Below are positions 1 through 64,000 of a stretch of DNA of 64,000 bases, piece by piece. This DNA comes from Thermoproteota archaeon (GTDB lineage Archaea > Thermoproteota > Methanomethylicia > Methanomethylicales > Methanomethylicaceae). Position numbers and translations under genes: made by a program. Position 1 is the first letter of the stretch. Each line of letters opens with the position of its first letter. The stretch is from positions 190,809-254,808 of the forward strand of contig JAJHRG010000001.1 of assembly GCA_020832905.1 (NCBI GenBank). Direction: 5' to 3'. The notes under the pieces were generated by a model. The model saw only the letters and a list, made by a program, of their open reading frames with translations. It did not search any database and was not told where the DNA came from.

Positions 1-137
1 TCTTTATCTTCAACAGATGCAACATCTATCATAACATCAAATGTTGCTTTTGCAGCTTCTTCAAATATTCCCTCTAGGCTATCTGCAACTACATGTACAT
101 AAACATCTGATGGATGATCTAAATATGAGTAAATCAT
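1..137 (-). CDS. Archease, RtcB cofactor (partial, 3' end outside window)
   Basis: The first 45 residues are visible; the rest runs off the window. They begin MIYSYLDHPSDVYVHVVADS, followed by a helix with EGIFEEAAKATFDVM. This matches the archease N-terminus: the D-H-x-(S/A)-D motif, then the SLEE(A/L)FEEAA helix. Archease activates the RNA ligase RtcB by promoting its guanylylation and turnover. It is divergent from rtcB, which starts 83 bp away, and this pairing is the main support beyond the motif. The start is the ATG at 137. Identification is good for the family but rests on a fragment. Confidence 0.8.
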   Translation of the reverse strand, partial: MIYSYLDHPSDVYVHVVADSLEGIFEEAAKATFDVMIDVASVEDK

Positions 138-219
138 ATTTTTAACCGGAATATTTAATTATTAAATAAGAATAAAAATATCTTACTCTCCTAACTCTCT
201 TATTTTGAGGTGAATAATA

Positions 220-1668
220 TTGACAATTCCTCTTAGGAGAATAGATGAATATATATGGGAGGTACCAAAAAGCTACAATCCTAATATGAAAGTTCCATGT
301 AGAATTTATGCTGATGAAGTTTTACTTGAAAAAATGAAAGAAGATTTAACTATTCAGCAATGTGTAAATGTTGCACAACTTCCTGGTATATTAAAATTTT
401 CTATAACTATGCCTGATGGTCATCAGGGTTATGGATTTCCAATAGGTGGTGTTGCAGCATTTGATGCTGAAGAAGGTGTTATTTCCCCAGGTGGTGTAGG
501 TTATGATATTAATTGTGGTGTAAGATTAATATTAACAAATTTAGATATAAAAGATGTTCGTCCTCATCTTACAAAACTAATAGATACATTATTTGAACTT
601 GTTCCTTCAGGTCTTGGAAGTAAAGGAGGAATTCGTCTAGATACAAGTCAGCAAAATCGTGTTTTAGATATGGGTGTACTATGGGCAATAGAGAATGGAT
701 ATGGTTGGGATGAAGATGCTCGAAGATGTGAAGAAGGAGGTTGTATGAAAACTGCAGATCATACAAAAGTATCAAGTACTGCAAAATCAAGAGGAGCAAG
801 TCAGCTTGGAACACTTGGAAGTGGAAATCATTTTCTTGAAGTACAAATTGTAGATAAGATTTATGATCAACACATTGCTAAAAAATTTGGTATAGAAAGA
901 GAAGGACAAGTTGTTGTAATGATACATTCAGGTAGTAGAGGATTAGGTCATCAGGTATGTAGTGATTACTTACATGTAATGGAGCATGCAGTTTCAAAAT
1001 ACAAAATAAAAATTCCTGATAGAGAACTTGTATGCGTTCCTGCTAATAGTCCTGAAGCAAAGGATTATTTTGCAGCTATGTCTGCAGCATGTAATTATGC
1101 ATGGGCAAATAGACAATGTATAACACATTGGACAAGAGAAGCTTTTCAAAAAGTATTCAAAACTGATCCTGAAAAATTAGGAATGCATGTATTATATGAT
1201 GTTGCTCACAATATAGCCAAACTAGAAGAACATGTTTATGATGGAAAAAGAGTTAAGGTTTTTGTTCATAGAAAAGGTGCAACAAGAGCTTTTCCAGCTG
1301 GAAGACCAGAATTACCACCAGAATATAAAGATGTGGGACAACCAGTACTAATTCCTGGTAGTATGGGTACAGCATCTTACTTATTACTAGGTGCTCCAGC
1401 ATCAATGGAATTAAGTTGGGGATCTACAGCTCATGGAGCTGGAAGATATTTGAGTAGAGAAGCTGCTGTAAAAAAGTATTGGGGTGGAGATGTAAAACGA
1501 GAATTAGAGAGTAAAGGCATTATCATTAGAGCAGCAAATGTTCGTGTAATTGCAGAAGAAGCCCCTGGAGCTTATAAAGATGTAGATAGGGTTGCAGAAG
1601 TATCTCATAAGCTTGGAATTGCTACATTAGTAGCAAGAATGATTCCAATAGGTGTGACTAAGGGTTGA
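220..1668 (+). CDS. rtcB: tRNA-splicing ligase RtcB
   Basis: The protein has 482 aa, the usual RtcB length. RtcB joins 2',3'-cyclic phosphate and 5'-OH RNA ends using GTP and Mn2+, and ligates exons after BHB endonuclease cleavage in archaea. Visible signatures are [30 protein letters not shown] (metal-binding Cys) and [11 protein letters not shown]. The C-terminal part holds the guanylylated-His region around [11 protein letters not shown] and STAHGAGR. No intein is present. The start is TTG at 220, chosen for the GAGGTGA SD at 207-213. It overlaps the next gene by 4 nt. It is directly relevant here because the window also encodes BHB introns. Confidence 0.97.
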
Positions 1669-2294
1669 TTGTTTCCAAATTTGGGAGATATACTATAATT
1701 CATGAAGAAACATTTGAGGAAGTAGGTTTATCATCAAATGTTTATATATTAAAATCTAATAATGGCTACATAGTATTTGATACTAGTGGTCATAAAGAAC
1801 TTTTAAAATTTTTAATAAATTTAGGAATAGAAAAAGACAAAATTATTGGTGCTTTTTTAACACATGGTCATTTTGATCATTCAAATGGTGCTATTTCACT
1901 TATAAGAAATAATATAAAGTGTTATATGAGCTATGAGGATTTATATCTAATAAATTTTAATCCAGTTTTTGATATTGAAGATGGTAAAAGAATACTTGAA
2001 GAAGTAGGTTTAGAAATAATAAAAACACCAGGACATACACCTGGAAGTGTATGTTTTTATTCAGAATCAGAAGCATTATTGATAAGTGGCGATACTGTGT
2101 TTTCTGATGGTTGTTTTGGTAGAACAGATCTTCCTGGAGGAAGTAATACAGCACTTAAAAATAGCTTACGTTTACTTTCATCTTTAAATATTAAAGTATT
2201 ATTCCCTGGTCATGGTGATTATATAATAGAGAATGCTTCAAAAATAATAAGTTATGCTCTTTCTAATGCAGAATATATGTTAAGTAACTATTAA
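1665..2294 (+). CDS. Metallo-beta-lactamase-fold hydrolase (glyoxalase II-like)
   Basis: A 209-aa single-domain MBL-fold protein. The metal ligand motifs are all visible: [10 protein letters not shown] (about 65-74), PGHTPGSV (about 120-127), SGDTVF (about 139-144) and FPGHGD near 180. These are consistent with a dinuclear-metal hydrolase of the glyoxalase II/YcbL type; the substrate cannot be read from sequence. It starts with TTG at 1665, overlapping the rtcB stop by 4 nt, so it is probably co-translated with rtcB. Its stop overlaps the convergent valS stop. Confidence 0.85.
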
Positions 2295-4705
2295 TTTAGA
2301 AGAGTAATTTCTCTTATTCCTTCCTTATATTCTATTTCATTAATATGAAGTACTTCCTTTAATAGCCATTCATTTCTTTTACATATTTCAATTACTTCTT
2401 TTGATTCTTGAATTATTGCTTTTTTTACTATTACTGAAAGTGGAATTCTATTTTCAACTTTTTTTGATCTTAAACTTGCTATTATGCTAACTAATTTCTC
2501 ACCATCACTACCATCAGTTTCTGGTATTTCATTTAAGTTAGGATAGGGTGCTATGTTTATGGAAATATATCCTTCTTTTTCTTTGAATAGTCTATGATAA
2601 ATTTCTTCAGCTATATGTGGACATATTGGATTAATTAATCTTATAAAAATCCATATTATTTTATAGAGAATTGACTTCACATTTTCTTCATCATCTTGAC
2701 TCCTTGGAGAATAAAGTCTTGGCTTAATTGCTTCGATATATTGATCACAAAAATCATGCCAATAGAATTGTTTTAATGTCTCAATAGCAATATGGAATTG
2801 ATAGTTTTCCATAGCCTCATTTACAATTGCTATAGTCTTTCTTAATTTTGCTAAAATCCACTTGTCTATATCATTAAGTTTATTAATATCAATTTCTTTT
2901 CTTGTATTTACTATAAATTGGCTAGCAAATCTAACTGATGACCATATTTTTTGTAAAAAAGATTTTCCATGCTTTACAGGTTCCCATTTAAATGGAAAAT
3001 CAGAACCTAGTGTAAGAGATAGAAGTGCTTGTCTTAAAGCATCAGCTCCATATTTTTCTATACCTTCATCTGGCATTATTACATTACCTTTTGATTTTGA
3101 CATTCTAGTTCCATCCGGTCCTAGTATATGTCCATTTATTACTACATTCTTAAATGGGCCTTTTCCTGTTATTATTTTACATCTTAGTATTGTATAGTAT
3201 AACCAAGTTCTAATAATATCATGACCTTGTTGTCTTAAATCAACAGGATATGTTCGATTAAAGAACGATTCATCTTCAAAAAATTTGGTAATAATAAGAG
3301 GTGTTATACTGGAATCTACCCAGCAATCACATACATCAGAAGTCCCTGAGATATTATTACTTCCACATTTTGGACATAAGTCAACTGGAGGCTTATCTTT
3401 TGTTGTATCTACTGGAAGTTGTTCTTTTTTTGGTGGAATTATAAATCCACAATCTTTACAATACCAAAATGGTATAGGTGTTCCAAAAACTCTTTGTCTA
3501 GATATCACCCAATCCCATTCTATATTATTAATCCAATCTAATAATCTTTGTCTCATATATTTTGGAATCCAATTCATTTTTTCTTCTTCTTTAATTATTT
3601 CCTCCTTAAAGTCTTTAGATTTAATAAACCATTGATCTTTTACAATAAATTCAATTGGTGTCATACAATCTGATCTTTCAGTATGAACTAATACATTATG
3701 AATAATTTCTTCCTCTTTAGTTATAAGTCCTAATTCCTTTAAATCCTTTACAATTTCCTTTCTTGCATCTTCAATAGTCATTCCTGAGTATTTACCAGAA
3801 TTTACAATTTTTCCTTCTTCATTTATTACTGAAATTATAGGAAGATTATATCTTTGTTGCCATCTTACATCCTGTTCATCTCCATAAGTACAAATCATTA
3901 CAATACCTGTTCCAAAATTAGGATCTACATCATTATCTTCTAATACTTTAACTTTTTGTCTAAATATTGGAACCTCAACCTCTTTACTAATTAAATTCCT
4001 ATATCTTTCATCATTTGGATTTACTGCAACTGCTACACATGCACTTAATAATTCAGGTCTTGTTGTTGCAATTTCTATAAAGTCATTACTATTTACTATT
4101 CTAAATCTTACATAGTATAACTTACCCTTTCTTTGAATATATCCAACTTCTGCTTGTGAAAGTGCAGTTCCACATTTACTACACCAATGAATTGGAAATT
4201 TTTTTCTATATATTAATCCCTTTTCATACATTATTAATAATGTATATTGAACAGCTTTCCAATAGTTTTTATCCATTGTTTTATATTCAAATTGTTCCCA
4301 ATCAGGTCTATAGCCTAATCTTATCATTGTATTCTTCATACTTTTAATCATATTATTTGTCCATTCTATGCATTTACTTCTAAAAAGTTCTCTATTTTCT
4401 TTTGGTATTCCTAGTTTATATTGAACTTTAAGTTCTGTTGGAAGTCCTTGAGTATCCCATCCTTGAGGTAAAAGAACATCAAATCCCTTCATTCTTTTGT
4501 ATCTTGCTATAGTATCATTTAAAATACACCAATAAGCATGACCCATATGAAGTTCTCCAGATGTAAAAGGAGGAGGTGTATCTATTACAAATACTGGTCT
4601 TCCATCATTTTTAAATTTAAAAACAGAATAATATTCTTCACTTAACCATATTTTCTGCCATTTTTCCTCAATATCCTTTGGAGAATATAATTTCTCAAAC
4701 TCCAA
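2291..4705 (-). CDS. valS: Valyl-tRNA synthetase
   Basis: An 804-aa class I synthetase that charges tRNA-Val. The HIGH-type motif is SGELHMGHAYW (about 48-58) and KMSKS appears as GTRMSKSKGN near 530. Editing-domain sequences include EIATTRPELLSACVAVAVNP. Zinc-ribbon CxxC pairs occur in HWCSKCG, WYCKDCG and LCPKCGS. Archaeal ValRS hallmarks DCWVDSSITPL and LRQQGHDIIRTWLYY separate it from LeuRS and IleRS. The C-terminal anticodon-binding domain has the usual IEAIKPRLY region. Its stop overlaps that of the convergent MBL gene. An AG-rich SD (GGAGGAAAA) precedes the ATG. Confidence 0.95.
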   Translation of the reverse strand: MEFEKLYSPKDIEEKWQKIWLSEEYYSVFKFKNDGRPVFVIDTPPPFTSGELHMGHAYWCILNDTIARYKRMKGFDVLLPQGWDTQGLPTELKVQYKLGIPKENRELFRSKCIEWTNNMIKSMKNTMIRLGYRPDWEQFEYKTMDKNYWKAVQYTLLIMYEKGLIYRKKFPIHWCSKCGTALSQAEVGYIQRKGKLYYVRFRIVNSNDFIEIATTRPELLSACVAVAVNPNDERYRNLISKEVEVPIFRQKVKVLEDNDVDPNFGTGIVMICTYGDEQDVRWQQRYNLPIISVINEEGKIVNSGKYSGMTIEDARKEIVKDLKELGLITKEEEIIHNVLVHTERSDCMTPIEFIVKDQWFIKSKDFKEEIIKEEEKMNWIPKYMRQRLLDWINNIEWDWVISRQRVFGTPIPFWYCKDCGFIIPPKKEQLPVDTTKDKPPVDLCPKCGSNNISGTSDVCDCWVDSSITPLIITKFFEDESFFNRTYPVDLRQQGHDIIRTWLYYTILRCKIITGKGPFKNVVINGHILGPDGTRMSKSKGNVIMPDEGIEKYGADALRQALLSLTLGSDFPFKWEPVKHGKSFLQKIWSSVRFASQFIVNTRKEIDINKLNDIDKWILAKLRKTIAIVNEAMENYQFHIAIETLKQFYWHDFCDQYIEAIKPRLYSPRSQDDEENVKSILYKIIWIFIRLINPICPHIAEEIYHRLFKEKEGYISINIAPYPNLNEIPETDGSDGEKLVSIIASLRSKKVENRIPLSVIVKKAIIQESKEVIEICKRNEWLLKEVLHINEIEYKEGIREITLLN

Positions 4706-4741
4706 AAATTTTCCTCCTTATACTTTAGATGTTTTCTCTTT

Positions 4742-5098
4742 TTATTTTTTCATCATTTCTCTTTCATCTATAGCTTTAATTGCTTTAAGTGCAAATTCTG
4801 CTTCCATTCTATCTATTTCTTCTTCAAAATGTCTTACACCATTACGTTCAATTTCCTTTAAAACTTCTTTTATTTCTTTACCCCATCTTTTTTCAATTTC
4901 TCTTATTTTTGCTATGAAATAACTCTTAGAGAATCCCATAGTTTCTTCTACACATGGTGGTAATTCAACATTTAGCATTTTACAAATTTCTATTAGAGCT
5001 AAGCAAATAGATGGATCTCTTTCAGCTGGACATCTATCTTCACAATAACTTTTAGCATATTTTACTATTCTTCTAAGATCTAATTCATTTACTTCCAT
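4742..5098 (-). CDS. Conserved-looking hypothetical protein with Cys cluster
   Basis: I do not recognise this 118-aa protein. The N-terminal third is Cys-rich (YCEDRCPAERDPSICLALIE, then EIC and PPC), a spacing that could hold zinc or form disulfides. The rest is highly charged and predicted helical, with Glu/Lys/Arg periodicity suggesting a coiled coil. There is no signal peptide or membrane segment. It lies just upstream of valS on the same strand with 36 bp between, so co-transcription is likely. An AGAGGTGAG SD precedes the ATG. Codon use looks like its neighbours, so I take it as a real gene of unknown function. Confidence 0.7.
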   Translation of the reverse strand: MEVNELDLRRIVKYAKSYCEDRCPAERDPSICLALIEICKMLNVELPPCVEETMGFSKSYFIAKIREIEKRWGKEIKEVLKEIERNGVRHFEEEIDRMEAEFALKAIKAIDEREMMKK

Positions 5099-5113
5099 AT
5101 AAACTCACCTCTT

Positions 5114-5177
5114 TGGCCTCTGACTGTCCTTTTCTGCATCCTTTACTCTGCGAACTCGGCAAACTCATCATTGGCCA
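5114..5177 (-). ncRNA. Candidate C/D box sRNA guiding 23S rRNA 2'-O-methylation
   Basis: Read on the minus strand: terminal stem TGGCC/GGCCA (5173-5177 with 5114-5118); C box TGATGA (5165-5170); a 14-nt guide (5151-5164); D' box CAGA (5147-5150); a C'-like GGATGCAG (5134-5141); an 11-nt guide (5123-5133); and D box CAGA (5119-5122). The first guide is antisense to GAACTCGGCAAA, which I recall as a conserved 23S rRNA segment. The region is also GC-rich against its surroundings. The weakness is that both D boxes are CAGA, not CTGA, though they keep the GA needed for the k-turn. Confidence 0.5.
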
Positions 5178-5199
5178 TAAACAAAGTATACAGGAGGTA

Positions 5200-5250
5200 G
5201 AAATAAACTTTTTTAATATAAATAATAATTTTATAAATGTGTGGTGAGAT
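5200..5250 (+). promoter_or_regulatory. Candidate promoter and SD for the ribosomal operon head
   Basis: A TATA-like TTTTAATATAAA at 5211-5222 lies about 30 bp before the ATG at 5252, and GGTGAG at 5243-5248 is a clear SD. It could drive the small ORF, the SPOUT gene and possibly the r-protein genes downstream. This is an assignment by position and base composition only. Confidence 0.35.
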
Positions 5251-5251
5251 T

Positions 5252-5338
5252 ATGGGTGGAAGACAAAGAACTACAATATTAGAATCACTTGAAGAAAAGA
5301 AAGAAGAAAAGAAAGAAAAGAAGGAAAAGAAGAAGTAG
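5252..5338 (+). CDS. 28-aa Lys/Glu-rich small protein, eS25 tail-like
   Basis: It starts MGGRQRTTILESLEEK and continues as an alternating K/E-rich tail, 28 aa in all. The ATG has a well-placed SD (GGTGAG, 5243-5248), and the stop lies 1 nt before the SPOUT ATG. It therefore looks translated and coupled. The MGG start followed by a basic/acidic tail resembles the N-terminal extension of archaeal eS25, but the winged-helix domain is absent. It may be a remnant of eS25, a micropeptide or a leader ORF. I cannot choose between these. Confidence 0.45.
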   Translation: MGGRQRTTILESLEEKKEEKKEKKEKKK

Positions 5339-5339
5339 A

Positions 5340-6161
5340 ATGTCTTTAAAGAAAAGTTATAATCTAACTGTATGTATTCCTTCTTCCATAGTTTCTATAA
5401 TTGATTCTCCTATAGAGAGAACTATACTTATTGGACAAATTGCTAGGACTATTTCCATATATAAAGTAAACAAAATAGTAATCTATATGGATTCTGAGAA
5501 AAAGGATGTTTTATTTATAAAGGAACTATTAGAATATCTAGAGACTCCACAATATCTTAGAAAATATTTATTTCCTATAAGTAAAAATCTTAGATATGCT
5601 GGCTATTTACCTCCACTTAGAACACCTCATCATCCAACAATAGATTCTGATATTGAATATAGAGAAGGTTTTGTATTAGAAAGTAATGATAAAGAATCAG
5701 TTGTGGATATAGGATTTAAAGAGCCAATAATTTGTCCATATCCTCTTATGCGTAATAGAAGAGTTACCTTAAAAAGAGAGAAAAATACATGGATTCCAGT
5801 AAGGAAGGAAGACATTCCATATTACTGGGGATATGAAGTAGTAGTAGATTTTAAGGGACTACATCATCATTTAGATAATTATAATTATGATTATGTAATA
5901 GCAACTTCTAGGCTTGGTAAACCAATTAATATGGTATTTAAAGAAATTAAAGAAAATCTTAAGCCTGGTAAAAATATAGCAATTTTATTTGGTTCTCCAC
6001 GTGAAGGTCTTTATGATATTTTTCTTAAATATTCATTAAATCTTGAAGATTATTGTGATATTATAGTTAATATGGTTCCAAATCAAGGAACACAAACAAT
6101 AAGAACAGAAGAAGCTTTAATTATTTCATTAGCTATTCTTTCTTTTATTGATACTATTTAA
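5340..6161 (+). CDS. SPOUT-superfamily RNA methyltransferase (C9orf114-like)
   Basis: The protein has 273 aa from the ATG at 5340; an upstream in-frame ATG adds only a Lys/Arg run that overlaps the preceding small ORF. Recognisable features are the N-terminal strand LTVCIPSSIVS, the AGYLPPLRTPHHP segment, an inserted beta-barrel-like middle region, and the C-terminal SPOUT knot with IAILFGSPREGLYDI and NMVPNQGTQTIRTEEA. These match the archaeal family encoded just before uL3, related to human SPOUT1. It probably methylates rRNA; the exact nucleotide is not established here. Confidence 0.85.
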   Translation: MSLKKSYNLTVCIPSSIVSIIDSPIERTILIGQIARTISIYKVNKIVIYMDSEKKDVLFIKELLEYLETPQYLRKYLFPISKNLRYAGYLPPLRTPHHPTIDSDIEYREGFVLESNDKESVVDIGFKEPIICPYPLMRNRRVTLKREKNTWIPVRKEDIPYYWGYEVVVDFKGLHHHLDNYNYDYVIATSRLGKPINMVFKEIKENLKPGKNIAILFGSPREGLYDIFLKYSLNLEDYCDIIVNMVPNQGTQTIRTEEALIISLAILSFIDTI

Positions 6162-6278
6162 CTGATTTTATATTGGATGTTTATACTCAAATTTTATGCT
6201 TAAGTTTTAAAAAATAAAGAAATAGAAATATATTTTAGTCTGTAAGCTTAGCGAATTATAGCTGGAAGGGAAGATGAT

Positions 6279-7289
6279 ATGGGTCATAGGAAGAGGAAAG
6301 CTCCAAGAAGAGGCTCATTAATGTATTATCCTAGAGTAAGAGCTAGACGTATAACTGGTAGGATAAGAAGATGGCCAAAGGTAAGTGGTCCTCCACGTTT
6401 ATTAGGTTTTGTTGGATATAAAGTTGGAACAACTCATGTAGTTTTAATTGAAAATAAGCCTAGAAGTCCTCTTTATGGAAAAGAAGTTGTAAAAGAAGTA
6501 ACTGTTGTAGAAGTTCCTCCTATATTTGTATATGGTATTAGAGCTTATATTAAGACTGTAAAAGGATTAAAGACTTTTACAGAGGTCTTACATGTACCAC
6601 TTCCAAAATATGCTGATCGTAGAATTAGTATCCCAAAGAAAACTGACTTTACAGAAAATATGCGTAAAATAGAGGAGAATTTAGATAAAATTGCTGAAAT
6701 AAGAATTTTAGCATTAACACAGCCACATAAGAGTGGTCTAAGAAAGAAAACTCCTGAAGTAGTAGAAATAGCAATTGGAGGAGATGATATAAAAGCAATA
6801 TATGAATATGCAAAGAGTTTACTAGGTAAAGAAGTAAGAGCAAAAGAATTCTTTACTGAAGGTTTATTAGTAGATGTAACAGCTGTAACAAAAGGTAAAG
6901 GATTTGCTGGTGTAGTAAAGAGATTTGGCGTAAAAATTCTTCCAAAATGGCATAAACATAGAAAAGGACATAGAGTTGTAGGTGCAATAAGTCCTGGTCA
7001 TCCAACTATGTTATTTACTGTTCCGCGTCCTGGAAAAATGGGTTTCCATCAAAGAACTGAATATAATAAACTTATTCTTAAAGTTGGAGAAAATCCATCA
7101 GAAATTAATGTAGCAGGTGGATATTTGCATTATGGATTAGTAAGAGGAGATTATGTAGTAGTAGCTGGAACTATTCCTGGTCCTCCAAAAAGACTAGTAA
7201 GATTTAGATTAGCAATTAGAGCAAAAGAAAGACAATTACAACCTCCAAAGATTGTAGCTATAAGTCTATCATCAAAACAGGGGGTGTAA
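6279..7289 (+). CDS. rpl3: Ribosomal protein uL3
   Basis: A 336-aa archaeal uL3, first gene of the canonical large ribosomal operon. The N-terminus MGHRKRKAPRRGSL and the internal GKGFAGVVKRFG and HRKGHRVVGAISPGHP segments are diagnostic. This last loop approaches the peptidyl-transferase centre. The length is usual for archaea. A 117-bp AT-rich gap precedes it, with TTTTAAAAAATAA near 6206-6218 as a weak promoter candidate. GGGAAG upstream of the ATG is a modest SD. The next gene starts 3 nt after the stop. Confidence 0.98.
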   Translation: MGHRKRKAPRRGSLMYYPRVRARRITGRIRRWPKVSGPPRLLGFVGYKVGTTHVVLIENKPRSPLYGKEVVKEVTVVEVPPIFVYGIRAYIKTVKGLKTFTEVLHVPLPKYADRRISIPKKTDFTENMRKIEENLDKIAEIRILALTQPHKSGLRKKTPEVVEIAIGGDDIKAIYEYAKSLLGKEVRAKEFFTEGLLVDVTAVTKGKGFAGVVKRFGVKILPKWHKHRKGHRVVGAISPGHPTMLFTVPRPGKMGFHQRTEYNKLILKVGENPSEINVAGGYLHYGLVRGDYVVVAGTIPGPPKRLVRFRLAIRAKERQLQPPKIVAISLSSKQGV

Positions 7290-7292
7290 AAG

Positions 7293-8075
7293 TTGTCACA
7301 AGTTCCACAAACTGTTCCAATTTATTCTATAGATGGAAGTATTAAAGGAGAAATAAAATTACCTAGTGTATTTTTTGAATTTGTTAGACCTGATTTAATA
7401 AGAAGAGCTGTAATTTCTTCTATTACTGCAAGAATACAACCAAAAGGAAGAGATCCAATGGCTGGTAAGAGAACAACTGCAGAAAGCTTAGGTGTTGGAT
7501 ATGATCTATCAAGAGTTCCACGTATAAAAGGAACTACTCGTGCAGCTTTTGCTCCTTGTGTTGTAAAAGGAAGATTAGCTTTTCCGCCAAGAGTTGAGAA
7601 AAAAATTCATGAAAAAATAAATAAGAAAGAAAGAAGACTTGCTTTAAGATCTGCCATTGCAGCTACTGCTATTAGAGAATGGGTAATAAAGAGAGGTCAT
7701 AAAATTAAAGATAATATTCCCTTACCAATAGTTGTTTCAGATGAAATTAAGAATATTAAGAAGGCAAAAGAGTTTAGAGAATTTTTAATGAAATTATCAC
7801 TATGGGATGATATTATTAGAGCAAAAGAAGGAATAAGAGAACGTGCTGGAAAAGGTAAGCGAAGAGGAAGAAGATGGAAAAAACCAAAAAGCATATTATT
7901 AGTAACTGATGAGCTAAATACACCATTAAGATTAGCTGCAAGAAACTTCTCAGGTGTTGATTATTCAGATATTAAATCTTTAAATGTAGAAAAATTAGCA
8001 CCTGGAGGTCATCCTGGTAGACTAACAATTTGGACAGAATCTGCTATAAAGAAACTTGAGGAGGTATTTGCATAA
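7293..8075 (+). CDS. rpl4: Ribosomal protein uL4
   Basis: A 260-aa archaeal/eukaryotic-type uL4. Diagnostic stretches are [29 protein letters not shown] and [15 protein letters not shown], plus the basic [18 protein letters not shown] loop. The long loop lines the exit tunnel. It starts with TTG at 7293 behind a GGGGGTG SD lying in the end of uL3. Its stop overlaps the uL23 ATG by one base, a TAATG junction typical of coupled translation. Confidence 0.98.
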
Positions 8076-8335
8076 TGGATCCATATGAAATAATAATAAG
8101 ACCTGTGACTACAGAAGCTGCTATTGAAAGAATAGAAAAGGAAAATAAACTTACATTTATTGTTAATATTAAGGCAAATAAGAAAATGATAAAAGATGCT
8201 TTTGAAAAGCTATATAATGTAAAGGTAGAAAAAGTAAATACACTTATTACACCAACTGGTGAAAAAAAAGCAATAATAAAACTTAAAAAGGAATATAGTG
8301 CTGTAGAATTAGCAACTAAATTAGGTATACTATAG
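8075..8335 (+). CDS. rpl23: Ribosomal protein uL23
   Basis: An 86-aa uL23, the compact archaeal form without an N-terminal extension. It begins [20 protein letters not shown] and contains [20 protein letters not shown] and [16 protein letters not shown], the usual uL23 core. It binds 23S domain III at the tunnel exit and docks SRP and Sec. It is translationally coupled to uL4 through a one-base stop/start overlap. Confidence 0.97.
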
Positions 8336-8343
8336 GTGATATT

Positions 8344-9054
8344 ATGGGAAAACGTTTATTAGTTCAAAGAAGAGGACGTGGAACTTCTGTATTTAAGTCA
8401 CCATCATGGAAACGTGTTGGTAAAGTTCATTATCCTCCTATGACAGATTCTCTTTGTGAATTTATTGTAAAGGATATAGTACATGATCCAGGTAGAGGTG
8501 CACCATTAGCCATAATTAAGGATAATAAGGGCACAGAAGCTATTATAGTTGCTCCTGAAGGTTTATTTGTAGGTCAGAAGATTTATGTTGGACCATCAGC
8601 CTCAATTAATGTAGGGAATATATTACCACTTAGAGATATACCTGATGGTACTCAAGTTTTTAATATTGAAGGAAGACCAGGTGATGGTGGAAAATTTGTT
8701 AGAACAGCTGGAAGTTATGCTACAGTTATTTCACATTCTGGTAGAAATGTACTAGTTCAATTACCATCTGGAAAAGTTAAATCTTTTAATGAGTTATGTA
8801 GAGCTACAATAGGTATTGTAGCAGCTGGAGGCATAATTGAGAAACCATTATTAAAGGCTGGAGCAAAATATTATAAGTGTAAAGCAAAAGCAATTAAGTA
8901 TCCTACTGTGAGGGGGAAAGCAATGAATCCATGTTCACATCCTCATGGTGGTGGAGCACATCCAACTGGTAGTACACCTGTCTCTAGAAATGCACCACCA
9001 GGTCAAAAAGTAGGTATTATTGCATCTAGAAGAACTGGTAGAAAGAAGAGGTGA
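8344..9054 (+). CDS. rpl2: Ribosomal protein uL2
   Basis: A 236-aa archaeal uL2. It starts [20 protein letters not shown] and carries the conserved C-terminal [15 protein letters not shown] motif, including the His important for subunit association and peptidyl transfer. The [11 protein letters not shown] segment and a basic tail ending RTGRKKR are typical. GGTGAT lies just before the ATG. The stop is 4 nt before the chosen uS19 start. Confidence 0.98.
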
Positions 9055-9058
9055 AAAT

Positions 9059-9454
9059 ATGTCTAGAGAATTTACATATAGAGGTTACACATTATCACAA
9101 TTACTTAATATGTCAATGGATGAATTTATTAAACTTCTTCCTAGTAGACAAAGAAGATCTCTAATGAGGGGTTTAACACCAGAGCAAAAGAAATTAATTA
9201 AAAAGATAAGAAAAGTAAAAGCATCAGGAAAAAAAGCTGTTATAAGAACTCATTGTAGAGACATGATAATATTACCAGAAATGGTAGGATTAACTATACA
9301 TGTTCATAATGGAAAGGAATTTGTTCCTGTAGAAATAGTTCCAGAAATGATTGGTCATTACCTTGGAGAATTTGCTATTACTACTGCTAGAGTAATTCAT
9401 GGAGCTCCAGGACTTAGAGCAACAAAGAGCTCTATGTTTGTTCCATTAAAATAA
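9059..9454 (+). CDS. rps19: Ribosomal protein uS19
   Basis: A 131-aa archaeal uS19. Diagnostic segments are [34 protein letters not shown] and [20 protein letters not shown]. The start is the ATG at 9059, placed by the AGAGGTGA SD at 9048-9054; longer reading upstream would run into uL2. In most archaea uL22 follows directly, but here a 296-bp spacer holding a structured element intervenes, so the operon is interrupted after this gene. Confidence 0.97.
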
Positions 9455-9465
9455 TTTTGTTTTTC

Positions 9466-9666
9466 TTTACAACTGAAAGTCTTGCCATTTATGACGAGAT
9501 GAAGAAAAACTTACAGACTTTCCTTTTTTAATTATCATAAGTTTAGATATGTAGTTACTCTTAAGTATTTGGATGTAGGATTACAATTACTTAAACAAAA
9601 TAGATGTGAAGGGTTCTGATCTCCTGAATATCTCTCAAATGATAGATGTAAATCCAAATGGGAGAT
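9466..9666 (+). ncRNA. Unidentified structured RNA element, copy A (before uL22)
   Basis: This is a diverged partner of the element at 44476-44667. Shared blocks in the same order are TTTACAACTGAAAGT (9466-9480), TGGATGTAGGATT (9570-9582), ACAAAATAGATGTG (9595-9608), CTGAAT (9624-9629) and ATGATAGATGTAAAT (9639-9653). Helices are GAAAGTC/GACTTTC (9475/9516), GTAGTT/AATTAC (9551/9585) and ATCTCTCA/TGGGAGAT (9630/9659). The last two pair in both copies despite base changes. No ORF is conserved between the copies. I do not recognise the family. It is less GC-rich than copy B. Confidence 0.6.
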
Positions 9667-9684
9667 TCAGAAATCTAATAATAT

Positions 9685-9750
9685 TAAAAAACTTTTTATA
9701 TTTCTTATATTTCTTACAATTCTTTGCTTAATAGTATTGGAAGTGATATA
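9685..9750 (+). promoter_or_regulatory. Candidate promoter for the uL22-onward genes
   Basis: An AT-rich stretch, AAAAAACTTTTTATATTTC (9687-9705), gives a TATA-like CTTTTTATAT about 50 bp before the uL22 ATG at 9751. The following 40 bp hold no gene. A weak GGAAGTGAT SD precedes the ATG. Since the operon is interrupted here by element A, a fresh promoter is plausible but not proven. Confidence 0.35.
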
Positions 9751-10227
9751 ATGCCTAATTGGGGATATTCCTTTCAAAATTATGATCCTGAGAGAATGGC
9801 AAAAGCTAGTGGTAGAGATCTTCGTATTTCAACAAAGGAAGCTGTAGAAATATGTAATGCTATAAGATATATGAAGTTAGATGAAGCAATTAAGTATTTA
9901 AAGAGAGTAATAGAGAAAAAAGATGTCATACCATATAGGAGATATAGAAAATTATTACCTCATCGTGCAGGTATTGGGGAAAGATTTGGTGTTCCTACAG
10001 GTAGATATCCTATTAAAGCATGTAAAGCAATTTTAAAAGTTTTAGAAAATGCTAAAGCAAATGCTGAAAATAAAGGTCTAAATGTAGAAAATTTAAGAAT
10101 ATGTCATGCAGCTGCTCATAAAGGATTAAGATTAAGAAGTTATTTCCCAAGAGCATTTGGAAGAGTTGATATTATTCGTCATCCATCAACACATGTAGAA
10201 ATTGTTGTTGAAGAGGTGAGTAAATGA
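9751..10227 (+). CDS. rpl22: Ribosomal protein uL22
   Basis: A 158-aa archaeal uL22 starting MPNWGYSFQNYDPERMAKAS. The conserved ISTKEAVEICNAIR, PTGRYPIKACKAILKVLENA and HPSTHVEIVVEE segments are present; its beta-hairpin reaches into the exit tunnel. The ATG at 9751 fits the archaeal family N-terminus better than the in-frame upstream TTG. It overlaps the uS3 start by 4 nt (ATGA). Confidence 0.97.
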   Translation: MPNWGYSFQNYDPERMAKASGRDLRISTKEAVEICNAIRYMKLDEAIKYLKRVIEKKDVIPYRRYRKLLPHRAGIGERFGVPTGRYPIKACKAILKVLENAKANAENKGLNVENLRICHAAAHKGLRLRSYFPRAFGRVDIIRHPSTHVEIVVEEVSK

Positions 10228-10862
10228 GTGTAGTTAAGTATTTTATAAATAAAGCAATAAAAAATGCTCTAATTGATGATTATTTAAAGAAGGAACTTAG
10301 AAGAGCTGGATATGCTGGTGTAGAATTTCAAAGAACTCCACTAGGTGATAGAGTTATAATATATGCAGAAAAACCAGGTTTAGTAATAGGAAGACAAGGT
10401 GCTACAATTAGAGAATTAGCTCATATATTAGAAATGAAATTTGGATTAGAAAATCCACAAATTGCAGTAATTCCAGTTAAAAATCCTGAACTTAATGCTA
10501 GAATTATGGCTAATAGAATTGCTATGGCTCTTGAAAGAGGAATTCATTTTAGAAGAGCTGCTTTTGTAGCATTAAGACAAATAATGGAAGCAGGGGCTCG
10601 TGGTGCTGAAATAGTTATAAGAGGTAAATTAGTAAGTGAAAGAGCTAGATATGAGAAATTTAGAGCAGGAGTTGTTCTTAAAGCAGGAGAACCAAGTATG
10701 TATGCTGTAGATAAAGCAGTAACTTATGTTTTATTAAAGCCTGGTGTTTATGGTATAAAAGTTAGAATATTTTTACCAGTTACTACAGTTGATGATATAT
10801 CAATAATAAAAGGTGAGGAAGTTGGCACTACTCAAAGTCAAGGAGATCAGAAGCATGAGTAA
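10224..10862 (+). CDS. rps3: Ribosomal protein uS3
   Basis: A 212-aa archaeal uS3. It has an N-terminal KH domain with the GxxG-type loop VIGRQGATIRELAHILE, and the C-terminal S3 domain with MEAGARGAEIVIRGKLVSER. It lies at the mRNA entry channel. The ATG overlaps the uL22 stop. The 3' end overlaps the uL29 start region by about 41 nt. Confidence 0.97.
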   Translation: MSVVKYFINKAIKNALIDDYLKKELRRAGYAGVEFQRTPLGDRVIIYAEKPGLVIGRQGATIRELAHILEMKFGLENPQIAVIPVKNPELNARIMANRIAMALERGIHFRRAAFVALRQIMEAGARGAEIVIRGKLVSERARYEKFRAGVVLKAGEPSMYAVDKAVTYVLLKPGVYGIKVRIFLPVTTVDDISIIKGEEVGTTQSQGDQKHE

Positions 10863-11046
10863 AGAAGAAAGATTAAAGAAACTTTCTGAATTAAGAGCAG
10901 AATTAATTAAGCTTAGAGCTCAACAAGCTAGTGGAACTCTAGAGAATCCCTCAAGAATTAAATTAATTAGAAAGACTATTGCAAGAATTTTAACCATAAA
11001 TAGAGAAGAGGAATTAAAAGAAAAAACAAAGAAGGTGAAAAAATGA
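10822..11046 (+). CDS. rpl29: Ribosomal protein uL29
   Basis: A 74-aa uL29: KVKEIRSMSKEERLKKLSEL, then the diagnostic LRAQQASGTLENPSRIK and RKTIARIL. The chosen start is TTG at 10822, giving MALLKVKEIR, because GGTGAGG at 10812-10818 is a good SD. An ATG at 10855 would remove the conserved KEIR segment. The gene starts inside the uS3 coding sequence and overlaps the following RNase P gene by 4 nt. Confidence 0.93.
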   Translation: MALLKVKEIRSMSKEERLKKLSELRAELIKLRAQQASGTLENPSRIKLIRKTIARILTINREEELKEKTKKVKK

Positions 11047-11339
11047 AGATTACACCAGGTAATATTATTTATCATGAGCTTATTGGTCTTAAGGTAGAAG
11101 TTATCAAGTCTACAGATCCTACTCAAGTAGGAGTTTGTGGAACTGTAATTGATGAAACTAAAAACATGTTAGTAATATTAGAAGAAAGTGGAAGAATTAA
11201 GAAAATTCCAAAAAAGAATTGTAGTTTTAAATTCTATATTCCTCAAGCCGTAATTGTTAATGGAAAGGATATAACATATGATCCTGCAGAAAGATTAAAG
11301 AGACTTCAAAGGAGGAAAGTTTATGTCTCAAGATATTAA
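11043..11339 (+). CDS. rnp1: RNase P protein component 1 (Rpp29/Pop4)
   Basis: A 98-aa Sm-like barrel protein. Visible family features are the N-terminal HELIGLKVEVIKSTDPTQVG, GTVIDETKNMLVILEESG and IPKKNCSFKFYIP. Rpp29 pairs with Rpp21 in archaeal RNase P, which trims tRNA 5' ends. Its position between uL29 and uS17 is conserved in archaea. It overlaps both neighbours (4 nt and 17 nt). Confidence 0.93.
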   Translation: MKITPGNIIYHELIGLKVEVIKSTDPTQVGVCGTVIDETKNMLVILEESGRIKKIPKKNCSFKFYIPQAVIVNGKDITYDPAERLKRLQRRKVYVSRY

Positions 11340-11664
11340 AAAACCAGTAGTTTCTTGTTCTGATAAGAAATGTCCATTTCATGGTAATGTAACAATTAGA
11401 GGTAAGATTTTAACTGGAAGAGTAGTTAGTGATAAAATGCAAAGAACAGTTGTAGTAGAAGTAGAATACTTAAAATACTATCCTAAGTATAAACGTTATG
11501 CAAGATGTAGATCAAAAATTCATGCTCATAATTCTCCATGTATAGCAGCAAAAAAAGGTGATATTGTTAAAATAGCAGAATGTCGCCCATTAAGTAAAAC
11601 TGTATCATTTGTAGTTATAGAAAAAATTGGTGAGGAGGCATGGCAAAGAGAGGAAAGACCTTAG
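11323..11664 (+). CDS. rps17: Ribosomal protein uS17
   Basis: A 113-aa archaeal uS17 with the usual Cys-containing N-terminal extension ([10 protein letters not shown]). The OB-fold core has [20 protein letters not shown] and [19 protein letters not shown], with [14 protein letters not shown] at the end. The SD (AAAGGAGG) lies inside the preceding gene. The 3' end overlaps the start of uL14 by 25 nt in another frame. Confidence 0.97.
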
Positions 11665-12068
11665 CTGGAGGAATTACATATCGTCCAGGAGTAAGTCCCG
11701 GATTACCAGTTGGAGCATATGTTAATTGTGCAGATAATAGTGGTGCTAAGGTTTTACAAATTATTGATGTTCCCAAGATAAAAGGAAGACTAAGACGTCT
11801 TGCTTCAGCAGCAGTTGGTGATAAGGTTATAGTAACAGTAAAAGAAGGAAAACCTGAGCTTAGACATCAGGTTTTACATGCTGTTATAATAAGGCAGAGA
11901 AAGCCTTATAGAAGAATGGATGGAACGTGGATTCAATTTGAAGATAATGCTGCTGTAATAGTTACTGAAGATGGTGAATGTAAAGGAACTGAAATAAGAG
12001 GACCTGTTGCAAAAGAAGCTGCTGAAAGATGGCCAAGAATAGCAGGATTAGCTTCTATAATTGTTTAA
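11640..12068 (+). CDS. rpl14: Ribosomal protein uL14
   Basis: A 142-aa uL14. Signature stretches are [56 protein letters not shown] and the C-terminal [30 protein letters not shown] directly upstream of the ATG is a strong SD. It lies at the intersubunit face where aIF6 binds. It overlaps uS17. Confidence 0.98.
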
Positions 12069-12080
12069 GGTGAATTTAAA

Positions 12081-12425
12081 ATGAATATAGATGAAATTCC
12101 ATATCATAGAAGAATTAAAATGATGAAAGCACCATTATCAAAAGAATTAAGAGAAAAATATGGTATTAGAAGTGCTATTGTTAGAAAAGGAGATACTGTA
12201 TTAGTTATGAGAGGAGATTATAAGGGGCATGAAGGAAAAGTATTATCTGTAAGTCTTTCAAAAATGAGAATTACAATTGAGGGTATAAATATCAAAAAAG
12301 CAGATGGAACACTTCGACCTGTATGGATTCATCCATCTAAAGTTATGATAACAAAATTAGATCTAACTGATAAAAAAAGAAAAGAAAAATTCGAAAAACT
12401 TGAAAAACTTAAAAAAGGTGAATAA
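12081..12425 (+). CDS. rpl24: Ribosomal protein uL24
   Basis: A 114-aa archaeal uL24. The N-terminal MMKAPLSKELREKYGIRS and the KOW motif (GDTVLVMRGDYKGHEGKVL) are clear, followed by GINIKKADGTLRPVWIHPSK and a Lys/Glu-rich tail. It initiates assembly at the tunnel exit. AAGGTGAA upstream is the SD. The next gene starts 2 nt after the stop. Confidence 0.97.
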   Translation: MNIDEIPYHRRIKMMKAPLSKELREKYGIRSAIVRKGDTVLVMRGDYKGHEGKVLSVSLSKMRITIEGINIKKADGTLRPVWIHPSKVMITKLDLTDKKRKEKFEKLEKLKKGE

Positions 12426-12427
12426 AA

Positions 12428-13165
12428 TTGACAAAAAGACATTTAAAAAGATATCCTGCACCACGATTTTGGCATATAAAGGTAAAGGAAAGTAAATTTA
12501 CAATAAGACCATCTCCAGGACCACATCCATTAAACTTTTGTATTCCATTAGGAATAATTCTACGAGATATTTTAAAATATGCTCTTACACTTTCTGAAGT
12601 AAAGAAAATACTTTCTCAAAGAAAAGTAATGGTTGATGGAAAAATTAGAACAGATTATAAGTTTCCAGTAGGCTTAATGGATGTAATTCATATAATTCCA
12701 TCAGGTGAATACTTTAGAGTACTTCCACATCCAGTAAAAGTATTAGCTTTATCTAGAATTCCTCCTGAAGAAGCTTCATATAAGCTTGTAAGAATTATTG
12801 GAAAGAGAACTGTAAAAGGAGGACATATTCAGTTAAACTTTCATGATGGACGTTGTCATGTTATAAAACTTGAGGATCCCTTTAATCATAATATTTCATA
12901 TAAAATTTATGATGCTATGAAGATAACTTTACCTGATGCAAAAATTGTTGAATATATTCCACTTGATAAAGATGTTCTTGTATCTATTGTTGGTGGAAGT
13001 AATATAGGCAAGTATGGAAAAGTTTTAGAACCTCCTAAGACTAGAAATCCAAAGCAATTAGTAAAAGTAGCTCTTAATGGTACTGAGAAAGACATAATTC
13101 TTAAATATGTATTTCCAATAGGAAAAGACCATCCATTAATAAAAATTAATGGTGAAGTGGTATAA
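12428..13165 (+). CDS. rps4e: Ribosomal protein eS4
   Basis: A 245-aa eS4 with three parts: an S4-like RNA-binding domain (SEVKKILSQRKVMVDGKIRT), a central domain (KRTVKGGHIQLNFHDGRC) and a C-terminal KOW-like region (VSIVGGSNIGKYGKVL). It starts at TTG 12428; the GGTGAA SD overlaps the uL24 stop. eS4 is absent from bacteria, and its place between uL24 and uL5 is standard for archaea. Confidence 0.97.
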   Translation: MTKRHLKRYPAPRFWHIKVKESKFTIRPSPGPHPLNFCIPLGIILRDILKYALTLSEVKKILSQRKVMVDGKIRTDYKFPVGLMDVIHIIPSGEYFRVLPHPVKVLALSRIPPEEASYKLVRIIGKRTVKGGHIQLNFHDGRCHVIKLEDPFNHNISYKIYDAMKITLPDAKIVEYIPLDKDVLVSIVGGSNIGKYGKVLEPPKTRNPKQLVKVALNGTEKDIILKYVFPIGKDHPLIKINGEVV

Positions 13166-13167
13166 TA

Positions 13168-13704
13168 ATGTCTAATAAGGAAGAAAATCCAATGAGAAGA
13201 ATAAAAATCAGTAAAGTAGTGGTTAATATAGGTGTAGGTGAAAGTGGAGAAAAATTAGAAAAAGCTATGAAGGTTTTAGAAGAGCTTACAGGACAAAAAC
13301 CCTGTCCAACAAGAGCTAGAAAGACTATAAGAGAATTTGGTATAAAAAGAGGAGAAAATATTGGTTGTAAGGTTACACTTAGAGGTAAGAAAGTTGAAGA
13401 TTTCTTAAAAAGAGTATTAGCAGTAAAAAAGTTTACTTTATCAGAATCTTGTTTTGATGATTATGGAAATGTTTCTTTTGGTATTCATGAACATATAAGT
13501 ATTCCAGGAGTAAAATATGATCCATCACTTGGTATATTTGGAATGAATATATGTGTTAAATTAGAGAGACCTGGTTATAGAGTTGCTTTAAGAAGATGTA
13601 AACGATCAAAAATTGGTAAAAAACATAGAGTTTCTAAAGAGGAAGCTATTTCATATTTTATTGAAAAGCTTGGTGTAAATGTTATAAGAGGTGTTAGTAA
13701 ATGA
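13168..13704 (+). CDS. rpl5: Ribosomal protein uL5
   Basis: A 178-aa archaeal uL5. Diagnostic stretches are [39 protein letters not shown] and [20 protein letters not shown]. It binds 5S rRNA in the central protuberance. The start is the ATG at 13168, only 2 nt after eS4. Its stop overlaps the uS14 ATG (ATGA). Confidence 0.97.
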
Positions 13705-13862
13705 GTAAAGAGACCACTAAGGATATTAGTAAAAAAGAATTTAGAGTATGTAGACGTTGTGGATCAAAAGGAGGAGCACTTGTAAGAAAATATGGATTAC
13801 AAGTATGTCGTCAATGTTTTAGAGAAATTGCAAGCTCACTAGGTTTTAAAAAGTACATGTAG
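13701..13862 (+). CDS. rps14: Ribosomal protein uS14 (zinc form)
   Basis: A 53-aa uS14. It reads [20 protein letters not shown] and ends [20 protein letters not shown]. The two CxxC pairs (CRRC and CRQC) make the zinc site of the short archaeal form. It overlaps the uL5 stop by 4 nt and is followed immediately by the uS8 SD. Confidence 0.96.
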
Positions 13863-13871
13863 GTGATTAAA

Positions 13872-14258
13872 ATGAATGATCCAATAGCAGCTGCTCTTAC
13901 AACAATTAAAAATAATGAAGAAAGAGGAAGAAAAGAATGTATTGTATCACCAGCTCCAAAATTATTAGCTAATATTCTTCGTATTCTTCAAAAGCATGGT
14001 TATATTGGCGAATTTGAATATATTGATGATGGAAGATTTGGAAAATTTAGAATTCAATTATTAGGAAAAATAAATAAATGTGGTGCTATAAAGCCAAGAT
14101 TTTCAGTCTCATATAGAGAATTAGAAGAATGGGTAAAGAAGTATCTTCCTGGTAAGGATATAGGAATACTAATATTAACTACACCAAAAGGTTTACTTAC
14201 TCATAAAGAAGCTATAGCAAATAAAATAGGTGGTCAGCTTTTAGCATATGTGTACTAA
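13872..14258 (+). CDS. rps8: Ribosomal protein uS8
   Basis: A 128-aa archaeal uS8. It begins MNDPIAAALTTIKNNEERGR and carries LRILQKHGYIGEFEYIDDG and the GILILTTPKGLLTHKEA segment. The ATG at 13872 is preferred over GTG 13863 because that GTG belongs to the GGTGAT SD. It binds 16S helix 21 during early assembly. Confidence 0.96.
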   Translation: MNDPIAAALTTIKNNEERGRKECIVSPAPKLLANILRILQKHGYIGEFEYIDDGRFGKFRIQLLGKINKCGAIKPRFSVSYRELEEWVKKYLPGKDIGILILTTPKGLLTHKEAIANKIGGQLLAYVY

Positions 14259-14268
14259 GTGATATCAT

Positions 14269-14799
14269 ATGCATCGCATATACGAAGAATCAGTAGAAAT
14301 TCCCAATGATATTAAAGTTTCATTAAATGGTAGTATTGTTACTTTATCTGGTCCTAAAGGTACTTTAACAAAGGATTTTTCACATACAGGTGTAGAAATA
14401 GAGTATAAAGAAGGAAAAATATTTGTAAGAAAAAAGGGAAAAGGAAGAAGACCAAAAGCCATGGTTGGTACAGTTTCAGCACATATAAGAAATATGATAA
14501 AAGGTGTTAAAGAGGGACATGTTTATAAAATGAAAATCATTTATGCTCACTTTCCAATAAGTGTTAAAGTAATTGGAAATGAGGTACATATAGAGAACTT
14601 TATGGGTGAAAGAGCAAAAAGAATTGCTAAAATTATTGGAGATACTAAGGTAAGTGTTCATGGTGATGAAATTATTATAGAGGGAATAGATAAAGAAGCA
14701 GTAGGTCAAACAGCAGCAAATATTCATTTAGCTACTCATATAAAAGATAGAGATCCAAGAGTATTTCAAGATGGTATATATATTGTAGAGAAAAGGTGA
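14269..14799 (+). CDS. rpl6: Ribosomal protein uL6
   Basis: A 176-aa uL6 with the two tandem repeats usual for the family. Key segments are VEIPNDIKVSLNGSIVTLSG, GTVSAHIRNMIKGVKEGHVY, and the C-terminal GQTAANIHLATHIKDRDPRV. It sits near the sarcin-ricin loop. AAGTGAT upstream is a weak SD; the next gene's SD overlaps the stop. Confidence 0.97.
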   Translation: MHRIYEESVEIPNDIKVSLNGSIVTLSGPKGTLTKDFSHTGVEIEYKEGKIFVRKKGKGRRPKAMVGTVSAHIRNMIKGVKEGHVYKMKIIYAHFPISVKVIGNEVHIENFMGERAKRIAKIIGDTKVSVHGDEIIIEGIDKEAVGQTAANIHLATHIKDRDPRVFQDGIYIVEKR

Positions 14800-14804
14800 A
14801 GATT

Positions 14805-15245
14805 ATGAAACTAAAATTAGATGATGAAGTCTTAAGAGCTTTAGAATTGAGAAATGAAATGAATAGAAAAAGACCTGATTTTATTAGACAAGAAGCTCAT
14901 AGATTTAAGCGATTAGGTGAAAAATGGAGAGCACCAAGAGGTCCTAGATCAAAATTACGTTTAAAGAAAAAAGGAAAACCAGCTGTAGTTGAAGCAGGAT
15001 ACAGAGGTCCTCGTTTAGCAAGAGGTCTTCATCCATGTGGTGGTAAAGAAGTGATCATTCATAATTTAAAGGAATTAGAAGGTTTAGATCCATCAGTTCA
15101 TGTTATTAGAATAGCAGCAAGTGTTGGTAAAAAGAAAAGATTAGAAATTATTAAAAAAGCTCTTTCTCTTAACTTTAAGATTGTAAATCTTCGACTAGAT
15201 GAAAAGGAATTATTACAAAAAGAATTACTACAAGGTGGTAGTTAA
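14805..15245 (+). CDS. rpl32e: Ribosomal protein eL32
   Basis: A 146-aa eL32. Diagnostic segments are KRPDFIRQEAHRFKRLGEKW, RGPRSKLRLKKKGKPAVVEA and GYRGPRLARGLHPCGGKEV. The ATG at 14805 is chosen because the GTG 9 nt earlier is part of the AGGTGAAG SD. The stop overlaps the eL19 ATG by one base. It is an archaeal/eukaryotic-specific 50S protein. Confidence 0.96.
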   Translation: MKLKLDDEVLRALELRNEMNRKRPDFIRQEAHRFKRLGEKWRAPRGPRSKLRLKKKGKPAVVEAGYRGPRLARGLHPCGGKEVIIHNLKELEGLDPSVHVIRIAASVGKKKRLEIIKKALSLNFKIVNLRLDEKELLQKELLQGGS

Positions 15246-15679
15246 TGGATTTAAGTGTTCAGAGAAGACTTGCAGCAGAAATCCTAGGTGTTGGAATAGG
15301 TAGAATTTGGATAGATCCTAGTAAGATAGATGAGGTAAGTAATGCAATTACAAGAGAAGAAATTCGAAAATTAATTGAAAAGGGTATAATAAAAGCTAAA
15401 CAAAAGAAAGGAACAAGTCGTGCAAGAGCTAGAAGAATTCATAGACAAAAGAGAAAGGGATTAAGAAAGGGTCCTGGAAGTAGAAAAGGAGCTGTTAAAG
15501 TAGATGATTGGGTTGAGAGAGTTAGGGCTATGAGACGCTTTTTAAGATTATTAAGAGATAGAAAAATAATTACACGAAAAGTATATCGTATGCTTTATAT
15601 GAAAGTAAAGGGAGGAGTATTTCATGATAAAAGACAAATAAAAGCTTATATAGAAGAACATAATCTTGCGAGTAGATAA
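15245..15679 (+). CDS. rpl19e: Ribosomal protein eL19
   Basis: A 144-aa eL19: MDLSVQRRLAAEILGVGIGR, then WIDPSKIDEVSNAITREEIR, then the basic linker SRARARRIHRQKRKGLRKGP and the helical tail. eL19 forms an intersubunit bridge and is absent in bacteria. It is coupled to eL32 by a one-base overlap. Confidence 0.97.
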   Translation: MDLSVQRRLAAEILGVGIGRIWIDPSKIDEVSNAITREEIRKLIEKGIIKAKQKKGTSRARARRIHRQKRKGLRKGPGSRKGAVKVDDWVERVRAMRRFLRLLRDRKIITRKVYRMLYMKVKGGVFHDKRQIKAYIEEHNLASR

Positions 15680-15681
15680 AT

Positions 15682-16272
15682 ATGGCACATGGTCCAACTT
15701 ATAGAGTACCATTTAGAAGAAGAAGAGAAGGAAAAACTGATTATAGACTTAGGAAAAAGTTAGTGATGAGTAGAAAACCAAGATTAGTTGTAAGAAAATC
15801 ATTAAAATATTTGTATCTTCAATTAATTGAAGCAAGAGTAAATGGTGATATAGTTTTAGTGCAAGCTAATACAAAAGAACTTGCTAAATATGGATGGAAA
15901 GGAGGAACTGGTAATATTCCTGCAGCTTATTTAGCAGGTTTACTACTCGGAAAAAGAGCTTTAAGTAAAGGTATTAAGAATGCTATATTAGATATAGGAA
16001 GATATCCTGCTACAAAAGGAAATAGATTATTTGCTGCTCTTAAAGGAGCATTAGATGCAGGAATGGAAATTCCTCATGGTGAAGAAATTTTACCTGATGA
16101 AGAACGAATTAAAGGTGTTCATATTGCAAAATATGCAATGCTTTTACAAAAAGAAAATCCATCTAAATATCAAGCTCATTTTTCTAACTATCTTAGAATG
16201 AATTTACCACCTGAAAAGATTGTAGAGCATTTTGAAGAAGTAAAAAATAGAATACTAAATGAGGCGATATAA
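15682..16272 (+). CDS. rpl18: Ribosomal protein uL18
   Basis: A 196-aa uL18 in its long archaeal/eukaryotic (L5-type) form. Segments include YRVPFRRRREGKTDYRLRKK, RKPRLVVRKSLKYLYLQLIE, GKRALSKGIKNAILDIGRYP and the C-terminal FSNYLRMNLPPEKIVEHFEE. It holds 5S rRNA with uL5. It lies 2 nt after eL19. Confidence 0.97.
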   Translation: MAHGPTYRVPFRRRREGKTDYRLRKKLVMSRKPRLVVRKSLKYLYLQLIEARVNGDIVLVQANTKELAKYGWKGGTGNIPAAYLAGLLLGKRALSKGIKNAILDIGRYPATKGNRLFAALKGALDAGMEIPHGEEILPDEERIKGVHIAKYAMLLQKENPSKYQAHFSNYLRMNLPPEKIVEHFEEVKNRILNEAI

Positions 16273-16273
16273 T

Positions 16274-16879
16274 ATGGGATATCAACAAGGAGAATGGACT
16301 CCAAGAACAACTCTTGGAAGACTTGTATTAGAGGGGAAAATCACAAGTTTAAAAGAAATTTTTGAACAAAATCTTGTAATAAAAGAACCTGAAATTGTTG
16401 ATATCTTATTACCTGGATTAAAGCATGAAATACTTGATGTTAATATAGTTCAAAAACAAACAGATGCTGGTGAAATTACAAGATTCAAAATAGGAGTTGT
16501 AGTTGGAAATTTTGATGGTTATGTAGGTATTGGAACTGGAAAATCAAAACAAATGAGATTTGCTATAGATAAAGCAATTGCAGATGCTAAACTAAATATA
16601 ATACCTGTAAAACGTGGTTGTGGACATTGGAGATGTCCATGTGGTACTCCTCATAGTGTACCATTTGCTGTAAGTGGTAAGAAAGGAAGTGTTCGTGTTA
16701 CTATATATCCTGCTCCTAAAGGTGTAGGTATAGTAGCAGGAGAAGTACCTAAAAAGATATTAACTTTTGCTGGAATAAAGGATGCTTGGGTTGTTTCTAG
16801 AGGAGAAACAAGAACTACAATGAATTTTGCTTTAGCAACTTATGAAGCTTTGAGAAATACATATAGACTTAAATTATAA
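16274..16879 (+). CDS. rps5: Ribosomal protein uS5
   Basis: A 201-aa archaeal uS5. The dsRBD-like domain contains VGNFDGYVGIGTGKSKQMRF, and the C-terminal domain contains RGCGHWRCPCGTPHSVPFAV and KGVGIVAGEVPKKILTFAGI. The ATG at 16274 (MGYQQGEWTPRTTLGRLV) is preferred over an in-frame ATG inside the uL18 gene. GAGGCGAT upstream acts as SD. Confidence 0.96.
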   Translation: MGYQQGEWTPRTTLGRLVLEGKITSLKEIFEQNLVIKEPEIVDILLPGLKHEILDVNIVQKQTDAGEITRFKIGVVVGNFDGYVGIGTGKSKQMRFAIDKAIADAKLNIIPVKRGCGHWRCPCGTPHSVPFAVSGKKGSVRVTIYPAPKGVGIVAGEVPKKILTFAGIKDAWVVSRGETRTTMNFALATYEALRNTYRLKL

Positions 16880-16892
16880 AGAGGTGTACTTG

Positions 16893-17342
16893 ATGTATTT
16901 AGCCATACGTATAAGAGGAAGAGTTGGTGTTCCTCCTGATATAAAAGAAACACTTAAACGACTTAATCTTCATAGAAAATTTAATGCAAGTTTATTACCA
17001 GAAACACCATCAATAATTGGAATGTTAAAAAAAGCAGCAGATTATATCACTTGGGGTGAAATTACTAGAGAGAATTTAATACTATTACTAAAGAAAAGAG
17101 GAAGATTAATAGGAAATAAAAGAATAACAGAAGAAAATTTAAAATTATTAAATGTTTCAAGTTTTGAAGAACTTGCAGATAACATATTAAGTGGAAAATT
17201 TCCACCATTACTTAAAAAAACATTTAGACTTGCTCCACCAAGTGGTGGATTTAAAGGTAAAACAAAAAGACATGTAAATGAAGGAGGAGAATTAGGATAT
17301 AGAGGAAAAGCAATAAATGATTTACTCTTAAAAATGATATGA
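16893..17342 (+). CDS. rpl30: Ribosomal protein uL30
   Basis: A 149-aa uL30 in the archaeal long form. It starts MYLAIRIRGRVGVPPDIKET and includes LNLHRKFNASLLPETPSIIG, an insertion with ENLILLLKKRGRLIGNKRIT, and the closing FRLAPPSGGFKG. The ATG at 16893 follows the GAGGTG SD at 16881-16886, which contains an upstream GTG in frame. Confidence 0.95.
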   Translation: MYLAIRIRGRVGVPPDIKETLKRLNLHRKFNASLLPETPSIIGMLKKAADYITWGEITRENLILLLKKRGRLIGNKRITEENLKLLNVSSFEELADNILSGKFPPLLKKTFRLAPPSGGFKGKTKRHVNEGGELGYRGKAINDLLLKMI

Positions 17343-17360
17343 ATATATTAGGTGATAATA

Positions 17361-17795
17361 ATGGTAGTAAGAAGAGAAAAGAAAGTTAGAAAACAACGTG
17401 GATCAAGAACATATGGTTGGGGTACTGTAGGTCAGCATAGAAAAGCTGGAACAAGAGGTGGATTTGGAAATGCAGGTTTACATAAGCATAAATGGTCTTG
17501 GACTGTAAAGTATGCAAAAGATCATTTTGGAAAGCATGGTTTTGTAAATCCAACATCTAAAATTGTAAGATGGATAAATGTTGGATCATTAATTTCATTA
17601 ATTAAGGGAAGAGAAAATGAATTAGAAAAAGATGAAAAAGGAAGAATCATTATAGATTTGAACAAAATGGGATATGATAAACTTTTAGGTAGTGGAAAAA
17701 TTGATATTCCACTATTAGTTAAAGTTAAACAAGTTTCTGAAATTGCAAAAGAAAAAATTATTAGTAAAGGTGGAGAAGTCATAATTGCTCAATAA
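17361..17795 (+). CDS. rpl15: Ribosomal protein uL15
   Basis: A 144-aa archaeal uL15. The Gly-rich N-terminus is typical: RKQRGSRTYGWGTVGQHRKA, then GTRGGFGNAGLHKHKWSW. The C-terminal half has LLGSGKIDIPLLVKVKQVSE. The ATG at 17361 is chosen because the earlier GTG is part of the AGGTGAT SD. secY follows after 15 nt, as usual. Confidence 0.96.
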   Translation: MVVRREKKVRKQRGSRTYGWGTVGQHRKAGTRGGFGNAGLHKHKWSWTVKYAKDHFGKHGFVNPTSKIVRWINVGSLISLIKGRENELEKDEKGRIIIDLNKMGYDKLLGSGKIDIPLLVKVKQVSEIAKEKIISKGGEVIIAQ

Positions 17796-17810
17796 TAAGG
17801 TTGTATAACT

Positions 17811-19235
17811 ATGGTTCGTTTTTTAGACTTAATGGAACCTATATTAAGATTTATTCCTGAAATTCCTAGACCTCAACGTAAATTAGACTTAAAATATAGA
17901 TTACTATGGACTGGATTAGTTTTAGCTATATATTTAGTAATGTGTGAAATACCACTTTATGGTATTTCTATACGTACAGGTGAATATGAACAATTCTTAA
18001 TATATAGAATAATTTTTGCATCTAAAAAAGGCTCTTTAATGGATCTTGGTATAGGTCCAATAGTTACTGCTGGCTTAATTATGCAAATTATTGCAGGATC
18101 AAAATTAATTAATATAGATCTTACTAAACCAAGAGATAGAGCTCTCTTTACAGGTACTCAAAAATTCTTAGCAATAATAATTACAATATTTGAAGCAACT
18201 GTTTTTTTAATAGGTGGAAGTTATGGACGACTTGATTTACTTCATTCCATATTAGTAATTATTCAACTAACTATAGTTGGTATTCTTGTAATTTTATTGG
18301 ATGAATTAATTCAAAAAGGATGGGGAATTGGAAGTGGTGTTAGTTTATTTATTCTTGCAGGTGTTTCTCAGCAAATTTTATGGTTATCTTTTTCACCAAT
18401 AGGACCTGTAGCTGATGGTAAGTCATTAGGCGCAGTAATAGCATTCTTTCAAACAATGATTAATGGAGAAAATATTCTTAAAGCATTTTCAAGATATCCC
18501 TATCCTGATATGACTGGATTCATTACTATGATTATAATATTATTAGTTGCTATATACTTAGAAGGAATGAGAATTGAAATTCCTGTAGCTCATCCAAAAT
18601 ATGGTGGATTACGTGCAAGAATACCATTAAAGTTTATGTATGTTTCTAATATTCCTATAATATTAACTTCTGCTTTATTTGCTAACTTCTACTTATTTGG
18701 ACAATTAATTTGGCAGAATTTTAACTTCTTAAATAATAATCCATTGATTAATTGGTTTGTAATGTTTAATTCTACAGCTACTGGTTTACAACCGCTACCA
18801 GGTTGTTTTATTTACTATATTACATCTCCAAGAAGTTTAGCTCATGTTATACATGATCCTTTACATGCTGTAATATATGTAATAATGTTAGTTTTCTTTT
18901 CTACAATATTTGCAAAAATTTGGGTGGAAGTATCTGGTATGAGTGCTCAAGCACAAGCTCAACAACTTATAGCTGCAGGATTGCAAATACCTGGATTTAG
19001 AAGATCTCCAATAGTAATTGAACATTTATTAAGTAAGTATATTCCTCCTCTTACTATCATGAGTGGAATAATGATTGGATTATTAGCTGGAATTGCTGAT
19101 ATGCTTGGTGCAATAGGTACTGGAATTGGTATACTATTATCAGTAGGTATAGTATATCAGTATTATCAGCTACTTGCTAGAGAACATCTTGAGGAAATAT
19201 ATCCTGGTATAAGTAAAATATTAGGAAGAGAGTAG
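17811..19235 (+). CDS. secY: Preprotein translocase subunit SecY (Sec61 alpha)
   Basis: A 474-aa integral membrane protein with about ten hydrophobic segments. The N-terminal LDLMEPILRFIPEIPRPQRK precedes TM1, and the plug region is near GSLMDLGIGPIVTAGLIMQI. GWGIGSGVSLFILAGVSQQI and the loop EVSGMSAQAQAQQLIAAGLQ are conserved, and a ribosome-binding cytosolic loop (GMRIEIPVAHPKYGG) is visible. It forms the protein-conducting channel with SecE and Sec beta, which are not in this window. Confidence 0.97.
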   Translation: MVRFLDLMEPILRFIPEIPRPQRKLDLKYRLLWTGLVLAIYLVMCEIPLYGISIRTGEYEQFLIYRIIFASKKGSLMDLGIGPIVTAGLIMQIIAGSKLINIDLTKPRDRALFTGTQKFLAIIITIFEATVFLIGGSYGRLDLLHSILVIIQLTIVGILVILLDELIQKGWGIGSGVSLFILAGVSQQILWLSFSPIGPVADGKSLGAVIAFFQTMINGENILKAFSRYPYPDMTGFITMIIILLVAIYLEGMRIEIPVAHPKYGGLRARIPLKFMYVSNIPIILTSALFANFYLFGQLIWQNFNFLNNNPLINWFVMFNSTATGLQPLPGCFIYYITSPRSLAHVIHDPLHAVIYVIMLVFFSTIFAKIWVEVSGMSAQAQAQQLIAAGLQIPGFRRSPIVIEHLLSKYIPPLTIMSGIMIGLLAGIADMLGAIGTGIGILLSVGIVYQYYQLLAREHLEEIYPGISKILGRE

Positions 19236-19242
19236 ATGTTTT

Positions 19243-19824
19243 ATGAAGAAAGGAAAACTTGTAATAGTAATTGGTGTACCTGGTGTAGGCAAGACTACTG
19301 TAATTAATTCAGCTTTAGAATATTGTAAAGAAAACAAAATTGAAGTGGAATATGTCAACTATGGAGATATAATGTTTGAAGAAGCTAAAAAAATAGTTAA
19401 TAATAGAGATGAAATAAGAAAGCTTCCTATAGAGAAACAAAAACAACTTCAATTAAATGCAGCAAATAAAATAATGGAAATGGTCAAAGATAAAAATGTA
19501 TTACTAGATACTCATATGTTCATAAGAACAGAAAATGGATATATGCCAGGTCTTCCCATATGGGTTGCTGAAAAATTATTACCTGATTCTATTGTCTTAA
19601 TAGAAGCAAGTCCAGAGGAGATTTCAAAACGTAGAAAAAAAGATTCAAATATAAGAATGAGAGAAGAAGATACATCTGAAAAAATAAATGAACATCAGTT
19701 AATGGGGAGATTTGGTGCTGCTTCTTTAGCAATACTTACAGGATGTACTGTTTTAATTCTTGAAAATAAAGAAGGATATTATAAAGAAGTAGGGAAAAAA
19801 ATTGCATCATTATTTATGAGGTGA
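19243..19824 (+). CDS. adkA: Adenylate kinase, archaeal AdkA type
   Basis: A 193-aa P-loop kinase converting AMP and ATP to 2 ADP. The Walker A is VIGVPGVGKTTVI near the N-terminus, with LLDTHMFIRTENGYMPGLPI and VLIEASPEEISKRRKKD following. This organisation is the trimeric archaeal AdkA rather than bacterial Adk (no zinc lid). It lies 7 nt after secY, the standard archaeal order. Confidence 0.93.
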   Translation: MKKGKLVIVIGVPGVGKTTVINSALEYCKENKIEVEYVNYGDIMFEEAKKIVNNRDEIRKLPIEKQKQLQLNAANKIMEMVKDKNVLLDTHMFIRTENGYMPGLPIWVAEKLLPDSIVLIEASPEEISKRRKKDSNIRMREEDTSEKINEHQLMGRFGAASLAILTGCTVLILENKEGYYKEVGKKIASLFMR

Positions 19825-19828
19825 AAAT

Positions 19829-20359
19829 ATGGTTTTTGAGTCTTTGGTAGAATTCTATAATTCTATTGTTATAATTCTTTCATCTATATTAGGTCCTGCA
19901 AAAAACTTTCCATTTTCATCATTAACAATTTCATTAATATCTATTGCAATGCTTTTAATTTCTTCAATTGTTACTCGTAAATTAACTGATGTAGAAAAAA
20001 CAAGAAGGATTATGATGCAAGTAAAAGAATGGCAAGATGCTTACATGAAGGCTATTAGAGAGAAGGATAATAAACAAATTGAGAAACTTAAAAAGAAGGA
20101 AGTTGTTATTAGAAAACTTCAAGCTGAAATTATGAGAGAGCAATTTAAACCATTAATTTTTACTCTAATTCCATTTATGATTATTTTCTATTTATTCTTA
20201 GGTGTATTTGAATATAATCAAATGATAGTGGCCAAATCACCATTAACAATACCTTTTTTAGGTAATAATTTTACATTTTGGATTTGGTATCTTATTACAA
20301 CTTTTGCATTTTCACCATTAATTCAAAGATTATTTAATTTACCTTCAGTACAAGATTAG
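19829..20359 (+). CDS. DUF106/EMC3-TMCO1-like membrane insertase homologue
   Basis: A 176-aa membrane protein with three hydrophobic segments (about 30-50, 110-130 and 140-165). Between the first two lies a charged cytosolic coiled coil, KEWQDAYMKAIREKDNKQIE followed by KLKKKEVVIRKLQAEIM. This is the archaeal DUF106 layout, part of the Oxa1/YidC superfamily, and probably acts with SecY in membrane protein insertion. The location directly after secY-adkA supports that role. A GGTGAA SD overlaps the adkA stop. Confidence 0.88.
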   Translation: MVFESLVEFYNSIVIILSSILGPAKNFPFSSLTISLISIAMLLISSIVTRKLTDVEKTRRIMMQVKEWQDAYMKAIREKDNKQIEKLKKKEVVIRKLQAEIMREQFKPLIFTLIPFMIIFYLFLGVFEYNQMIVAKSPLTIPFLGNNFTFWIWYLITTFAFSPLIQRLFNLPSVQD

Positions 20360-20369
20360 GTGTTTTATA

Positions 20370-20924
20370 TTGAAGATAAAAGATTTAATTATAGCAATAA
20401 GTGGTCCACCAGGATCTGGAAAATCTTATTGTGCATCTCAATTAGCTAACATTTATAAAATTCCTCATTACTCTATTGGTAAGATATTTAGAAATATGGC
20501 ACAAGAACGTAATATGACAATTGAAGAATTTTCAAAACTTGCTGAAAAAGATTATACAATAGATATAGAATTAGATAAAAAAACTATAGAATTAGCAAAA
20601 AGTGGTGGATGTATTATAGAGGGAAGATTAGTATCTTTTTTCCTAAGATCTTCTCCAAATTTATTAAGTTTTTATCTTACAGCACCATTTGAAGAAAGAG
20701 TAAGAAGAATTGCTTTAAGAGAAGGTATTAGTATTGAAGAAGCTGAAAAAAAGACAAGAATAAGAGAAGAGAGCGAAAAGATGAGATATAAAGCAATTTA
20801 TAATATTGATATAAATGATTTATCAGTTTATGATTTTGTAATAGATACATCAAAATGGAGTAAAGAAAAAATAGTTCTCTTATTGAAAAGTATAATAGAC
20901 TTGTACTTAGGGGAAAACGATTGA
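20370..20924 (+). CDS. cmk: Cytidylate kinase, archaeal type
   Basis: A 184-aa P-loop kinase phosphorylating CMP/dCMP. Walker A is IAISGPPGSGKSYCAS; next come YSIGKIFRNMAQERNMTIEE, the DYTIDIELDK segment, and IIEGRLVSFFLR; a lid region holds IREESEKMRYKAIYNIDIND. It starts with TTG at 20370. It overlaps the cbf5 start by 4 nt, matching the conserved cmk-truB pairing in archaea. Confidence 0.93.
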   Translation: MKIKDLIIAISGPPGSGKSYCASQLANIYKIPHYSIGKIFRNMAQERNMTIEEFSKLAEKDYTIDIELDKKTIELAKSGGCIIEGRLVSFFLRSSPNLLSFYLTAPFEERVRRIALREGISIEEAEKKTRIREESEKMRYKAIYNIDINDLSVYDFVIDTSKWSKEKIVLLLKSIIDLYLGEND

Positions 20925-21883
20925 GCGAAGAACTTTTAGTAAAGGATGAAGATGAAACAAATCCAAATTTTGGATGGAAGCCTAGAGAACGTCCTATAAA
21001 GGAATATATTGAAACAGGTGTAATAAATCTAGATAAACCTCCAGGTCCTACTAGTCATGAAGTAGTAGCTTGGGTAAAGCGAATGCTTTCTATAGATAAA
21101 GCAGGTCATGGTGGTACACTTGATCCTAAAGTAACTGGAGTCTTACCAATAACACTAGGAAGAGCAACTCGACTTGTTTCATTTCTTATGAAATCAGGAA
21201 AAGAATATGTTACTGTTATGGAACTACATGAAGATGTAAGTGAGGAAAGACTAAAAGAAGTCATTAATGAATTTATTGGTCCAATTTATCAAATACCTCC
21301 TATAAGATCTTCTGTGAAAAGAGCTTTAAGAATTAGAACAATAAAATCAATAAAGATTTTAGAAAAAATTGGAAAATTTGTCTTAATGAGGATAGATTGT
21401 GAAGCTGGTACTTATATAAGAAAACTTTGTCATGATATAGGAGAAGTTCTTGGATGTGGTGCTCATATGAAAGAACTTCGTAGAGTAAGAGCTGGACCAT
21501 TTAGAGAAGAAACTTCTATTACTCTTTATACTCTTCTAGATGCTATAACATTATGGAAGGAATATAATGATGAAAGTCTAATAAGAAAAGTTATTATACC
21601 AATTGAAGAAGTCATGACAGATTTTCCTAAAATATATGTAAGAGATTCTGCTATTGATGCTTTATGTCATGGTGCAAATTTAGCAGCACCAGGTGTATTA
21701 CGTTTAAGTAAAGGAATAAAACCAGGAGATATTGTTTGTGTAATGAGCTTAAAAGGTGAACTTATAGGAATAGGGAAAGCTTTAAAATCTAGTGAAGAGA
21801 TTTTAGAATTAGAACATGGTATTGTTGTAGATATGGAAAGAATAATAATGGAGCCAGGTTTATATCCGAAAGGTTGGGATTGA
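20921..21883 (+). CDS. truB: tRNA/rRNA pseudouridine synthase Cbf5
   Basis: A 320-aa Cbf5 (dyskerin) protein. The catalytic Asp lies in HGGTLDPKVTGVLPITLGRA; TYIRKLCHDIGEVLGCGAHM is the second conserved block. The C-terminal PUA domain runs from about residue 235 (IYVRDSAIDALCHGANLAAP). It is the catalytic subunit of H/ACA RNPs and can act alone on tRNA U55. In many crenarchaea cbf5 carries a BHB mRNA intron; here the reading frame is continuous. It starts with TTG 20921. Confidence 0.95.
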   Translation: MSEELLVKDEDETNPNFGWKPRERPIKEYIETGVINLDKPPGPTSHEVVAWVKRMLSIDKAGHGGTLDPKVTGVLPITLGRATRLVSFLMKSGKEYVTVMELHEDVSEERLKEVINEFIGPIYQIPPIRSSVKRALRIRTIKSIKILEKIGKFVLMRIDCEAGTYIRKLCHDIGEVLGCGAHMKELRRVRAGPFREETSITLYTLLDAITLWKEYNDESLIRKVIIPIEEVMTDFPKIYVRDSAIDALCHGANLAAPGVLRLSKGIKPGDIVCVMSLKGELIGIGKALKSSEEILELEHGIVVDMERIIMEPGLYPKGWD

Positions 21884-22488
21884 TGAGTAATGTTCATTAT
21901 TTTACAAATCAACCTATTAAACATAAGTATAGGATAAGTTTTAACTTAGTGAATACTACTATTAATTTACTAAGTAGTGATGGTGTATTTTCCAAAAAAC
22001 GTATTGATACTGGTACAAAAGTTTTAATTGAAGGTATATTAAAAAATATTTCAATTCATGATGATGCAGAAGTTTTAGATTTGGGATGTGGATATGGAGT
22101 AATAGGAATTACAATTGCTAAATTAAATCCAAAAGCTAGAGTAACAATGGTTGATATAAATCCAGTAGCAATAAAACTTACTAGGGAAAATATTAAGTTA
22201 AATCAAGTAGAAAATGCTATAGTTATAAGAAGTAATCTTTATTCTCAGCTTAGAAATAAGAAATTTGATTTTATTATCTCAAATCCTCCTTTAGCTGCTG
22301 GTTATAAAGTAATTTTTCCCTTAATAGAAGGTGCTAAAGATCATCTTAAAGAAAAAGGAAGAATTATTATTGTATTGAGGAAAGGAGTAAATGCTATACC
22401 AAATAAAATGAAAGAAGTTTTTGGAAATGTAGAATTACTGTACAAAAGAGCTGGATATAGAGTATTTCAGTCAATAAAAATCTCTTAG
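21883..22488 (+). CDS. RsmC-like class I SAM-dependent RNA methyltransferase
   Basis: A 201-aa Rossmann methyltransferase. Visible motifs are GVFSKKRIDTGTKVLIEGIL, the SAM-binding EVLDLGCGYGVIGI, MVDINPVAIKLTREN and the catalytic ISNPPLAAG. The NPP motif indicates methylation of an exocyclic amino group, as in RsmC (m2G). It starts with the ATG overlapping the cbf5 stop (TGATG). A role in rRNA or tRNA modification is likely from motif and context; the target is unknown. Confidence 0.85.
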   Translation: MSNVHYFTNQPIKHKYRISFNLVNTTINLLSSDGVFSKKRIDTGTKVLIEGILKNISIHDDAEVLDLGCGYGVIGITIAKLNPKARVTMVDINPVAIKLTRENIKLNQVENAIVIRSNLYSQLRNKKFDFIISNPPLAAGYKVIFPLIEGAKDHLKEKGRIIIVLRKGVNAIPNKMKEVFGNVELLYKRAGYRVFQSIKIS

Positions 22489-22566
22489 GAGAAAAAAATA
22501 ATAAATTCTGATCTATATTATAGAATTGTACTTTATGCCGAGGTCTCCTAGTCTGGTAGGGAGCAG

Positions 22567-22578
22567 AAGATAGCTTAA
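22567..22578 (+). other. tRNA-Ser intron 1, 12 nt, position 29/30
   Basis: Central helix GAGC (22561-22564) pairs with GCTT (22573-22576), including one G-U pair. The 3-nt bulges are AGA (22565-22567) and AAG (22577-22579). The outer helix is AGG (22558-22560) with CCT (22580-22582), and the inner loop has 5 nt. Canonical cleavage between bulge positions 2 and 3 gives exactly this intron. Confidence 0.75.
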
Positions 22579-22586
22579 GCCTGGAG

Positions 22587-22597
22587 AACCTCTAGTT
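22587..22597 (+). other. tRNA-Ser intron 2, 11 nt, canonical position 37/38
   Basis: Central helix CTGG (22581-22584) pairs with CTAG (22592-22595), including one G-U pair. The bulges are AGA (22585-22587) and TTA (22596-22598), and the inner loop is 4 nt. The outer helix is the 5-bp anticodon stem, which forms fully once intron 1 is gone. Bases 22581-22582 take part in both BHBs, so the two splicing events may be ordered. Confidence 0.75.
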
Positions 22598-22647
22598 AGC
22601 CTGTGCCCGTAATGGGCTCGGGGGTTCAAATCCCCCCCTCGGCGCCA

Positions 22648-23072
22648 TTTGTTATTATTCTAAGTCTCATGCATATTCATAAAACTTAAACTTAATACTA
22701 TTTTTCTATATTGTATGTATTCTTTTGATATTTTTTCTAACATATATAACATTATTAATAATCTTGTTTTCTAATATAATTATAATCATTAGTCTTATCT
22801 TTCAATGCAAAATGGATATAAGAGCTTAGTAATCTTCTTTGTTTTAAAATTACTTGTTAATAATGAGTTAAATAAAAATTGTAATTACTAAATTTCTTAT
22901 TAAATGCAAAATTGGTAATCATAAAAGGAACTCTTATTTAAAGAAAAAAGAAATAAAAGTAATTAGATACATAAGTTTAGTCAATATCTTAAATAATAAA
23001 AGTTTAATATTGCGTAATTCTTAAATATTTTTAATTTCTGGTTTTTAATCTTGCTATAGTGGGTAGATAAAA
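22648..23072 (+). other. 425-bp AT-rich spacer without a recognised gene
   Basis: I see no ORF or GC-rich RNA island here. A short imperfect repeat, AATGCAAAATGGATAT (22806-22821) and AATGCAAAATTGGTAAT (22903-22919), is the only pattern noted. The last 60 bp, with TTCTTAAATATTTTT near 23020-23034, probably hold the promoter of the uS13 operon. GGGTAG at 23061-23066 is a weak SD for the TTG at 23073. Confidence 0.5.
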
Positions 23073-23558
23073 TTGACCTCCTCATATAGACACGTAGTAA
23101 GAATACTAGATACAGATTTAAAAGGAGATGAAAAGTTAGCTTATGCTTTAGCTAAGATTAGAGGTGTTGGTATAAATCTTGCTTATGCTGTTTTAAGAAT
23201 TTGTAATATAGATCCTGAAATGCGAGTAGGATATTTGCAAGATAGTGATGTAAAGAAAATTGAAGAAACTTTATTAAATTTACCATCATACTTACCTCCA
23301 TATATGCTAAATAGAAGAAAGGATTTACTAACGGGAAAGAATCTACATCTTTATGGTTCAGATTTAGTACTTTCAATGAAAATGGATATAGATCTAATGA
23401 AGAAAATAAAGTGTTGGAAGGGTATTCGTCATGCACTTGGTTTAAAAGTACGTGGACAATGTACTAGAACTACTGGTAGATTTGGAATGACAGTTGGTGT
23501 TGTAAGAAAATCTGCACAACAGCAACAACAGAAGAAAGAAAAAGAGAAGGAAAAGTAA
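23073..23558 (+). CDS. rps13: Ribosomal protein uS13
   Basis: A 161-aa archaeal uS13. Segments: YRHVVRILDTDLKGDEKLAY, AKIRGVGINLAYAVLRICNI, and the C-terminal GIRHALGLKVRGQCTRTTGR. It ends in a low-complexity Gln/Lys/Glu tail (about 15 residues), longer than usual. It starts with TTG at 23073. It is first in the second ribosomal operon, in the order uS13-uS4-uS11-Rpo3 standard for archaea. Confidence 0.97.
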   Translation: MTSSYRHVVRILDTDLKGDEKLAYALAKIRGVGINLAYAVLRICNIDPEMRVGYLQDSDVKKIEETLLNLPSYLPPYMLNRRKDLLTGKNLHLYGSDLVLSMKMDIDLMKKIKCWKGIRHALGLKVRGQCTRTTGRFGMTVGVVRKSAQQQQQKKEKEKEK

Positions 23559-23567
23559 GGTGATAAA

Positions 23568-24068
23568 ATGGGAGATATAAAGAGATGTAGGAAAAAATGG
23601 GAAGGGCCTCATCATCCATGGAGAAAAGATGTACTTGAAAAAGAACTTATTTTATTAGGAAAATATGGATTAAGAAATAAGCGAGAATTATGGATTGCTA
23701 ATTCAATGCTTAAGAGTATAAGAAGAAGAGCAATTTCAATATTAGGATTAGAGAAAAACGAAAAAGAAAAAGAAGAAAAAATCCTAATAAATAAACTCTA
23801 TAGAATGGGATTAGTTGAAGAAAATGCTACACTTGATGATGTATTAGGTCTTACTGTTGAGGATATATTAAAGAGACGATTACAATCAGTACTTGTTAGT
23901 CTAGGTATTGCAAAAACACCATATCAAGCAAGACAGCTTATTGTTCATGGTCATGTATATATAGGTAATAGACGTGTAACAGTTCCAGGATATTTAGTAA
24001 GTAGAGAAGAAGAATCTATGATAAAATGTTTATTACCAATTGAAAAACCAGTTGAAAAGGTGACATAA
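23568..24068 (+). CDS. rps4: Ribosomal protein uS4
   Basis: A 166-aa archaeal uS4. The N-terminal part has [20 protein letters not shown] and [20 protein letters not shown]; the S4 RNA-binding domain is [28 protein letters not shown] is the SD. It nucleates 30S assembly. uS11 starts one base after its stop. Confidence 0.97.
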
Positions 24069-24069
24069 C

Positions 24070-24468
24070 ATGTCTTCTTCTAAAAATTTAAGATGGGGAA
24101 TAGCTCACATTTATAGTTCATTTAACAATACTATTGTACATATAACAGATATAACTGGTGCTGAAACTATTTCTATTCAGTCTGGAGGTAGATTTGTTAA
24201 AGCAGATAGAGATAAACCATCCCCATATGCTGCTATGATGGCTGCAATGAAAGCTGCTCAAGAAGCTATGGAGAAGGGTATAAATGCAGTTCATATAAAG
24301 GTAAGAGCTCCAGGAGGTCATAAAAGTAAAACACCAGGTCCTGGAGCTCAAGCAGCTATAAGAGCTCTTGCTAGAACAGGTCTCGTTATTGGTAGAATTG
24401 AAGATGTTACACCTACACCTCATGATACAACAAGAAGACCTGGAGGAAGAAGAGGAAGAAGAGTATAG
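24070..24468 (+). CDS. rps11: Ribosomal protein uS11
   Basis: A 132-aa uS11. Diagnostic segments are [60 protein letters not shown] and the basic end [12 protein letters not shown]. It lies on the 30S platform at the E site. AAGGTGAC is the SD within uS4. Confidence 0.98.
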
Positions 24469-24479
24469 TGGAGATTATC

Positions 24480-25313
24480 ATGGAGTTAGAATATTTAACT
24501 GATAATCAGTACAATCAATTACATTTAATATTTAAAGGAGCTGATCTTGCATTTGTTAATGCTATTAGACGTATAATAATGGCAGATCTATTAATTCCTG
24601 CTATTGATAGAGTTTACATTTTTGAAAATACAAGTATTTTGCATGATGAAATATTAGCACATAGACTTAGTATGATTCCATTAAAAGGAGGGGAAAATCT
24701 AGTACCTCCTGAGAAATGTGATTGTAAAGGAAAAGGTTGTCCAAAATGTGAAGCTATTCTTTCACTTGAAGTAGAAGCACATGAAAATTTTACAACAGTT
24801 TATTCTGGTGAATTAAAATCAGAAGGTTCTGTTTATCCAGTAAGTGATAAGATTCCTATTGTTAAGTTAAATGCAGGTCAAAAAATTTCACTTGAGGCAC
24901 ATGTTCGCTTAGGTAGAGGAAGAGATCATGCAAAATGGCAACCAGTATCAGTTTGTGTTATTAAATATCAGCCTGTAGTATTAGTTAATGAGAAATGTGA
25001 TCTTTGTGGTATATGTGTAGAACGTTGTCCAAAGAAAATACTTGAGATAAAAAATAATAAGCTTATTGTAACATCTATTTGGAAATGTTCTTTATGTAAA
25101 GTATGTGAAGAAGTTTGTCCTAATTCTGCTATAAATGTAAGTTATAATGATAATATATTGCGACTTACACTAGAAACTACTGGATCAAGATCAAATGAAG
25201 AACTTTTACTAATGGCTTGTGATTATTTAATTAATAAATGTAAAGAACTTAAAGAATCAATTAATTCTGCTTTGGAGGTTATAAGTAATGGTAAAGAGAA
25301 CATTACCAACTAA
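24480..25313 (+). CDS. rpoD: RNA polymerase subunit Rpo3 (RpoD) with ferredoxin domain
   Basis: A 277-aa alpha-like subunit. The dimerisation part includes GADLAFVNAIRRIIMADLLI and HRLSMIPLKG. A Cys-rich CDCKGKGCPKCE loop follows. An inserted ferredoxin-like domain has CDLCGICVERCP and CSLCKVCEEVCP, two complete CxxCxxCxxxCP sets, so it could hold two 4Fe-4S clusters. Some archaea retain such clusters, which help assemble the Rpo3-Rpo11 dimer. The ATG at 24480 is preferred to the GTG overlapping the uS11 stop. Confidence 0.96.
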   Translation: MELEYLTDNQYNQLHLIFKGADLAFVNAIRRIIMADLLIPAIDRVYIFENTSILHDEILAHRLSMIPLKGGENLVPPEKCDCKGKGCPKCEAILSLEVEAHENFTTVYSGELKSEGSVYPVSDKIPIVKLNAGQKISLEAHVRLGRGRDHAKWQPVSVCVIKYQPVVLVNEKCDLCGICVERCPKKILEIKNNKLIVTSIWKCSLCKVCEEVCPNSAINVSYNDNILRLTLETTGSRSNEELLLMACDYLINKCKELKESINSALEVISNGKENITN

Positions 25314-25653
25314 TCCTAGAGTAAGAAGACTAATAAGATTATTAAGAAAGACATCAAATAAGTATCATGCAAAAATATGGAAGGCAATTGCTGAAGCTCT
25401 ATGTATTCCTAGTAGAAAAAGAATTGTTATAAACTTAAGTAAAATAGACAAATTAACAAAAGAAGGAGAATGCGTAGTAGTTGCAGGTAAGGTTCTAGGT
25501 TTTGGAAATCTTTCTAAAAAAGTTGATATTGCAGCATTATCATTTAGTAAAACAGCAAAATCTAAAATAATTAAATCTGGTGGTAGAGCTCTATACATCG
25601 AGGAACTAATTTCTATAAATCCTAAAGGAAGGAATGTAAAAATTTTAAGGTGA
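25288..25653 (+). CDS. rpl18e: Ribosomal protein eL18
   Basis: A 121-aa eL18. It begins MVKRTLPTNPRVRRLIRLLR and contains WKAIAEALCIPSRKRIVINL, GECVVVAGKVLGFGNLSKKV and the closing INPKGRNVKILR. It overlaps the end of rpoD by 26 nt, with the GGAGGT SD inside rpoD. It is an archaeal/eukaryotic relative of uL15. Confidence 0.97.
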   Translation: MVKRTLPTNPRVRRLIRLLRKTSNKYHAKIWKAIAEALCIPSRKRIVINLSKIDKLTKEGECVVVAGKVLGFGNLSKKVDIAALSFSKTAKSKIIKSGGRALYIEELISINPKGRNVKILR

Positions 25654-25659
25654 ATCTTT

Positions 25660-26094
25660 ATGACAGAAACAATTTATATTGATGGTACAGATTTAAGACT
25701 AGGAAGAATGGCAAGTAGAATTGCTAAACTTTTAATTAATGGAAATAAGGTTGTTGTTGTAAATGCTGAAAAAGTTGTTATATCTGGAAAAAGACAATCT
25801 ATTCTTAATGGTTTTAGAAGATGGATGAGTATTAGAACTCTTAAAAATCCAGAAAAAGTTGGTCCAAAAAGACATAGATCTCCTGATAGAATTGTATATT
25901 ATGCTATAAGAGGAATGCTTCCAAAAAAACCATCAGGAGTAAAAGCCTTAAAGAGATTAAAAGTATATATAGGTATTCCTGAGGAATTGAAATCTGTAAA
26001 GTTTACTCAAATTGATGAAGCACATGTAAAATATCTTCGTGGTCCTTATGTTAGGTTAGAAGAAATATCAAGACTTCTTGGGTGGAAAGGCTAA
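25660..26094 (+). CDS. rpl13: Ribosomal protein uL13
   Basis: A 144-aa archaeal uL13. Segments are YIDGTDLRLGRMASRIAKLL, NGNKVVVVNAEKVVISGKRQ, GPKRHRSPDRIVYYAIRGML and KALKRLKVYIGIPEEL. AAGGTGAA is the SD. uS9 starts on the base after its stop. Confidence 0.97.
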   Translation: MTETIYIDGTDLRLGRMASRIAKLLINGNKVVVVNAEKVVISGKRQSILNGFRRWMSIRTLKNPEKVGPKRHRSPDRIVYYAIRGMLPKKPSGVKALKRLKVYIGIPEELKSVKFTQIDEAHVKYLRGPYVRLEEISRLLGWKG

Positions 26095-26499
26095 ATGAGT
26101 GAAAAAATAGTTATGGCAAGTGGAAAAAGAAAAACAGCAATAGCCAGAGGTATTGGTTATCCAGGAAGAGGAAGAGTACTCATAAATGGAAAACCTTTAG
26201 AAATATATGAGCCAAGAATAGCAAGAATGAAGATTATGGAACCTTTATTAATTGCAGGAAATGATTTAGCCTCAAAATTAGATATTGAAGTAAATGTAAA
26301 AGGCGGAGGATTTATGGGACAAGCAGAAGCTGTAAGACAAGTAATTGCAAAAATACTTAGTGAATTTGGTGGAGAAACTGTCAAGAAGAAGCTTATGGAA
26401 TATGATAGAAGTATGCTTGTAGGCGATCCAAGAAGAACAGAACCAAAGAAATTTGGTGGATATAGTGCAAGAAGAAAGAAGCAGAAATCTTATAGGTGA
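26095..26499 (+). CDS. rps9: Ribosomal protein uS9
   Basis: A 134-aa uS9. Segments are [20 protein letters not shown], the [20 protein letters not shown] helix region, and the C-terminal [20 protein letters not shown] with a terminal YR. This tail reaches the P-site tRNA. It is directly joined to uL13 and followed by Rpo10. Confidence 0.97.
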
Positions 26500-26504
26500 A
26501 ATAT

Positions 26505-26738
26505 ATGATATTTCCAATAAGATGTTTTACATGTGGAAAATTAATTGGAGATAAATGGGAAGAATATAAGAAAGCAATTAATAGTGGTAAGAATCCAGCT
26601 GAGGTTCTTGATGCATTAGGAATTACAAGATATTGTTGTAGAAGAATGTTTCTTTCTCATTTAGAGTTAATAGATGAAATATTAGAATTTCATGCTTATA
26701 GACAAGTAAGAATGAAAGATAAGATAAAAAATAAATAA
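26505..26738 (+). CDS. rpoN: RNA polymerase subunit Rpo10 (RpoN)
   Basis: A 77-aa zinc-binding subunit. It starts [20 protein letters not shown]; the CFTCG pair and the distal CC in [16 protein letters not shown] complete the Rpb10-type zinc site. The ATG at 26505 follows an AGGTGAA SD that overlaps the uS9 stop. It anchors Rpo3 to the large subunits. Confidence 0.96.
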
Positions 26739-26770
26739 AACCATAAGAAATTTTAACATGGTGTTATATA

Positions 26771-27424
26771 ATGACAAGTACAGAATCAGTTGAACTTCTT
26801 GTTCCTATTGAAGTTTACTTAGCAGCAGGTGTACATATAGGAACTCATATTAAAACTAATGATATGCGTCCATTTATATTTAGAACAAGACCAGATGGTT
26901 TACATATATTAGATGTTAGAAAAATTGATGAAAGAATAAGAATTGCCTCAAAATTTATTGCAAGATTTAAAGGTGAAAAAGTTTTAGCTGTTTCAGCAAG
27001 ACAGTATGGATTTAAGCCAGTAGAAAAATTTGCATCAATAATAGGTGGAAAAGCAATTACAGGTAGATTCATACCCGGAACATTTACAAATCCTAAACTT
27101 CCAAATTATATTGAACCAGATGTATTAATAGCTACAGATCCACGTGCAGATTGGCAAGCAATATTAGAAGCATCAAAAGTAGGTATACCTGTTGTTGCTC
27201 TTTGTGATACAGATAATAGATGTCAATTTGTTGATCTTATAATTCCAGTAAATAACAAAGGAAGAAAATCATTAGCTCTTGTATATTGGCTTTTGGCAAG
27301 ACAAGTATTAAGAGAACGAGGAGAACTTGCACCAACTGCAGAATTACCTGTAACTATGGAAGATTTTGAATCTAAAGTACTTATAAGTGAAGAAGAGTAT
27401 GGTGGATATGAGGTTAAAGAGTAG
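26771..27424 (+). CDS. rps2: Ribosomal protein uS2
   Basis: A 217-aa archaeal uS2. Segments are [60 protein letters not shown] and [20 protein letters not shown]. The 3' end overlaps the start of the MEMO gene. AACATGGTG provides a weak SD. Rpo6, often nearby in archaea, is not found here. Confidence 0.97.
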
Positions 27425-28259
27425 AAAGCCCTACGTTGCAGGAAGCTTTTATGATGGAGAAAAAGAGATTTTAAAAAAGCAAATTTCTTGGTGTTTTTTA
27501 CATAAAATTGGTCCTAAAGCTTTACCTAGTGGTATAGTAAAGAATGAAAGAGAAGTTATTTCTTTAATTTCACCACATGCAGGATATATTTATTCTGGAC
27601 CAGTTGCAGCTCATGGATATTACTATATATCAAGAGAACCAGTACCAGAAGTAGTTGTAATTATTGGGCCAAATCATACAGGTATTGGTGCAGGTGTAGC
27701 TGTTTGGTGTGAAGGTGACTGGGAAACTCCTTTAGGAAAAGTTAAAGTAGATTCAGAACTTGCTAATATGCTAGTAAAAGAAGGTGTAGCTGAAGAAGAT
27801 GAGTCTGCTCATATATATGAGCACTCAATAGAAGTTCAAATTCCATTTCTTCAATTTATATATCAAAGTGAATTCAAAATACTACCTATATGTATGCTTC
27901 TTCAAGATTATGAAACTTCTTATGAATTAGGAAAAACTTTAGCAAAATTATTAAGTAATAAATCAGCTCTAATGATTGCAAGTACAGATTTTTCACACTA
28001 TGTACCTTATAATGAAGCTTATAGAAGAGATTCTTTAGCAATAGATTGTATAGTAAAAATGGATGCTAAATCACTTGAAAGAATTATAATGAAGGAAAAT
28101 ATAAGCATGTGTGGTCCAGGACCTGTAATGACTGTATTAGAAGCATCAAAAATTCTTGGAGCAAAAGAGTGTAAACGTTTATGTTATGCTACATCTGGAG
28201 ATACTTCAGGTCCAAAAAATGAAGTTGTAGGATATGGTTCTTTTGTTATTACTAAGTGA
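27408..28259 (+). CDS. MEMO1 family protein
   Basis: A 283-aa MEMO/YjjX-type protein, structurally related to class III extradiol dioxygenases. Visible are [49 protein letters not shown], the [20 protein letters not shown] segment and [14 protein letters not shown]. Putative metal-site His residues are in SPHAGY, GPNHTG and DFSHY. The biochemical role in archaea is unknown. The start ATG at 27408 lies inside uS2. It heads the isoprenoid cluster, a conserved archaeal order. Confidence 0.92.
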
Positions 28260-28265
28260 TAGTAA

Positions 28266-29069
28266 ATGGAAAAAATAAAATTAAGAATTCCTTTTTCCAT
28301 CCCCATTCTTGGAGAAGCTTTTGCTGATATAAATAATCCAGTAGTTTTTTCAACAATTAACTTTTTTACTGATGTTAGTGTTTCCTTTAAAAATTCTTCT
28401 GAAATTCAAGTACCTATTTCTAATCTATTAATTAAAAAGATTATTACAAATTACTTAAAAAAGAAAGGAATATTTCTTGAAATTAATATTAATCCAGTTA
28501 ATGATTTTTTTGCTCTTACTTCTCTATTTTATATAATAGGAATAGAAGAAATTGAAAATGATATTACTTTTTTCATTAATAAATTAAAAAATTCTGCTTT
28601 AATTATATTTTTTAGAGCTCTTACATCATTATCTGGTGGATTTACGATATGTAGGAAAAATGAGGGAATCATTTCTATTGATGGAAAAATTAATGCCTCT
28701 CTTCTTATTAATATAAAAAACAAGAAGAAGTCTTCTTATAGATTAATAAGGAAATTTGAAAATAATTTTCCAGAACTTTATAATCCTTTAGTACATACCA
28801 TAGGACATATTGCTATAGAAGGTGGAAAAGCAATTAGAGATGGAATGACAGAAAGACTTGGTAATTTAATGAATATAGAGTCTATGATCTTATGTATATT
28901 TAATTTGATAAAGCCAAAATCATTACCAATAGTTAAAAATTCCTATGGTGTGAAAATGATTGTAGCAGGTGATATTACTGGAAGTATAATATTAGTACCA
29001 AGAAATTTTTTATATAAAAATTATCAGAGTTTTGATTTTACTGATATAGGAGTGAGAGAAATTGAATAA
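28266..29069 (+). CDS. Probable mevalonate kinase, divergent GHMP kinase
   Basis: A 267-aa protein in the slot normally held by mevalonate kinase (uS2-MEMO-mvk-ipk-fni). The N-terminal IRIP-like start (RIPFSIPILGEAFADINNP) resembles GHMP motif 1, and GVKMIVAGDITGSIILVP resembles motif 3. The Gly/Ser-rich ATP loop of motif 2 (PxxxGLGSS) is not recognisable: NPVNDFFALTSLFYIIG stands in its place. It is also short for the family. It may be a strongly drifted mevalonate kinase or a relative with another substrate. It overlaps the IPK start by 8 nt. Confidence 0.6.
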   Translation: MEKIKLRIPFSIPILGEAFADINNPVVFSTINFFTDVSVSFKNSSEIQVPISNLLIKKIITNYLKKKGIFLEININPVNDFFALTSLFYIIGIEEIENDITFFINKLKNSALIIFFRALTSLSGGFTICRKNEGIISIDGKINASLLINIKNKKKSSYRLIRKFENNFPELYNPLVHTIGHIAIEGGKAIRDGMTERLGNLMNIESMILCIFNLIKPKSLPIVKNSYGVKMIVAGDITGSIILVPRNFLYKNYQSFDFTDIGVREIE

Positions 29070-29826
29070 TGTTGATTTTGTAATAAAACTTGGAGGTAGT
29101 GCTATAACTGATAAAAAATCTCCACTTACTGCTAATATAAAAGTAATTGAAAATATAGCTTTTGAACTTTCTAGTATTAAGAAACTTCCATCTATTATTA
29201 TAGTTTATGGTGGAGGTTCTTTTGGACACTTTATTGCAAATAAGTATATTCATAATGGTAAGATAATTTCAAGTATAGGAGTAGCTGAAATACATTCTGC
29301 TATGTTAACTCTTACAGAAATCATTACTTCATATTTTATTAAATATAAACTTCCTGTTTTTCCTATTAATTCTTCAAGTTCTTTTATTCTCTCTAATGGT
29401 GAACTAAATTCTTTTATTAAACCAATTGAATATTCACTTAATAATAACTTAATACCTATCATTGGTGGAGATGTAATACTAAGTGAAAAAGATGTAAGAA
29501 TTCTATCTGGAGATAAAATCGCTTCCTTTCTTGCAAAAGAGTTTAATGCAAAAACTTTAGCTTTTGGAACTGATGTTGATGGTATAATATTAGATAATAA
29601 GATTTTACATAAAGTAAGATTAAGTGAAATAGAAAATATTATTCCAAAAATAAAAGTAAATCAAATTGATGTTACAGGTGGTATGGTAAATAAATTATTA
29701 GAAATAAAAAATTATATTGCTAGTGGTGGAAGAAAAGCTATAATATTCAATATAACTCGTTTTGGAATGCTTACTAAATTATTATTAGGAGAAGAAAATA
29801 TAGGTACAGAGGTTGATAAGGATTGA
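29062..29826 (+). CDS. Isopentenyl phosphate kinase
   Basis: A 254-aa amino acid kinase-fold enzyme that phosphorylates isopentenyl phosphate to IPP in the alternative archaeal mevalonate pathway. Motifs: VIKLGGSAITDK, IIVYGGGSFGHFIANKY (with the catalytic His), IPIIGGDVILS and FGTDVDGIIL. The start is TTG 29062. Its overlap with the upstream kinase and downstream fni shows a tight operon. Confidence 0.93.
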   Translation: MNNVDFVIKLGGSAITDKKSPLTANIKVIENIAFELSSIKKLPSIIIVYGGGSFGHFIANKYIHNGKIISSIGVAEIHSAMLTLTEIITSYFIKYKLPVFPINSSSSFILSNGELNSFIKPIEYSLNNNLIPIIGGDVILSEKDVRILSGDKIASFLAKEFNAKTLAFGTDVDGIILDNKILHKVRLSEIENIIPKIKVNQIDVTGGMVNKLLEIKNYIASGGRKAIIFNITRFGMLTKLLLGEENIGTEVDKD

Positions 29827-30914
29827 TATTTGATAGAAAAAATTCTCATTTATTTATATGTAAAAAATACGATGTCTCTTTTAGGAAGAGTACTCATTTT
29901 GATGATGTAGAATTAGTACATTGTGCTTTACCAGAACTTAATTTAGAAGAAATTGATACTTCTATATCATTTCTTGGAAAGAAAATTTCAGCACCAATAA
30001 TAATATCAGCAATGACTGGAGGTACACCAGAAGCAAAAAAGATAAATGAAAATCTTGCTAAGGCAGCTAGTAAAATTGGTATTGGGATGTGTGTAGGGAG
30101 TCAAAGAATTGCTATTGAAAATCCTCAATTTCAAGATACTTTTACTATTGTGAGAGAAGTAGCAAGTGATTTAGTTGTTATTGCTAATATAGGTGGAGCT
30201 CAACTTTTACAAAAAAATTTCATAGAATATGCTGAAAAAGCAATTTCTATGTTAAATGCAGATGCTTTAGCTATACACTTAAATCCATTACAAGAATTAG
30301 TTCAGCCTGGTGGTGATACAAGATTTAAGGGAATACTTGATGCTATTCGTGATTTATCTAAACATATTAAAGTTCCAATTATTGTTAAGGAAGTTGGTTG
30401 TGGAATTTCTAAAGAAGTTGCAGAAAAAATAATTGATACTGGCATATATGCTATAGATATTGCAGGAGCAGGAGGTACAAGTTGGGCTGCAGTAGAATAT
30501 TATCATGCATTACAAACAGGAGATTTGAGTAAATCTAAAATTGCTGAAACTCTTTGGGATTGGGGTATACCTACTGCTATGAGTATTTGTGAAGTTGTAT
30601 CTTTAAATCCTAAAATAACTATAATTGCTTCTGGTGGAATAAGAAATGGTCTTCATATAGCAAAATCCATAGCTCTTGGAGCAGATTTAGTAGGAATTGC
30701 TAGACCATTACTATTATGTGCTATATCTAGTAGCGAAATGGTAATAGAATATTTGCAAAACTTAATTAATGAGCTTAAAATTATACTCTTACTAACAGGA
30801 TGTAAAAATATTAAGCAATTAAAATCAGTACCGATTGTTATAAAAGGAGAATTACTTAATTGGATTATTCAAAGAAATTTAAAGGTGAGAGGAATTGATA
30901 GAGGAAAAACTTAA
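29823..30914 (+). CDS. fni: Isopentenyl-diphosphate isomerase type 2
   Basis: A 363-aa FMN-dependent TIM-barrel enzyme that interconverts IPP and DMAPP. Segments: RKSTHFDDVELVHCALPELN, APIIISAMTGGTPEAKKINE, NADALAIHLNPLQELVQPGG, VKEVGCGISKEVAEK and the phosphate-binding ASGGIRNGLHIAKSIALGAD. It starts with TTG at 29823, overlapping ipk by 4 nt, and overlaps the prenyl synthase by 20 nt. Confidence 0.95.
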   Translation: MIFDRKNSHLFICKKYDVSFRKSTHFDDVELVHCALPELNLEEIDTSISFLGKKISAPIIISAMTGGTPEAKKINENLAKAASKIGIGMCVGSQRIAIENPQFQDTFTIVREVASDLVVIANIGGAQLLQKNFIEYAEKAISMLNADALAIHLNPLQELVQPGGDTRFKGILDAIRDLSKHIKVPIIVKEVGCGISKEVAEKIIDTGIYAIDIAGAGGTSWAAVEYYHALQTGDLSKSKIAETLWDWGIPTAMSICEVVSLNPKITIIASGGIRNGLHIAKSIALGADLVGIARPLLLCAISSSEMVIEYLQNLINELKIILLLTGCKNIKQLKSVPIVIKGELLNWIIQRNLKVRGIDRGKT

Positions 30915-31860
30915 AAAAGTTTCATCATTACTTGATCCACTAATAAAAGACTATATTAATGGAACTGATGAACTTTATAAAGCAGCATTACATCTTCCAA
31001 GTCATGGAGGTAAAAGATTACGACCATTTCTTGTAATGAAATCATGTGAAATAGTTGGTGGAGATATTAACTATGTTATTCCTGCAGCTATTGCCATAGA
31101 AGTATTACACAACTTTACACTTATTCATGATGATATTATGGATAATGATTTATTAAGAAGAGGTGTACCTACAGTTCATACAATATGGGGCATTCCAATG
31201 GCTATACTTGCAGGTGATTTATTATTTGCTAAAGCTTTTCATATACTTTTATCTATGAAAGGTGATTATGAAAAAATAGTAAAAGTAGCTGAAATACTAG
31301 CAAAAACTACTATAACAATATCAGAAGGTCAAAGTATGGATATGTCTTTTGAAAGAAAAAATAATGTTTCAGAGGAAGAATATATGACTATGATATATAA
31401 GAAGACTGGTGCTTTATTTGAAGCAAGTGCAAAAATTGGTGCCATATTGGGTGGTGGAAGTGAAGAAATGGTAGAAGCTCTAGGAAATTATGGTAAAAAT
31501 TTAGGAATAGGCTTTCAAATTTTTGATGATTATCTAGGACTTATATCAAAAGAAGAAATTCTTGGAAAGCCAATTGGGAGTGATATAAGAGAAGGAAAGA
31601 AAACTCTTTTTGTAATAAAATTATTAAACTCATCATTAAGAGATAAAGTAATTAGTATATTAGGTAAGAAAAATGTTTCCAATGAAGATATTACCTTAAT
31701 ACTTAATTATATAAGAAATGAAAAAATAGATGAATATGTATTAAATAAAGCAAAATTTCATATTGATTTAGCAATTTCCTCATTATCTATATTTCCAAAT
31801 TCTGAAGCAAAAAATGATCTTATTGAATTAGCAAGATATGTAATTTCTAGAGTAAAGTAG
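30895..31860 (+). CDS. Polyprenyl (geranylgeranyl/farnesyl) diphosphate synthase
   Basis: A 321-aa all-helical prenyl transferase. The first Asp-rich motif is LIHDDIMDNDLLRRG, the second GFQIFDDYLGL; LPSHGGKRLRPFLVM and the K-T pair in MIYKKTGALFEASAKIG are present. It makes the C15-C25 isoprenoid precursors of archaeal lipids. Chain length cannot be fixed from sequence alone. It starts with TTG 30895 behind a GGTGAGAGG SD. Confidence 0.94.
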   Translation: MIEEKLKKVSSLLDPLIKDYINGTDELYKAALHLPSHGGKRLRPFLVMKSCEIVGGDINYVIPAAIAIEVLHNFTLIHDDIMDNDLLRRGVPTVHTIWGIPMAILAGDLLFAKAFHILLSMKGDYEKIVKVAEILAKTTITISEGQSMDMSFERKNNVSEEEYMTMIYKKTGALFEASAKIGAILGGGSEEMVEALGNYGKNLGIGFQIFDDYLGLISKEEILGKPIGSDIREGKKTLFVIKLLNSSLRDKVISILGKKNVSNEDITLILNYIRNEKIDEYVLNKAKFHIDLAISSLSIFPNSEAKNDLIELARYVISRVK

Positions 31861-31870
31861 TGACAAGAAT

Positions 31871-33577
31871 ATGATTTCTGATGAAATAATATTATTGATA
31901 AAAAAGCATGCTTTAATGAATGCTATAAAATATGGTGGTAAGGCTGAATTCAAAGCAGTAATAGGTAAGATTCTATCTGAAAGACCAGAATTAAAGTTAA
32001 TGATACAAGAAGTTTCAAAAATTACTCAATCTATTATCTCAGAAATAAATTCTATGAGTTTATTAGAGCAACAAAACTTGGCTAAATCTCTTGGTATAAG
32101 TCTAACAAAAGAAAAACCAAAGAAGGAAGAACATGTTCTTCCTCCTCTTCCTAATGTTGATAAGTATGAAAGAATTCGTGTAAGATTTGCACCAAATCCT
32201 GATTTTGCTATACATTTAGGAAATGCAAGAGCAGCAATACTTAATGATGAGTATGCAAAAATCTATCATGGTATTTTCATATTAAGATTTGAGGATACTT
32301 CTCCTTCAGTTAAACCACCTATGCTTGAAGCTTATGATGCAATTCGTGAAGATTTAAAATGGCTTGGAGTAAATTGGCATGAAGAATATATACAATCTGA
32401 GAGATTACCTATATACTATGATTATGCTGAAAAACTAATAGAAATTGGTGGGGCATATATTTGTACTTGTCCACCAGAAGAATTTCGGAAATTAGTTAAT
32501 TCTTGTAGACCATGTCCTTGTAGAGATTTACCTGTAGAAAAGCAACTTAAAAGATGGGAAGATATGCTAAGTGGATTTTTTAAAAGAGGAGAAGCTGTAA
32601 TGAGAATAAAAACTGATTTAAATCATCCAAATCCAGCTATTAGAGATTGGCCTGCTATGCGTATAGATACAAAACCTCATCCTCTTCAAGGACAAAAATA
32701 TAAAGTATGGCCTCTTTACAATTTTGCATGTGGAATTGATGATCATTTAATGGGTATTACTCATATTTTACGTGGAAAAGAACATGAAATTAATACACAA
32801 CGACAAATCTATCTATATAACTACTTTAAGTGGAACTATCCTGAAGTTATACATTATGGGCGATTAAAAATAGAAGGTACTATATTAAGCAAATCAAAAA
32901 TGCGTCAAGGAATAGAGATGGGTTTATTTAAAGATTGGAGTGATCCAAGATTAGGAACAATTGCTGCTTTAAGGAAAAGAGGTTTTCTTCCTGAAACTAT
33001 TAGACGATTAATTCTTGAAGTAGGAATTAAACCATCTGAAGCTACTATTAGTTGGGATAATATTGAAGCAATAAATAGAAAATTACTAGATCCTATAGCT
33101 AAGAGATTTGTTTTCATTCCAGATCCTGTTAAATTAGAAATTCAAGGATTAACAAAAGAATTTAAAGCAAAATTACCTTTACATCCAGATCATCCAGAAT
33201 TTGGCAATATAATCTACACTATAGGACCTTCAAATAATACTGTATTTATTTCATTAAGAGATTTATCTAATATGAAATTAGGAATGATATTTCGTCTTAT
33301 GAATTTATTTAATGTAAAATTATTATCTTCATCAACTTGTATATATGTAAGTGAAAGTATAGAAGAAGCAAAAAAGATAAATGCACCAATAATTCAATGG
33401 TTACCATACGGTATTGAATTATCTGTAATAATGCATGATGGAAGTATAGTTAATGGTATAGTTGATAAAAATATATTAAATGAAGACTTACCTAATGTTT
33501 TTCAATTTTATAGATTTGGTTTTGTTAAGATATATAAAAAAGATAATAAAATAGAGGGTTATTATACACATGATTAA
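31871..33577 (+). CDS. gltX: Glutamyl-tRNA synthetase, archaeal type
   Basis: A 568-aa non-discriminating-type GluRS. An N-terminal helical extension (about 100 aa) precedes VRFAPNPDFAIHLGNARAAI, which contains the HIGH-equivalent (HLGN). LRFEDTSPSVKPPMLEAYDA and the KMSKS-equivalent ILSKSKMRQGIEMG follow; a Cys group (CTCPP, CRPCPCRD) could bind zinc. The C-terminal beta-barrel binds the anticodon. Archaea commonly use it to charge both tRNA-Glu and tRNA-Gln, the latter then amidated by GatDE. Confidence 0.95.
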   Translation: MISDEIILLIKKHALMNAIKYGGKAEFKAVIGKILSERPELKLMIQEVSKITQSIISEINSMSLLEQQNLAKSLGISLTKEKPKKEEHVLPPLPNVDKYERIRVRFAPNPDFAIHLGNARAAILNDEYAKIYHGIFILRFEDTSPSVKPPMLEAYDAIREDLKWLGVNWHEEYIQSERLPIYYDYAEKLIEIGGAYICTCPPEEFRKLVNSCRPCPCRDLPVEKQLKRWEDMLSGFFKRGEAVMRIKTDLNHPNPAIRDWPAMRIDTKPHPLQGQKYKVWPLYNFACGIDDHLMGITHILRGKEHEINTQRQIYLYNYFKWNYPEVIHYGRLKIEGTILSKSKMRQGIEMGLFKDWSDPRLGTIAALRKRGFLPETIRRLILEVGIKPSEATISWDNIEAINRKLLDPIAKRFVFIPDPVKLEIQGLTKEFKAKLPLHPDHPEFGNIIYTIGPSNNTVFISLRDLSNMKLGMIFRLMNLFNVKLLSSSTCIYVSESIEEAKKINAPIIQWLPYGIELSVIMHDGSIVNGIVDKNILNEDLPNVFQFYRFGFVKIYKKDNKIEGYYTHD

Positions 33578-33579
33578 AA

Positions 33580-33652
33580 CCGAAAAACTCATAAACCCTT
33601 CTGTCTTTGTTTTTCCTACTAATTAAATGAACAATGAGAGGTCGAGGGATAT
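33580..33652 (+). promoter_or_regulatory. Promoter and SD of the eL8-eS28-eL24-ndk operon
   Basis: GAAAAACTCATAAACC (33582-33597) has the A-rich BRE plus TATA arrangement also seen before infB (GAAAAACGTATAAAC). The spacing leaves a leader of about 30 nt. GGTCGAGGGAT before the ATG at 33653 acts as SD. I looked for a k-turn that could bind L7Ae and did not find a convincing one. Confidence 0.5.
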
Positions 33653-34156
33653 ATGTCAAAAAAACCTATATATGTAAGATTTGATGTACCTAAAGAATTA
33701 ATGGAACGTACATATGAATGTATAAAATTAGCAGCTGAGTCTGGAAAAGTAAAAAGAGGAGTAAATGAATCCACAAAAGCTGTAGAAAGAGGACTTGCAA
33801 AATTCCTTGTAATAGCTCAAGATGTAGATCCACAAGAGATTGTAGCACATCTACCTTTACTTGCTGATGAGAAGAAAGTTCCTTATACCTATGTAGATTC
33901 AAAAGCTAGACTTGGTCAATGTGCAGGAATTGAAGTAGCAGCATCATCAGTAGTAATTATTGATCCTGGTAAGGCTAAACCATTAATGGATGAAATAATA
34001 GCAAAAGTAAATGAAATAAGAAAAGGTACAACTGCTGAAGTACCAAAGCCAGAAGCAAAACCAGAAGAGAAACCAAAAGAAGAAGAAAAACCAAAGGAAA
34101 CAAAACCAGAAGAAAAACCAAAGAAGAAAAAGTCAGAAGAAGTACAGAAAAAATAA
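33653..34156 (+). CDS. rpl7ae: Ribosomal protein eL8 (L7Ae) with charged C-terminal tail
   Basis: A 167-aa protein. Residues 1-125 form the normal L7Ae fold: AAESGKVKRGVNESTKAVER, the catalytic-like KFLVIAQDVDPQEIVAHLPL and YVDSKARLGQCAGIEVAASS. L7Ae binds k-turns in 23S rRNA, C/D and H/ACA sRNAs and RNase P RNA. The last about 42 residues are a Lys/Glu/Pro low-complexity tail (for example KPEEKPKEEEKPKETKPEEK) not found in typical archaeal L7Ae. It may be a flexible contact arm. Confidence 0.96.
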   Translation: MSKKPIYVRFDVPKELMERTYECIKLAAESGKVKRGVNESTKAVERGLAKFLVIAQDVDPQEIVAHLPLLADEKKVPYTYVDSKARLGQCAGIEVAASSVVIIDPGKAKPLMDEIIAKVNEIRKGTTAEVPKPEAKPEEKPKEEEKPKETKPEEKPKKKKSEEVQKK

Positions 34157-34191
34157 AAGCAAATAAGAATTAAACATAAAAGTGATAGAAT

Positions 34192-34410
34192 ATGAGTAGT
34201 GAAACAAGTGAAGCCTATCCTGCTGAAGTTATTCAAATAATAGGAAGAACTGGAGCAACTGGTGAAGTTATACAAGTAAGAGTAAGAGTACTAGAAGGAA
34301 AAGATAAGGGAAGAATACTTACAAGAAATGTAAAAGGTCCTGTAAGAGTAGGAGATATATTAATGTTAAGAGAAACAGAAAGAGAAGCTAAGAAGCTAGT
34401 ACCAAGATAA
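34192..34410 (+). CDS. rps28e: Ribosomal protein eS28
   Basis: A 72-aa eS28. The core reads [40 protein letters not shown] and [19 protein letters not shown]. It lies at the mRNA exit of the 30S. The L7Ae-eS28-eL24-ndk-infB order is conserved in archaea. AAGTGAT upstream is a weak SD. Confidence 0.97.
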
Positions 34411-34424
34411 AAAGGGAAATAAAA

Positions 34425-34604
34425 ATGGTAAGAATCTTTAAGTGTTCTTTTTGTAATAAAGAAATTGAGCCTGGTACAGGAATGATTTATGTTAAAAATG
34501 ATGGTACTATTCTTCGTTTTTGCTCAAGTAAATGTAGAAAAAATATGCTTAAATTAAAGAGAAATCCTAAAGACTTTAAGTGGGCTTCTGGGGAAGCTAA
34601 ATGA
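34425..34604 (+). CDS. rpl24e: Ribosomal protein eL24
   Basis: A 59-aa zinc protein: [40 protein letters not shown], then [18 protein letters not shown]. The four Cys (CSFC and CSSKC) form the zinc knuckle. Its stop overlaps the ndk ATG (ATGA). AAAGGGAAAT precedes the start. Confidence 0.96.
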
Positions 34605-35044
34605 TAGAAAGAACTTTTGTAATGATAAAGCCAGATGCTGTAGTTAGAGGTCTTATTGGAGAAATTATATCTAGAATTGAAAAAAAGGGTTTAAAAATTG
34701 TAGGAATGAAAATGATACATTTATCTAGAGAGGAAGCAGAGAAGCTTTATTCTATTCATAAAGATAAACCATTTTTTAATGATTTAATTAATTTCATAAC
34801 ATCTGCACCTGTTGTAGTAATGGCTGTAGAAGGAGAAAGTGCAGTTTCTGTTATGCGTAAAATGATTGGTCCAACAGATTCAAAAGAAGCTCCTCCAGGT
34901 ACAATAAGAGGAGATTTTTCATGTTCAAAAAGTATGAATATAATTCATGCATCAGATTCTCTAGAGAGTGCAAATAGAGAGTTATCTATATTCTTTAAAG
35001 AATTCTTAAAATATTCACGTACTGATGAGAAATTTGTTTTTTAG
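34601..35044 (+). CDS. ndk: Nucleoside diphosphate kinase
   Basis: A 147-aa NDK that balances NTP pools. [20 protein letters not shown] at the start, [20 protein letters not shown], and the catalytic His in [19 protein letters not shown] are clear. Slightly shorter C-terminus than many bacterial forms. It sits between eL24 and infB, the standard archaeal position. Confidence 0.97.
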
Positions 35045-35097
35045 TTTTTAAGAAAAACGTATAAACTTTTTACTTTTTCTATATCATGGGGGTAGGG
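35045..35097 (+). promoter_or_regulatory. Promoter of infB
   Basis: AAGAAAAACGTATAAAC (35050-35066) is a BRE/TATA box; transcription would begin about 25 bp downstream, near 35088. GGGGGTAGGG (35088-35097) is a purine-rich SD directly before the ATG at 35098, so the leader is very short. Confidence 0.6.
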
Positions 35098-36898
35098 ATG
35101 CCATTAAGACAACCTATTGTTACAGTATTAGGTCATGTTGATGTTGGGAAGACACTTTTGTTAGATAAGATAAGAGGAACAGCTGTTATGGCAAGAGAAG
35201 TTGGGGCCATGACTGCTTAAAAGGCAGTGGCAAACCCAACATATAGGTGCTAGTTTCCTACCTATGAGTGTAATTGTAAATTATTGTAAATCTATTATAA
35301 AAAACTTTGAGACTAAACTTCAAATTCCTGGATTATTAGTAATTGATACACCTGGTCATGAAGTATTTTCAAATTTGAGAGTTAGAGGAGGAGCTGTTTC
35401 TGATATTGCTATTTTAGTTGTTGATATATTAAAAGGAGTTGAAAAACAAACAGAAGAATGTATTGAAATACTTAAATCAAAGAGAACTCCTTTTGTTGTT
35501 GCTGCAAATAAAATAGATAGAATAGATGGATGGAAACCACATCCAAATAAACCATTTATTGAATCATATAAAATGCAAGAACCATATGTTAGATCAAGAT
35601 TAGATGAATTGATTTATAGAATTGTTGGTGAATTAGCAAGATTTGGTTTCTCTTCTGATAGATATGATAGAATAAGAGATTTTACAAGAACTGTTGCTAT
35701 TGTTCCAACAAGTGCTGTTACAGGTGAGGGTATTCCAGAACTTCTTGCAATTCTATGTGGTTTAGCACAGCAATATTTAAAAACTCGCTTAATGACTACT
35801 GAAGGTCCTGGAAAAGGAGTTATACTAGAGAAAAAAGAAGAAGCTGGACTTGGTACAACAATAGATGTTATTTTATATGATGGAATTATAAAAAAAGGTG
35901 ATACTATTGTTGTTGGTGGAATTGAAGGTCCAATAATAACAAAAGTAAGAGCTCTTTTACTTCCAAAACCATTGGATGAAATGAGAGATCCTGAAGATAA
36001 ATTCCTTATTGTTGATAAAGTAGTAGCTGCTGCTGGTGTAAAGATTGTTGCACCTAATCTTGAAAAAGCTATAGGAGGTGCTCCTATAGCTGTAGTTAGT
36101 GATGAACAATCTCTTGAAATTATTAAAAATAAAATTAAAGAAGAAATTGAAGAAATAAAATTTACATCAGATGTAGATGGTGTAATTGTAAAAGCAGATA
36201 CATTAGGATCACTAGAAGCACTTACTAGATTTCTTAAAAATTCAGGTATACCTATTAGAATATCTGATATTGGACCAATTAGCAAAAAAGACATAATAGA
36301 AGCTACAATTGTTAAGAGAAAAAGACCAGAACTTGGTGCAATATTAGGATTTAATGTTGATATAACTGAGGAAGCAGAAATAGAGAGTAAAAGTAGAAAC
36401 ATTCCTATATTTGTTAGTAATGTAATATATCATGTTATTGATAACTTTAAAGCATGGTATTCAAAAACAGTAGAAGAGTTGCAAACAAAAGAATTTAGTA
36501 AAATTACTCTTCCTGGAGCTATACGAGTACTTCCTGGATATGTATTTAGAAGAAGTGATCCTCCCATATTTGGTGTTGAAGTCCTAATTGGAACTATTAA
36601 GCCAGGTTATCCATTAATGAAAGAAAATGGTGAAATTATAGGAGAAATTATGCAAATACAAGAACATGGAAATAATCTAAGTGAAGCAAAGAAAGGTGAT
36701 AGAGTAGCAATTTCAGTTAAAGGTGATTTTATGGTAGGTAGGCAAGTTAAAGAAGGAGAAATACTTTATGTTTATGTAAGTGATAATGATATATTTTTAT
36801 TAAAGGAAAAATTTAGAGATAGATTATCTCAAGAAGAACTAGAATTACTTGATAAAATACTGAAAATGCGATTAAGTAATGAAATTATTAAAATTTAG
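35098..36898 (+). CDS. infB: Translation initiation factor aIF5B, interrupted by a 22-nt BHB intron
   Basis: Joined exons 35098-35211 and 35234-36898 give 592 aa, full length for archaeal aIF5B. Exon 1 carries G1 ([20 protein letters not shown]) and ends GAM; exon 2 resumes with [14 protein letters not shown], so the invariant switch I Thr is the first codon after the junction. G3 is [18 protein letters not shown] and G4 [11 protein letters not shown]; domains II, III and IV follow. Without splicing, TAA at 35218-35220 stops translation after 40 residues. The long 3' reading frame retains all later domains with no further lesion, which argues against decay. aIF5B joins subunits during initiation. 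Confidence 0.93.
35212..35233 (+). other. Pre-mRNA intron (22 nt) in infB with canonical BHB
   Basis: Outer helix GTTGGG/CCCAAC (35200-35205 with 35235-35240); central 4-bp helix GCCA/TGGC (35206-35209 with 35228-35231); 3-nt bulges TGA (35210-35212) and AAA (35232-35234); inner helix CTGC/GCAG (35213-35216 with 35224-35227); 7-nt loop. All 14 pairs are Watson-Crick. Standard cleavage between bulge nucleotides 2 and 3 removes 22 nt at phase 0 and makes ATG-ACC-CAA-CAT, restoring M-T-Q-H. EndA-type endonuclease and RtcB would do this; rtcB is in this window. Confidence 0.88.
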
Positions 36899-36962
36899 TA
36901 CTACGAAAGAATTAATTATAAGTAGTATCTTAATTGATTTTAAAACTAAAATGGTGATCTAG

Positions 36963-37319
36963 TTGGTAGAGTTTAAGTTAGTAATATCTAATCCAGAAGA
37001 TGGAACATCAAAAACAGTAGTAGTTAAAGACGAACTAGCACAGTCTCTTATTGGATTAAAGATAGGTGATTCTATTGATGGAACACCATTTGGTTATCCA
37101 AATAAGAAACTTGTTATAACTGGTGGAAGTGATAAAAGCGGAATTCCTATGCGTCCTGATGTACCTGGTGGTGTTAAGAAATATGCATTACTCTCTGGTC
37201 CTCCTGGCTATCATCCTAAAAAGAAAGGAGAAAGAAGAAGAAAACTAGTAAGAGGAAATACAATAACAGAAGACATTGTACAAATAAACATGGTTATAAA
37301 GGAGGAAAAGAATGAGTGA
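36963..37319 (+). CDS. rps6e: Ribosomal protein eS6
   Basis: A 118-aa archaeal eS6 lacking the eukaryotic phosphorylated tail. Segments: [60 protein letters not shown] and [20 protein letters not shown]. It starts with TTG 36963 after GGTGAT. Its end overlaps the aIF2 gamma ATG by 8 nt, an archaeal gene pair. Confidence 0.97.
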
Positions 37320-38544
37320 AAATAAGCAACCAGAATGTAATATTGGTCTTACTGGACATGTAGATCATGGAAAAACAACTCTTGTAGCAGCATTAAGTGG
37401 TGTATGGGCAGCTCGTCATAGTGAAGAGTTAAAGAGAGGTATAACTATAAAGTTAGGTTATGCTGATACTACTTTTAGAAAATGTCCTGAATGTCCTCCT
37501 CCTGAGTGCTATACTACAAAGGAAATTTGTCCAGTACATAACATTAAAACAATCTTCTTAAGAAAAGTTTCATTTGTAGATGCACCAGGTCATGAAAGTC
37601 TTATGGCTACAATGTTATCAGGTGCAGCATTAATGGATGGTGCAATATTAGTAATTGCTGCTAATGAAGAATGTCCTCAACCACAAACCAGAGAGCATCT
37701 TGTTGCTTTAGAAATAATTGGAATAAAGAATATAGTAATTGTTCAAAATAAAATAGATGTAGTAGATAAGCAAAAAGCTTTAGAAAATTATAAACAAATA
37801 CTTTCATTTATAAAGGGAACGATAGCAGAAGATGCTCCTATTATTCCTATATCTGCTTTATATGGAGCAAATATAGACTATCTTATTCAAACATTAGAAG
37901 AAAGAATAAAAACACCTCATAGAGATCCAACAAAACCTGCTAGACTATATATCGCAAGATCATTTGATGTAAATAAACCTGGTACTATCCCAAAGGATCT
38001 AAAAGGTGGAGTAATTGGAGGTTCTCTTATACAAGGGAGATTAAGAGTAGGTGATGAAATAGAAATTCGTCCTGGCTTAAAAGTAGAACAAGCAGGAAAA
38101 ACATACTATGAACCAATATATACATATGTTGCAAGTCTAATGGCTGGAGGGCAATCATTTGAAGAAGTAGGTCCTGGTGGTTTAGTAGGTGTTGGTACAT
38201 ACTTAGATCCTTATATTACAAAAGCAGATAGTCTTGTTGGTAATATTGCAGGAAAACCAGGAACACTTCCTCCTGTTCAGAATGAAATATCTATAGAGTA
38301 TTTCTTATTAGAACGTGTTGTTGGTACAAAAGATTTAAAGAAAGTTGAAGAAATAAAAGTAAAAGAGAACTTAATGTTAGTAGTAGGACCTGCAGTAACG
38401 TTAGGAGTAGTAACATCAGTTCGTAAGGATGAAGTACATCTAGTACTTAAACGTCCTTTATGTGCTGAACCTGGTATGCGTGTCGCCATAAGTAGACTTA
38501 TTTCTAACAGATGGAGACTTATTGGATATGGTATTGTACGATAA
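37312..38544 (+). CDS. eif2g: Translation initiation factor aIF2 gamma
   Basis: A 410-aa GTPase that delivers Met-tRNAi. G1 is [20 protein letters not shown]; switch I is [11 protein letters not shown]; a zinc knuckle is [20 protein letters not shown]3 is [21 protein letters not shown]4 is VQNKIDVV. Domains II and III follow ([20 protein letters not shown]). GGAGGAAAAG is a strong SD within eS6. Confidence 0.98.
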
Positions 38545-38914
38545 ACCAGTTTTACTTGATACAAATATTATAATTTATGCTGTTTCTGAACCTTTTGATT
38601 TAATATCTCAGTTAAGAGAACTTGGATTTAGTAATATAATCATTATAGAAAGTATTAAAAAAGAACTTGAAAAATTATTAACTAAAGGTAATAATAAAGA
38701 GAGAAAATTTGCTAAGCTTGCATTAGATCTTTGTAAAAAATTTAAAATAGAAAAAGATCCACCAGTTGCTGGAAGTATTGATGATAAGATTATTCATATT
38801 GCAAAAGATAAAGGTTATATTGTTGCAACTTCAGACTTTCTATTAAGAAAAAGATTAAAGGAATTAGGTCTTACAACAATATATCTAAAGGATAAAAGAC
38901 TTCAATTAGATTGA
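38528..38914 (+). CDS. PIN-domain protein (FCF1/Utp24-like)
   Basis: A 128-aa PIN nuclease-fold protein. Acidic active-site residues are in [15 protein letters not shown] (first Asp), the [11 protein letters not shown] helix (Glu), [14 protein letters not shown] and [19 protein letters not shown]. Lying between aIF2 gamma and Rpo7 is the position of the archaeal FCF1-like PIN protein, implicated in rRNA processing. The ATG 38528 is a choice among three close starts, all inside the aIF2 gamma 3' end. Confidence 0.85.
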
Positions 38915-39003
38915 ATTACTTAAGTAAAACATTAGTATTAATAATTGATAGATTTATATACTAATATTTTGTTGTTTACTATAAGCTAATCTGGTGATTA
39001 ATA

Positions 39004-39582
39004 ATGTTCAAACTTTTACAAGTTAGTGATGTAGTTAGAATACCACCAGATAAATTTGATAATCCTTTAGAAGTTGTAGCTACTGAAGTACTAAGAGCTA
39101 CATACGAAGGAACAGTTTCTCGTGAACTTGGAATTGTAATTGCTGTTCTAAATGTAAAAGTTTCAGAAGTTGGAAAAATTTTACCTGGTAATGGTGGAGT
39201 TTATCATAAAGTAACATTTGATCTTCTTGTCTTTGTTCCTGTTCTTCAGGAAGTAATTGAGGGAGAAGTAGTTGATGTAACTGATTTTGGTGTTTTTGTT
39301 AGAATTGGACCAATTGATGGTTTACTTCATATCTCTCAAATTATGGATGACTTTATAACATATGATGAAAAACGTGGTGCATTAATAGGAAAGGAAACAC
39401 ATCGTGTATTGGAAAAAGGAATGATAGTAAGAGCAAGAATAGTAACTGTAAGCTTAAGTTCAGGACCATCTCGTAGTAGTAAAATAGGTTTAACAATGCG
39501 TCAACCATTTCTTGGTGCAATCGCTTGGATAGAAGAAGATATTAAGAAGTCTACAAAAGAAATTAAAAAAGAAGGTAAGTAA
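39004..39582 (+). CDS. rpoE: RNA polymerase subunit Rpo7 (RpoE')
   Basis: A 192-aa Rpo7. The N-terminal RNP-like part reads MFKLLQVSDVVRIPPDKFDN and the S1 domain EGEVVDVTDFGVFVRIGPID, then GLLHISQIMDD. It forms the stalk with Rpo4 and helps open promoters. The upstream 89-bp gap has a TATA-like GATTTATATAC at 38950-38960, and GGTGAT as SD. Confidence 0.97.
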   Translation: MFKLLQVSDVVRIPPDKFDNPLEVVATEVLRATYEGTVSRELGIVIAVLNVKVSEVGKILPGNGGVYHKVTFDLLVFVPVLQEVIEGEVVDVTDFGVFVRIGPIDGLLHISQIMDDFITYDEKRGALIGKETHRVLEKGMIVRARIVTVSLSSGPSRSSKIGLTMRQPFLGAIAWIEEDIKKSTKEIKKEGK

Positions 39583-39584
39583 TA

Positions 39585-39794
39585 ATGAGAAAAGATAAGC
39601 CTTCCTCAATTAAATTTGTATGTAGAAAATGTAAATATATATTAAGTGAAGATGAAACAAAATGTCCAATATGTGGTGGAACTGATTTAACTGAAGATTG
39701 GGAAGGTTTAATAATAATACTTGATACTTCTTCTGCTTTAGCTGAAATAATAAATGCTAAAAGACCAGGAAGATATGCTATAAAGGTACGTTAA
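39585..39794 (+). CDS. spt4: Transcription elongation factor Spt4
   Basis: A 69-aa zinc protein: KFVCRKCKYILSEDETKCPI with a fourth Cys in ICGGTDLTEDWEGLIIIL. The CxxC/CxxC zinc site and TEDWEG segment are standard for archaeal Spt4 (formerly RpoE''), the partner of Spt5. It follows rpoE by 2 nt, the normal archaeal order. Confidence 0.95.
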   Translation: MRKDKPSSIKFVCRKCKYILSEDETKCPICGGTDLTEDWEGLIIILDTSSALAEIINAKRPGRYAIKVR

Positions 39795-39805
39795 GAGGGT
39801 TATAT

Positions 39806-40315
39806 TTGGGTCTTTTAAGACTTCCTGAAGAACTTCGTTCAGAATTATCCAAACCTCTTGGTCTTTTACTTGAGAATAATATTGATAATAATGTAGTTTA
39901 TGTCTTAAATTTAATTAAGGATAGAAGTCCTCCTAAAGTTATAATTGTTGGTGATTATGTACTTTCAGCATTTATTAAATATAACTATATTCCAGATATT
40001 GGAATATTTGATAAGAAAAGTAAAAGATTACCTTTTCAATTGAATATTAATCCTGATATATGTATAAAAAATCCAGCAGGTCATTTATCAGATGAAGCTA
40101 TAGAGATTATAAAAAATGCATTAAATTCTCAGAAAAAATTAATGATATATGTTGAAGGGGAGGAAGATTTATTGGCATTACCAGCTATTATATTTTCACC
40201 AATTAATTCATTCATAATTTATGGTTTAATGGATAAAGGAATGGTTATTGTAATAAATAATGAAGAGAAAAAAATAAAATTATATGAAATTCTTAATAAG
40301 TTTGAAAGAGTTTAA
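39806..40315 (+). CDS. GTP-dependent dephospho-CoA kinase (DUF359)
   Basis: A 169-aa protein of the archaeal DPCK family, last step of CoA synthesis. Signature segments are LRLPEELRSELSKPLGLLLE, VIIVGDYVLSAFIKYNYIPD, KNPAGHLSDEAIEIIKNALN and YVEGEEDLLALPAIIFSP. It starts with TTG 39806. The position after spt4 is common in archaea. Its stop overlaps the convergent GDH stop by 4 nt. Confidence 0.9.
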   Translation: MGLLRLPEELRSELSKPLGLLLENNIDNNVVYVLNLIKDRSPPKVIIVGDYVLSAFIKYNYIPDIGIFDKKSKRLPFQLNINPDICIKNPAGHLSDEAIEIIKNALNSQKKLMIYVEGEEDLLALPAIIFSPINSFIIYGLMDKGMVIVINNEEKKIKLYEILNKFERV

Positions 40316-41556
40316 ATCCAACCTCTTGTTTTCATTGCATCAACTACTCTACTTATTGCACAAATATATGCTGCCATTCTCATGTCTACATCATAATTAC
40401 GATAAGTTTCATAAACTCTATTAAAAGCTTTTACTAGTAATTTATCAAGTTTATCAAATACTTCTTCTTTACTCCAATAATATCCTTGTAAATTCTGAAC
40501 CCATTCAAAGTATGATACGCTAACACCTCCAGCATTTGCTAATATGTCAGGTACTACCATGACTCCTCTCTTATGAAGTATATCATCAGCCTCAGGTGTT
40601 GTAGGTCCATTTGCACCTTCTAATATTAATTTTGCTTTTATTCTATTAGCATTCTTTTCAGTTATTTGATTTTCAAGAGCTGCTGGAATAAGTATATCAC
40701 ATTCTCTTTCTAGTAATTCTTCATTACTTACAACTTCAGCTCCAGGATAGTTAACAACACTTCCAGTCTTCTTCTTAAATTCTAAGACAGCATCAACTGA
40801 AAGACCATCTTTATTGTAAATTCCTCCTTTTGAATCACTTATTCCAACAATCTTACAACCTAGTTTTTCCATGAAATATGCTGAATAATAACCTACATTT
40901 CCAAATCCTTGTACTATTACTTTTGCATTTTTTAAATCAATATTTAACTTCTTTGCAGCTTCTCTTCCTACTATAGCAACACCAAGTCCAGTAGATTCAG
41001 TCCTTCCTTCTGATCCACCTATAATTACAGGCTTACCTGTAACAGTTCCAAATACATTATATCCTTTCCATTTGCTATATTCATCCATGAACCATGCCAT
41101 TTCTCTACTTGAAGTATTTACATCTCCTGCAGGAATGTCTATTTCTGGACCTATAATTCTTGATATTGCATAGAAGTATCCTCTTGATAATCTTTCTATT
41201 TCTCCAATACTCATTTCTTTTGGATTACAAACAACTCCTCCTTTTGCTCCACCATATGGTAGTCCTACTAATGAGCACTTCCATGTCATCCACATTGATA
41301 ATGCTATAACTTCTTCCATTGTTACATTTGGATGATATCGTATTCCTCCTTTAAATGGTCCTAAGGCATCATTATGCTGAGATCTAAAACCTTTGAATAC
41401 TTTTATTGTACCATTGTCCATTCTTACAGGAATGTATACACATAAAACTCTCTTTGGATATTTAAGAATTTCATGTGCATTTGGATCTAAATTCATTATT
41501 TTTGCACATTTGTTCAATTGTTCTAAAGCCATTTCATATGGATTTTTTTCATACAT
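40312..41556 (-). CDS. gdhA: Glutamate dehydrogenase
   Basis: A 414-aa GDH of the archaeal hexameric type. The catalytic region is GPFKGGIRYHPNVTMEEVIA and LPYGGAKGGVVCNPKEM; the nucleotide-binding motif is VIVQGFGNVGYYSAYFMEKL; EGANGPTTPEAD and DILANAGGVSVSYFEWVQN are typical. It interconverts glutamate with 2-oxoglutarate and ammonia. It is alone on the minus strand, divergent from eS24 across a 200-bp AT-rich gap that must hold both promoters. Confidence 0.96.
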   Translation of the reverse strand: MYEKNPYEMALEQLNKCAKIMNLDPNAHEILKYPKRVLCVYIPVRMDNGTIKVFKGFRSQHNDALGPFKGGIRYHPNVTMEEVIALSMWMTWKCSLVGLPYGGAKGGVVCNPKEMSIGEIERLSRGYFYAISRIIGPEIDIPAGDVNTSSREMAWFMDEYSKWKGYNVFGTVTGKPVIIGGSEGRTESTGLGVAIVGREAAKKLNIDLKNAKVIVQGFGNVGYYSAYFMEKLGCKIVGISDSKGGIYNKDGLSVDAVLEFKKKTGSVVNYPGAEVVSNEELLERECDILIPAALENQITEKNANRIKAKLILEGANGPTTPEADDILHKRGVMVVPDILANAGGVSVSYFEWVQNLQGYYWSKEEVFDKLDKLLVKAFNRVYETYRNYDVDMRMAAYICAISRVVDAMKTRGWI

Positions 41557-41756
41557 AATTTTTCACTAATCCAAAGAACTGAGTTAAACTTATTAATATT
41601 TTTTTCGTTTTTAATTAAAAATTTTTTAAAAGAATTATTTATTTTATTAAAAATTAATTAAATTTGCAATTTTAATTAAGATAAATTATTAATATATGAT
41701 ACAATTAATTACCGATAAGCTAAAAAAGGTGTTTTCTTTCAAATTTCTTGATCTAT
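41557..41756. promoter_or_regulatory. Divergent intergenic region between gdhA and eS24
   Basis: 200 bp of very AT-rich sequence. TTAATTAAGATAAATTATTA (41672-41691) and a TTATTAATATTTTTTT stretch (41598-41613) are TATA-rich in both directions; exact elements cannot be chosen. AAAAAGGTG (41723-41731) is the only purine-rich site before eS24. No ORF or RNA fold stands out. Confidence 0.3.
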
Positions 41757-42074
41757 ATGTCTTCAGAAAACATACAAATTTCTTTAATAAGTGATAGATA
41801 TAATCCTGTTATACCACGAAGAGAAGTTGAAGTAGAAATAGTTGCAAAGGGTACTCCAAGTAGAGATACTTTGAGGAAAATCTTAGCAGATTTCTTTAAA
41901 GTTCCAGTAGATTGTCTTTTTGTAAGAAGTTGTTTAACATCATTTGGAACCAATGTTTCAAAGTGTAGAGTTCATATCTATAATGATGCTGAATATGGAA
42001 AGAAAATAGAGCCAAAATATATACAATTAAGAAATTTACCAAGAGAAGAACGTAAAAAATTAATAGGTAAATAG
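41757..42074 (+). CDS. rps24e: Ribosomal protein eS24
   Basis: A 105-aa eS24. The core is YNPVIPRREVEVEIVAKGTP, SRDTLRKILADFFKVPVDCL, GTNVSKCRVHIYNDAEYGKK and the closing RNLPREERKKLIGK. The ATG at 41757 is preferred over TTG 41748. eS27 follows after 8 nt. Confidence 0.95.
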   Translation: MSSENIQISLISDRYNPVIPRREVEVEIVAKGTPSRDTLRKILADFFKVPVDCLFVRSCLTSFGTNVSKCRVHIYNDAEYGKKIEPKYIQLRNLPREERKKLIGK

Positions 42075-42082
42075 GTGAGATG

Positions 42083-42253
42083 ATGGCAAAGAAAACAAAA
42101 CCACATGAACTTTATGAATTTGATTACTCTACAGGAACAATAAAACCAAAGAATAAAGTATGTTCAAGATGTGGAAGATTTATGGCTAAACATACAAAGC
42201 CAGTTCCAAGATGGGCTTGTGGATATTGTGGATATACAATATTTATTCGTTAA
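42083..42253 (+). CDS. rps27ae: Ribosomal protein eS31 (S27ae) zinc ribbon
   Basis: A 56-aa zinc ribbon: KPHELYEFDYSTGTIKPKNK, then VCSRCGRFMAKHTKPVPRWA and CGYCGYTIFIR. The CSRC/CGYC pairs bind zinc. It equals the ribosomal half of the eukaryotic ubiquitin-S27a fusion, without ubiquitin. An ATG 3 nt upstream is also possible; the SD is AGGTGAG. The eS24-eS27ae-kae1 order is conserved in archaea. Confidence 0.95.
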   Translation: MAKKTKPHELYEFDYSTGTIKPKNKVCSRCGRFMAKHTKPVPRWACGYCGYTIFIR

Positions 42254-42281
42254 ATTTTTATTTTATTTTAAGGTATAGTTT

Positions 42282-43274
42282 ATGAAAGTCTATATAATTG
42301 GTATAGAATCTACTGCTCATACTTTTGGTTGTGGTATTGTAACATCTGATGGAGAAATATTATCAAATGTAAAATCTGAATATATTCCTCCTTCTGGAGG
42401 AATACATCCAAGAGAAGCAAGTCAGCATCATTCACAAAAAGCATTATCTGTAATAAAAAAGGCCTTAGAAGAAGCAAAAATCTCTATTTATGATATAGAT
42501 GGTGTAGCTATATCATTAGGTCCAGGATTAGGTCCATGTCTTAGGACTGGTGCTACAATTGCAAGAGCAATTGCATTATTAATAAATAAACCACTAATTC
42601 CAGTAAATCATTGTGTTGCTCATATAGAAATAGGAAGATTAGTAACTAAGGAAGAAGATCCTTTGGTAGTTTATGTTTCTGGTGGAAATACTATAATTTC
42701 AGCTTTTTCAGATGGAAGATATAGGATATTTGGAGAGACATTAGATATTGCCTTAGGAAATTGTCTTGATGTTTTTGCTAGACATTTAGGCTTACCTCAT
42801 CCTGGTGTTCCAAAACTTGAAGCTTTAGCAGATAAAGGAAAAAATTTTATTCATCTACCATATGTAGTAAAAGGACAAGATGTTTCATATTCTGGCTTAT
42901 TAACAACAGCAATAAAATATATTGGAAAGTATGATCCATGTGATTTAAGTATGAGCTTATTAGAAACAGCTTATGGTATGTTAGCAGAAGTAACAGAGAG
43001 AGCTTTAGCACATACAGAAAAAACCTCTTTACTTCTTACAGGAGGAGTTGCAAGAAGTTTACGTTTACAAAGAATTCTAAAATCAGTTTGTGAAGAGCAT
43101 TCAGTAAGATTTCATGTTGTTCCTCCTGAACTTGCTGGAGATAATGGTGCTATGATTGCTTGGACAGGTTATTTAGCATATAAAGAAAATATCACCATAC
43201 CAATAGAGTCAAGTTTTATAAGACAGAGATGGCGTCTTGATGAGGTTGAAATACCATGGAGAAAGAAATACTAA
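42282..43274 (+). CDS. kae1: KEOPS subunit Kae1, tRNA t6A threonylcarbamoyltransferase
   Basis: A 330-aa ASKHA-fold protein. Iron/metal His residues lie in HPREASQHHSQKA; nucleotide-binding motifs are GIESTAHTFGCGIV, VAISLGPGLGPCLRTG and YVSGGNTIISAF; the C-terminal PPELAGDNGAMIAWTGY is typical. It transfers threonylcarbamoyl to A37 of ANN-decoding tRNAs. It overlaps bud32 by 19 nt. Two Pcc1-like proteins are also in this window. Confidence 0.97.
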   Translation: MKVYIIGIESTAHTFGCGIVTSDGEILSNVKSEYIPPSGGIHPREASQHHSQKALSVIKKALEEAKISIYDIDGVAISLGPGLGPCLRTGATIARAIALLINKPLIPVNHCVAHIEIGRLVTKEEDPLVVYVSGGNTIISAFSDGRYRIFGETLDIALGNCLDVFARHLGLPHPGVPKLEALADKGKNFIHLPYVVKGQDVSYSGLLTTAIKYIGKYDPCDLSMSLLETAYGMLAEVTERALAHTEKTSLLLTGGVARSLRLQRILKSVCEEHSVRFHVVPPELAGDNGAMIAWTGYLAYKENITIPIESSFIRQRWRLDEVEIPWRKKY

Positions 43275-43903
43275 TAAAAAAAGGAGCTGAAGCTGAACTT
43301 TATAAGAGTATATGGATGAATAGAGAAGTAGTAATAAAACGAAGAAAAAGTAAATCTTATCGAAATCCTGAACTAGATAAATATATACGTATACATAGAA
43401 CAAGTTTAGAAGCTAAACTTCTTTCAGATGCAAGAAGACTTGGTGTTCCTACACCAATTGTATATGATGTTGATTTAAGTAATACACAAATAATTATGAG
43501 CTTTATCAAAGGTCCGCAATTAAAAAATTTAATTCCAAAAATGGATAGAGAGTACATGAGAAAAATCTTTATAGAGATAGGAAGATTAGTTGGTTTATTA
43601 CATAAGGGTGGTATTGTTCATGGTGATTTAACAACTTCAAATATGTTACTACAAAATGATATGATATTCTTTATAGATTTTGGACTAGGGGGTTATACAA
43701 AAGATATTGAAGCTAGAGGTGTAGATATTCATTTAATGCGAAGAGCCATTGAGAGTTTATACTATGAATTTTCAGAATTTGCTTATGATAGTTTTATTAT
43801 TGGATATAAAGAAATAATGTTAGATGAAGCTAATGATGTATTGAAGAGAGTAATTGAAATAAGAAAAAGAGGAAGATATGTAGAAGGTGATAGACATTCA
43901 TGA
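43256..43903 (+). CDS. bud32: KEOPS subunit Bud32, atypical kinase/ATPase
   Basis: A 215-aa small kinase. ILIKKGAEAELYKSIWMNRE at the N-terminus, the catalytic Lys in VVIKRRKSKSYRNPELD, VHGDLTTSNMLLQNDMIFFI with the HGDLTxxN loop, and DFGLGGYTKDIEARGVDIHL with DFG are all clear. It stimulates Kae1. It is separate from kae1 here, whereas some euryarchaea fuse them. Confidence 0.96.
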   Translation: MEKEILIKKGAEAELYKSIWMNREVVIKRRKSKSYRNPELDKYIRIHRTSLEAKLLSDARRLGVPTPIVYDVDLSNTQIIMSFIKGPQLKNLIPKMDREYMRKIFIEIGRLVGLLHKGGIVHGDLTTSNMLLQNDMIFFIDFGLGGYTKDIEARGVDIHLMRRAIESLYYEFSEFAYDSFIIGYKEIMLDEANDVLKRVIEIRKRGRYVEGDRHS

Positions 43904-44468
43904 AATATACTTTATAACTAGTAATGATCATAAAGTAGAAGAAGCAAATCGAATTTTATCACAATTTGGTATATGCTTAAGAAAATCAAACATAAAAAAA
44001 TTAGAAATTCAATCTAATTCTCTTGAAAAAATTGTAAAATATTCAGCATTATATGCCATGAAGAAATTAAAAAGTGAATTAATAATTGAAGATTCAGGTC
44101 TTTTTATAAAAAAACTTAATGGTTTTCCAGGACCTTTTTCTTCCTATGTTTATAAGAAATTAGGATGTGATGGTATACTAAAATTAATGCAAAATATCTC
44201 AGATCGAAGAGCATTATTTAAATGTGTTGTTGGTTATTGTTCTCCTAATGTTAAACCAATATTATTTTGTGGTATTTGTTATGGAAATATATCAAATGAA
44301 GCACGTGGTTCTTATGGATTTGGTTTTGATCCAATTTTCATTCCTGACAATTCTAATGGTCGTACATTTTCTGAACTATTACCTGAAGAGAAAGATAAGT
44401 TTTCACATCGTGGAATTGCTTTCAGAAAATTTGGATTATGGTACATAAGTAATATTGCTAAACCTTAA
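43887..44468 (+). CDS. XTP/dITP pyrophosphatase (RdgB/HAM1 family)
   Basis: A 193-aa house-cleaning NTPase that removes deaminated purine nucleotides. IYFITSNDHKVEEANRILSQ with the substrate-binding TSNxxK, EDSGLFIKKLNGFPGPFSSY and GFGFDPIFIPDNSNGRTFSE are the family motifs. It starts with GTG 43887 inside bud32, the usual bud32-rdgB arrangement. The structured element copy B begins 7 nt after its stop. Confidence 0.94.
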   Translation: MIDIHEIYFITSNDHKVEEANRILSQFGICLRKSNIKKLEIQSNSLEKIVKYSALYAMKKLKSELIIEDSGLFIKKLNGFPGPFSSYVYKKLGCDGILKLMQNISDRRALFKCVVGYCSPNVKPILFCGICYGNISNEARGSYGFGFDPIFIPDNSNGRTFSELLPEEKDKFSHRGIAFRKFGLWYISNIAKP

Positions 44469-44475
44469 ATAACAG

Positions 44476-44667
44476 TTTACAACTGAAAGTTTTGTCTTTC
44501 AAGACGGGAGTAAGTAGAAAAGCTTATAAACTCTTTTGTATTGGTGTTTTCGTGGTTGCCCCAAGCCCATGGATGCAGGATTGGCAACCACATGAACAAA
44601 ATAGATGTGGGGACTCGATCCCTGAATGCCTCTCAGATGATAGATGTAAATTCGAATAGATGAGAGG
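44476..44667 (+). ncRNA. Unidentified structured RNA element, copy B (before uS15)
   Basis: Homologous to 9466-9666. Helices: AGTTT/AAACT (44488/44528), GTCTT/AAGAC (44494/44501), GTGGTTGCC/GGCAACCAC (44552/44583), GGGA/TCCC (44610/44619) and CCTCTCA/TGAGAGG (44629/44661). A further hairpin ATCTTC/GAAGAT (44669-44696) follows. Conserved loops are TGGATGCAGGATT and ATGATAGATGTAAATTC. GAAAAGCTTATAAAC (44517-44531) is a good BRE/TATA box, which would start a transcript near the 9-bp hairpin. The 44552-44667 part is clearly GC-richer than its surroundings, as expected of a thermophile ncRNA. Confidence 0.65.
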
Positions 44668-44715
44668 AATCTTCGTCCTTTAGGGCAAAAGAAGATCAGA
44701 TGTGGGTGAGAATAT

Positions 44716-45162
44716 TTGAAGAAAAGTAAGAGAAAGGGAAAGTCACATTCTACTAGACCAATAACAAGTGTTTGTAAGTGGGTTAAGTATACACCAGAAG
44801 AAGTAGAATCACTAGTAGTAGAACTTGCAAAAAAAGGAATTCCTCCTTCTCAAATTGGTATTATCCTTAGAGATCAATATGGTATTCCTTTAGTTAAGCA
44901 AATAACAGGTAAAAAAATATGTGAGATTTTAGAAGAAAGAAAGTTATTACCTGCAATACCAGAAGACTTACAAAATTTAATAAAACGTGCTAGTAGAGTT
45001 AGAAGACATTTAGAAGAACATCCAAAAGATATGAGTTCAAAAAGAGGTTTACAGCTTATAGAATCTAAGATAAATAGACTTGCCAAATATTACATATCTA
45101 TCGGTAGACTGCCTCCTGACTGGAAATATGTACCAGAAAAAGTCTCTATACTATCAAAATAA
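44716..45162 (+). CDS. rps15: Ribosomal protein uS15
   Basis: A 148-aa archaeal uS15. The N-terminal extension has [20 protein letters not shown] and [20 protein letters not shown]; the core has [20 protein letters not shown] and the closing [18 protein letters not shown]. It starts with TTG 44716 after GGGTGAG. The structured element lies directly upstream and might be part of its leader. Confidence 0.96.
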
Positions 45163-45182
45163 TATAATAAGGGAAAGTCTCC

Positions 45183-46619
45183 TTGTCAGAAATTACATTA
45201 TTTAATAAAATTCATTCTGTTGTAGAAAATATTAAAAAAATACCAAAAGAAGAAAAGATACTAATTATATCTCATTATGATGCAGATGGAATAGCTTCAG
45301 GAAGTATAATTCTTAAATCATTATTTGAATTAGGATATTTTCCTCACATAAGAATAGTTAATCAATTAGATCATGAAGTTATAAGTGAGATAAAATCTTT
45401 GGATTATAATTATATAGTATTTAGCGATATGGGGAGTGGTCAAAAAACTCTTATAGAGTCTATTAAGGAAAAAAATATTTTTATTATAGATCATCACCAA
45501 CCAGAATCACCTGAACTAGAAAATGAAATTAATCCACACTATTTTGGATTCGATGGTGGAAAAGATATTTCATCTTCTGGTTTAGCTTATCTTTTAGCTA
45601 AAGAAATAGATGAGAAAAATGTTCACTTATCACAAATTGCAATTGTTGGCGCTCTTGGAGATCTTCAGGATAAAGGTGAAAAAAACTCACTTATTGGTCT
45701 TAATGAAAAAATCTCTCAAGATGCAGAAAAATCTGGCTTATTAAAGAAAAAATTAGGTTTGAAATTACATGGTTTTGAATCTAGACCAATTATACAATGT
45801 TTAGCAAATACTATAGAACCCTACTTACCTGGTTTAACTGGTAATGAAGGAGCTTGTCTTAAATTTATTAAGAATCTTGGTATAGAGCCAAAGAAACCAG
45901 ATGGTAGTTGGAAAACTGTATCTGATTTATCAAATGAAGAAATTAGATTATTAGTAAGTGGATTAATAAAATATCTAATATCTCTTGGATTTTCTAGTAA
46001 AGAAGCAGAAAAAATCATAGGAACAGTCTATATATTTCCTAATGAATCAAAAGATTCTCCTCTATATGATGCAAGAGAATTTTCATCATCAATAAATGCT
46101 TGTGGAAGAATGAATAAATATGGTCTTGGAATTTCAATTTGCTTAGGTGATAGAGATAAAGCATTAAGTGAACTTAAACAAGTTCTTCATGAATATAGAC
46201 AAAAACTATCATATTATATAGACTGGTTGAATTCTCATAATAATTCTATAAAAATACTATCACATGTACAAGCAGTTTTTGGAGAAGATATTATTGATGA
46301 AAAAATGATTGGTCCCTTAATTTCTATGTTATATGGGGGTAAACCATTTTCACTAGATAAACCTATTATTGGTTTTTCTAAATCTAAAAATTTTGTTAAA
46401 GTTTCTGCAAGAGCTACAATAGAGTTAGTAAATAAAGGTATAAATCTTGGTCTTTTAATCAAAGAAGCAGCTAAAAAGTTTAATGGTATAGGTGGAGGAC
46501 ATAGTATTGCAGCTGGTGCACAAATACCTATAGGGAAAGAAGAAGAATTTCTTGAATATCTTAATAAATTAATAGAAGAATCTCAGGTGATAAAACCTGA
46601 AACTAGAATTACTAATTAA
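45183..46619 (+). CDS. DHH/DHHA1 phosphoesterase, archaeal RecJ-like nuclease
   Basis: A 478-aa RecJ-superfamily protein. Motifs: ILIISHYDADGIASGSIIL, YIVFSDMGSGQ, IFIIDHHQPESPE (the DHH motif), IVGALGDLQD, and the C-terminal DHHA1 motif GIGGGHSIAAGAQIPIG. Archaeal relatives (GAN) act as single-strand exonucleases with the GINS complex, or in RNA decay. It starts with TTG 45183. The uS15-recJ-pcc1-eS1 order is conserved in archaea. Confidence 0.92.
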   Translation: MSEITLFNKIHSVVENIKKIPKEEKILIISHYDADGIASGSIILKSLFELGYFPHIRIVNQLDHEVISEIKSLDYNYIVFSDMGSGQKTLIESIKEKNIFIIDHHQPESPELENEINPHYFGFDGGKDISSSGLAYLLAKEIDEKNVHLSQIAIVGALGDLQDKGEKNSLIGLNEKISQDAEKSGLLKKKLGLKLHGFESRPIIQCLANTIEPYLPGLTGNEGACLKFIKNLGIEPKKPDGSWKTVSDLSNEEIRLLVSGLIKYLISLGFSSKEAEKIIGTVYIFPNESKDSPLYDAREFSSSINACGRMNKYGLGISICLGDRDKALSELKQVLHEYRQKLSYYIDWLNSHNNSIKILSHVQAVFGEDIIDEKMIGPLISMLYGGKPFSLDKPIIGFSKSKNFVKVSARATIELVNKGINLGLLIKEAAKKFNGIGGGHSIAAGAQIPIGKEEEFLEYLNKLIEESQVIKPETRITN

Positions 46620-46842
46620 ATTCCCATGTAAAAATGAAAAAATAGCAAAAATAATAGAGAAATCTATAGCACCAGACAATTATGAAATTCCTGTTAATAC
46701 TAATATACAAGTAAGTGTAGAGAACTCTTTCTTAATAATAAAGGTTTTATCTACTGATGATATTCCATCATTTTTAAGAACTATAGATGATTTATTAAGT
46801 TGTATAAACTTAGCAGGAAAAATTTTAAAAGAGTTTTGCTGA
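46597..46842 (+). CDS. Pcc1-like protein (possible fifth KEOPS subunit), CTG start
   Basis: An 81-aa protein with the small Pcc1 alpha/beta fold pattern: LLIKFPCKNEKIAKIIEKSI, APDNYEIPVNTNIQVSVENS, FLIIKVLSTDDIPSFLRTID. Archaea have a Pcc1 paralogue (Pcc2) as a fifth KEOPS subunit, and this gene sits beside uS15/recJ while the other Pcc1 is at 61729. No ATG, GTG or TTG exists in frame before the conserved part. CTG at 46597 lies 6 nt after GGTGA, so it is the likely start. It overlaps recJ by 23 nt. Confidence 0.75.
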   Translation: MKLELLIKFPCKNEKIAKIIEKSIAPDNYEIPVNTNIQVSVENSFLIIKVLSTDDIPSFLRTIDDLLSCINLAGKILKEFC

Positions 46843-46896
46843 ATTAATTAAAGTTTATATTGAGGTTTTATATTTTGTAATGAGGGAAAAATAAAT

Positions 46897-47511
46897 ATGT
46901 CCTCTAAACAACCATCAACAAAATTAAAAGAAAAGTGGAGACAAAAGAAATGGTATACTATCATAGCACCTCCTTCATTTGGAAATCTTGAAATAGGAAA
47001 AACTATTGCAGATTCTCCACAAAAACTTATTGGTAGAGTTGTTGAAACCACTCTTTATGATATAACTGAGTCAATTTCTCAGCTTTATATTAAGTTATAT
47101 TTTAAAATAATTAAAGTTGAAGGTGATAAAGCCTATACTATGTTTTTTGGTCATGATTTTGCTAGAGATTATTTAAGAAGTCTTGTTAGAAGAGGAACAA
47201 CACGAATAGATGGTATATTTAATATTACTTCAAAAGATGGCTATAAGATGCGAATTAGTATAATTGCAATTACTGCAGCAAGAGCAAAAACATCACAGGC
47301 ACATGCAATAAGAAAAATAATGGAAGAAATTGTTGCAAAAAAAGATGGACAATTGCTTTATGATGAGCTTGCTCAACAATTAGTACTAGGTAAGATAGCT
47401 TCGGAAATTTATAATGAAGCAAAGAAAATATATCCATTGAAGAAATTAGAAGTTAGAAAAAGTAAACTATTAGAAGCTCCACAAATATTAGTAACAGCTC
47501 AACAACAATAA
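46897..47511 (+). CDS. rps3ae: Ribosomal protein eS1 (S3ae)
   Basis: A 204-aa archaeal eS1. LKEKWRQKKWYTIIAPPSFG, VETTLYDITESISQLYIKLY, FGHDFARDYLRSLVRRGTTR and SQAHAIRKIMEEIVAKKDGQ are diagnostic. It sits near the mRNA exit. TGAGGGAAA precedes the ATG. Confidence 0.96.
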   Translation: MSSKQPSTKLKEKWRQKKWYTIIAPPSFGNLEIGKTIADSPQKLIGRVVETTLYDITESISQLYIKLYFKIIKVEGDKAYTMFFGHDFARDYLRSLVRRGTTRIDGIFNITSKDGYKMRISIIAITAARAKTSQAHAIRKIMEEIVAKKDGQLLYDELAQQLVLGKIASEIYNEAKKIYPLKKLEVRKSKLLEAPQILVTAQQQ

Positions 47512-47547
47512 TTAAAAATAAATTTCAATTTTTTAAATATCTATCTT

Positions 47548-48867
47548 ATGAAAGAAATCATAACTTCTTCTGGAATTAGAGGATTAGCCATAAGTGAAAT
47601 ATCTCCAGAATTATGTATGAAAATTGGAATAGCAATATCAAGTATTGAAAAAGGTGAATATATAATTGGTCACGATGTTCGCTTAACTTCTCCTTTATTA
47701 GCTAGTTGTTTAGCAAATGGAATTTGTATAGGAGGATCTAATTCAATACTTATTGGCTTAGCTCCTACACCTGCAATTGCATTTTATGCTAGATATTATA
47801 CAGGTGGTATTATTATAACAGCAAGTCATAATCCTCCTGAATATAATGGATTGAAAATATTTGATAAAAATGGAATTCCTGTTAATCCATCTTTTTATAA
47901 GAGTCTTCTTGAAATTCCTATAAGATATGCAAATTGGGACTCATTAGGCTATATAAAGAATTTCTATGGATTATATGAATACATAGAATTTCTCATTTCT
48001 CATGTAAATACAAAAAAGAAATGGAAAATTGGATTAGATCCAGGAAATGGAACTACATCATTAACTGCACCATTAGTATTTCATAATACAGGTCATGAAG
48101 TTAAAGCAATAAATATTAATTTAGATGGTAGATTTCCTGGAAGAGGTGCTGAACCAAACGAACATACTTCAAAATTATTATCAGATCTTATTAGAAAATA
48201 CTCTTTAGATATTGGATTTGCATATGATGGTGATGGTGATAGAGTATTAATAGTTGATGAAAATGGTAATGTAATACCTCAAGATATTGCTTTAGCTCAA
48301 ATAGCTAAATTTATTGCTTATAAATCACATAAACCAATAGTTGTAAATGTAGATACTTCAGCAATTGTTGATTTTGTTATAAATTCTATTGGAGGAAGAA
48401 TTTTCAGATCAAAAGTTGGTGATCCATATGTTATAGAAGAAATTATTAAAAGAGATGCATGTTTTGGAGGAGAACCATGTGGTGCTTGGATATTTCCAAA
48501 CATAATAAAGTGTCCAGATGGTGTTTTATCATCAATTATGTTTTTGAATTTTCTAGATTATGAAGAAGTAAAACCTTCAGAGCTTTTACAAAATTTACCT
48601 AGCTTCTTTATAGAAAGAAAGAATATATCATGTAGGGATAAAATTACTACTATGAAAAGAGTAATGAGTGAAATTCCTAAATTATATCCTGATGCTAATA
48701 TATCATATATTGATGGTATTAGAATTTCATGGGATGATTTTACATGGGCTTTAATAAGACCTTCTGGAACTGAACCACTAATAAGAATAACTGTAGAGTC
48801 AGTATCTAGAGATAAAGTAAAAAGTCTTATTTCTTCAATTACAAAACTTATAACAAAAGGTGATTAA
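47548..48867 (+). CDS. Phosphohexomutase (phosphoglucosamine/phosphomannomutase family)
   Basis: A 439-aa four-domain mutase. The phosphoserine loop is GGIIITASHNPPEYNGLKIF; the metal loop is GFAYDGDGDRVLIVDENG; the sugar-specificity loop is CFGGEPCGAWIF; the C-terminal phosphate-binding loop is LIRPSGTEPLIRITVE. It converts hexose-6-P to hexose-1-P; glucosamine is plausible because the next gene is a GlmU-like nucleotidyltransferase. Its stop is in frame with that gene, just one codon before its ACG. Confidence 0.9.
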   Translation: MKEIITSSGIRGLAISEISPELCMKIGIAISSIEKGEYIIGHDVRLTSPLLASCLANGICIGGSNSILIGLAPTPAIAFYARYYTGGIIITASHNPPEYNGLKIFDKNGIPVNPSFYKSLLEIPIRYANWDSLGYIKNFYGLYEYIEFLISHVNTKKKWKIGLDPGNGTTSLTAPLVFHNTGHEVKAININLDGRFPGRGAEPNEHTSKLLSDLIRKYSLDIGFAYDGDGDRVLIVDENGNVIPQDIALAQIAKFIAYKSHKPIVVNVDTSAIVDFVINSIGGRIFRSKVGDPYVIEEIIKRDACFGGEPCGAWIFPNIIKCPDGVLSSIMFLNFLDYEEVKPSELLQNLPSFFIERKNISCRDKITTMKRVMSEIPKLYPDANISYIDGIRISWDDFTWALIRPSGTEPLIRITVESVSRDKVKSLISSITKLITKGD

Positions 48868-48870
48868 AAT

Positions 48871-50142
48871 ACGAAGAGTATAATTCTTGCTGCTGGTAAG
48901 GGAACAAGATTAGAACCATTTACAATAAGTAGACCTAAGCACTTAATTCCCATTGCAGGTGCTCCATTAATTGAACACATAATAGAAGCTCTTAAAGAAA
49001 ATGGTATTAATGAAATAATAATTGTTGTAAATTATATGAGTGAACTAATAAAATCATATTTAGGCGATGGATCAAGACTTTCAGTAAAAATAAGTTATGT
49101 AGAACAAAAAGCATTAGAAGGAACAGCTCATGCTCTTTATTCTTGTAAAGATTTAATTAATAATGAGCCATTTATGGTCATATATGGTGATCTTGCTTTT
49201 CATCCTTCTATTATTAGTAATTTAATATCTAATTATGATGAAAGATATCTTGGTGTTATATTGGGAATTTCTGTGAGGAATGTTAGGGATTTTGGATTAA
49301 TGATTACTAATGGTGATTTCTTAACTAAAATAGAAGAAAAACCAAAAATTGAAGAATCAGGAATTATCAATGGTGGAATCTACATATTTAAACCAAAAAT
49401 ATTTAGGTTTATAGAAGAAACAAAAAGATCTATTCGTGGAGAAATAGAATTAACATCATCAATAAATATTGCAATAGAGAAAGGTGAAAAATTTCTTGTA
49501 GTAAAATCAGAAGAAGATAAATGGGTTGATGTAGGTAAGCCATGGGATATACTAGATGCTAATAAACTCCTTATGGATGTAAAAGTTAATAAAAAAATAG
49601 TTAATGGTTATGTAGAAGATGGCGTCCATATAAATGGTAATGTAGTAATTGAAAAAAATGCTAAAATTCTTTCTGGAACCTATATTGAAGGTCCTGTATG
49701 GATTTCTTCTGGATGTAGAGTAGGACCAAATTGCTATATTCGTCCATATACATATTTATGTAAAAATGTAAGAGTAGGAAATGCTTGTGAAATCAAGAAT
49801 AGTATAATCATGGAAGATACTCATATTAGTCATCTATCTTATATTGGAGATAGTGTAATAGGTGCAAGATGTAATATTGGAGCTGGAACAATAATTGCAA
49901 ATTTAAGATTTGATGAAAATACTATAAAGGTAACAATAAAAGGAGAAGAGATTGAAAGTGGGAAGAAAAAGCTTGGAGCATTTATTGGTGATAATGTTAA
50001 AACTGGAATAAATGTTAGTATAAATCCTGGTGTAAAAATAGGACCAAATTGCTGGATTGCCCCTCATACTTTTGTCTATAAAGATGTACCAGAAAATTCT
50101 TTTTTAATTCAAAAATTTGAGATAGAATTAAAAGAAAAATGA
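48871..50142 (+). CDS. Bifunctional sugar-1-P nucleotidyltransferase/acetyltransferase, ACG start
   Basis: From ACG 48871 the protein has 423 aa. SIILAAGKGTRLEPFTISRP with KHLIPIAGAPLIEHII is the catalytic signature of nucleotidyltransferases; the C-terminal third is a left-handed beta helix of hexapeptide repeats (VGPNCYIRPYTYLCKNVRVG) as in GlmU and the archaeal ST0452 type. No ATG, GTG or TTG occurs in frame between the preceding TAA and ATG 49036, and starting there would delete the signature. GGTGA at 48859-48863 is 7 nt before the ACG. It likely makes UDP-GlcNAc or dTDP-sugars. Confidence 0.82.
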   Translation, partial: TKSIILAAGKGTRLEPFTISRPKHLIPIAGAPLIEHIIEALKENGINEIIIVVNYMSELIKSYLGDGSRLSVKISYVEQKALEGTAHALYSCKDLINNEPFMVIYGDLAFHPSIISNLISNYDERYLGVILGISVRNVRDFGLMITNGDFLTKIEEKPKIEESGIINGGIYIFKPKIFRFIEETKRSIRGEIELTSSINIAIEKGEKFLVVKSEEDKWVDVGKPWDILDANKLLMDVKVNKKIVNGYVEDGVHINGNVVIEKNAKILSGTYIEGPVWISSGCRVGPNCYIRPYTYLCKNVRVGNACEIKNSIIMEDTHISHLSYIGDSVIGARCNIGAGTIIANLRFDENTIKVTIKGEEIESGKKKLGAFIGDNVKTGINVSINPGVKIGPNCWIAPHTFVYKDVPENSFLIQKFEIELKEK

Positions 50143-51686
50143 TAATAGAAAGAAATACAGTAATAAAAGATCATCGTAAAGTAAGATTAAAATTTGCATT
50201 AGTTTATCCCAATATCTATGGTGTAGGAATGAGTAATCTTGCAATTCGTTTACTTTATGACATCATTAATAGTAGAGAAGATATTGTTTGTGAGCGTTTC
50301 TTTTTCTCAGGATATAGAGAAAAACCAAAAAGTATTGAATCTGGATTACCTTTAAATTATTTTGATGTAATAGGTGTTTCTTTTCAACATGAAATGGATT
50401 ATATTCGTTTCTTAGATATGCTTTCATCATCATCAATACCATTAGAAGCTGATAAGCGTAATTCTCCTATTATTATTGCAGGTGGTCCTGCAATATCCTC
50501 AAATCCAATGCCATTAGTTAAATTTGTTAATTTCTTTGTTATTGGTGAAGTTGAACCAATTATTGATACATTATTAAACTCTTTAGTAGATAAAAATCTA
50601 GAGGAAGTATATCCATCCATACCTGGATTATATAAGCCAGGAAAAGTAACAGAAAGGATATATGTAAGAAATCTAGATTTTGCTCATCATGTAGTAAAAC
50701 AAGTTATTTCAGATATAGAAAATAGTTTTTCCTCATCATTTTTACTTGAAATAAGTAGAGGTTGTAATGTTGGTTGTAGATTTTGTCTTGAATACTTTTT
50801 ATATTTTCCAAGAAGAGAAAGATCTTTTAAGAATTTAATCAATATTATTGAAGATGGATTATTTTTAACTCAAACTAATAAGTTAGTTATTATTAGTTCT
50901 GCATTTTTAGAGCATTCACAAATAAAAGATATTCTTTCTTTTCTTATTGAAAAGAAAATTAATTTCTCAGTACCATCTATAAGAATAACAAAAATAGATG
51001 ATGAAATTATTAAGTTAATTGCATCTGGTGGACAGCGTACATTGACAATAGCACCTGAATCTCATTGTGAGCACTTAAGAAATATAATAAATAAAAAATT
51101 TGATAATGATCTATTTTTTGATGTGGTAAGAAAAGCAAAAGATGCTGGTATAAAAAATCTCAAGTTATACTTTATGTTAGGCATACCTGGTGAAAAAAAT
51201 GAAGATTTTAATGATATAGACAAGTTTCTTTCACGAATTATTTCACTAGGTTTTTCTCCATCATCAATTCATATATCAATAAATCCATTAATTCCAAAAG
51301 CTAATACATCATTTCAATGGTTACCATTAATATCAAAAAAGGACTATAAAGATCGTCTTCTTATTTTTTATAAAAAAGCAAAATCCTTAGGAATAAGAAG
51401 AATTGAAGCATTAGACTATAGATGGTGTGCTATTCAAGCATATCTTTCTACTGCAGGTCAAGAAGCTTCAGAGTTATTAAAATTATTAGTAGAAGATATT
51501 AAAGCTGGAGGTAGTGGTGATCTAGGATCTTGGCGAAGAGTATTAAAACGTTATAATAAAACTCCAGAAAATATATATCAACCTAAATCTATTGATGAAC
51601 CATTACCATGGGAAGAAATAAAAGGAGCATTTCCTATATCTATATTGAAGAAAGATTTTGAAAAAGTTATGAGGTCATTGAAATGA
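50139..51686 (+). CDS. B12-binding domain radical SAM protein
   Basis: A 515-aa protein. The N-terminal about 170 residues form a cobalamin-binding-like domain (FALVYPNIYGVGMSNLAIRL, DVIGVSFQHEMDYIRFLDML). The radical SAM core has the cluster motif SRGCNVGCRFCLE and the SAM region TIAPESHCEHLRNIINKKF. The C-terminal RRIEALDYRWCAIQAYLSTA is conserved in related archaeal proteins. Function is not established. It overlaps the preceding and following genes by 4 nt each. Confidence 0.85.
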   Translation: MIIERNTVIKDHRKVRLKFALVYPNIYGVGMSNLAIRLLYDIINSREDIVCERFFFSGYREKPKSIESGLPLNYFDVIGVSFQHEMDYIRFLDMLSSSSIPLEADKRNSPIIIAGGPAISSNPMPLVKFVNFFVIGEVEPIIDTLLNSLVDKNLEEVYPSIPGLYKPGKVTERIYVRNLDFAHHVVKQVISDIENSFSSSFLLEISRGCNVGCRFCLEYFLYFPRRERSFKNLINIIEDGLFLTQTNKLVIISSAFLEHSQIKDILSFLIEKKINFSVPSIRITKIDDEIIKLIASGGQRTLTIAPESHCEHLRNIINKKFDNDLFFDVVRKAKDAGIKNLKLYFMLGIPGEKNEDFNDIDKFLSRIISLGFSPSSIHISINPLIPKANTSFQWLPLISKKDYKDRLLIFYKKAKSLGIRRIEALDYRWCAIQAYLSTAGQEASELLKLLVEDIKAGGSGDLGSWRRVLKRYNKTPENIYQPKSIDEPLPWEEIKGAFPISILKKDFEKVMRSLK

Positions 51687-51985
51687 TAATATCAAAAGAA
51701 GAATTTAAGAAATTATTTCCTAATCTTGCAAGAGAATTAGAAGAAAATACTGGTATTACTTTAAAGATTGATAAAAGTAGAGGCTATAATCCAACAGTCA
51801 TAGATTTTATAAAAAGATGTGAAAAAGATGAAGAAGCAATTGAAATTATAGATTTTCTTGAAAAACGTGGAGAGATAAGTAAGGAGTATGCTGAAAGTTT
51901 AAGAAAAAGAATAAAAGAAAAAGGAGTAAGATCCTTTGGTAAGAAAAGAAAACCAGGATATTACTTTAGAGCTTTTAAAATTTAA
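51683..51985 (+). CDS. Small conserved archaeal protein (DUF2095-like)
   Basis: A 100-aa protein beginning ISKEEFKKLFPNLARELEEN, with RGYNPTVIDFIKRCEKDEEA, EIIDFLEKRGEISKEYAESL and a basic end VRSFGKKRKPGYYFRAFKI. It fits my recollection of the archaeal DUF2095 family; the name should be taken as tentative. It is predicted helical and soluble. It is coupled to the radical SAM gene through a 4-nt overlap, suggesting a shared role. Confidence 0.7.
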   Translation: MIISKEEFKKLFPNLARELEENTGITLKIDKSRGYNPTVIDFIKRCEKDEEAIEIIDFLEKRGEISKEYAESLRKRIKEKGVRSFGKKRKPGYYFRAFKI

Positions 51986-51987
51986 TA

Positions 51988-53187
51988 CTATTTAGCTGAA
52001 ACTATTTTAATTACATCACCATCTTTAAGTACATAATCTCTTCCAATTTTTTGTTTTGTTTTTACATTTATTGCATAAAGAAAGTTATTTCCTAAATCAG
52101 TATGAATTTTATATGCAAGATCTATAACTTTAGAACCTTCTTGTAATATAAATATATCTGGTAAAACATTTCCCTTACTATCTGAAAGTTTTATCTCATC
52201 TTCTACAGGAAAAACTGCTATCATTTTTAATTCTTTTTTATAAATACTTTCTAAAGCTTCTTGTACACCTGTACTACCCCAACTTTTTATAATTCCTTCA
52301 ACCTTAGATAATGCTTCTTTTTGCTTTTCATTTAATTCATTTGGTTTCAATATTTTAAAACTTGAATCTCCAGGCATATATTCTATTAATCCTTTTTTTG
52401 CAGCTAATCTTAATAAAAGTTCAGCTTCAGCACAACAAGGAATAACAATATAGTCCTTAAATTCAGATTTTATTCTATTTATATTATCTTCAGCTGTAGG
52501 TAAATCTATTTTATTAGCTACTATTACCATAGGCTTAGCTATTTTTCTAAGTATTTTCACAAATTCTATTATATCATTATCAGTCCATTTATCTATATCT
52601 TTATTAAATTCATCTCTTGACTTTAATGCCATAATAATATGTTTTTTACTAATCATAAGACCAGATAATCTTTCATAAAGTACTTTAATAATATCTTCTC
52701 TTTGTTGTATAACCTTTTTCACAATTTTATTCCAATCTTTTTTTAATAATTGAAATAACCACATTATAATTTCATATTCTACAAACTTTATATCTTCTAC
52801 AGGATCTCCCTTTCCTAATTCACATGGATTTCCATTTATATCTGTTGAACCTGAAGCATCTACAACATGAATAAATCCATCAACTTGTCTTAAATCATCT
52901 AAAAATTTATTTCCAAGACCTCTTCCTTTATGTGCTTCTGGAACAAGTCCTGCTACATCTACAATTTCTACAGGAACCCATCTTATACCATTAATACACT
53001 TAGAATTTCTTGGATTATCTTTTACTCCTAATTCTTTACATACACAATGAAATCTTATACTAGCAATTCCTCTATTTGGTTCAATTGTTGTAAATGGTAC
53101 ATTACTTATCTTTACAGGTATTAAAGTAGCAGCTGAGAAAAATGTTGATTTTCCAACATTTGTTTTTCCTATTATTCCTACAATCAT
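51988..53187 (-). CDS. ychF: YchF/Obg-family GTPase/ATPase
   Basis: A 399-aa TRAFAC P-loop protein. G1 is IVGIIGKTNVGKSTFFSAAT; G3 is IVDVAGLVPEAHKGRGLGNK; G4 is VANKIDLP. The C-terminal TGS domain contains IFILQEGSKVIDLAYKIHTD and ends KDGDVIKIVSAK. The ATG at 53187 is chosen because the in-frame upstream extension is merely hydrophobic and lacks an SD. It is associated with ribosomes in other organisms. Confidence 0.93.
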   Translation of the reverse strand: MIVGIIGKTNVGKSTFFSAATLIPVKISNVPFTTIEPNRGIASIRFHCVCKELGVKDNPRNSKCINGIRWVPVEIVDVAGLVPEAHKGRGLGNKFLDDLRQVDGFIHVVDASGSTDINGNPCELGKGDPVEDIKFVEYEIIMWLFQLLKKDWNKIVKKVIQQREDIIKVLYERLSGLMISKKHIIMALKSRDEFNKDIDKWTDNDIIEFVKILRKIAKPMVIVANKIDLPTAEDNINRIKSEFKDYIVIPCCAEAELLLRLAAKKGLIEYMPGDSSFKILKPNELNEKQKEALSKVEGIIKSWGSTGVQEALESIYKKELKMIAVFPVEDEIKLSDSKGNVLPDIFILQEGSKVIDLAYKIHTDLGNNFLYAINVKTKQKIGRDYVLKDGDVIKIVSAK

Positions 53188-53259
53188 GATAATATAAATT
53201 AAAAATAAAAAGAGAAAAACTTTTTTATAATTATACAAATTGCATTTTTGGGATATTAA

Positions 53260-54198
53260 ATGAAGGTATTAATTACTGATGATGTTAATAAAGAATGTGC
53301 AATTAAACTTAGAAATGCTGGTTTTGAAGTAGATGAATTTCCAAATATTTCAAAAGATGAATTAATAAAAATAATTCATAATTATGATATATTAGTTGTA
53401 AGAGGAAGAACAAAAGTAACAAAAGATGTTATAGAAGCAGCAAAAAAACTTAAGCTTATTGGAAGAGTTGGTGTTGGACTAGATAATATTGATGTTAAAA
53501 CTGCTGAAGAAAAAGGTATAAAAGTGATTAACACTCCTGAAATGTCTACTATTGCAGTAGCAGAACTTACATTTTCACTTATTTTAAATTTAGTTCGTGG
53601 AACATATAGAGCTATAGATTCTATGAAGAAAGGATTATGGGAAAAAAAGAATTTATATGGTTATGAATTATTCAATAAGACTTTAGGAATTATTGGTTTT
53701 GGAAGAATAGGTAGAGCAGTAGCTGAAAGAGCAAAAGCATTTGGCATGAAAATAGTTGTATACGACATTCTAAGTTATGAAATGATAAAAGATGAAATAG
53801 AAAAACTTAATGCCATTTATGCATCATCACTTGAAGAATTGTTAATGAATTCTGATATAATTACAATACATGTACCTTTAACACCACAAACAAGATATAT
53901 GATAAATTCTAAAACAATTTCTCTTATGCGTAATGGTGTTTATATAATTAATACTTCAAGGGGAGAAATAATTAATACTAGAGATTTATTAAGTGCTTTA
54001 AAGACTGGTAAAATTGCTGGTGCAGCTCTTGATGTTTTTGAAAATGAACCTCCAAAAGAGGATTGGGAAAAAGAACTAATTTCATTACCTAATGTAATTG
54101 CTACTCCTCATATAGGTGCACAAACATATGAAGCTCAAATTAAAGGTGCAATTTTAATGGCCGAAAACATTATTAAACTCTTTAAATCGTCTAACTAG
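53260..54198 (+). CDS. serA: D-3-phosphoglycerate dehydrogenase, short form
   Basis: A 312-aa D-2-hydroxyacid dehydrogenase. NAD-binding motif is LGIIGFGRIGRAVAERAKAF; LIGRVGVGLDNIDVKTAEEK, VYIINTSRGEIINTRDLLSA and the catalytic Glu/His region ALDVFENEPP ... VIATPHIGAQT are present. It starts serine synthesis from 3-phosphoglycerate. The ACT regulatory domain is absent, as in other short archaeal forms; glyoxylate or hydroxypyruvate reductase activity cannot be excluded. Confidence 0.88.
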   Translation: MKVLITDDVNKECAIKLRNAGFEVDEFPNISKDELIKIIHNYDILVVRGRTKVTKDVIEAAKKLKLIGRVGVGLDNIDVKTAEEKGIKVINTPEMSTIAVAELTFSLILNLVRGTYRAIDSMKKGLWEKKNLYGYELFNKTLGIIGFGRIGRAVAERAKAFGMKIVVYDILSYEMIKDEIEKLNAIYASSLEELLMNSDIITIHVPLTPQTRYMINSKTISLMRNGVYIINTSRGEIINTRDLLSALKTGKIAGAALDVFENEPPKEDWEKELISLPNVIATPHIGAQTYEAQIKGAILMAENIIKLFKSSN

Positions 54199-54208
54199 GG
54201 GATAGAAA

Positions 54209-54760
54209 ATGTATAAGTACCTTGCAGAAATGTGGCGTCATCCTAATGAAGGTATACTTAAAACCATAAGAATGATGAGATTAATTAAATGGCGAAGAGA
54301 ACCTGCAATTGTTAGAATAGAACATCCTACACGTATAAATAAGGCAAGAGCTCTTGGATATAAGGCTAAACAAGGTATTATTGTAGTAAGAGTAAGAGTA
54401 AGAAGAGGTCTTATGAATGTAAGTAGACCAGATTCTGGTAGACGTCCAAAGCGTATGGGAATAATTCATCCATCAAAAAAGAGTCTACAATGGATTGCTG
54501 AAGAACGTGCTAATAGAAAATTCCCAAATATGGAGGTACTAGGAAGTTATTGGGTTGCTTCTGATGGAAGGTTTTCATGGTATGAAGTAATACTTGTTGA
54601 TCCACATCATCCTGCTATTGTCTCAGATAAAGATTTATCATGGATTACAAAGCAAAGAGGAAGAGTCTTTAGAGGTCTTACTCCTGCAGCTCGTAAAAGC
54701 AGAGGTTTACGTAATAGAGGTAAAGGTGCAGAAAAACTTAGACCAAGTAGAGAGTATTAA
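54209..54760 (+). CDS. rpl15e: Ribosomal protein eL15
   Basis: A 183-aa eL15. Segments: [60 protein letters not shown] and [20 protein letters not shown]. It is a 50S core protein absent in bacteria. GGGGATAG precedes the ATG. It heads the group with COG1325 and Pop5; the Rpp30 gene that often follows is missing here. Confidence 0.97.
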
Positions 54761-54768
54761 TCTAAATT

Positions 54769-55188
54769 ATGAAGGAATATAAAATTTCTTCTATATCTTT
54801 AAGTACAATAGTACATGCAACTGAAGATAAAGAGAAAGTAAAATCTGCTTTATTTAATTTAATACCTAAGAATTTAGTAAATTTACTAACTATAAATGAA
54901 GTACATCTTAAAGGTCATTATGGTAATCCTATAATATTATTAAATTTAGAAATAAATGATCCTAATATTGCAAGTGAAGTTTTTGACTTTATTATAAGAT
55001 CAATTTCAAAAGAAGAACTTGCTATTATAAAAAATAATCCATCAATATATTGTGATGATAAGTCTATATTTCTAAGAATAGATAAGCAATATGCTTATCT
55101 CGGAACAATTAAGCTTTCATTTCTTGATGATGTTATAAAAGTTAAGGTAAATGTATTAAATCCCTTAGCCCTAATACGTAAGTTATGA
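54769..55188 (+). CDS. COG1325-type predicted RNA-binding protein
   Basis: A 139-aa protein: YKISSISLSTIVHATEDKEK, then VHLKGHYGNPIILLNLEIND and FLRIDKQYAYLGTIKLSFLD. It matches the archaeal RNA-binding family tied to exosome and RNase P gene clusters (UPF0201-like alpha/beta fold). It overlaps the Pop5 start by 4 nt. The function is inferred only from context. Confidence 0.8.
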   Translation: MKEYKISSISLSTIVHATEDKEKVKSALFNLIPKNLVNLLTINEVHLKGHYGNPIILLNLEINDPNIASEVFDFIIRSISKEELAIIKNNPSIYCDDKSIFLRIDKQYAYLGTIKLSFLDDVIKVKVNVLNPLALIRKL

Positions 55189-55475
55189 AAATATATCGAT
55201 CAAGATATATATTATTTAGAATTTCAGGAAATGTTTATGATAATGAAATATTATTTCATATTAAAGCTTTACTATTACCTCATGAAATAAAAATTATGCT
55301 TAAGAAATTACCATTTATTATTATAAAAATAGATCACAAATCATGGGAAGCTTTTAAAAGATTATATGGTCCGAAAATTAATATAACATCAAAAAAATTT
55401 ACCATTACTTCTATTATTACATCTGGAACTATGAAGAAAATAAAAAAGGAATTAAGAGAAAAAATAAAAGCTTAA
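55185..55475 (+). CDS. rnp2: RNase P protein component 2 (Pop5), short
   Basis: A 96-aa protein starting MKIYRSRYILFRISGNVYDN. The R-x-RYI-x-F start, the central KLPFIIIKIDHKSWEAFKRL and the late SKKFTITSIITSGTMKKIKK fit Pop5. It is slightly short, lacking some N-terminal residues of the family. Pop5 pairs with Rpp30 and binds the catalytic domain of RNase P RNA. Position after eL15 and COG1325 supports the call. Confidence 0.8.
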   Translation: MKIYRSRYILFRISGNVYDNEILFHIKALLLPHEIKIMLKKLPFIIIKIDHKSWEAFKRLYGPKINITSKKFTITSIITSGTMKKIKKELREKIKA

Positions 55476-55492
55476 ACTTTATTATTTTATAA

Positions 55493-55555
55493 GAGGATGA
55501 AGAAGCCGTCCCAGTCAATCAGAAAATTATGTTGAGAAATACCACCATCTGACTC
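55493..55555 (+). ncRNA. Candidate C/D box sRNA with guide to the 23S P-loop
   Basis: C box GGATGA (55495-55500); guide 1 55501-55519; D' CAGA (55520-55523); C' ATGTTGA (55529-55535); guide 2 55536-55548 (13 nt); D CTGA (55549-55552); closing GAG/CTC (55493-55495 with 55553-55555). Guide 1 contains GCCGTCCCAGTC, which pairs over 12 nt (one G-U) with GACTGGGGCGGC, the highly conserved 23S P-loop region. Guide 2 has no target that I can name. Transcription is independent of, or read through from, Pop5. Confidence 0.65.
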
Positions 55556-55559
55556 ATTT

Positions 55560-55735
55560 AAGTTCTTGGAAAAATTATTGAGTAATTGACTTTTTTACAC
55601 TAATTAATAAAACTTATATAACTTTAGTAAAAATAACTTACTTAGAACTTATATGATGATTTTTCTATATTTCAGATAAACTTAAAAATTTTTACTTTTT
55701 ATTATTTTACGTTATTAAAAAGGAGGTATAATATA
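55560..55735 (+). promoter_or_regulatory. Spacer and promoter region of the citrate synthase-like gene
   Basis: AT-rich; ATTAATAAAACTTATATAAC (55602-55621) is a probable BRE/TATA, with a second AT-rich run CTTAAAAATTTTTAC (55681-55695). AAAGGAGGT (55719-55727) is an exceptionally strong SD, 8 nt before the TTG at 55736. No other gene is seen. Confidence 0.45.
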
Positions 55736-57130
55736 TTGAATGAAAAAACAAGAGAATTAATAAGAATGATAAACAAAGAATGTATTGATTACCCTGATTA
55801 TCAAATTGTAGATGAAAAAGAACCTAAGCTTTATAAAGAAATGTTTCCATTCTCATCACCTCCAAAAATTTTATGGGATGGTGTTATAGTACCTATGGAT
55901 ATTCCTAAAGAATTATGGATTACAGATACTTCATTTAGAGATGGACAACAAGCTAGAGCACCATATACAGTAGATCAAATAGTTACAATATATAAATACC
56001 TACATAAAATAGGTGGTCCAAAAGGAAAAATACTAATGAGTGAATGTTTTCTTTATACAAAACGTGATAAAGAAGCAGTTCGTAAACTTTTAGAACTTAA
56101 TTATCCATATCCTATTGTTAGTGGATGGATTCGAGCAAGTAAAGATGAGCTTAAATATGCAAAAGAAGCTAAAGTTAAAGAAGTTGGAATGTTAGCCTCA
56201 ATTTCAGATTATCATATATTTTATAAATTTGGAGGATTAAGTCGATCTCAAGTAATATCTAAGTATCTTGAAGTAATAGAAGAAGGTCTTAAATCTGGTA
56301 TAGTAATGCGTGCACATATTGAGGATTGTACAAGAGCTGATATATTAGGAGTTGTTGTTCCCTTTGTAAAATCTCTTATGCGATTATCAGAGAAATATGG
56401 TCTACCTGTGAAAATTAGAATCCCTGATACTTTAGGTTTAGGTCTTCCATGGCCACAAGTAGCATTACCAAGAAGTATACCAAAAATTGTATGGATTCTT
56501 CGTAATATCTGTGGTGTCCCTTCAGAATGGCTTGAATTTCATGGACATAATGATTTTCATATGGGTATTGCAAATGCCACAGCAGCATGGCTATATGGAG
56601 CTGCTTTGAATAATACTACTTTATTAGGTATAGGAGAAAGAGCTGGAAATGTACCATTAGAAGCCATGGTCTTCATTTATGCTTCTATAAAGGGAGATTT
56701 TGATGGAATGGATACACGTGCAATAACAGAAGTAGCAGAATATTATAGAAAAGAAATTGGTTATGAAATTCCACAATATTATCCAATAGTTGGTAGTAAT
56801 TTTACTGTAACAAGAGCAGGTATACATGCAGATGGTACACTTAAAAATATTGAAATGTATTTACCATTTGATACTGAAAAATTACTAGGAAGACCTCCAA
56901 GTGTTTCTATAACACCATATTCTGGAACTGCTGGTATTGCCTTTTGGATTAACCATTATTTTAAACTAAAAAATAATGAAAAAATAAGAAAAGATGATCC
57001 AAGAGTAATAATGTTACATAATGAAATATTAAAAAAGTTTGAAGAAGAAAATGAATTAGTGATTTCTGATGAGGAAATGCTATCATTAGTTAAAAAATAT
57101 TTCCCTACATTATTTGAAAGAAAGAGTTAA
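55736..57130 (+). CDS. HMGL-family acyltransferase, Re-citrate synthase-like
   Basis: A 464-aa DRE-TIM metallolyase. LWITDTSFRDGQQARAPYTV carries the D-x-x-x-RDG(Q)Q metal and catalytic site; EFHGHNDFHMGIANATAAWL gives the HGHND metal ligands, and GIGERAGNVPLEAMV is the GxGERxGN box. The long PYTVDQIVTIYKYLHKIGGP segment resembles Re-citrate synthases and related homocitrate/isopropylmalate synthases. No LeuA allosteric domain is seen. Product could be citrate, homocitrate or isopropylmalate; citrate is my best guess by similarity. Confidence 0.75.
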   Translation: MNEKTRELIRMINKECIDYPDYQIVDEKEPKLYKEMFPFSSPPKILWDGVIVPMDIPKELWITDTSFRDGQQARAPYTVDQIVTIYKYLHKIGGPKGKILMSECFLYTKRDKEAVRKLLELNYPYPIVSGWIRASKDELKYAKEAKVKEVGMLASISDYHIFYKFGGLSRSQVISKYLEVIEEGLKSGIVMRAHIEDCTRADILGVVVPFVKSLMRLSEKYGLPVKIRIPDTLGLGLPWPQVALPRSIPKIVWILRNICGVPSEWLEFHGHNDFHMGIANATAAWLYGAALNNTTLLGIGERAGNVPLEAMVFIYASIKGDFDGMDTRAITEVAEYYRKEIGYEIPQYYPIVGSNFTVTRAGIHADGTLKNIEMYLPFDTEKLLGRPPSVSITPYSGTAGIAFWINHYFKLKNNEKIRKDDPRVIMLHNEILKKFEEENELVISDEEMLSLVKKYFPTLFERKS

Positions 57131-57225
57131 GGATATATGTGATTTTTTCTCTAAGAATAAGCAATTAAATATATATCCTTATATAAATATAAAATATTTT
57201 GTACTAAATAAAATGGTGGGAAAAA
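57131..57225 (+). promoter_or_regulatory. Intergenic region before psmA with inverted repeat
   Basis: GGATATAT (57131-57138) and ATATATCC (57172-57179) form an 8-bp inverted repeat; TTATATAAAT (57180-57189) just downstream is a TATA candidate for psmA. GGTGGG (57213-57218) is the SD. The repeat may be a weak terminator or an operator, or chance in AT-rich DNA. Confidence 0.35.
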
Positions 57226-57951
57226 ATGTTTACACCCCCTGGTTTAGGATATGATAGAGCAATAACCATATTTTCACCAGATGGACGTTTATTTCAAGTA
57301 GAATATGCTCTAGAAGCTGTAAGAAGAGGATGGACTGCACTAGGTATAAGATGTTTAGATGGTGTTGTACTTGCAGTTGAAAAAAGGAAAATAAGTCCAT
57401 TAATTGATCCATCATCAATGGAAAAAATTATGAAAATAGATGAACATGTTGGAGCAACTTTTGCAGGTTTATCTTCAGATGCAAGAATACTAATTGATCA
57501 AGCAAGACAAGAAGCTCAAATTAATCGTATACTTTATGATGATATTATCGATATAGAAGTATTAACTAAGAGAATTAGTAGTATAAAACAACTTTATACT
57601 CAACATGCAGGTGTAAGACCATTTGGAGTATCTTTACTAATTGCTGGTGTAGATAAAGTTGGTCCAAGATTATTTATGACAGAACCAAGTGGTGCATATG
57701 CTGGCTACTTTGCAGTTGCTATTGGTGCAGGCTCTCAAACTGTAACTGAATTTTTTGAAAAGAATTATAATGAGAAAATAACTTTATCATCAGCTATACA
57801 ACTTGCTCTAAAAGCATTAGCAATGGTTATAGAAGGTGGACTTGATTCTACAAGAGTAGAAGTAGCAATAGCAAGTAAGACCACAGGAAAATTTGAAATT
57901 CTTCCTGTAGAAGTTGTAGCTAAATATATAGATGAAGTAAAGGCGAAATAA
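57226..57951 (+). CDS. psmA: Proteasome subunit alpha
   Basis: A 241-aa alpha subunit. The N-terminal gate segment GYDRAITIFSPDGRLFQVEY and ALEAVRRGWTALGIRCLDGV are diagnostic; no catalytic Thr propeptide is present. GVRPFGVSLLIAGVDKVGPR and LFMTEPSGAYAGYFAVAIGA follow. It forms the outer heptameric rings of the 20S core. It heads the psmA-SBDS-exosome operon, a conserved archaeal superoperon linking protein turnover, ribosome maturation and RNA decay. Confidence 0.97.
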   Translation: MFTPPGLGYDRAITIFSPDGRLFQVEYALEAVRRGWTALGIRCLDGVVLAVEKRKISPLIDPSSMEKIMKIDEHVGATFAGLSSDARILIDQARQEAQINRILYDDIIDIEVLTKRISSIKQLYTQHAGVRPFGVSLLIAGVDKVGPRLFMTEPSGAYAGYFAVAIGAGSQTVTEFFEKNYNEKITLSSAIQLALKALAMVIEGGLDSTRVEVAIASKTTGKFEILPVEVVAKYIDEVKAK

Positions 57952-58647
57952 ATGTCAAAGGAGAGGGTAGTTGCTAGACTTACAATTAATAAAGAACATT
58001 TTGAAATATTAGTAAATCCTGAATTAGCTTGGCTACTTAAAAGTGGAAAAGATGTTGATTTAAGAGAATTACTTGTAAGTGATACTATATATAAAGATAT
58101 TAGAAAAGGTGAAAAAGCTTCTGAATCTTCATTAATTAAATGTTTTGGTACTACTGATTTGAAAACTATTGTTACAACAATAATTAAAAAAGGAGAACTT
58201 CAAATTACAACAGAGCAAAGACGAAGAATGATAGAAGATAAGAGAAAACAAATAATTGCATTTATTGCTCGTAATTGTGTAGATCCTCATACTGGTTTAC
58301 CACATCCTCCTATTAGAATAGAGAATGCCATAAAAGAAGCTAAAGTTAATATAGATCCATTTAAGCCTGTTGAGCAACAAGCAAATGAAATTATAAAAGC
58401 ACTTAGAACAATATTACCATTAAAAATAAGTCAGACAACTCTTTTAATTCATGCAAAAAGAGAGTACGCAAGTAAAGTAAAAGATTATATCTCTAAAACA
58501 GGAGATATATCAAGATCAGAATGGCTATCTGATGGATCTTGGAGATGTGAAGTTACTATTCCTGCAGGTCTTCAACAAACTGTAATAGATAAACTTAATG
58601 AAATATCAAAGGGGGATATTTTAATAAATATAATAAAGAAAACATGA
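57952..58647 (+). CDS. sdo1: SBDS/Sdo1 ribosome maturation protein
   Basis: A 231-aa three-domain protein. The FYSH domain contains [20 protein letters not shown] and [20 protein letters not shown]; domain II has [20 protein letters not shown] and [20 protein letters not shown]; domain III is ferredoxin-like. In eukaryotes it helps release eIF6 from 60S. It is joined directly to psmA. Confidence 0.95.
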
Positions 58648-58659
58648 GGTGATCTTTAT

Positions 58660-59370
58660 TTGATTTATTTTTCTCAAAGACAAATAGTTGTACCAGGTTT
58701 TGTATTAGCTGAAGGAAATTATGAAACAGGTCGTAATGTATATAAAGAAGGAAATAAGTTTTATGCAACAGTTATTGGACTTGCTGAATTAAAAGATAAG
58801 ATAATAAATGTTATACCATTAAGAGGTTGTTATATTCCTTCTGTTGGTGATGTTTTAATTGGTAAAGTAATTGATATTATAACTACAGCATGGTTGGTAG
58901 ATATAAGATCTCCTTGGAATGCTATTCTTTTTGCAAAAGACTTTTTTTCTAAACCTATTGATATTATGAAGGAAGATCTTAGAAAGTATTTAGATGTAGG
59001 TGAATTAATAGTAGCTAAAATTATTTCTTTTGATCGTACAAAAAATCCTGTACTTACAGCAAAAGGACGTGGTCTTGGAAAAATTGAAAAAGGTACTGTT
59101 ATTGAAGTTGAACCAACAAGAGTTCCAAGAATAATTGGGAAAAAAGGTTCTATGATAAATATGCTTAAAAAAGAAACAGGTTGTCAAATTCATGTTGGTC
59201 AAAATGGTCGAATATGGATCTCTGGGAAAAATAGAGAAGATGAATTTTTAGTAGTTGAAGCAATAAGAAAAATAGAGAGCGAAGCACATACTACAGGATT
59301 AACAAATAGAGTGTATAGTCTTATAACTAAAAGGAGGGTAGTAAATGGAAAGGAAAAAGCTAATATCTGA
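58660..59370 (+). CDS. rrp4: Exosome RNA-binding subunit Rrp4
   Basis: A 236-aa cap subunit. N-terminal strand [21 protein letters not shown]1 domain [20 protein letters not shown], and KH domain [20 protein letters not shown] with the GKKG loop. It binds RNA and feeds it to the Rrp41-Rrp42 ring. It starts with TTG 58660 and overlaps rrp41 by 26 nt. Confidence 0.95.
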
Positions 59371-60070
59371 TGATGGAAGAAGACTAGATGGAAGAAGATT
59401 AGATGAAATTAGACCAATAAAATTTAAAATTGGAGTACTTAAAAATGCTGATGGATCTGCATATATGGAATTAGGAAAAACAAAAGTTATTGTAGGGGTT
59501 TTTGGTCCAAGAGAATTACATCCAAAGCATCTTGCAGTCCCTGATAAATGTATAATACAAGCTCGTTATCATATGGCACCATTTTCTGTTAAAGAAAGAA
59601 AACCCCCAGCTCCTACAAGAAGAGAAATAGAGCTTTCAAAAGTAATACGTGAAGCTTTAGAACCAGCAATATTTGTTGAACTATTTCCTAGAACAACAAT
59701 TGAAATTTATGCTGAAGTAATTCAGGCTGATGGAAGTACAAGATGTGCAGCTATTTCTGCAGCTTCTTTAGCGCTTGCTGATGCTGGAATTCCTATGAGA
59801 GATTTAGTTGCTAGTATTGCAGTTGCAAAAGTCGATGGTCATCTTGTTTTAGATGTTATGGATGAAGAAGATAAATATGGTTCATCAGATATGCCTGTTG
59901 CTATGATGCCATCTAAAAATGTAATAACATTATTACAAATGGATGGAATGTTAACTTATGAGGAATTTAAAAAATCTTTAGAACTTGCAAAAAAAGGATG
60001 TATGGAAGTTTATATGAAGCAAAAAGAAGCTTTAGAATCATACTTTAAGAATATTAAGGAGGAAAAATAA
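59345..60070 (+). CDS. rrp41: Exosome 3'-5' exoribonuclease Rrp41
   Basis: A 241-aa RNase PH-fold subunit, the catalytically active one. [40 protein letters not shown], the RNA-binding [20 protein letters not shown] and the catalytic [20 protein letters not shown] with the acidic pair are visible. Phosphorolytic decay and polyadenylation are its known activities. AAGGAGGGT is a strong SD inside rrp4. Confidence 0.96.
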
Positions 60071-60885
60071 TGACAATTAGTCCTATTCCTTCTTTAAAGA
60101 AGAAGCAAATTTATGAACTTGCAGAAAGTGGAAAAAGAATTGATGGTCGTGGATTAATAGATATGAGGAAAATTGAAATTAATACAAATATTTTAGATAA
60201 AGCTGAAGGTTCTGCAAGTGTTAAACTGGGCGATACATATGTAATTGCAGGTGTTAAATTTGAAATAAGTGAACCTTTTCCTGATATACCAGATGAGGGA
60301 ATATTATCTGTAACAGCAGAATTCTTACCCTTAGCATCTCCACTTTTTGAAGCTGGACCACCTGATGAAAATGCAATAGAACTAGCAAGAGTTGTAGATA
60401 GAGCATTAAGAGGAGGTAAGGCAATTAATACAAAAAAATTATGCTTAATACCTGGTAAAAAAGTATGGACTGTATGGGTTGATATTTTTGTTTTTGATCA
60501 CTGTGGAAATCTTATAGATGCTTCAGCTTTGGCTTCTTTATGTGCACTTTTAACAGCTAAAATTCCAAAAACAGAAGTTATTGGAAATGAAGTAAAGATA
60601 TTAGATGAATATGAACCATTACCAATAGAATCTCTTCCAATTATTGTAACTATAGCAAAAATTGGTGATAAATTACTTGTTGATCCATCATTAGAAGAAG
60701 AAGAAGTTATGGATTGTAGAATAAGTATTGCTTTTGTTGAAGGAAAAGATAAACAAGAACATATTTGTGCTATACAAAAAGGTGGAAGAGGATCTTTCTC
60801 ATATGAAGAAATTTTAAGAGCTGTTGAAATCGCTAAAGTTAAAAGTCAGGAAATAAGAAAAATTATTCCCTGTGGTGGTAAGTAA
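60070..60885 (+). CDS. rrp42: Exosome subunit Rrp42
   Basis: A 271-aa RNase PH-fold structural partner of Rrp41. LAESGKRIDGRGLIDMRKIE, EGSASVKLGDTYVIAGVKFE, LARVVDRALRGGKAINTKKL and VWVDIFVFDHCGNLIDASAL are typical. The active-site acidic residues of Rrp41 are not conserved, as expected. It overlaps the rrp41 stop by one base, with AAGGAGGAA as SD. Confidence 0.95.
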   Translation: MTISPIPSLKKKQIYELAESGKRIDGRGLIDMRKIEINTNILDKAEGSASVKLGDTYVIAGVKFEISEPFPDIPDEGILSVTAEFLPLASPLFEAGPPDENAIELARVVDRALRGGKAINTKKLCLIPGKKVWTVWVDIFVFDHCGNLIDASALASLCALLTAKIPKTEVIGNEVKILDEYEPLPIESLPIIVTIAKIGDKLLVDPSLEEEEVMDCRISIAFVEGKDKQEHICAIQKGGRGSFSYEEILRAVEIAKVKSQEIRKIIPCGGK

Positions 60886-61169
60886 TGGGTAAAGTAACAG
60901 GTCCTGTAGCTTGTTATGGTCCAAGATATGGTGCAACTCTAAGAAAACGTGTATTAGCAATAAAACTAAAAGCAAAAGGTCAAAAATGTCCTAAATGTTT
61001 TTCTGTAGATACATTAAAGAGAGAAGCAGCAGGAATATGGATATGTAAAAAATGTGGAATTAAATTTGCAGGAGGAGCTTATATTGCTCAAACTATAATG
61101 GGTAAGACTTTATTGCCAGAAGAACTTAAGAGTATAAAGGAAAGCATGAAGAAAACAAAAGAAGAATAA
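60885..61169 (+). CDS. rpl37ae: Ribosomal protein eL43 (L37ae)
   Basis: A 94-aa zinc ribbon: TGPVACYGPRYGATLRKRVL, then KGQKCPKCFSVDTLKREAAG and IWICKKCGIKFAGGAYIAQT. CPKC and CKKC bind zinc. It overlaps rrp42 by one base. Rpo12 and prefoldin often follow; Rpo12 is not seen here. Confidence 0.96.
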   Translation: MGKVTGPVACYGPRYGATLRKRVLAIKLKAKGQKCPKCFSVDTLKREAAGIWICKKCGIKFAGGAYIAQTIMGKTLLPEELKSIKESMKKTKEE

Positions 61170-61177
61170 ATTAAAAT

Positions 61178-61723
61178 ATGTCTATTTTATTAACAACATC
61201 CTTAAGACCTAATCCTCGTGTAAGAAGTTTTTGTAAAGATTTAGCTTCAACATCTTCAATATTTCACTATATAACACGTGGAAAAATGAACATGTCAGCA
61301 ATTTTTGGATATGCTTCTTCAATTAAAGCAAATAGAATTTGGATTATTTTTTCTAGACATGGAAATCCTGGAATGATAAATTTTTTTAGTTTAGATGAAA
61401 ATAAAAAAATTGGTATTATTTTTATTAAGGGTGTAGCATTAAAGAGAGAATTGAGAAATGCTTATTCAAAATCAACAAAAAGTAATTCAATTCAATTAAT
61501 TCTTAAAGATGAAAAATTAAGAGGATTATATGAAGTCATTAAACTAGCATTACCTTCTGAAGGTATATCTAATGGTGAAAATATTACAAGAATTGAAATA
61601 AGTAGAAATAAAGAAGGTTTTGCAGAAATTCAATTTTTTGATAATAAAACAAATTTAATATGTGGTCCAAAAATAATAGTAAAAGGATATGTAAAAGAAA
61701 ATAAGGTCGAATTTTTTAAATAA
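61178..61723 (+). CDS. Brix-domain protein (Imp4-like)
   Basis: A 181-aa single Brix/sigma70-like domain. Typical are LLTTSLRPNPRVRSFCKDLA, IWIIFSRHGNPGMINFFSLD and the closing strand LICGPKIIVKGYVKENKVEF. Archaeal members are the likely ancestors of Imp4/Rpf1/Brx1 ribosome-assembly factors. Its place between eL43 and Pcc1 is conserved in archaea. The weak upstream SD suggests coupled translation. Confidence 0.88.
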   Translation: MSILLTTSLRPNPRVRSFCKDLASTSSIFHYITRGKMNMSAIFGYASSIKANRIWIIFSRHGNPGMINFFSLDENKKIGIIFIKGVALKRELRNAYSKSTKSNSIQLILKDEKLRGLYEVIKLALPSEGISNGENITRIEISRNKEGFAEIQFFDNKTNLICGPKIIVKGYVKENKVEFFK

Positions 61724-61728
61724 TAGTG

Positions 61729-62010
61729 ATGGAGCTTCCAATTAAATCAAAACTTATAATAAATTTTGATGATAAAATTATAGCTGATAATATCTATAGA
61801 ATATTAATTCCTGAAGTGAGAACTACAAAATCTTCAAAAATATCAATGATAAAAAATAATAGTAGTATAGACCTATATATTGAAACAAAAACAATTCCTG
61901 GCTTAAGAGCTATACTTAATTCTTATTTAAGATGGATAAATTCATGTTTAGAAATATTTTCTTGGAAAGAGGAAAGATCCAAAACAAATAAAAATAAAAA
62001 TGCTAAATAA
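61729..62010 (+). CDS. pcc1: KEOPS subunit Pcc1
   Basis: A 93-aa protein: LPIKSKLIINFDDKIIADNI, RILIPEVRTTKSSKISMIKN, then the hallmark IPGLRAILNSYLRWINSC. The RAxLNSYLR helix is the Pcc1 signature; it dimerises and binds Kae1 and tRNA. A GTG 3 nt upstream could also serve. This is the canonical copy; a second, more divergent relative is at 46597-46842. Confidence 0.9.
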   Translation: MELPIKSKLIINFDDKIIADNIYRILIPEVRTTKSSKISMIKNNSSIDLYIETKTIPGLRAILNSYLRWINSCLEIFSWKEERSKTNKNKNAK

Positions 62011-62033
62011 TCTTTGAAAAGAGTGAGATAAAA

Positions 62034-62402
62034 ATGTCAAAGCAAATTCCTCCTCAATTACAACATCAGATATTACGTTTACAAGAGCAACAAGAACAAT
62101 ATAAAGCTCTTTTACTTCGTAAACAACAATTTGAAATGGAATTGAGAGAAGTAGAAAGAGCTCTTCAGGAATGTTCTAAACTTTCTGATGATGCTTTAAT
62201 ATATCAATCAGTAGGTAATTTACTTTTTAAAACTGAAAAAAGTAAAGTAATTAATGAACTAAATGAGAAAAAAGAAGAACTTGAATTAAGAATAAAGACC
62301 ATAGAGAAACAAGAGCAACGTTTAAGACAACAACTTGAAGAACTTAGAAAAAATATACAAGCAAGTTTATCTAGTCTATCTGGATTACCATCTAGTTCAT
62401 AA
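62034..62402 (+). CDS. pfdB: Prefoldin subunit beta
   Basis: A 122-aa two-coiled-coil chaperone subunit. First coil: PQLQHQILRLQEQQEQYKAL; hairpin: ALIYQSVGNLLFKTEKSKVI; second coil: ELRIKTIEKQEQRLRQQLEE. Prefoldin delivers unfolded proteins to the thermosome. AGTGAGAT is the SD. Located in the usual Pcc1-pfdB-DUF3194 order. Confidence 0.96.
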   Translation: MSKQIPPQLQHQILRLQEQQEQYKALLLRKQQFEMELREVERALQECSKLSDDALIYQSVGNLLFKTEKSKVINELNEKKEELELRIKTIEKQEQRLRQQLEELRKNIQASLSSLSGLPSSS

Positions 62403-62404
62403 AA

Positions 62405-62686
62405 ATGTTAAATAATATTGCTAATATACCAAGTGAAATTATTAAGGAAGCTTGTAAAATTGGAGAAAAAGAAGCCTATAAGTACATTACTTCACATATA
62501 AATCCAAGACTAATAAACACATTTAGTATTTCTGTTGTTTATGAAAATAATCAATTTACTATAGAAATCTACATCAATACTGTAGTTAATATGGATTTAG
62601 AAAAGCTTTTAGATGAAGCAATTGATGTTGCATTTACTGCAATTGATAATTTTATAAGAGGTAAGATAACTTGTCAAACTTACTAA
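62405..62686 (+). CDS. DUF3194 family protein
   Basis: A 93-aa small alpha/beta protein: PSEIIKEACKIGEKEAYKYI, SISVVYENNQFTIEIYINTV, then LEKLLDEAIDVAFTAIDNFI. The sequence and its position right after prefoldin beta match archaeal DUF3194; its function is unknown. It overlaps the following DHH gene by 16 nt. Confidence 0.8.
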   Translation: MLNNIANIPSEIIKEACKIGEKEAYKYITSHINPRLINTFSISVVYENNQFTIEIYINTVVNMDLEKLLDEAIDVAFTAIDNFIRGKITCQTY

Positions 62687-63669
62687 AAATACTTAGTCCT
62701 TTCAATAATATAGTAATCGTTTGTCATCCTAATGCTGATATTGATAGCTTAGGTTCTGCTTATGTTTTATTCAATTTTATTAAGAATTTTCTTAATAATA
62801 AGAATATAGTAATATATGTTCCTGAATCAATTAGTTCATCTTCTATTCCATTAATAGAATATTTCAATATAGAAATTTGTAATGAATTTTTATCTCCTGA
62901 TATATTTATACTTGTTGATATCTCATCTTTAAATCAAATACCATTAATTAAATCATATGTAGAGGAAAAATCGATTCCCTATATTGTTATAGATCATCAT
63001 GTTCCTGATGAGCAAACTATTAATAAAGCTATATTTTTTATAGTAAAAGAAGCAACATCTACATGTGAAATAATTTATGAAATTATAAAAAATTATCTTA
63101 CAGATAAGAAAATATTAGAAGCCTTATTAGCAGGTATTATTTATGATTCAAGACGTTTTCTTATAAATCCCAAAAAATCTATTTCACTTGCTTATGAATT
63201 AATAAATAAAGGTGCAGATATAGAAAAAATACTTCAACTTCTATCTATAGAGCAAAATTATTCTGAAAAAATGGCAAAAATTAAGGGTTGTTCTAGAATG
63301 AAAATATTTAAAGCTTCTTCTTGGATAATTGCTTTTACATATGTAAGTGCTTTTGAAGCATCTGTTGCTCGTACTCTTATTGATATTGGAGCAGATTTCG
63401 CTTTTGTAATAAATGAATCTGAGAGAAGAGTAACAGGAAGAATAAGAGAAGTAGTTTATAATCAAGTAAGAATTAATCTAGTTACTGATATAATAAAACC
63501 ATTAATTGAAAAATATCCAGGTCAAGGAGGTGGACATCCTACAGCTGCAAGTGCTAATTTTAATGTAGATATATCTATTGAAAATTTAATATCAGAAATA
63601 TTAGAATTAATTGCAAGTAAACTTAATCTTCAAAAACATTTAATATGTGAAATTGATACAAAAAAGTAA
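62671..63669 (+). CDS. DHH-family phosphoesterase (NrnA/bifunctional oligoribonuclease-like)
   Basis: A 332-aa DHH protein. VIVCHPNADIDSLGSAYVLF (metal Asp), DIFILVDISSLNQ, YIVIDHHVPDEQ, LLAGIIYDSRRFL and the DHHA1 motif YPGQGGGHPTAASANFNVD are in order. Likely a nanoRNase or pAp phosphatase type enzyme; the substrate is not determinable. It starts with TTG 62671 after AGAGGT. This is the second DHH protein in the window, smaller than the RecJ-like one at 45183. Confidence 0.88.
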   Translation: MSNLLKILSPFNNIVIVCHPNADIDSLGSAYVLFNFIKNFLNNKNIVIYVPESISSSSIPLIEYFNIEICNEFLSPDIFILVDISSLNQIPLIKSYVEEKSIPYIVIDHHVPDEQTINKAIFFIVKEATSTCEIIYEIIKNYLTDKKILEALLAGIIYDSRRFLINPKKSISLAYELINKGADIEKILQLLSIEQNYSEKMAKIKGCSRMKIFKASSWIIAFTYVSAFEASVARTLIDIGADFAFVINESERRVTGRIREVVYNQVRINLVTDIIKPLIEKYPGQGGGHPTAASANFNVDISIENLISEILELIASKLNLQKHLICEIDTKK

Positions 63670-63693
63670 TTAGTTTTCATAGAGATGATAAGA

Positions 63694-64000
63694 ATGGGAA
63701 TTGTAGAAATTCGTAATCTTACATTTAAATATGCAAATTCTGATAAGCCTAGCTTATATGATATTAATCTCTCAATTAATAAAGGTGAATTTTTCTTAAT
63801 AACAGGTCCAACAGGTTGTGGAAAGACAACATTATGTAAGTGTTTAAATGGTTTAATTCCAAACTCATATCATGGTGATTTTAGTGGAGAAGTTATTGTA
63901 GATGGTTTATCTACTAAAGAACATCCAGTCTACGAATTAGCACAACATGTTGGTTTAGTCTTTCAAGATCCAGAAAATGAATTATTTTGTACTTCTGTTG
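63694..64000 (+). CDS. ECF/cobalt-type ABC transporter ATPase (partial)
   Basis: The first 102 residues are visible. Walker A is LITGPTGCGKTTLCKCLNGL, and the Q-loop is GLVFQDPENELFCTSV. GLIPNSYHGDFSGEVIVDGL plus the QDPENQ-like motif is typical of CbiO/EcfA ATPases that power vitamin or metal uptake. The signature and Walker B lie outside the window. ATG 63694 follows GAGATGA; an ATG at 63685 is also in frame. Confidence 0.88.
   Translation, partial: MGIVEIRNLTFKYANSDKPSLYDINLSINKGEFFLITGPTGCGKTTLCKCLNGLIPNSYHGDFSGEVIVDGLSTKEHPVYELAQHVGLVFQDPENELFCTSV

Follow-up and report, generated by a model that had tools for sequence, protein, structure and literature searches.

Two similar stretches in the window (the 64,000 nucleotides analysed here, from the genome termed G000) stand before ribosomal protein genes, copy A before uL22 and copy B before uS15, and the question is whether they are regulatory RNAs of the host or something else. 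The original prediction had seen in copy B either an RNA gene with a promoter of its own or an r-protein autoregulatory leader common to uL22 and uS15. The sequence features behind it are correct. TTTACAACTGAAAG is found at both 9466 and 44476, GAAAAGCTTATAAAC forms a TATA-like box at 44517, and the 9-bp hairpin is present at 44552, with GTGGTTGCC at 44552 and GGCAACCAC at 44583. The GC content of 44552-44697 is 46% compared to 30% for the window, and equally GC-rich 146-nt stretches amount to 0.13%. RNA from 44552-44699 is predicted to fold into four hairpins in a row (-44 kcal/mol, z = -2.1), and copy A indeed has a degenerate sequence, CTTACAGAC, where copy B has its TATA box. The likeness of the two copies is not due to chance, since copy B as a query finds further copies on other contigs of its own genome (E 1.5e-23 to 1e-9). 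We show here that, as judged from their sequence, copies A and B are almost certainly tnpB-less, non-autonomous elements of the IS200/IS605 superfamily (Table 1).

Table 1. Coordinates of copies A and B, their parts and the neighbouring promoters within the window.
Feature	Position	Strand	Remark
TTTAC beside copy A	9466-9470
Copy A, decayed, between uS19 and uL22	9471..9673	+	both TATA and right-end hairpin have degenerated; right boundary uncertain
uL22 own TATA-like promoter AAAAAACTTTTTATA, downstream of copy A	9686..9700	+	block conserved before uL22 in G001 and further relatives
Ancestral uS15 TATA-like box CTTAAATAA	44464..44472	+	box conserved before uS15 among relatives
TTTAC at the left edge of copy B, target motif and predicted TAM	44476..44480	+
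Copy B, complete tnpB-less IS200/IS605-type element	44481..44699	+	219 nt; boundaries by alignment of copies
Left end of copy B: AAAG foot, imperfect subterminal hairpin GTTTTGTC TTTC AAGACGGGA	44481..44510	+
BRE/TATA-like promoter GAAAAGCTTATAAAC, inherited from tnpB	44517..44531	+	predicted start about 44550
5' hairpin, exclusive to tnpB-less copies	44552..44591	+	alignment of 14 copies
Omega/reRNA core, made of what was the tnpB 3' end and of the right end	44603..44699	+	ends: right-end hairpin, GATCAG
Predicted guide of 16-20 nt at the start of the right flank	44700..44719	+	inference from ISDra2 reRNA architecture (PMC8612924)

Copies without tnpB number about five in G000 and about eight in G001, a genome of the same genus (Ca. 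Methanomethylicota archaeon WYZ-LMO11) in which copy B finds matches down to E 7.7e-43. With a covariance model for the 3' part, 12 matches are found in G000, 28 in G001 and 6 in G034, counts that include fragments and end-only remnants; many of the G001 copies lie at contig ends, as is typical of repeats in assemblies. The aligned copies begin at AACTGAAAG, and intact right ends mostly finish in G(A/G)TCAG. Terminal inverted repeats are absent, and imperfect hairpins are found in subterminal position at the left and right ends; the left end of copy B is common to other copies and to tnpB elements. Every copy with a readable left flank is located directly 3' of TTAC, mostly TTTAC. The extent first given to copy B, 44476-44697, needs shifting: 44476-44480 is the TTTAC target and the element proper spans 44481-44699. 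Empty sites were sought with concatenated flanks and were exact for two copies and partial for others. One exact empty site, in G001 C16, corresponds to the G000 copy at C6:309.5k upstream of a homoserine-dehydrogenase-like gene; the other lies in the window itself (51900-51985) and corresponds to a G001 copy that is split over two contigs (C34/C21). Target duplication is absent at both. Other copies lie beside tRNA genes and at further unrelated sites, and one insertion is common to both species (G000 C16:87.9k and G001 C22:2.6k). For this shared insertion (L028, G000 C16:87882; L035, G001 C22:2609) the flanks are nearly identical and the element interiors are more divergent, possibly as a result of conversion between copies.

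The derivation of these elements becomes apparent from comparison with loci of tnpB, which encodes an RNA-guided nuclease. At several loci the TnpB C-terminus is continuous with the 3' sequence of the element, and in Desulfurococcaceae RSNS19 the core region is translated as the TnpB C-terminus (...TAPQMTDVNPNR...). Left and right ends matching those of the element flank tnpB in G000 C15 and RSNS19, while a single matching end is located beside tnpB in G001 C18, C51 and C60 and in G034 C139. The promoter block of the element precedes tnpB at the equivalent place in G000 C15, G001 C18 and RSNS19. In the full element of G000 C15 the left end is followed by a TATA-like box, a zinc-ribbon-like ORF of 40 aa, a tnpB with a frameshift and the right end, and RSNS19 has the same layout with an open TnpB of 423 aa. 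The TnpB family is recognized by PF07282 (1.3e-17 and 5.3e-15) and by NCBIfam guided_TnpB (104 and 103 bits, with a cut-off of 100 bits). The tnpB of the copy-B family carries a frameshift both in G000 and in G001 C51; the sole long open frame in the genus is that of G001 C18, with 358 aa and truncated by the contig end. G000 C15 also encodes one intact-looking Y1 TnpA without a stop; it belongs to another element, and the left end of that element is of comparable GAAAGCC-hairpin-GGGATGAA arrangement. Because ends and promoter are of the tnpB type and the core is made of the tnpB 3' end and the right end, copies A and B are best read as non-autonomous derivatives of IS200/IS605 (IS1341-type) elements. 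As an overall explanation, a tnpB-derived element that keeps ends, promoter and omega core is highly probable.

Several further observations concern the wider family. The small zinc-ribbon-like ORF (MVKLKCxxCGYIW...) is located before tnpB at L203 (1738-1860), L029 (1484-1606) and L190. TnpB of the copy-B family is 61-69% identical in Desulfurococcaceae (L190, L192, L193), which suggests horizontal transfer across archaeal classes. The omega core contains an invariant ATGTAAATCC, which reads GGATTTAC on the opposite strand, the element's own target, and a nested insertion and end-only remnants lie exactly at GGATTTAC (L037 in G001 C11, ~1350-1410; L200, ~657; L201, ~636). Hence, the element seems to insert into relatives of itself. 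Fusions of left and right end of ~40 nt, AACTGAAAGCCTTGCCCTTTAGGGCGGGGAGGAGGTCAG, are found at L033 (G000 C8, ~6780), L198, L200, L201 and L142, the latter between uS19 and uL22 in G001.

The conserved 3' part of the element occupies, by homology, the place of the omega/reRNA in tnpB relatives, and two features of such RNAs were found in it, homology to the tnpB 3' end plus right end and a conserved secondary structure. In the core stem 94.7% of cells are paired and five of seven pairs show compensatory changes; in the 5' hairpin, aligned for 14 copies, the figures are 92.1% and four of nine. Compensatory cells exceed those in shuffles in both stems (14 compared to 5.8 in the core stem, 5 compared to 1.7 in the 5' hairpin), a control that is weakened by the kinship of the copies, since related copies may beat shuffles without any structure. 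Slid structures, used as a control for both stems, score far below the actual stems. The 5' hairpin appears to stand where tnpB was. It is absent from all tnpB loci examined, and folds upstream of the tnpB copies contained no strong hairpin matching it. As part of a mobile element, the proposed RNA gene with its own promoter gains support from the BRE/TATA-like block before tnpB in relatives and from two stems with compensatory changes.

How is the position in front of two ribosomal protein genes to be understood? The fact that copies A and B both precede such genes had suggested a common autoregulatory leader for uL22 and uS15. However, the element is found at many unrelated sites, including those before the homoserine-dehydrogenase-like gene and beside tRNA genes, and the part common to both copies is the tnpB 3' end with the right end. 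It is not conserved with the gene either, as the uS15 upstream region of G001 contains no element, and the TATA-like box of uL22 (9686) lies downstream of copy A, which places copy A outside the uL22 leader. We therefore consider the common leader refuted, with very little probability left to it. Even less probable is a host RNA of a known class, such as RNase P, SRP, an H/ACA or C/D guide or a tRNA-like RNA. Copy B is structured and GC-rich and has a promoter of its own, as would be expected of such an RNA, but it has no Rfam match at gathering threshold (one chance match at a relaxed threshold), a tRNA scan returned none, and transposon ends are present on both sides. In relatives CTTAAATAA is located ~50 nt ahead of the uS15 start, and in G000 the element intervenes between this ancestral box and the start codon, so that the uS15 mRNA probably starts within the element. 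The TATA box of the element (44517) is directed at uS15; transcription from either TATA box would run through the element, and transcripts reaching uS15 would thus traverse the RNA. The element takes the place of the original 5' region of uS15, and the mRNA would carry it as leader. The Shine-Dalgarno-like GGGTGAG of uS15 and its start lie inside the predicted guide (44700..44719). A further role for the host would be co-option, with the element supplying a promoter and a structured leader to uS15 and thereby affecting its expression. The place of the insertion and the direction of its TATA box speak for co-option. Against it stands that just one of the two same-genus genomes carries the element at uS15, and we regard co-option as unlikely, albeit with a real share of the probability. 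The left flank of copy B differs from G001 by ~15 nt, hence the empty site at G001 uS15 is not exact.

A weightier alternative is that the miniature element is dead or lives purely as a parasite. Promoter and omega core would then be left over from the deletion of tnpB, and the hairpins would persist solely as DNA structures for single-strand transposition. The decay of tnpB in both G000 and G001 and the loss of the promoter from some copies are in line with this reading, and so are the existence of ends-only PATEs in archaea (PMC3119063) and the ~40-nt end-fusion remnants described above. However, compensatory changes occur in a stem outside the ends and in the extra 5' hairpin, and the TATA-like box and the omega core are retained in most tnpB-less copies. 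We give this explanation a substantial chance, somewhat short of even.

For the tnpB-derived element that keeps ends, promoter and omega core, a mechanism can be proposed. A Y1 TnpA acting in trans would have moved the element as a single strand of DNA. From the TATA box at 44517, transcription would begin near 44550 and continue past the omega-RNA into the flank; a related TnpB in trans may use the resulting RNA, in which some 16-20 nt of flank, beginning at 44700, would serve as guide. TnpB would then cut the donor joint TTTAC/ATGTGGGTGAG that remains after excision, and it is proposed that the element is restored by this cut. By analogy with known systems, such a guide role of the copy-B RNA is plausible, and we see the chances for and against it as balanced. 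Taken one step further, the element might be a guide-RNA-only mobile element, consisting of ends, promoter and an omega-RNA that has a scaffold hairpin of its own at the 5' side. It would be maintained by TnpB in trans, and every copy would direct the nuclease to the empty site of that copy; this idea is put forward tentatively, as one that may well prove wrong. TAM and guide of copy B were found at no other place in the available sequence, and the plasmid collection searched contained no match. In viral contigs a 16-nt core motif had 11 exact matches, which were judged to be chance.

In ISDra2 the reRNA is formed by the tnpB 3' end and the right end together with some 16 nt of flanking sequence, and the target motif doubles as TAM (PMC8612924). 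The elements described here share with ISDra2-type IS200/IS605 (IS1341-type) elements the subterminal hairpin ends and the insertion 3' of a short motif, which is TTAC/TTTAC here and TTGAT in ISDra2 (PMC8612924). Their core likewise corresponds to an omega/reRNA from the tnpB 3' end plus right end, for which a flank guide is predicted here. In contrast to ISDra2, copy B lacks tnpB and has an extra 5' hairpin after the promoter. With the PATEs of Haloquadratum and Halanaerobium (PMC3119063, PMC7290912) the copies have in common the absence of a transposase, hairpin ends, no target duplication, IS605-type kinship and end fusions of the ~40-nt type, the Haloquadratum case being a 52-bp core-deleted PATE. 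Compared to described PATEs it is unusual, however, that the copies have kept a promoter, an omega-RNA core and a 5' hairpin with covariation, and with these parts between the ends the copies fall outside the narrow ends-only definition of a PATE (PMC7290912). Sense-overlapping transcripts/omega-RNAs of Halobacterium are also archaeal ncRNAs tied to IS200/IS605 tnpB, but there the RNA overlaps the tnpB gene (PMC12558985), while the RNA locus described here stands without tnpB. A literature search that covered few subscription journals found no report of tnpB-less elements retaining an omega-RNA.

Thus, an apparent ribosomal regulator is reassigned to a mobile element. Miniature IS605-type elements have spread with a promoter and an omega-RNA core and without tnpB, which makes a possible trans action of omega-RNAs for non-autonomous elements directly testable. 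Copy B at uS15 further adds a case in which the promoter region in front of an essential gene has apparently been captured by a transposon.
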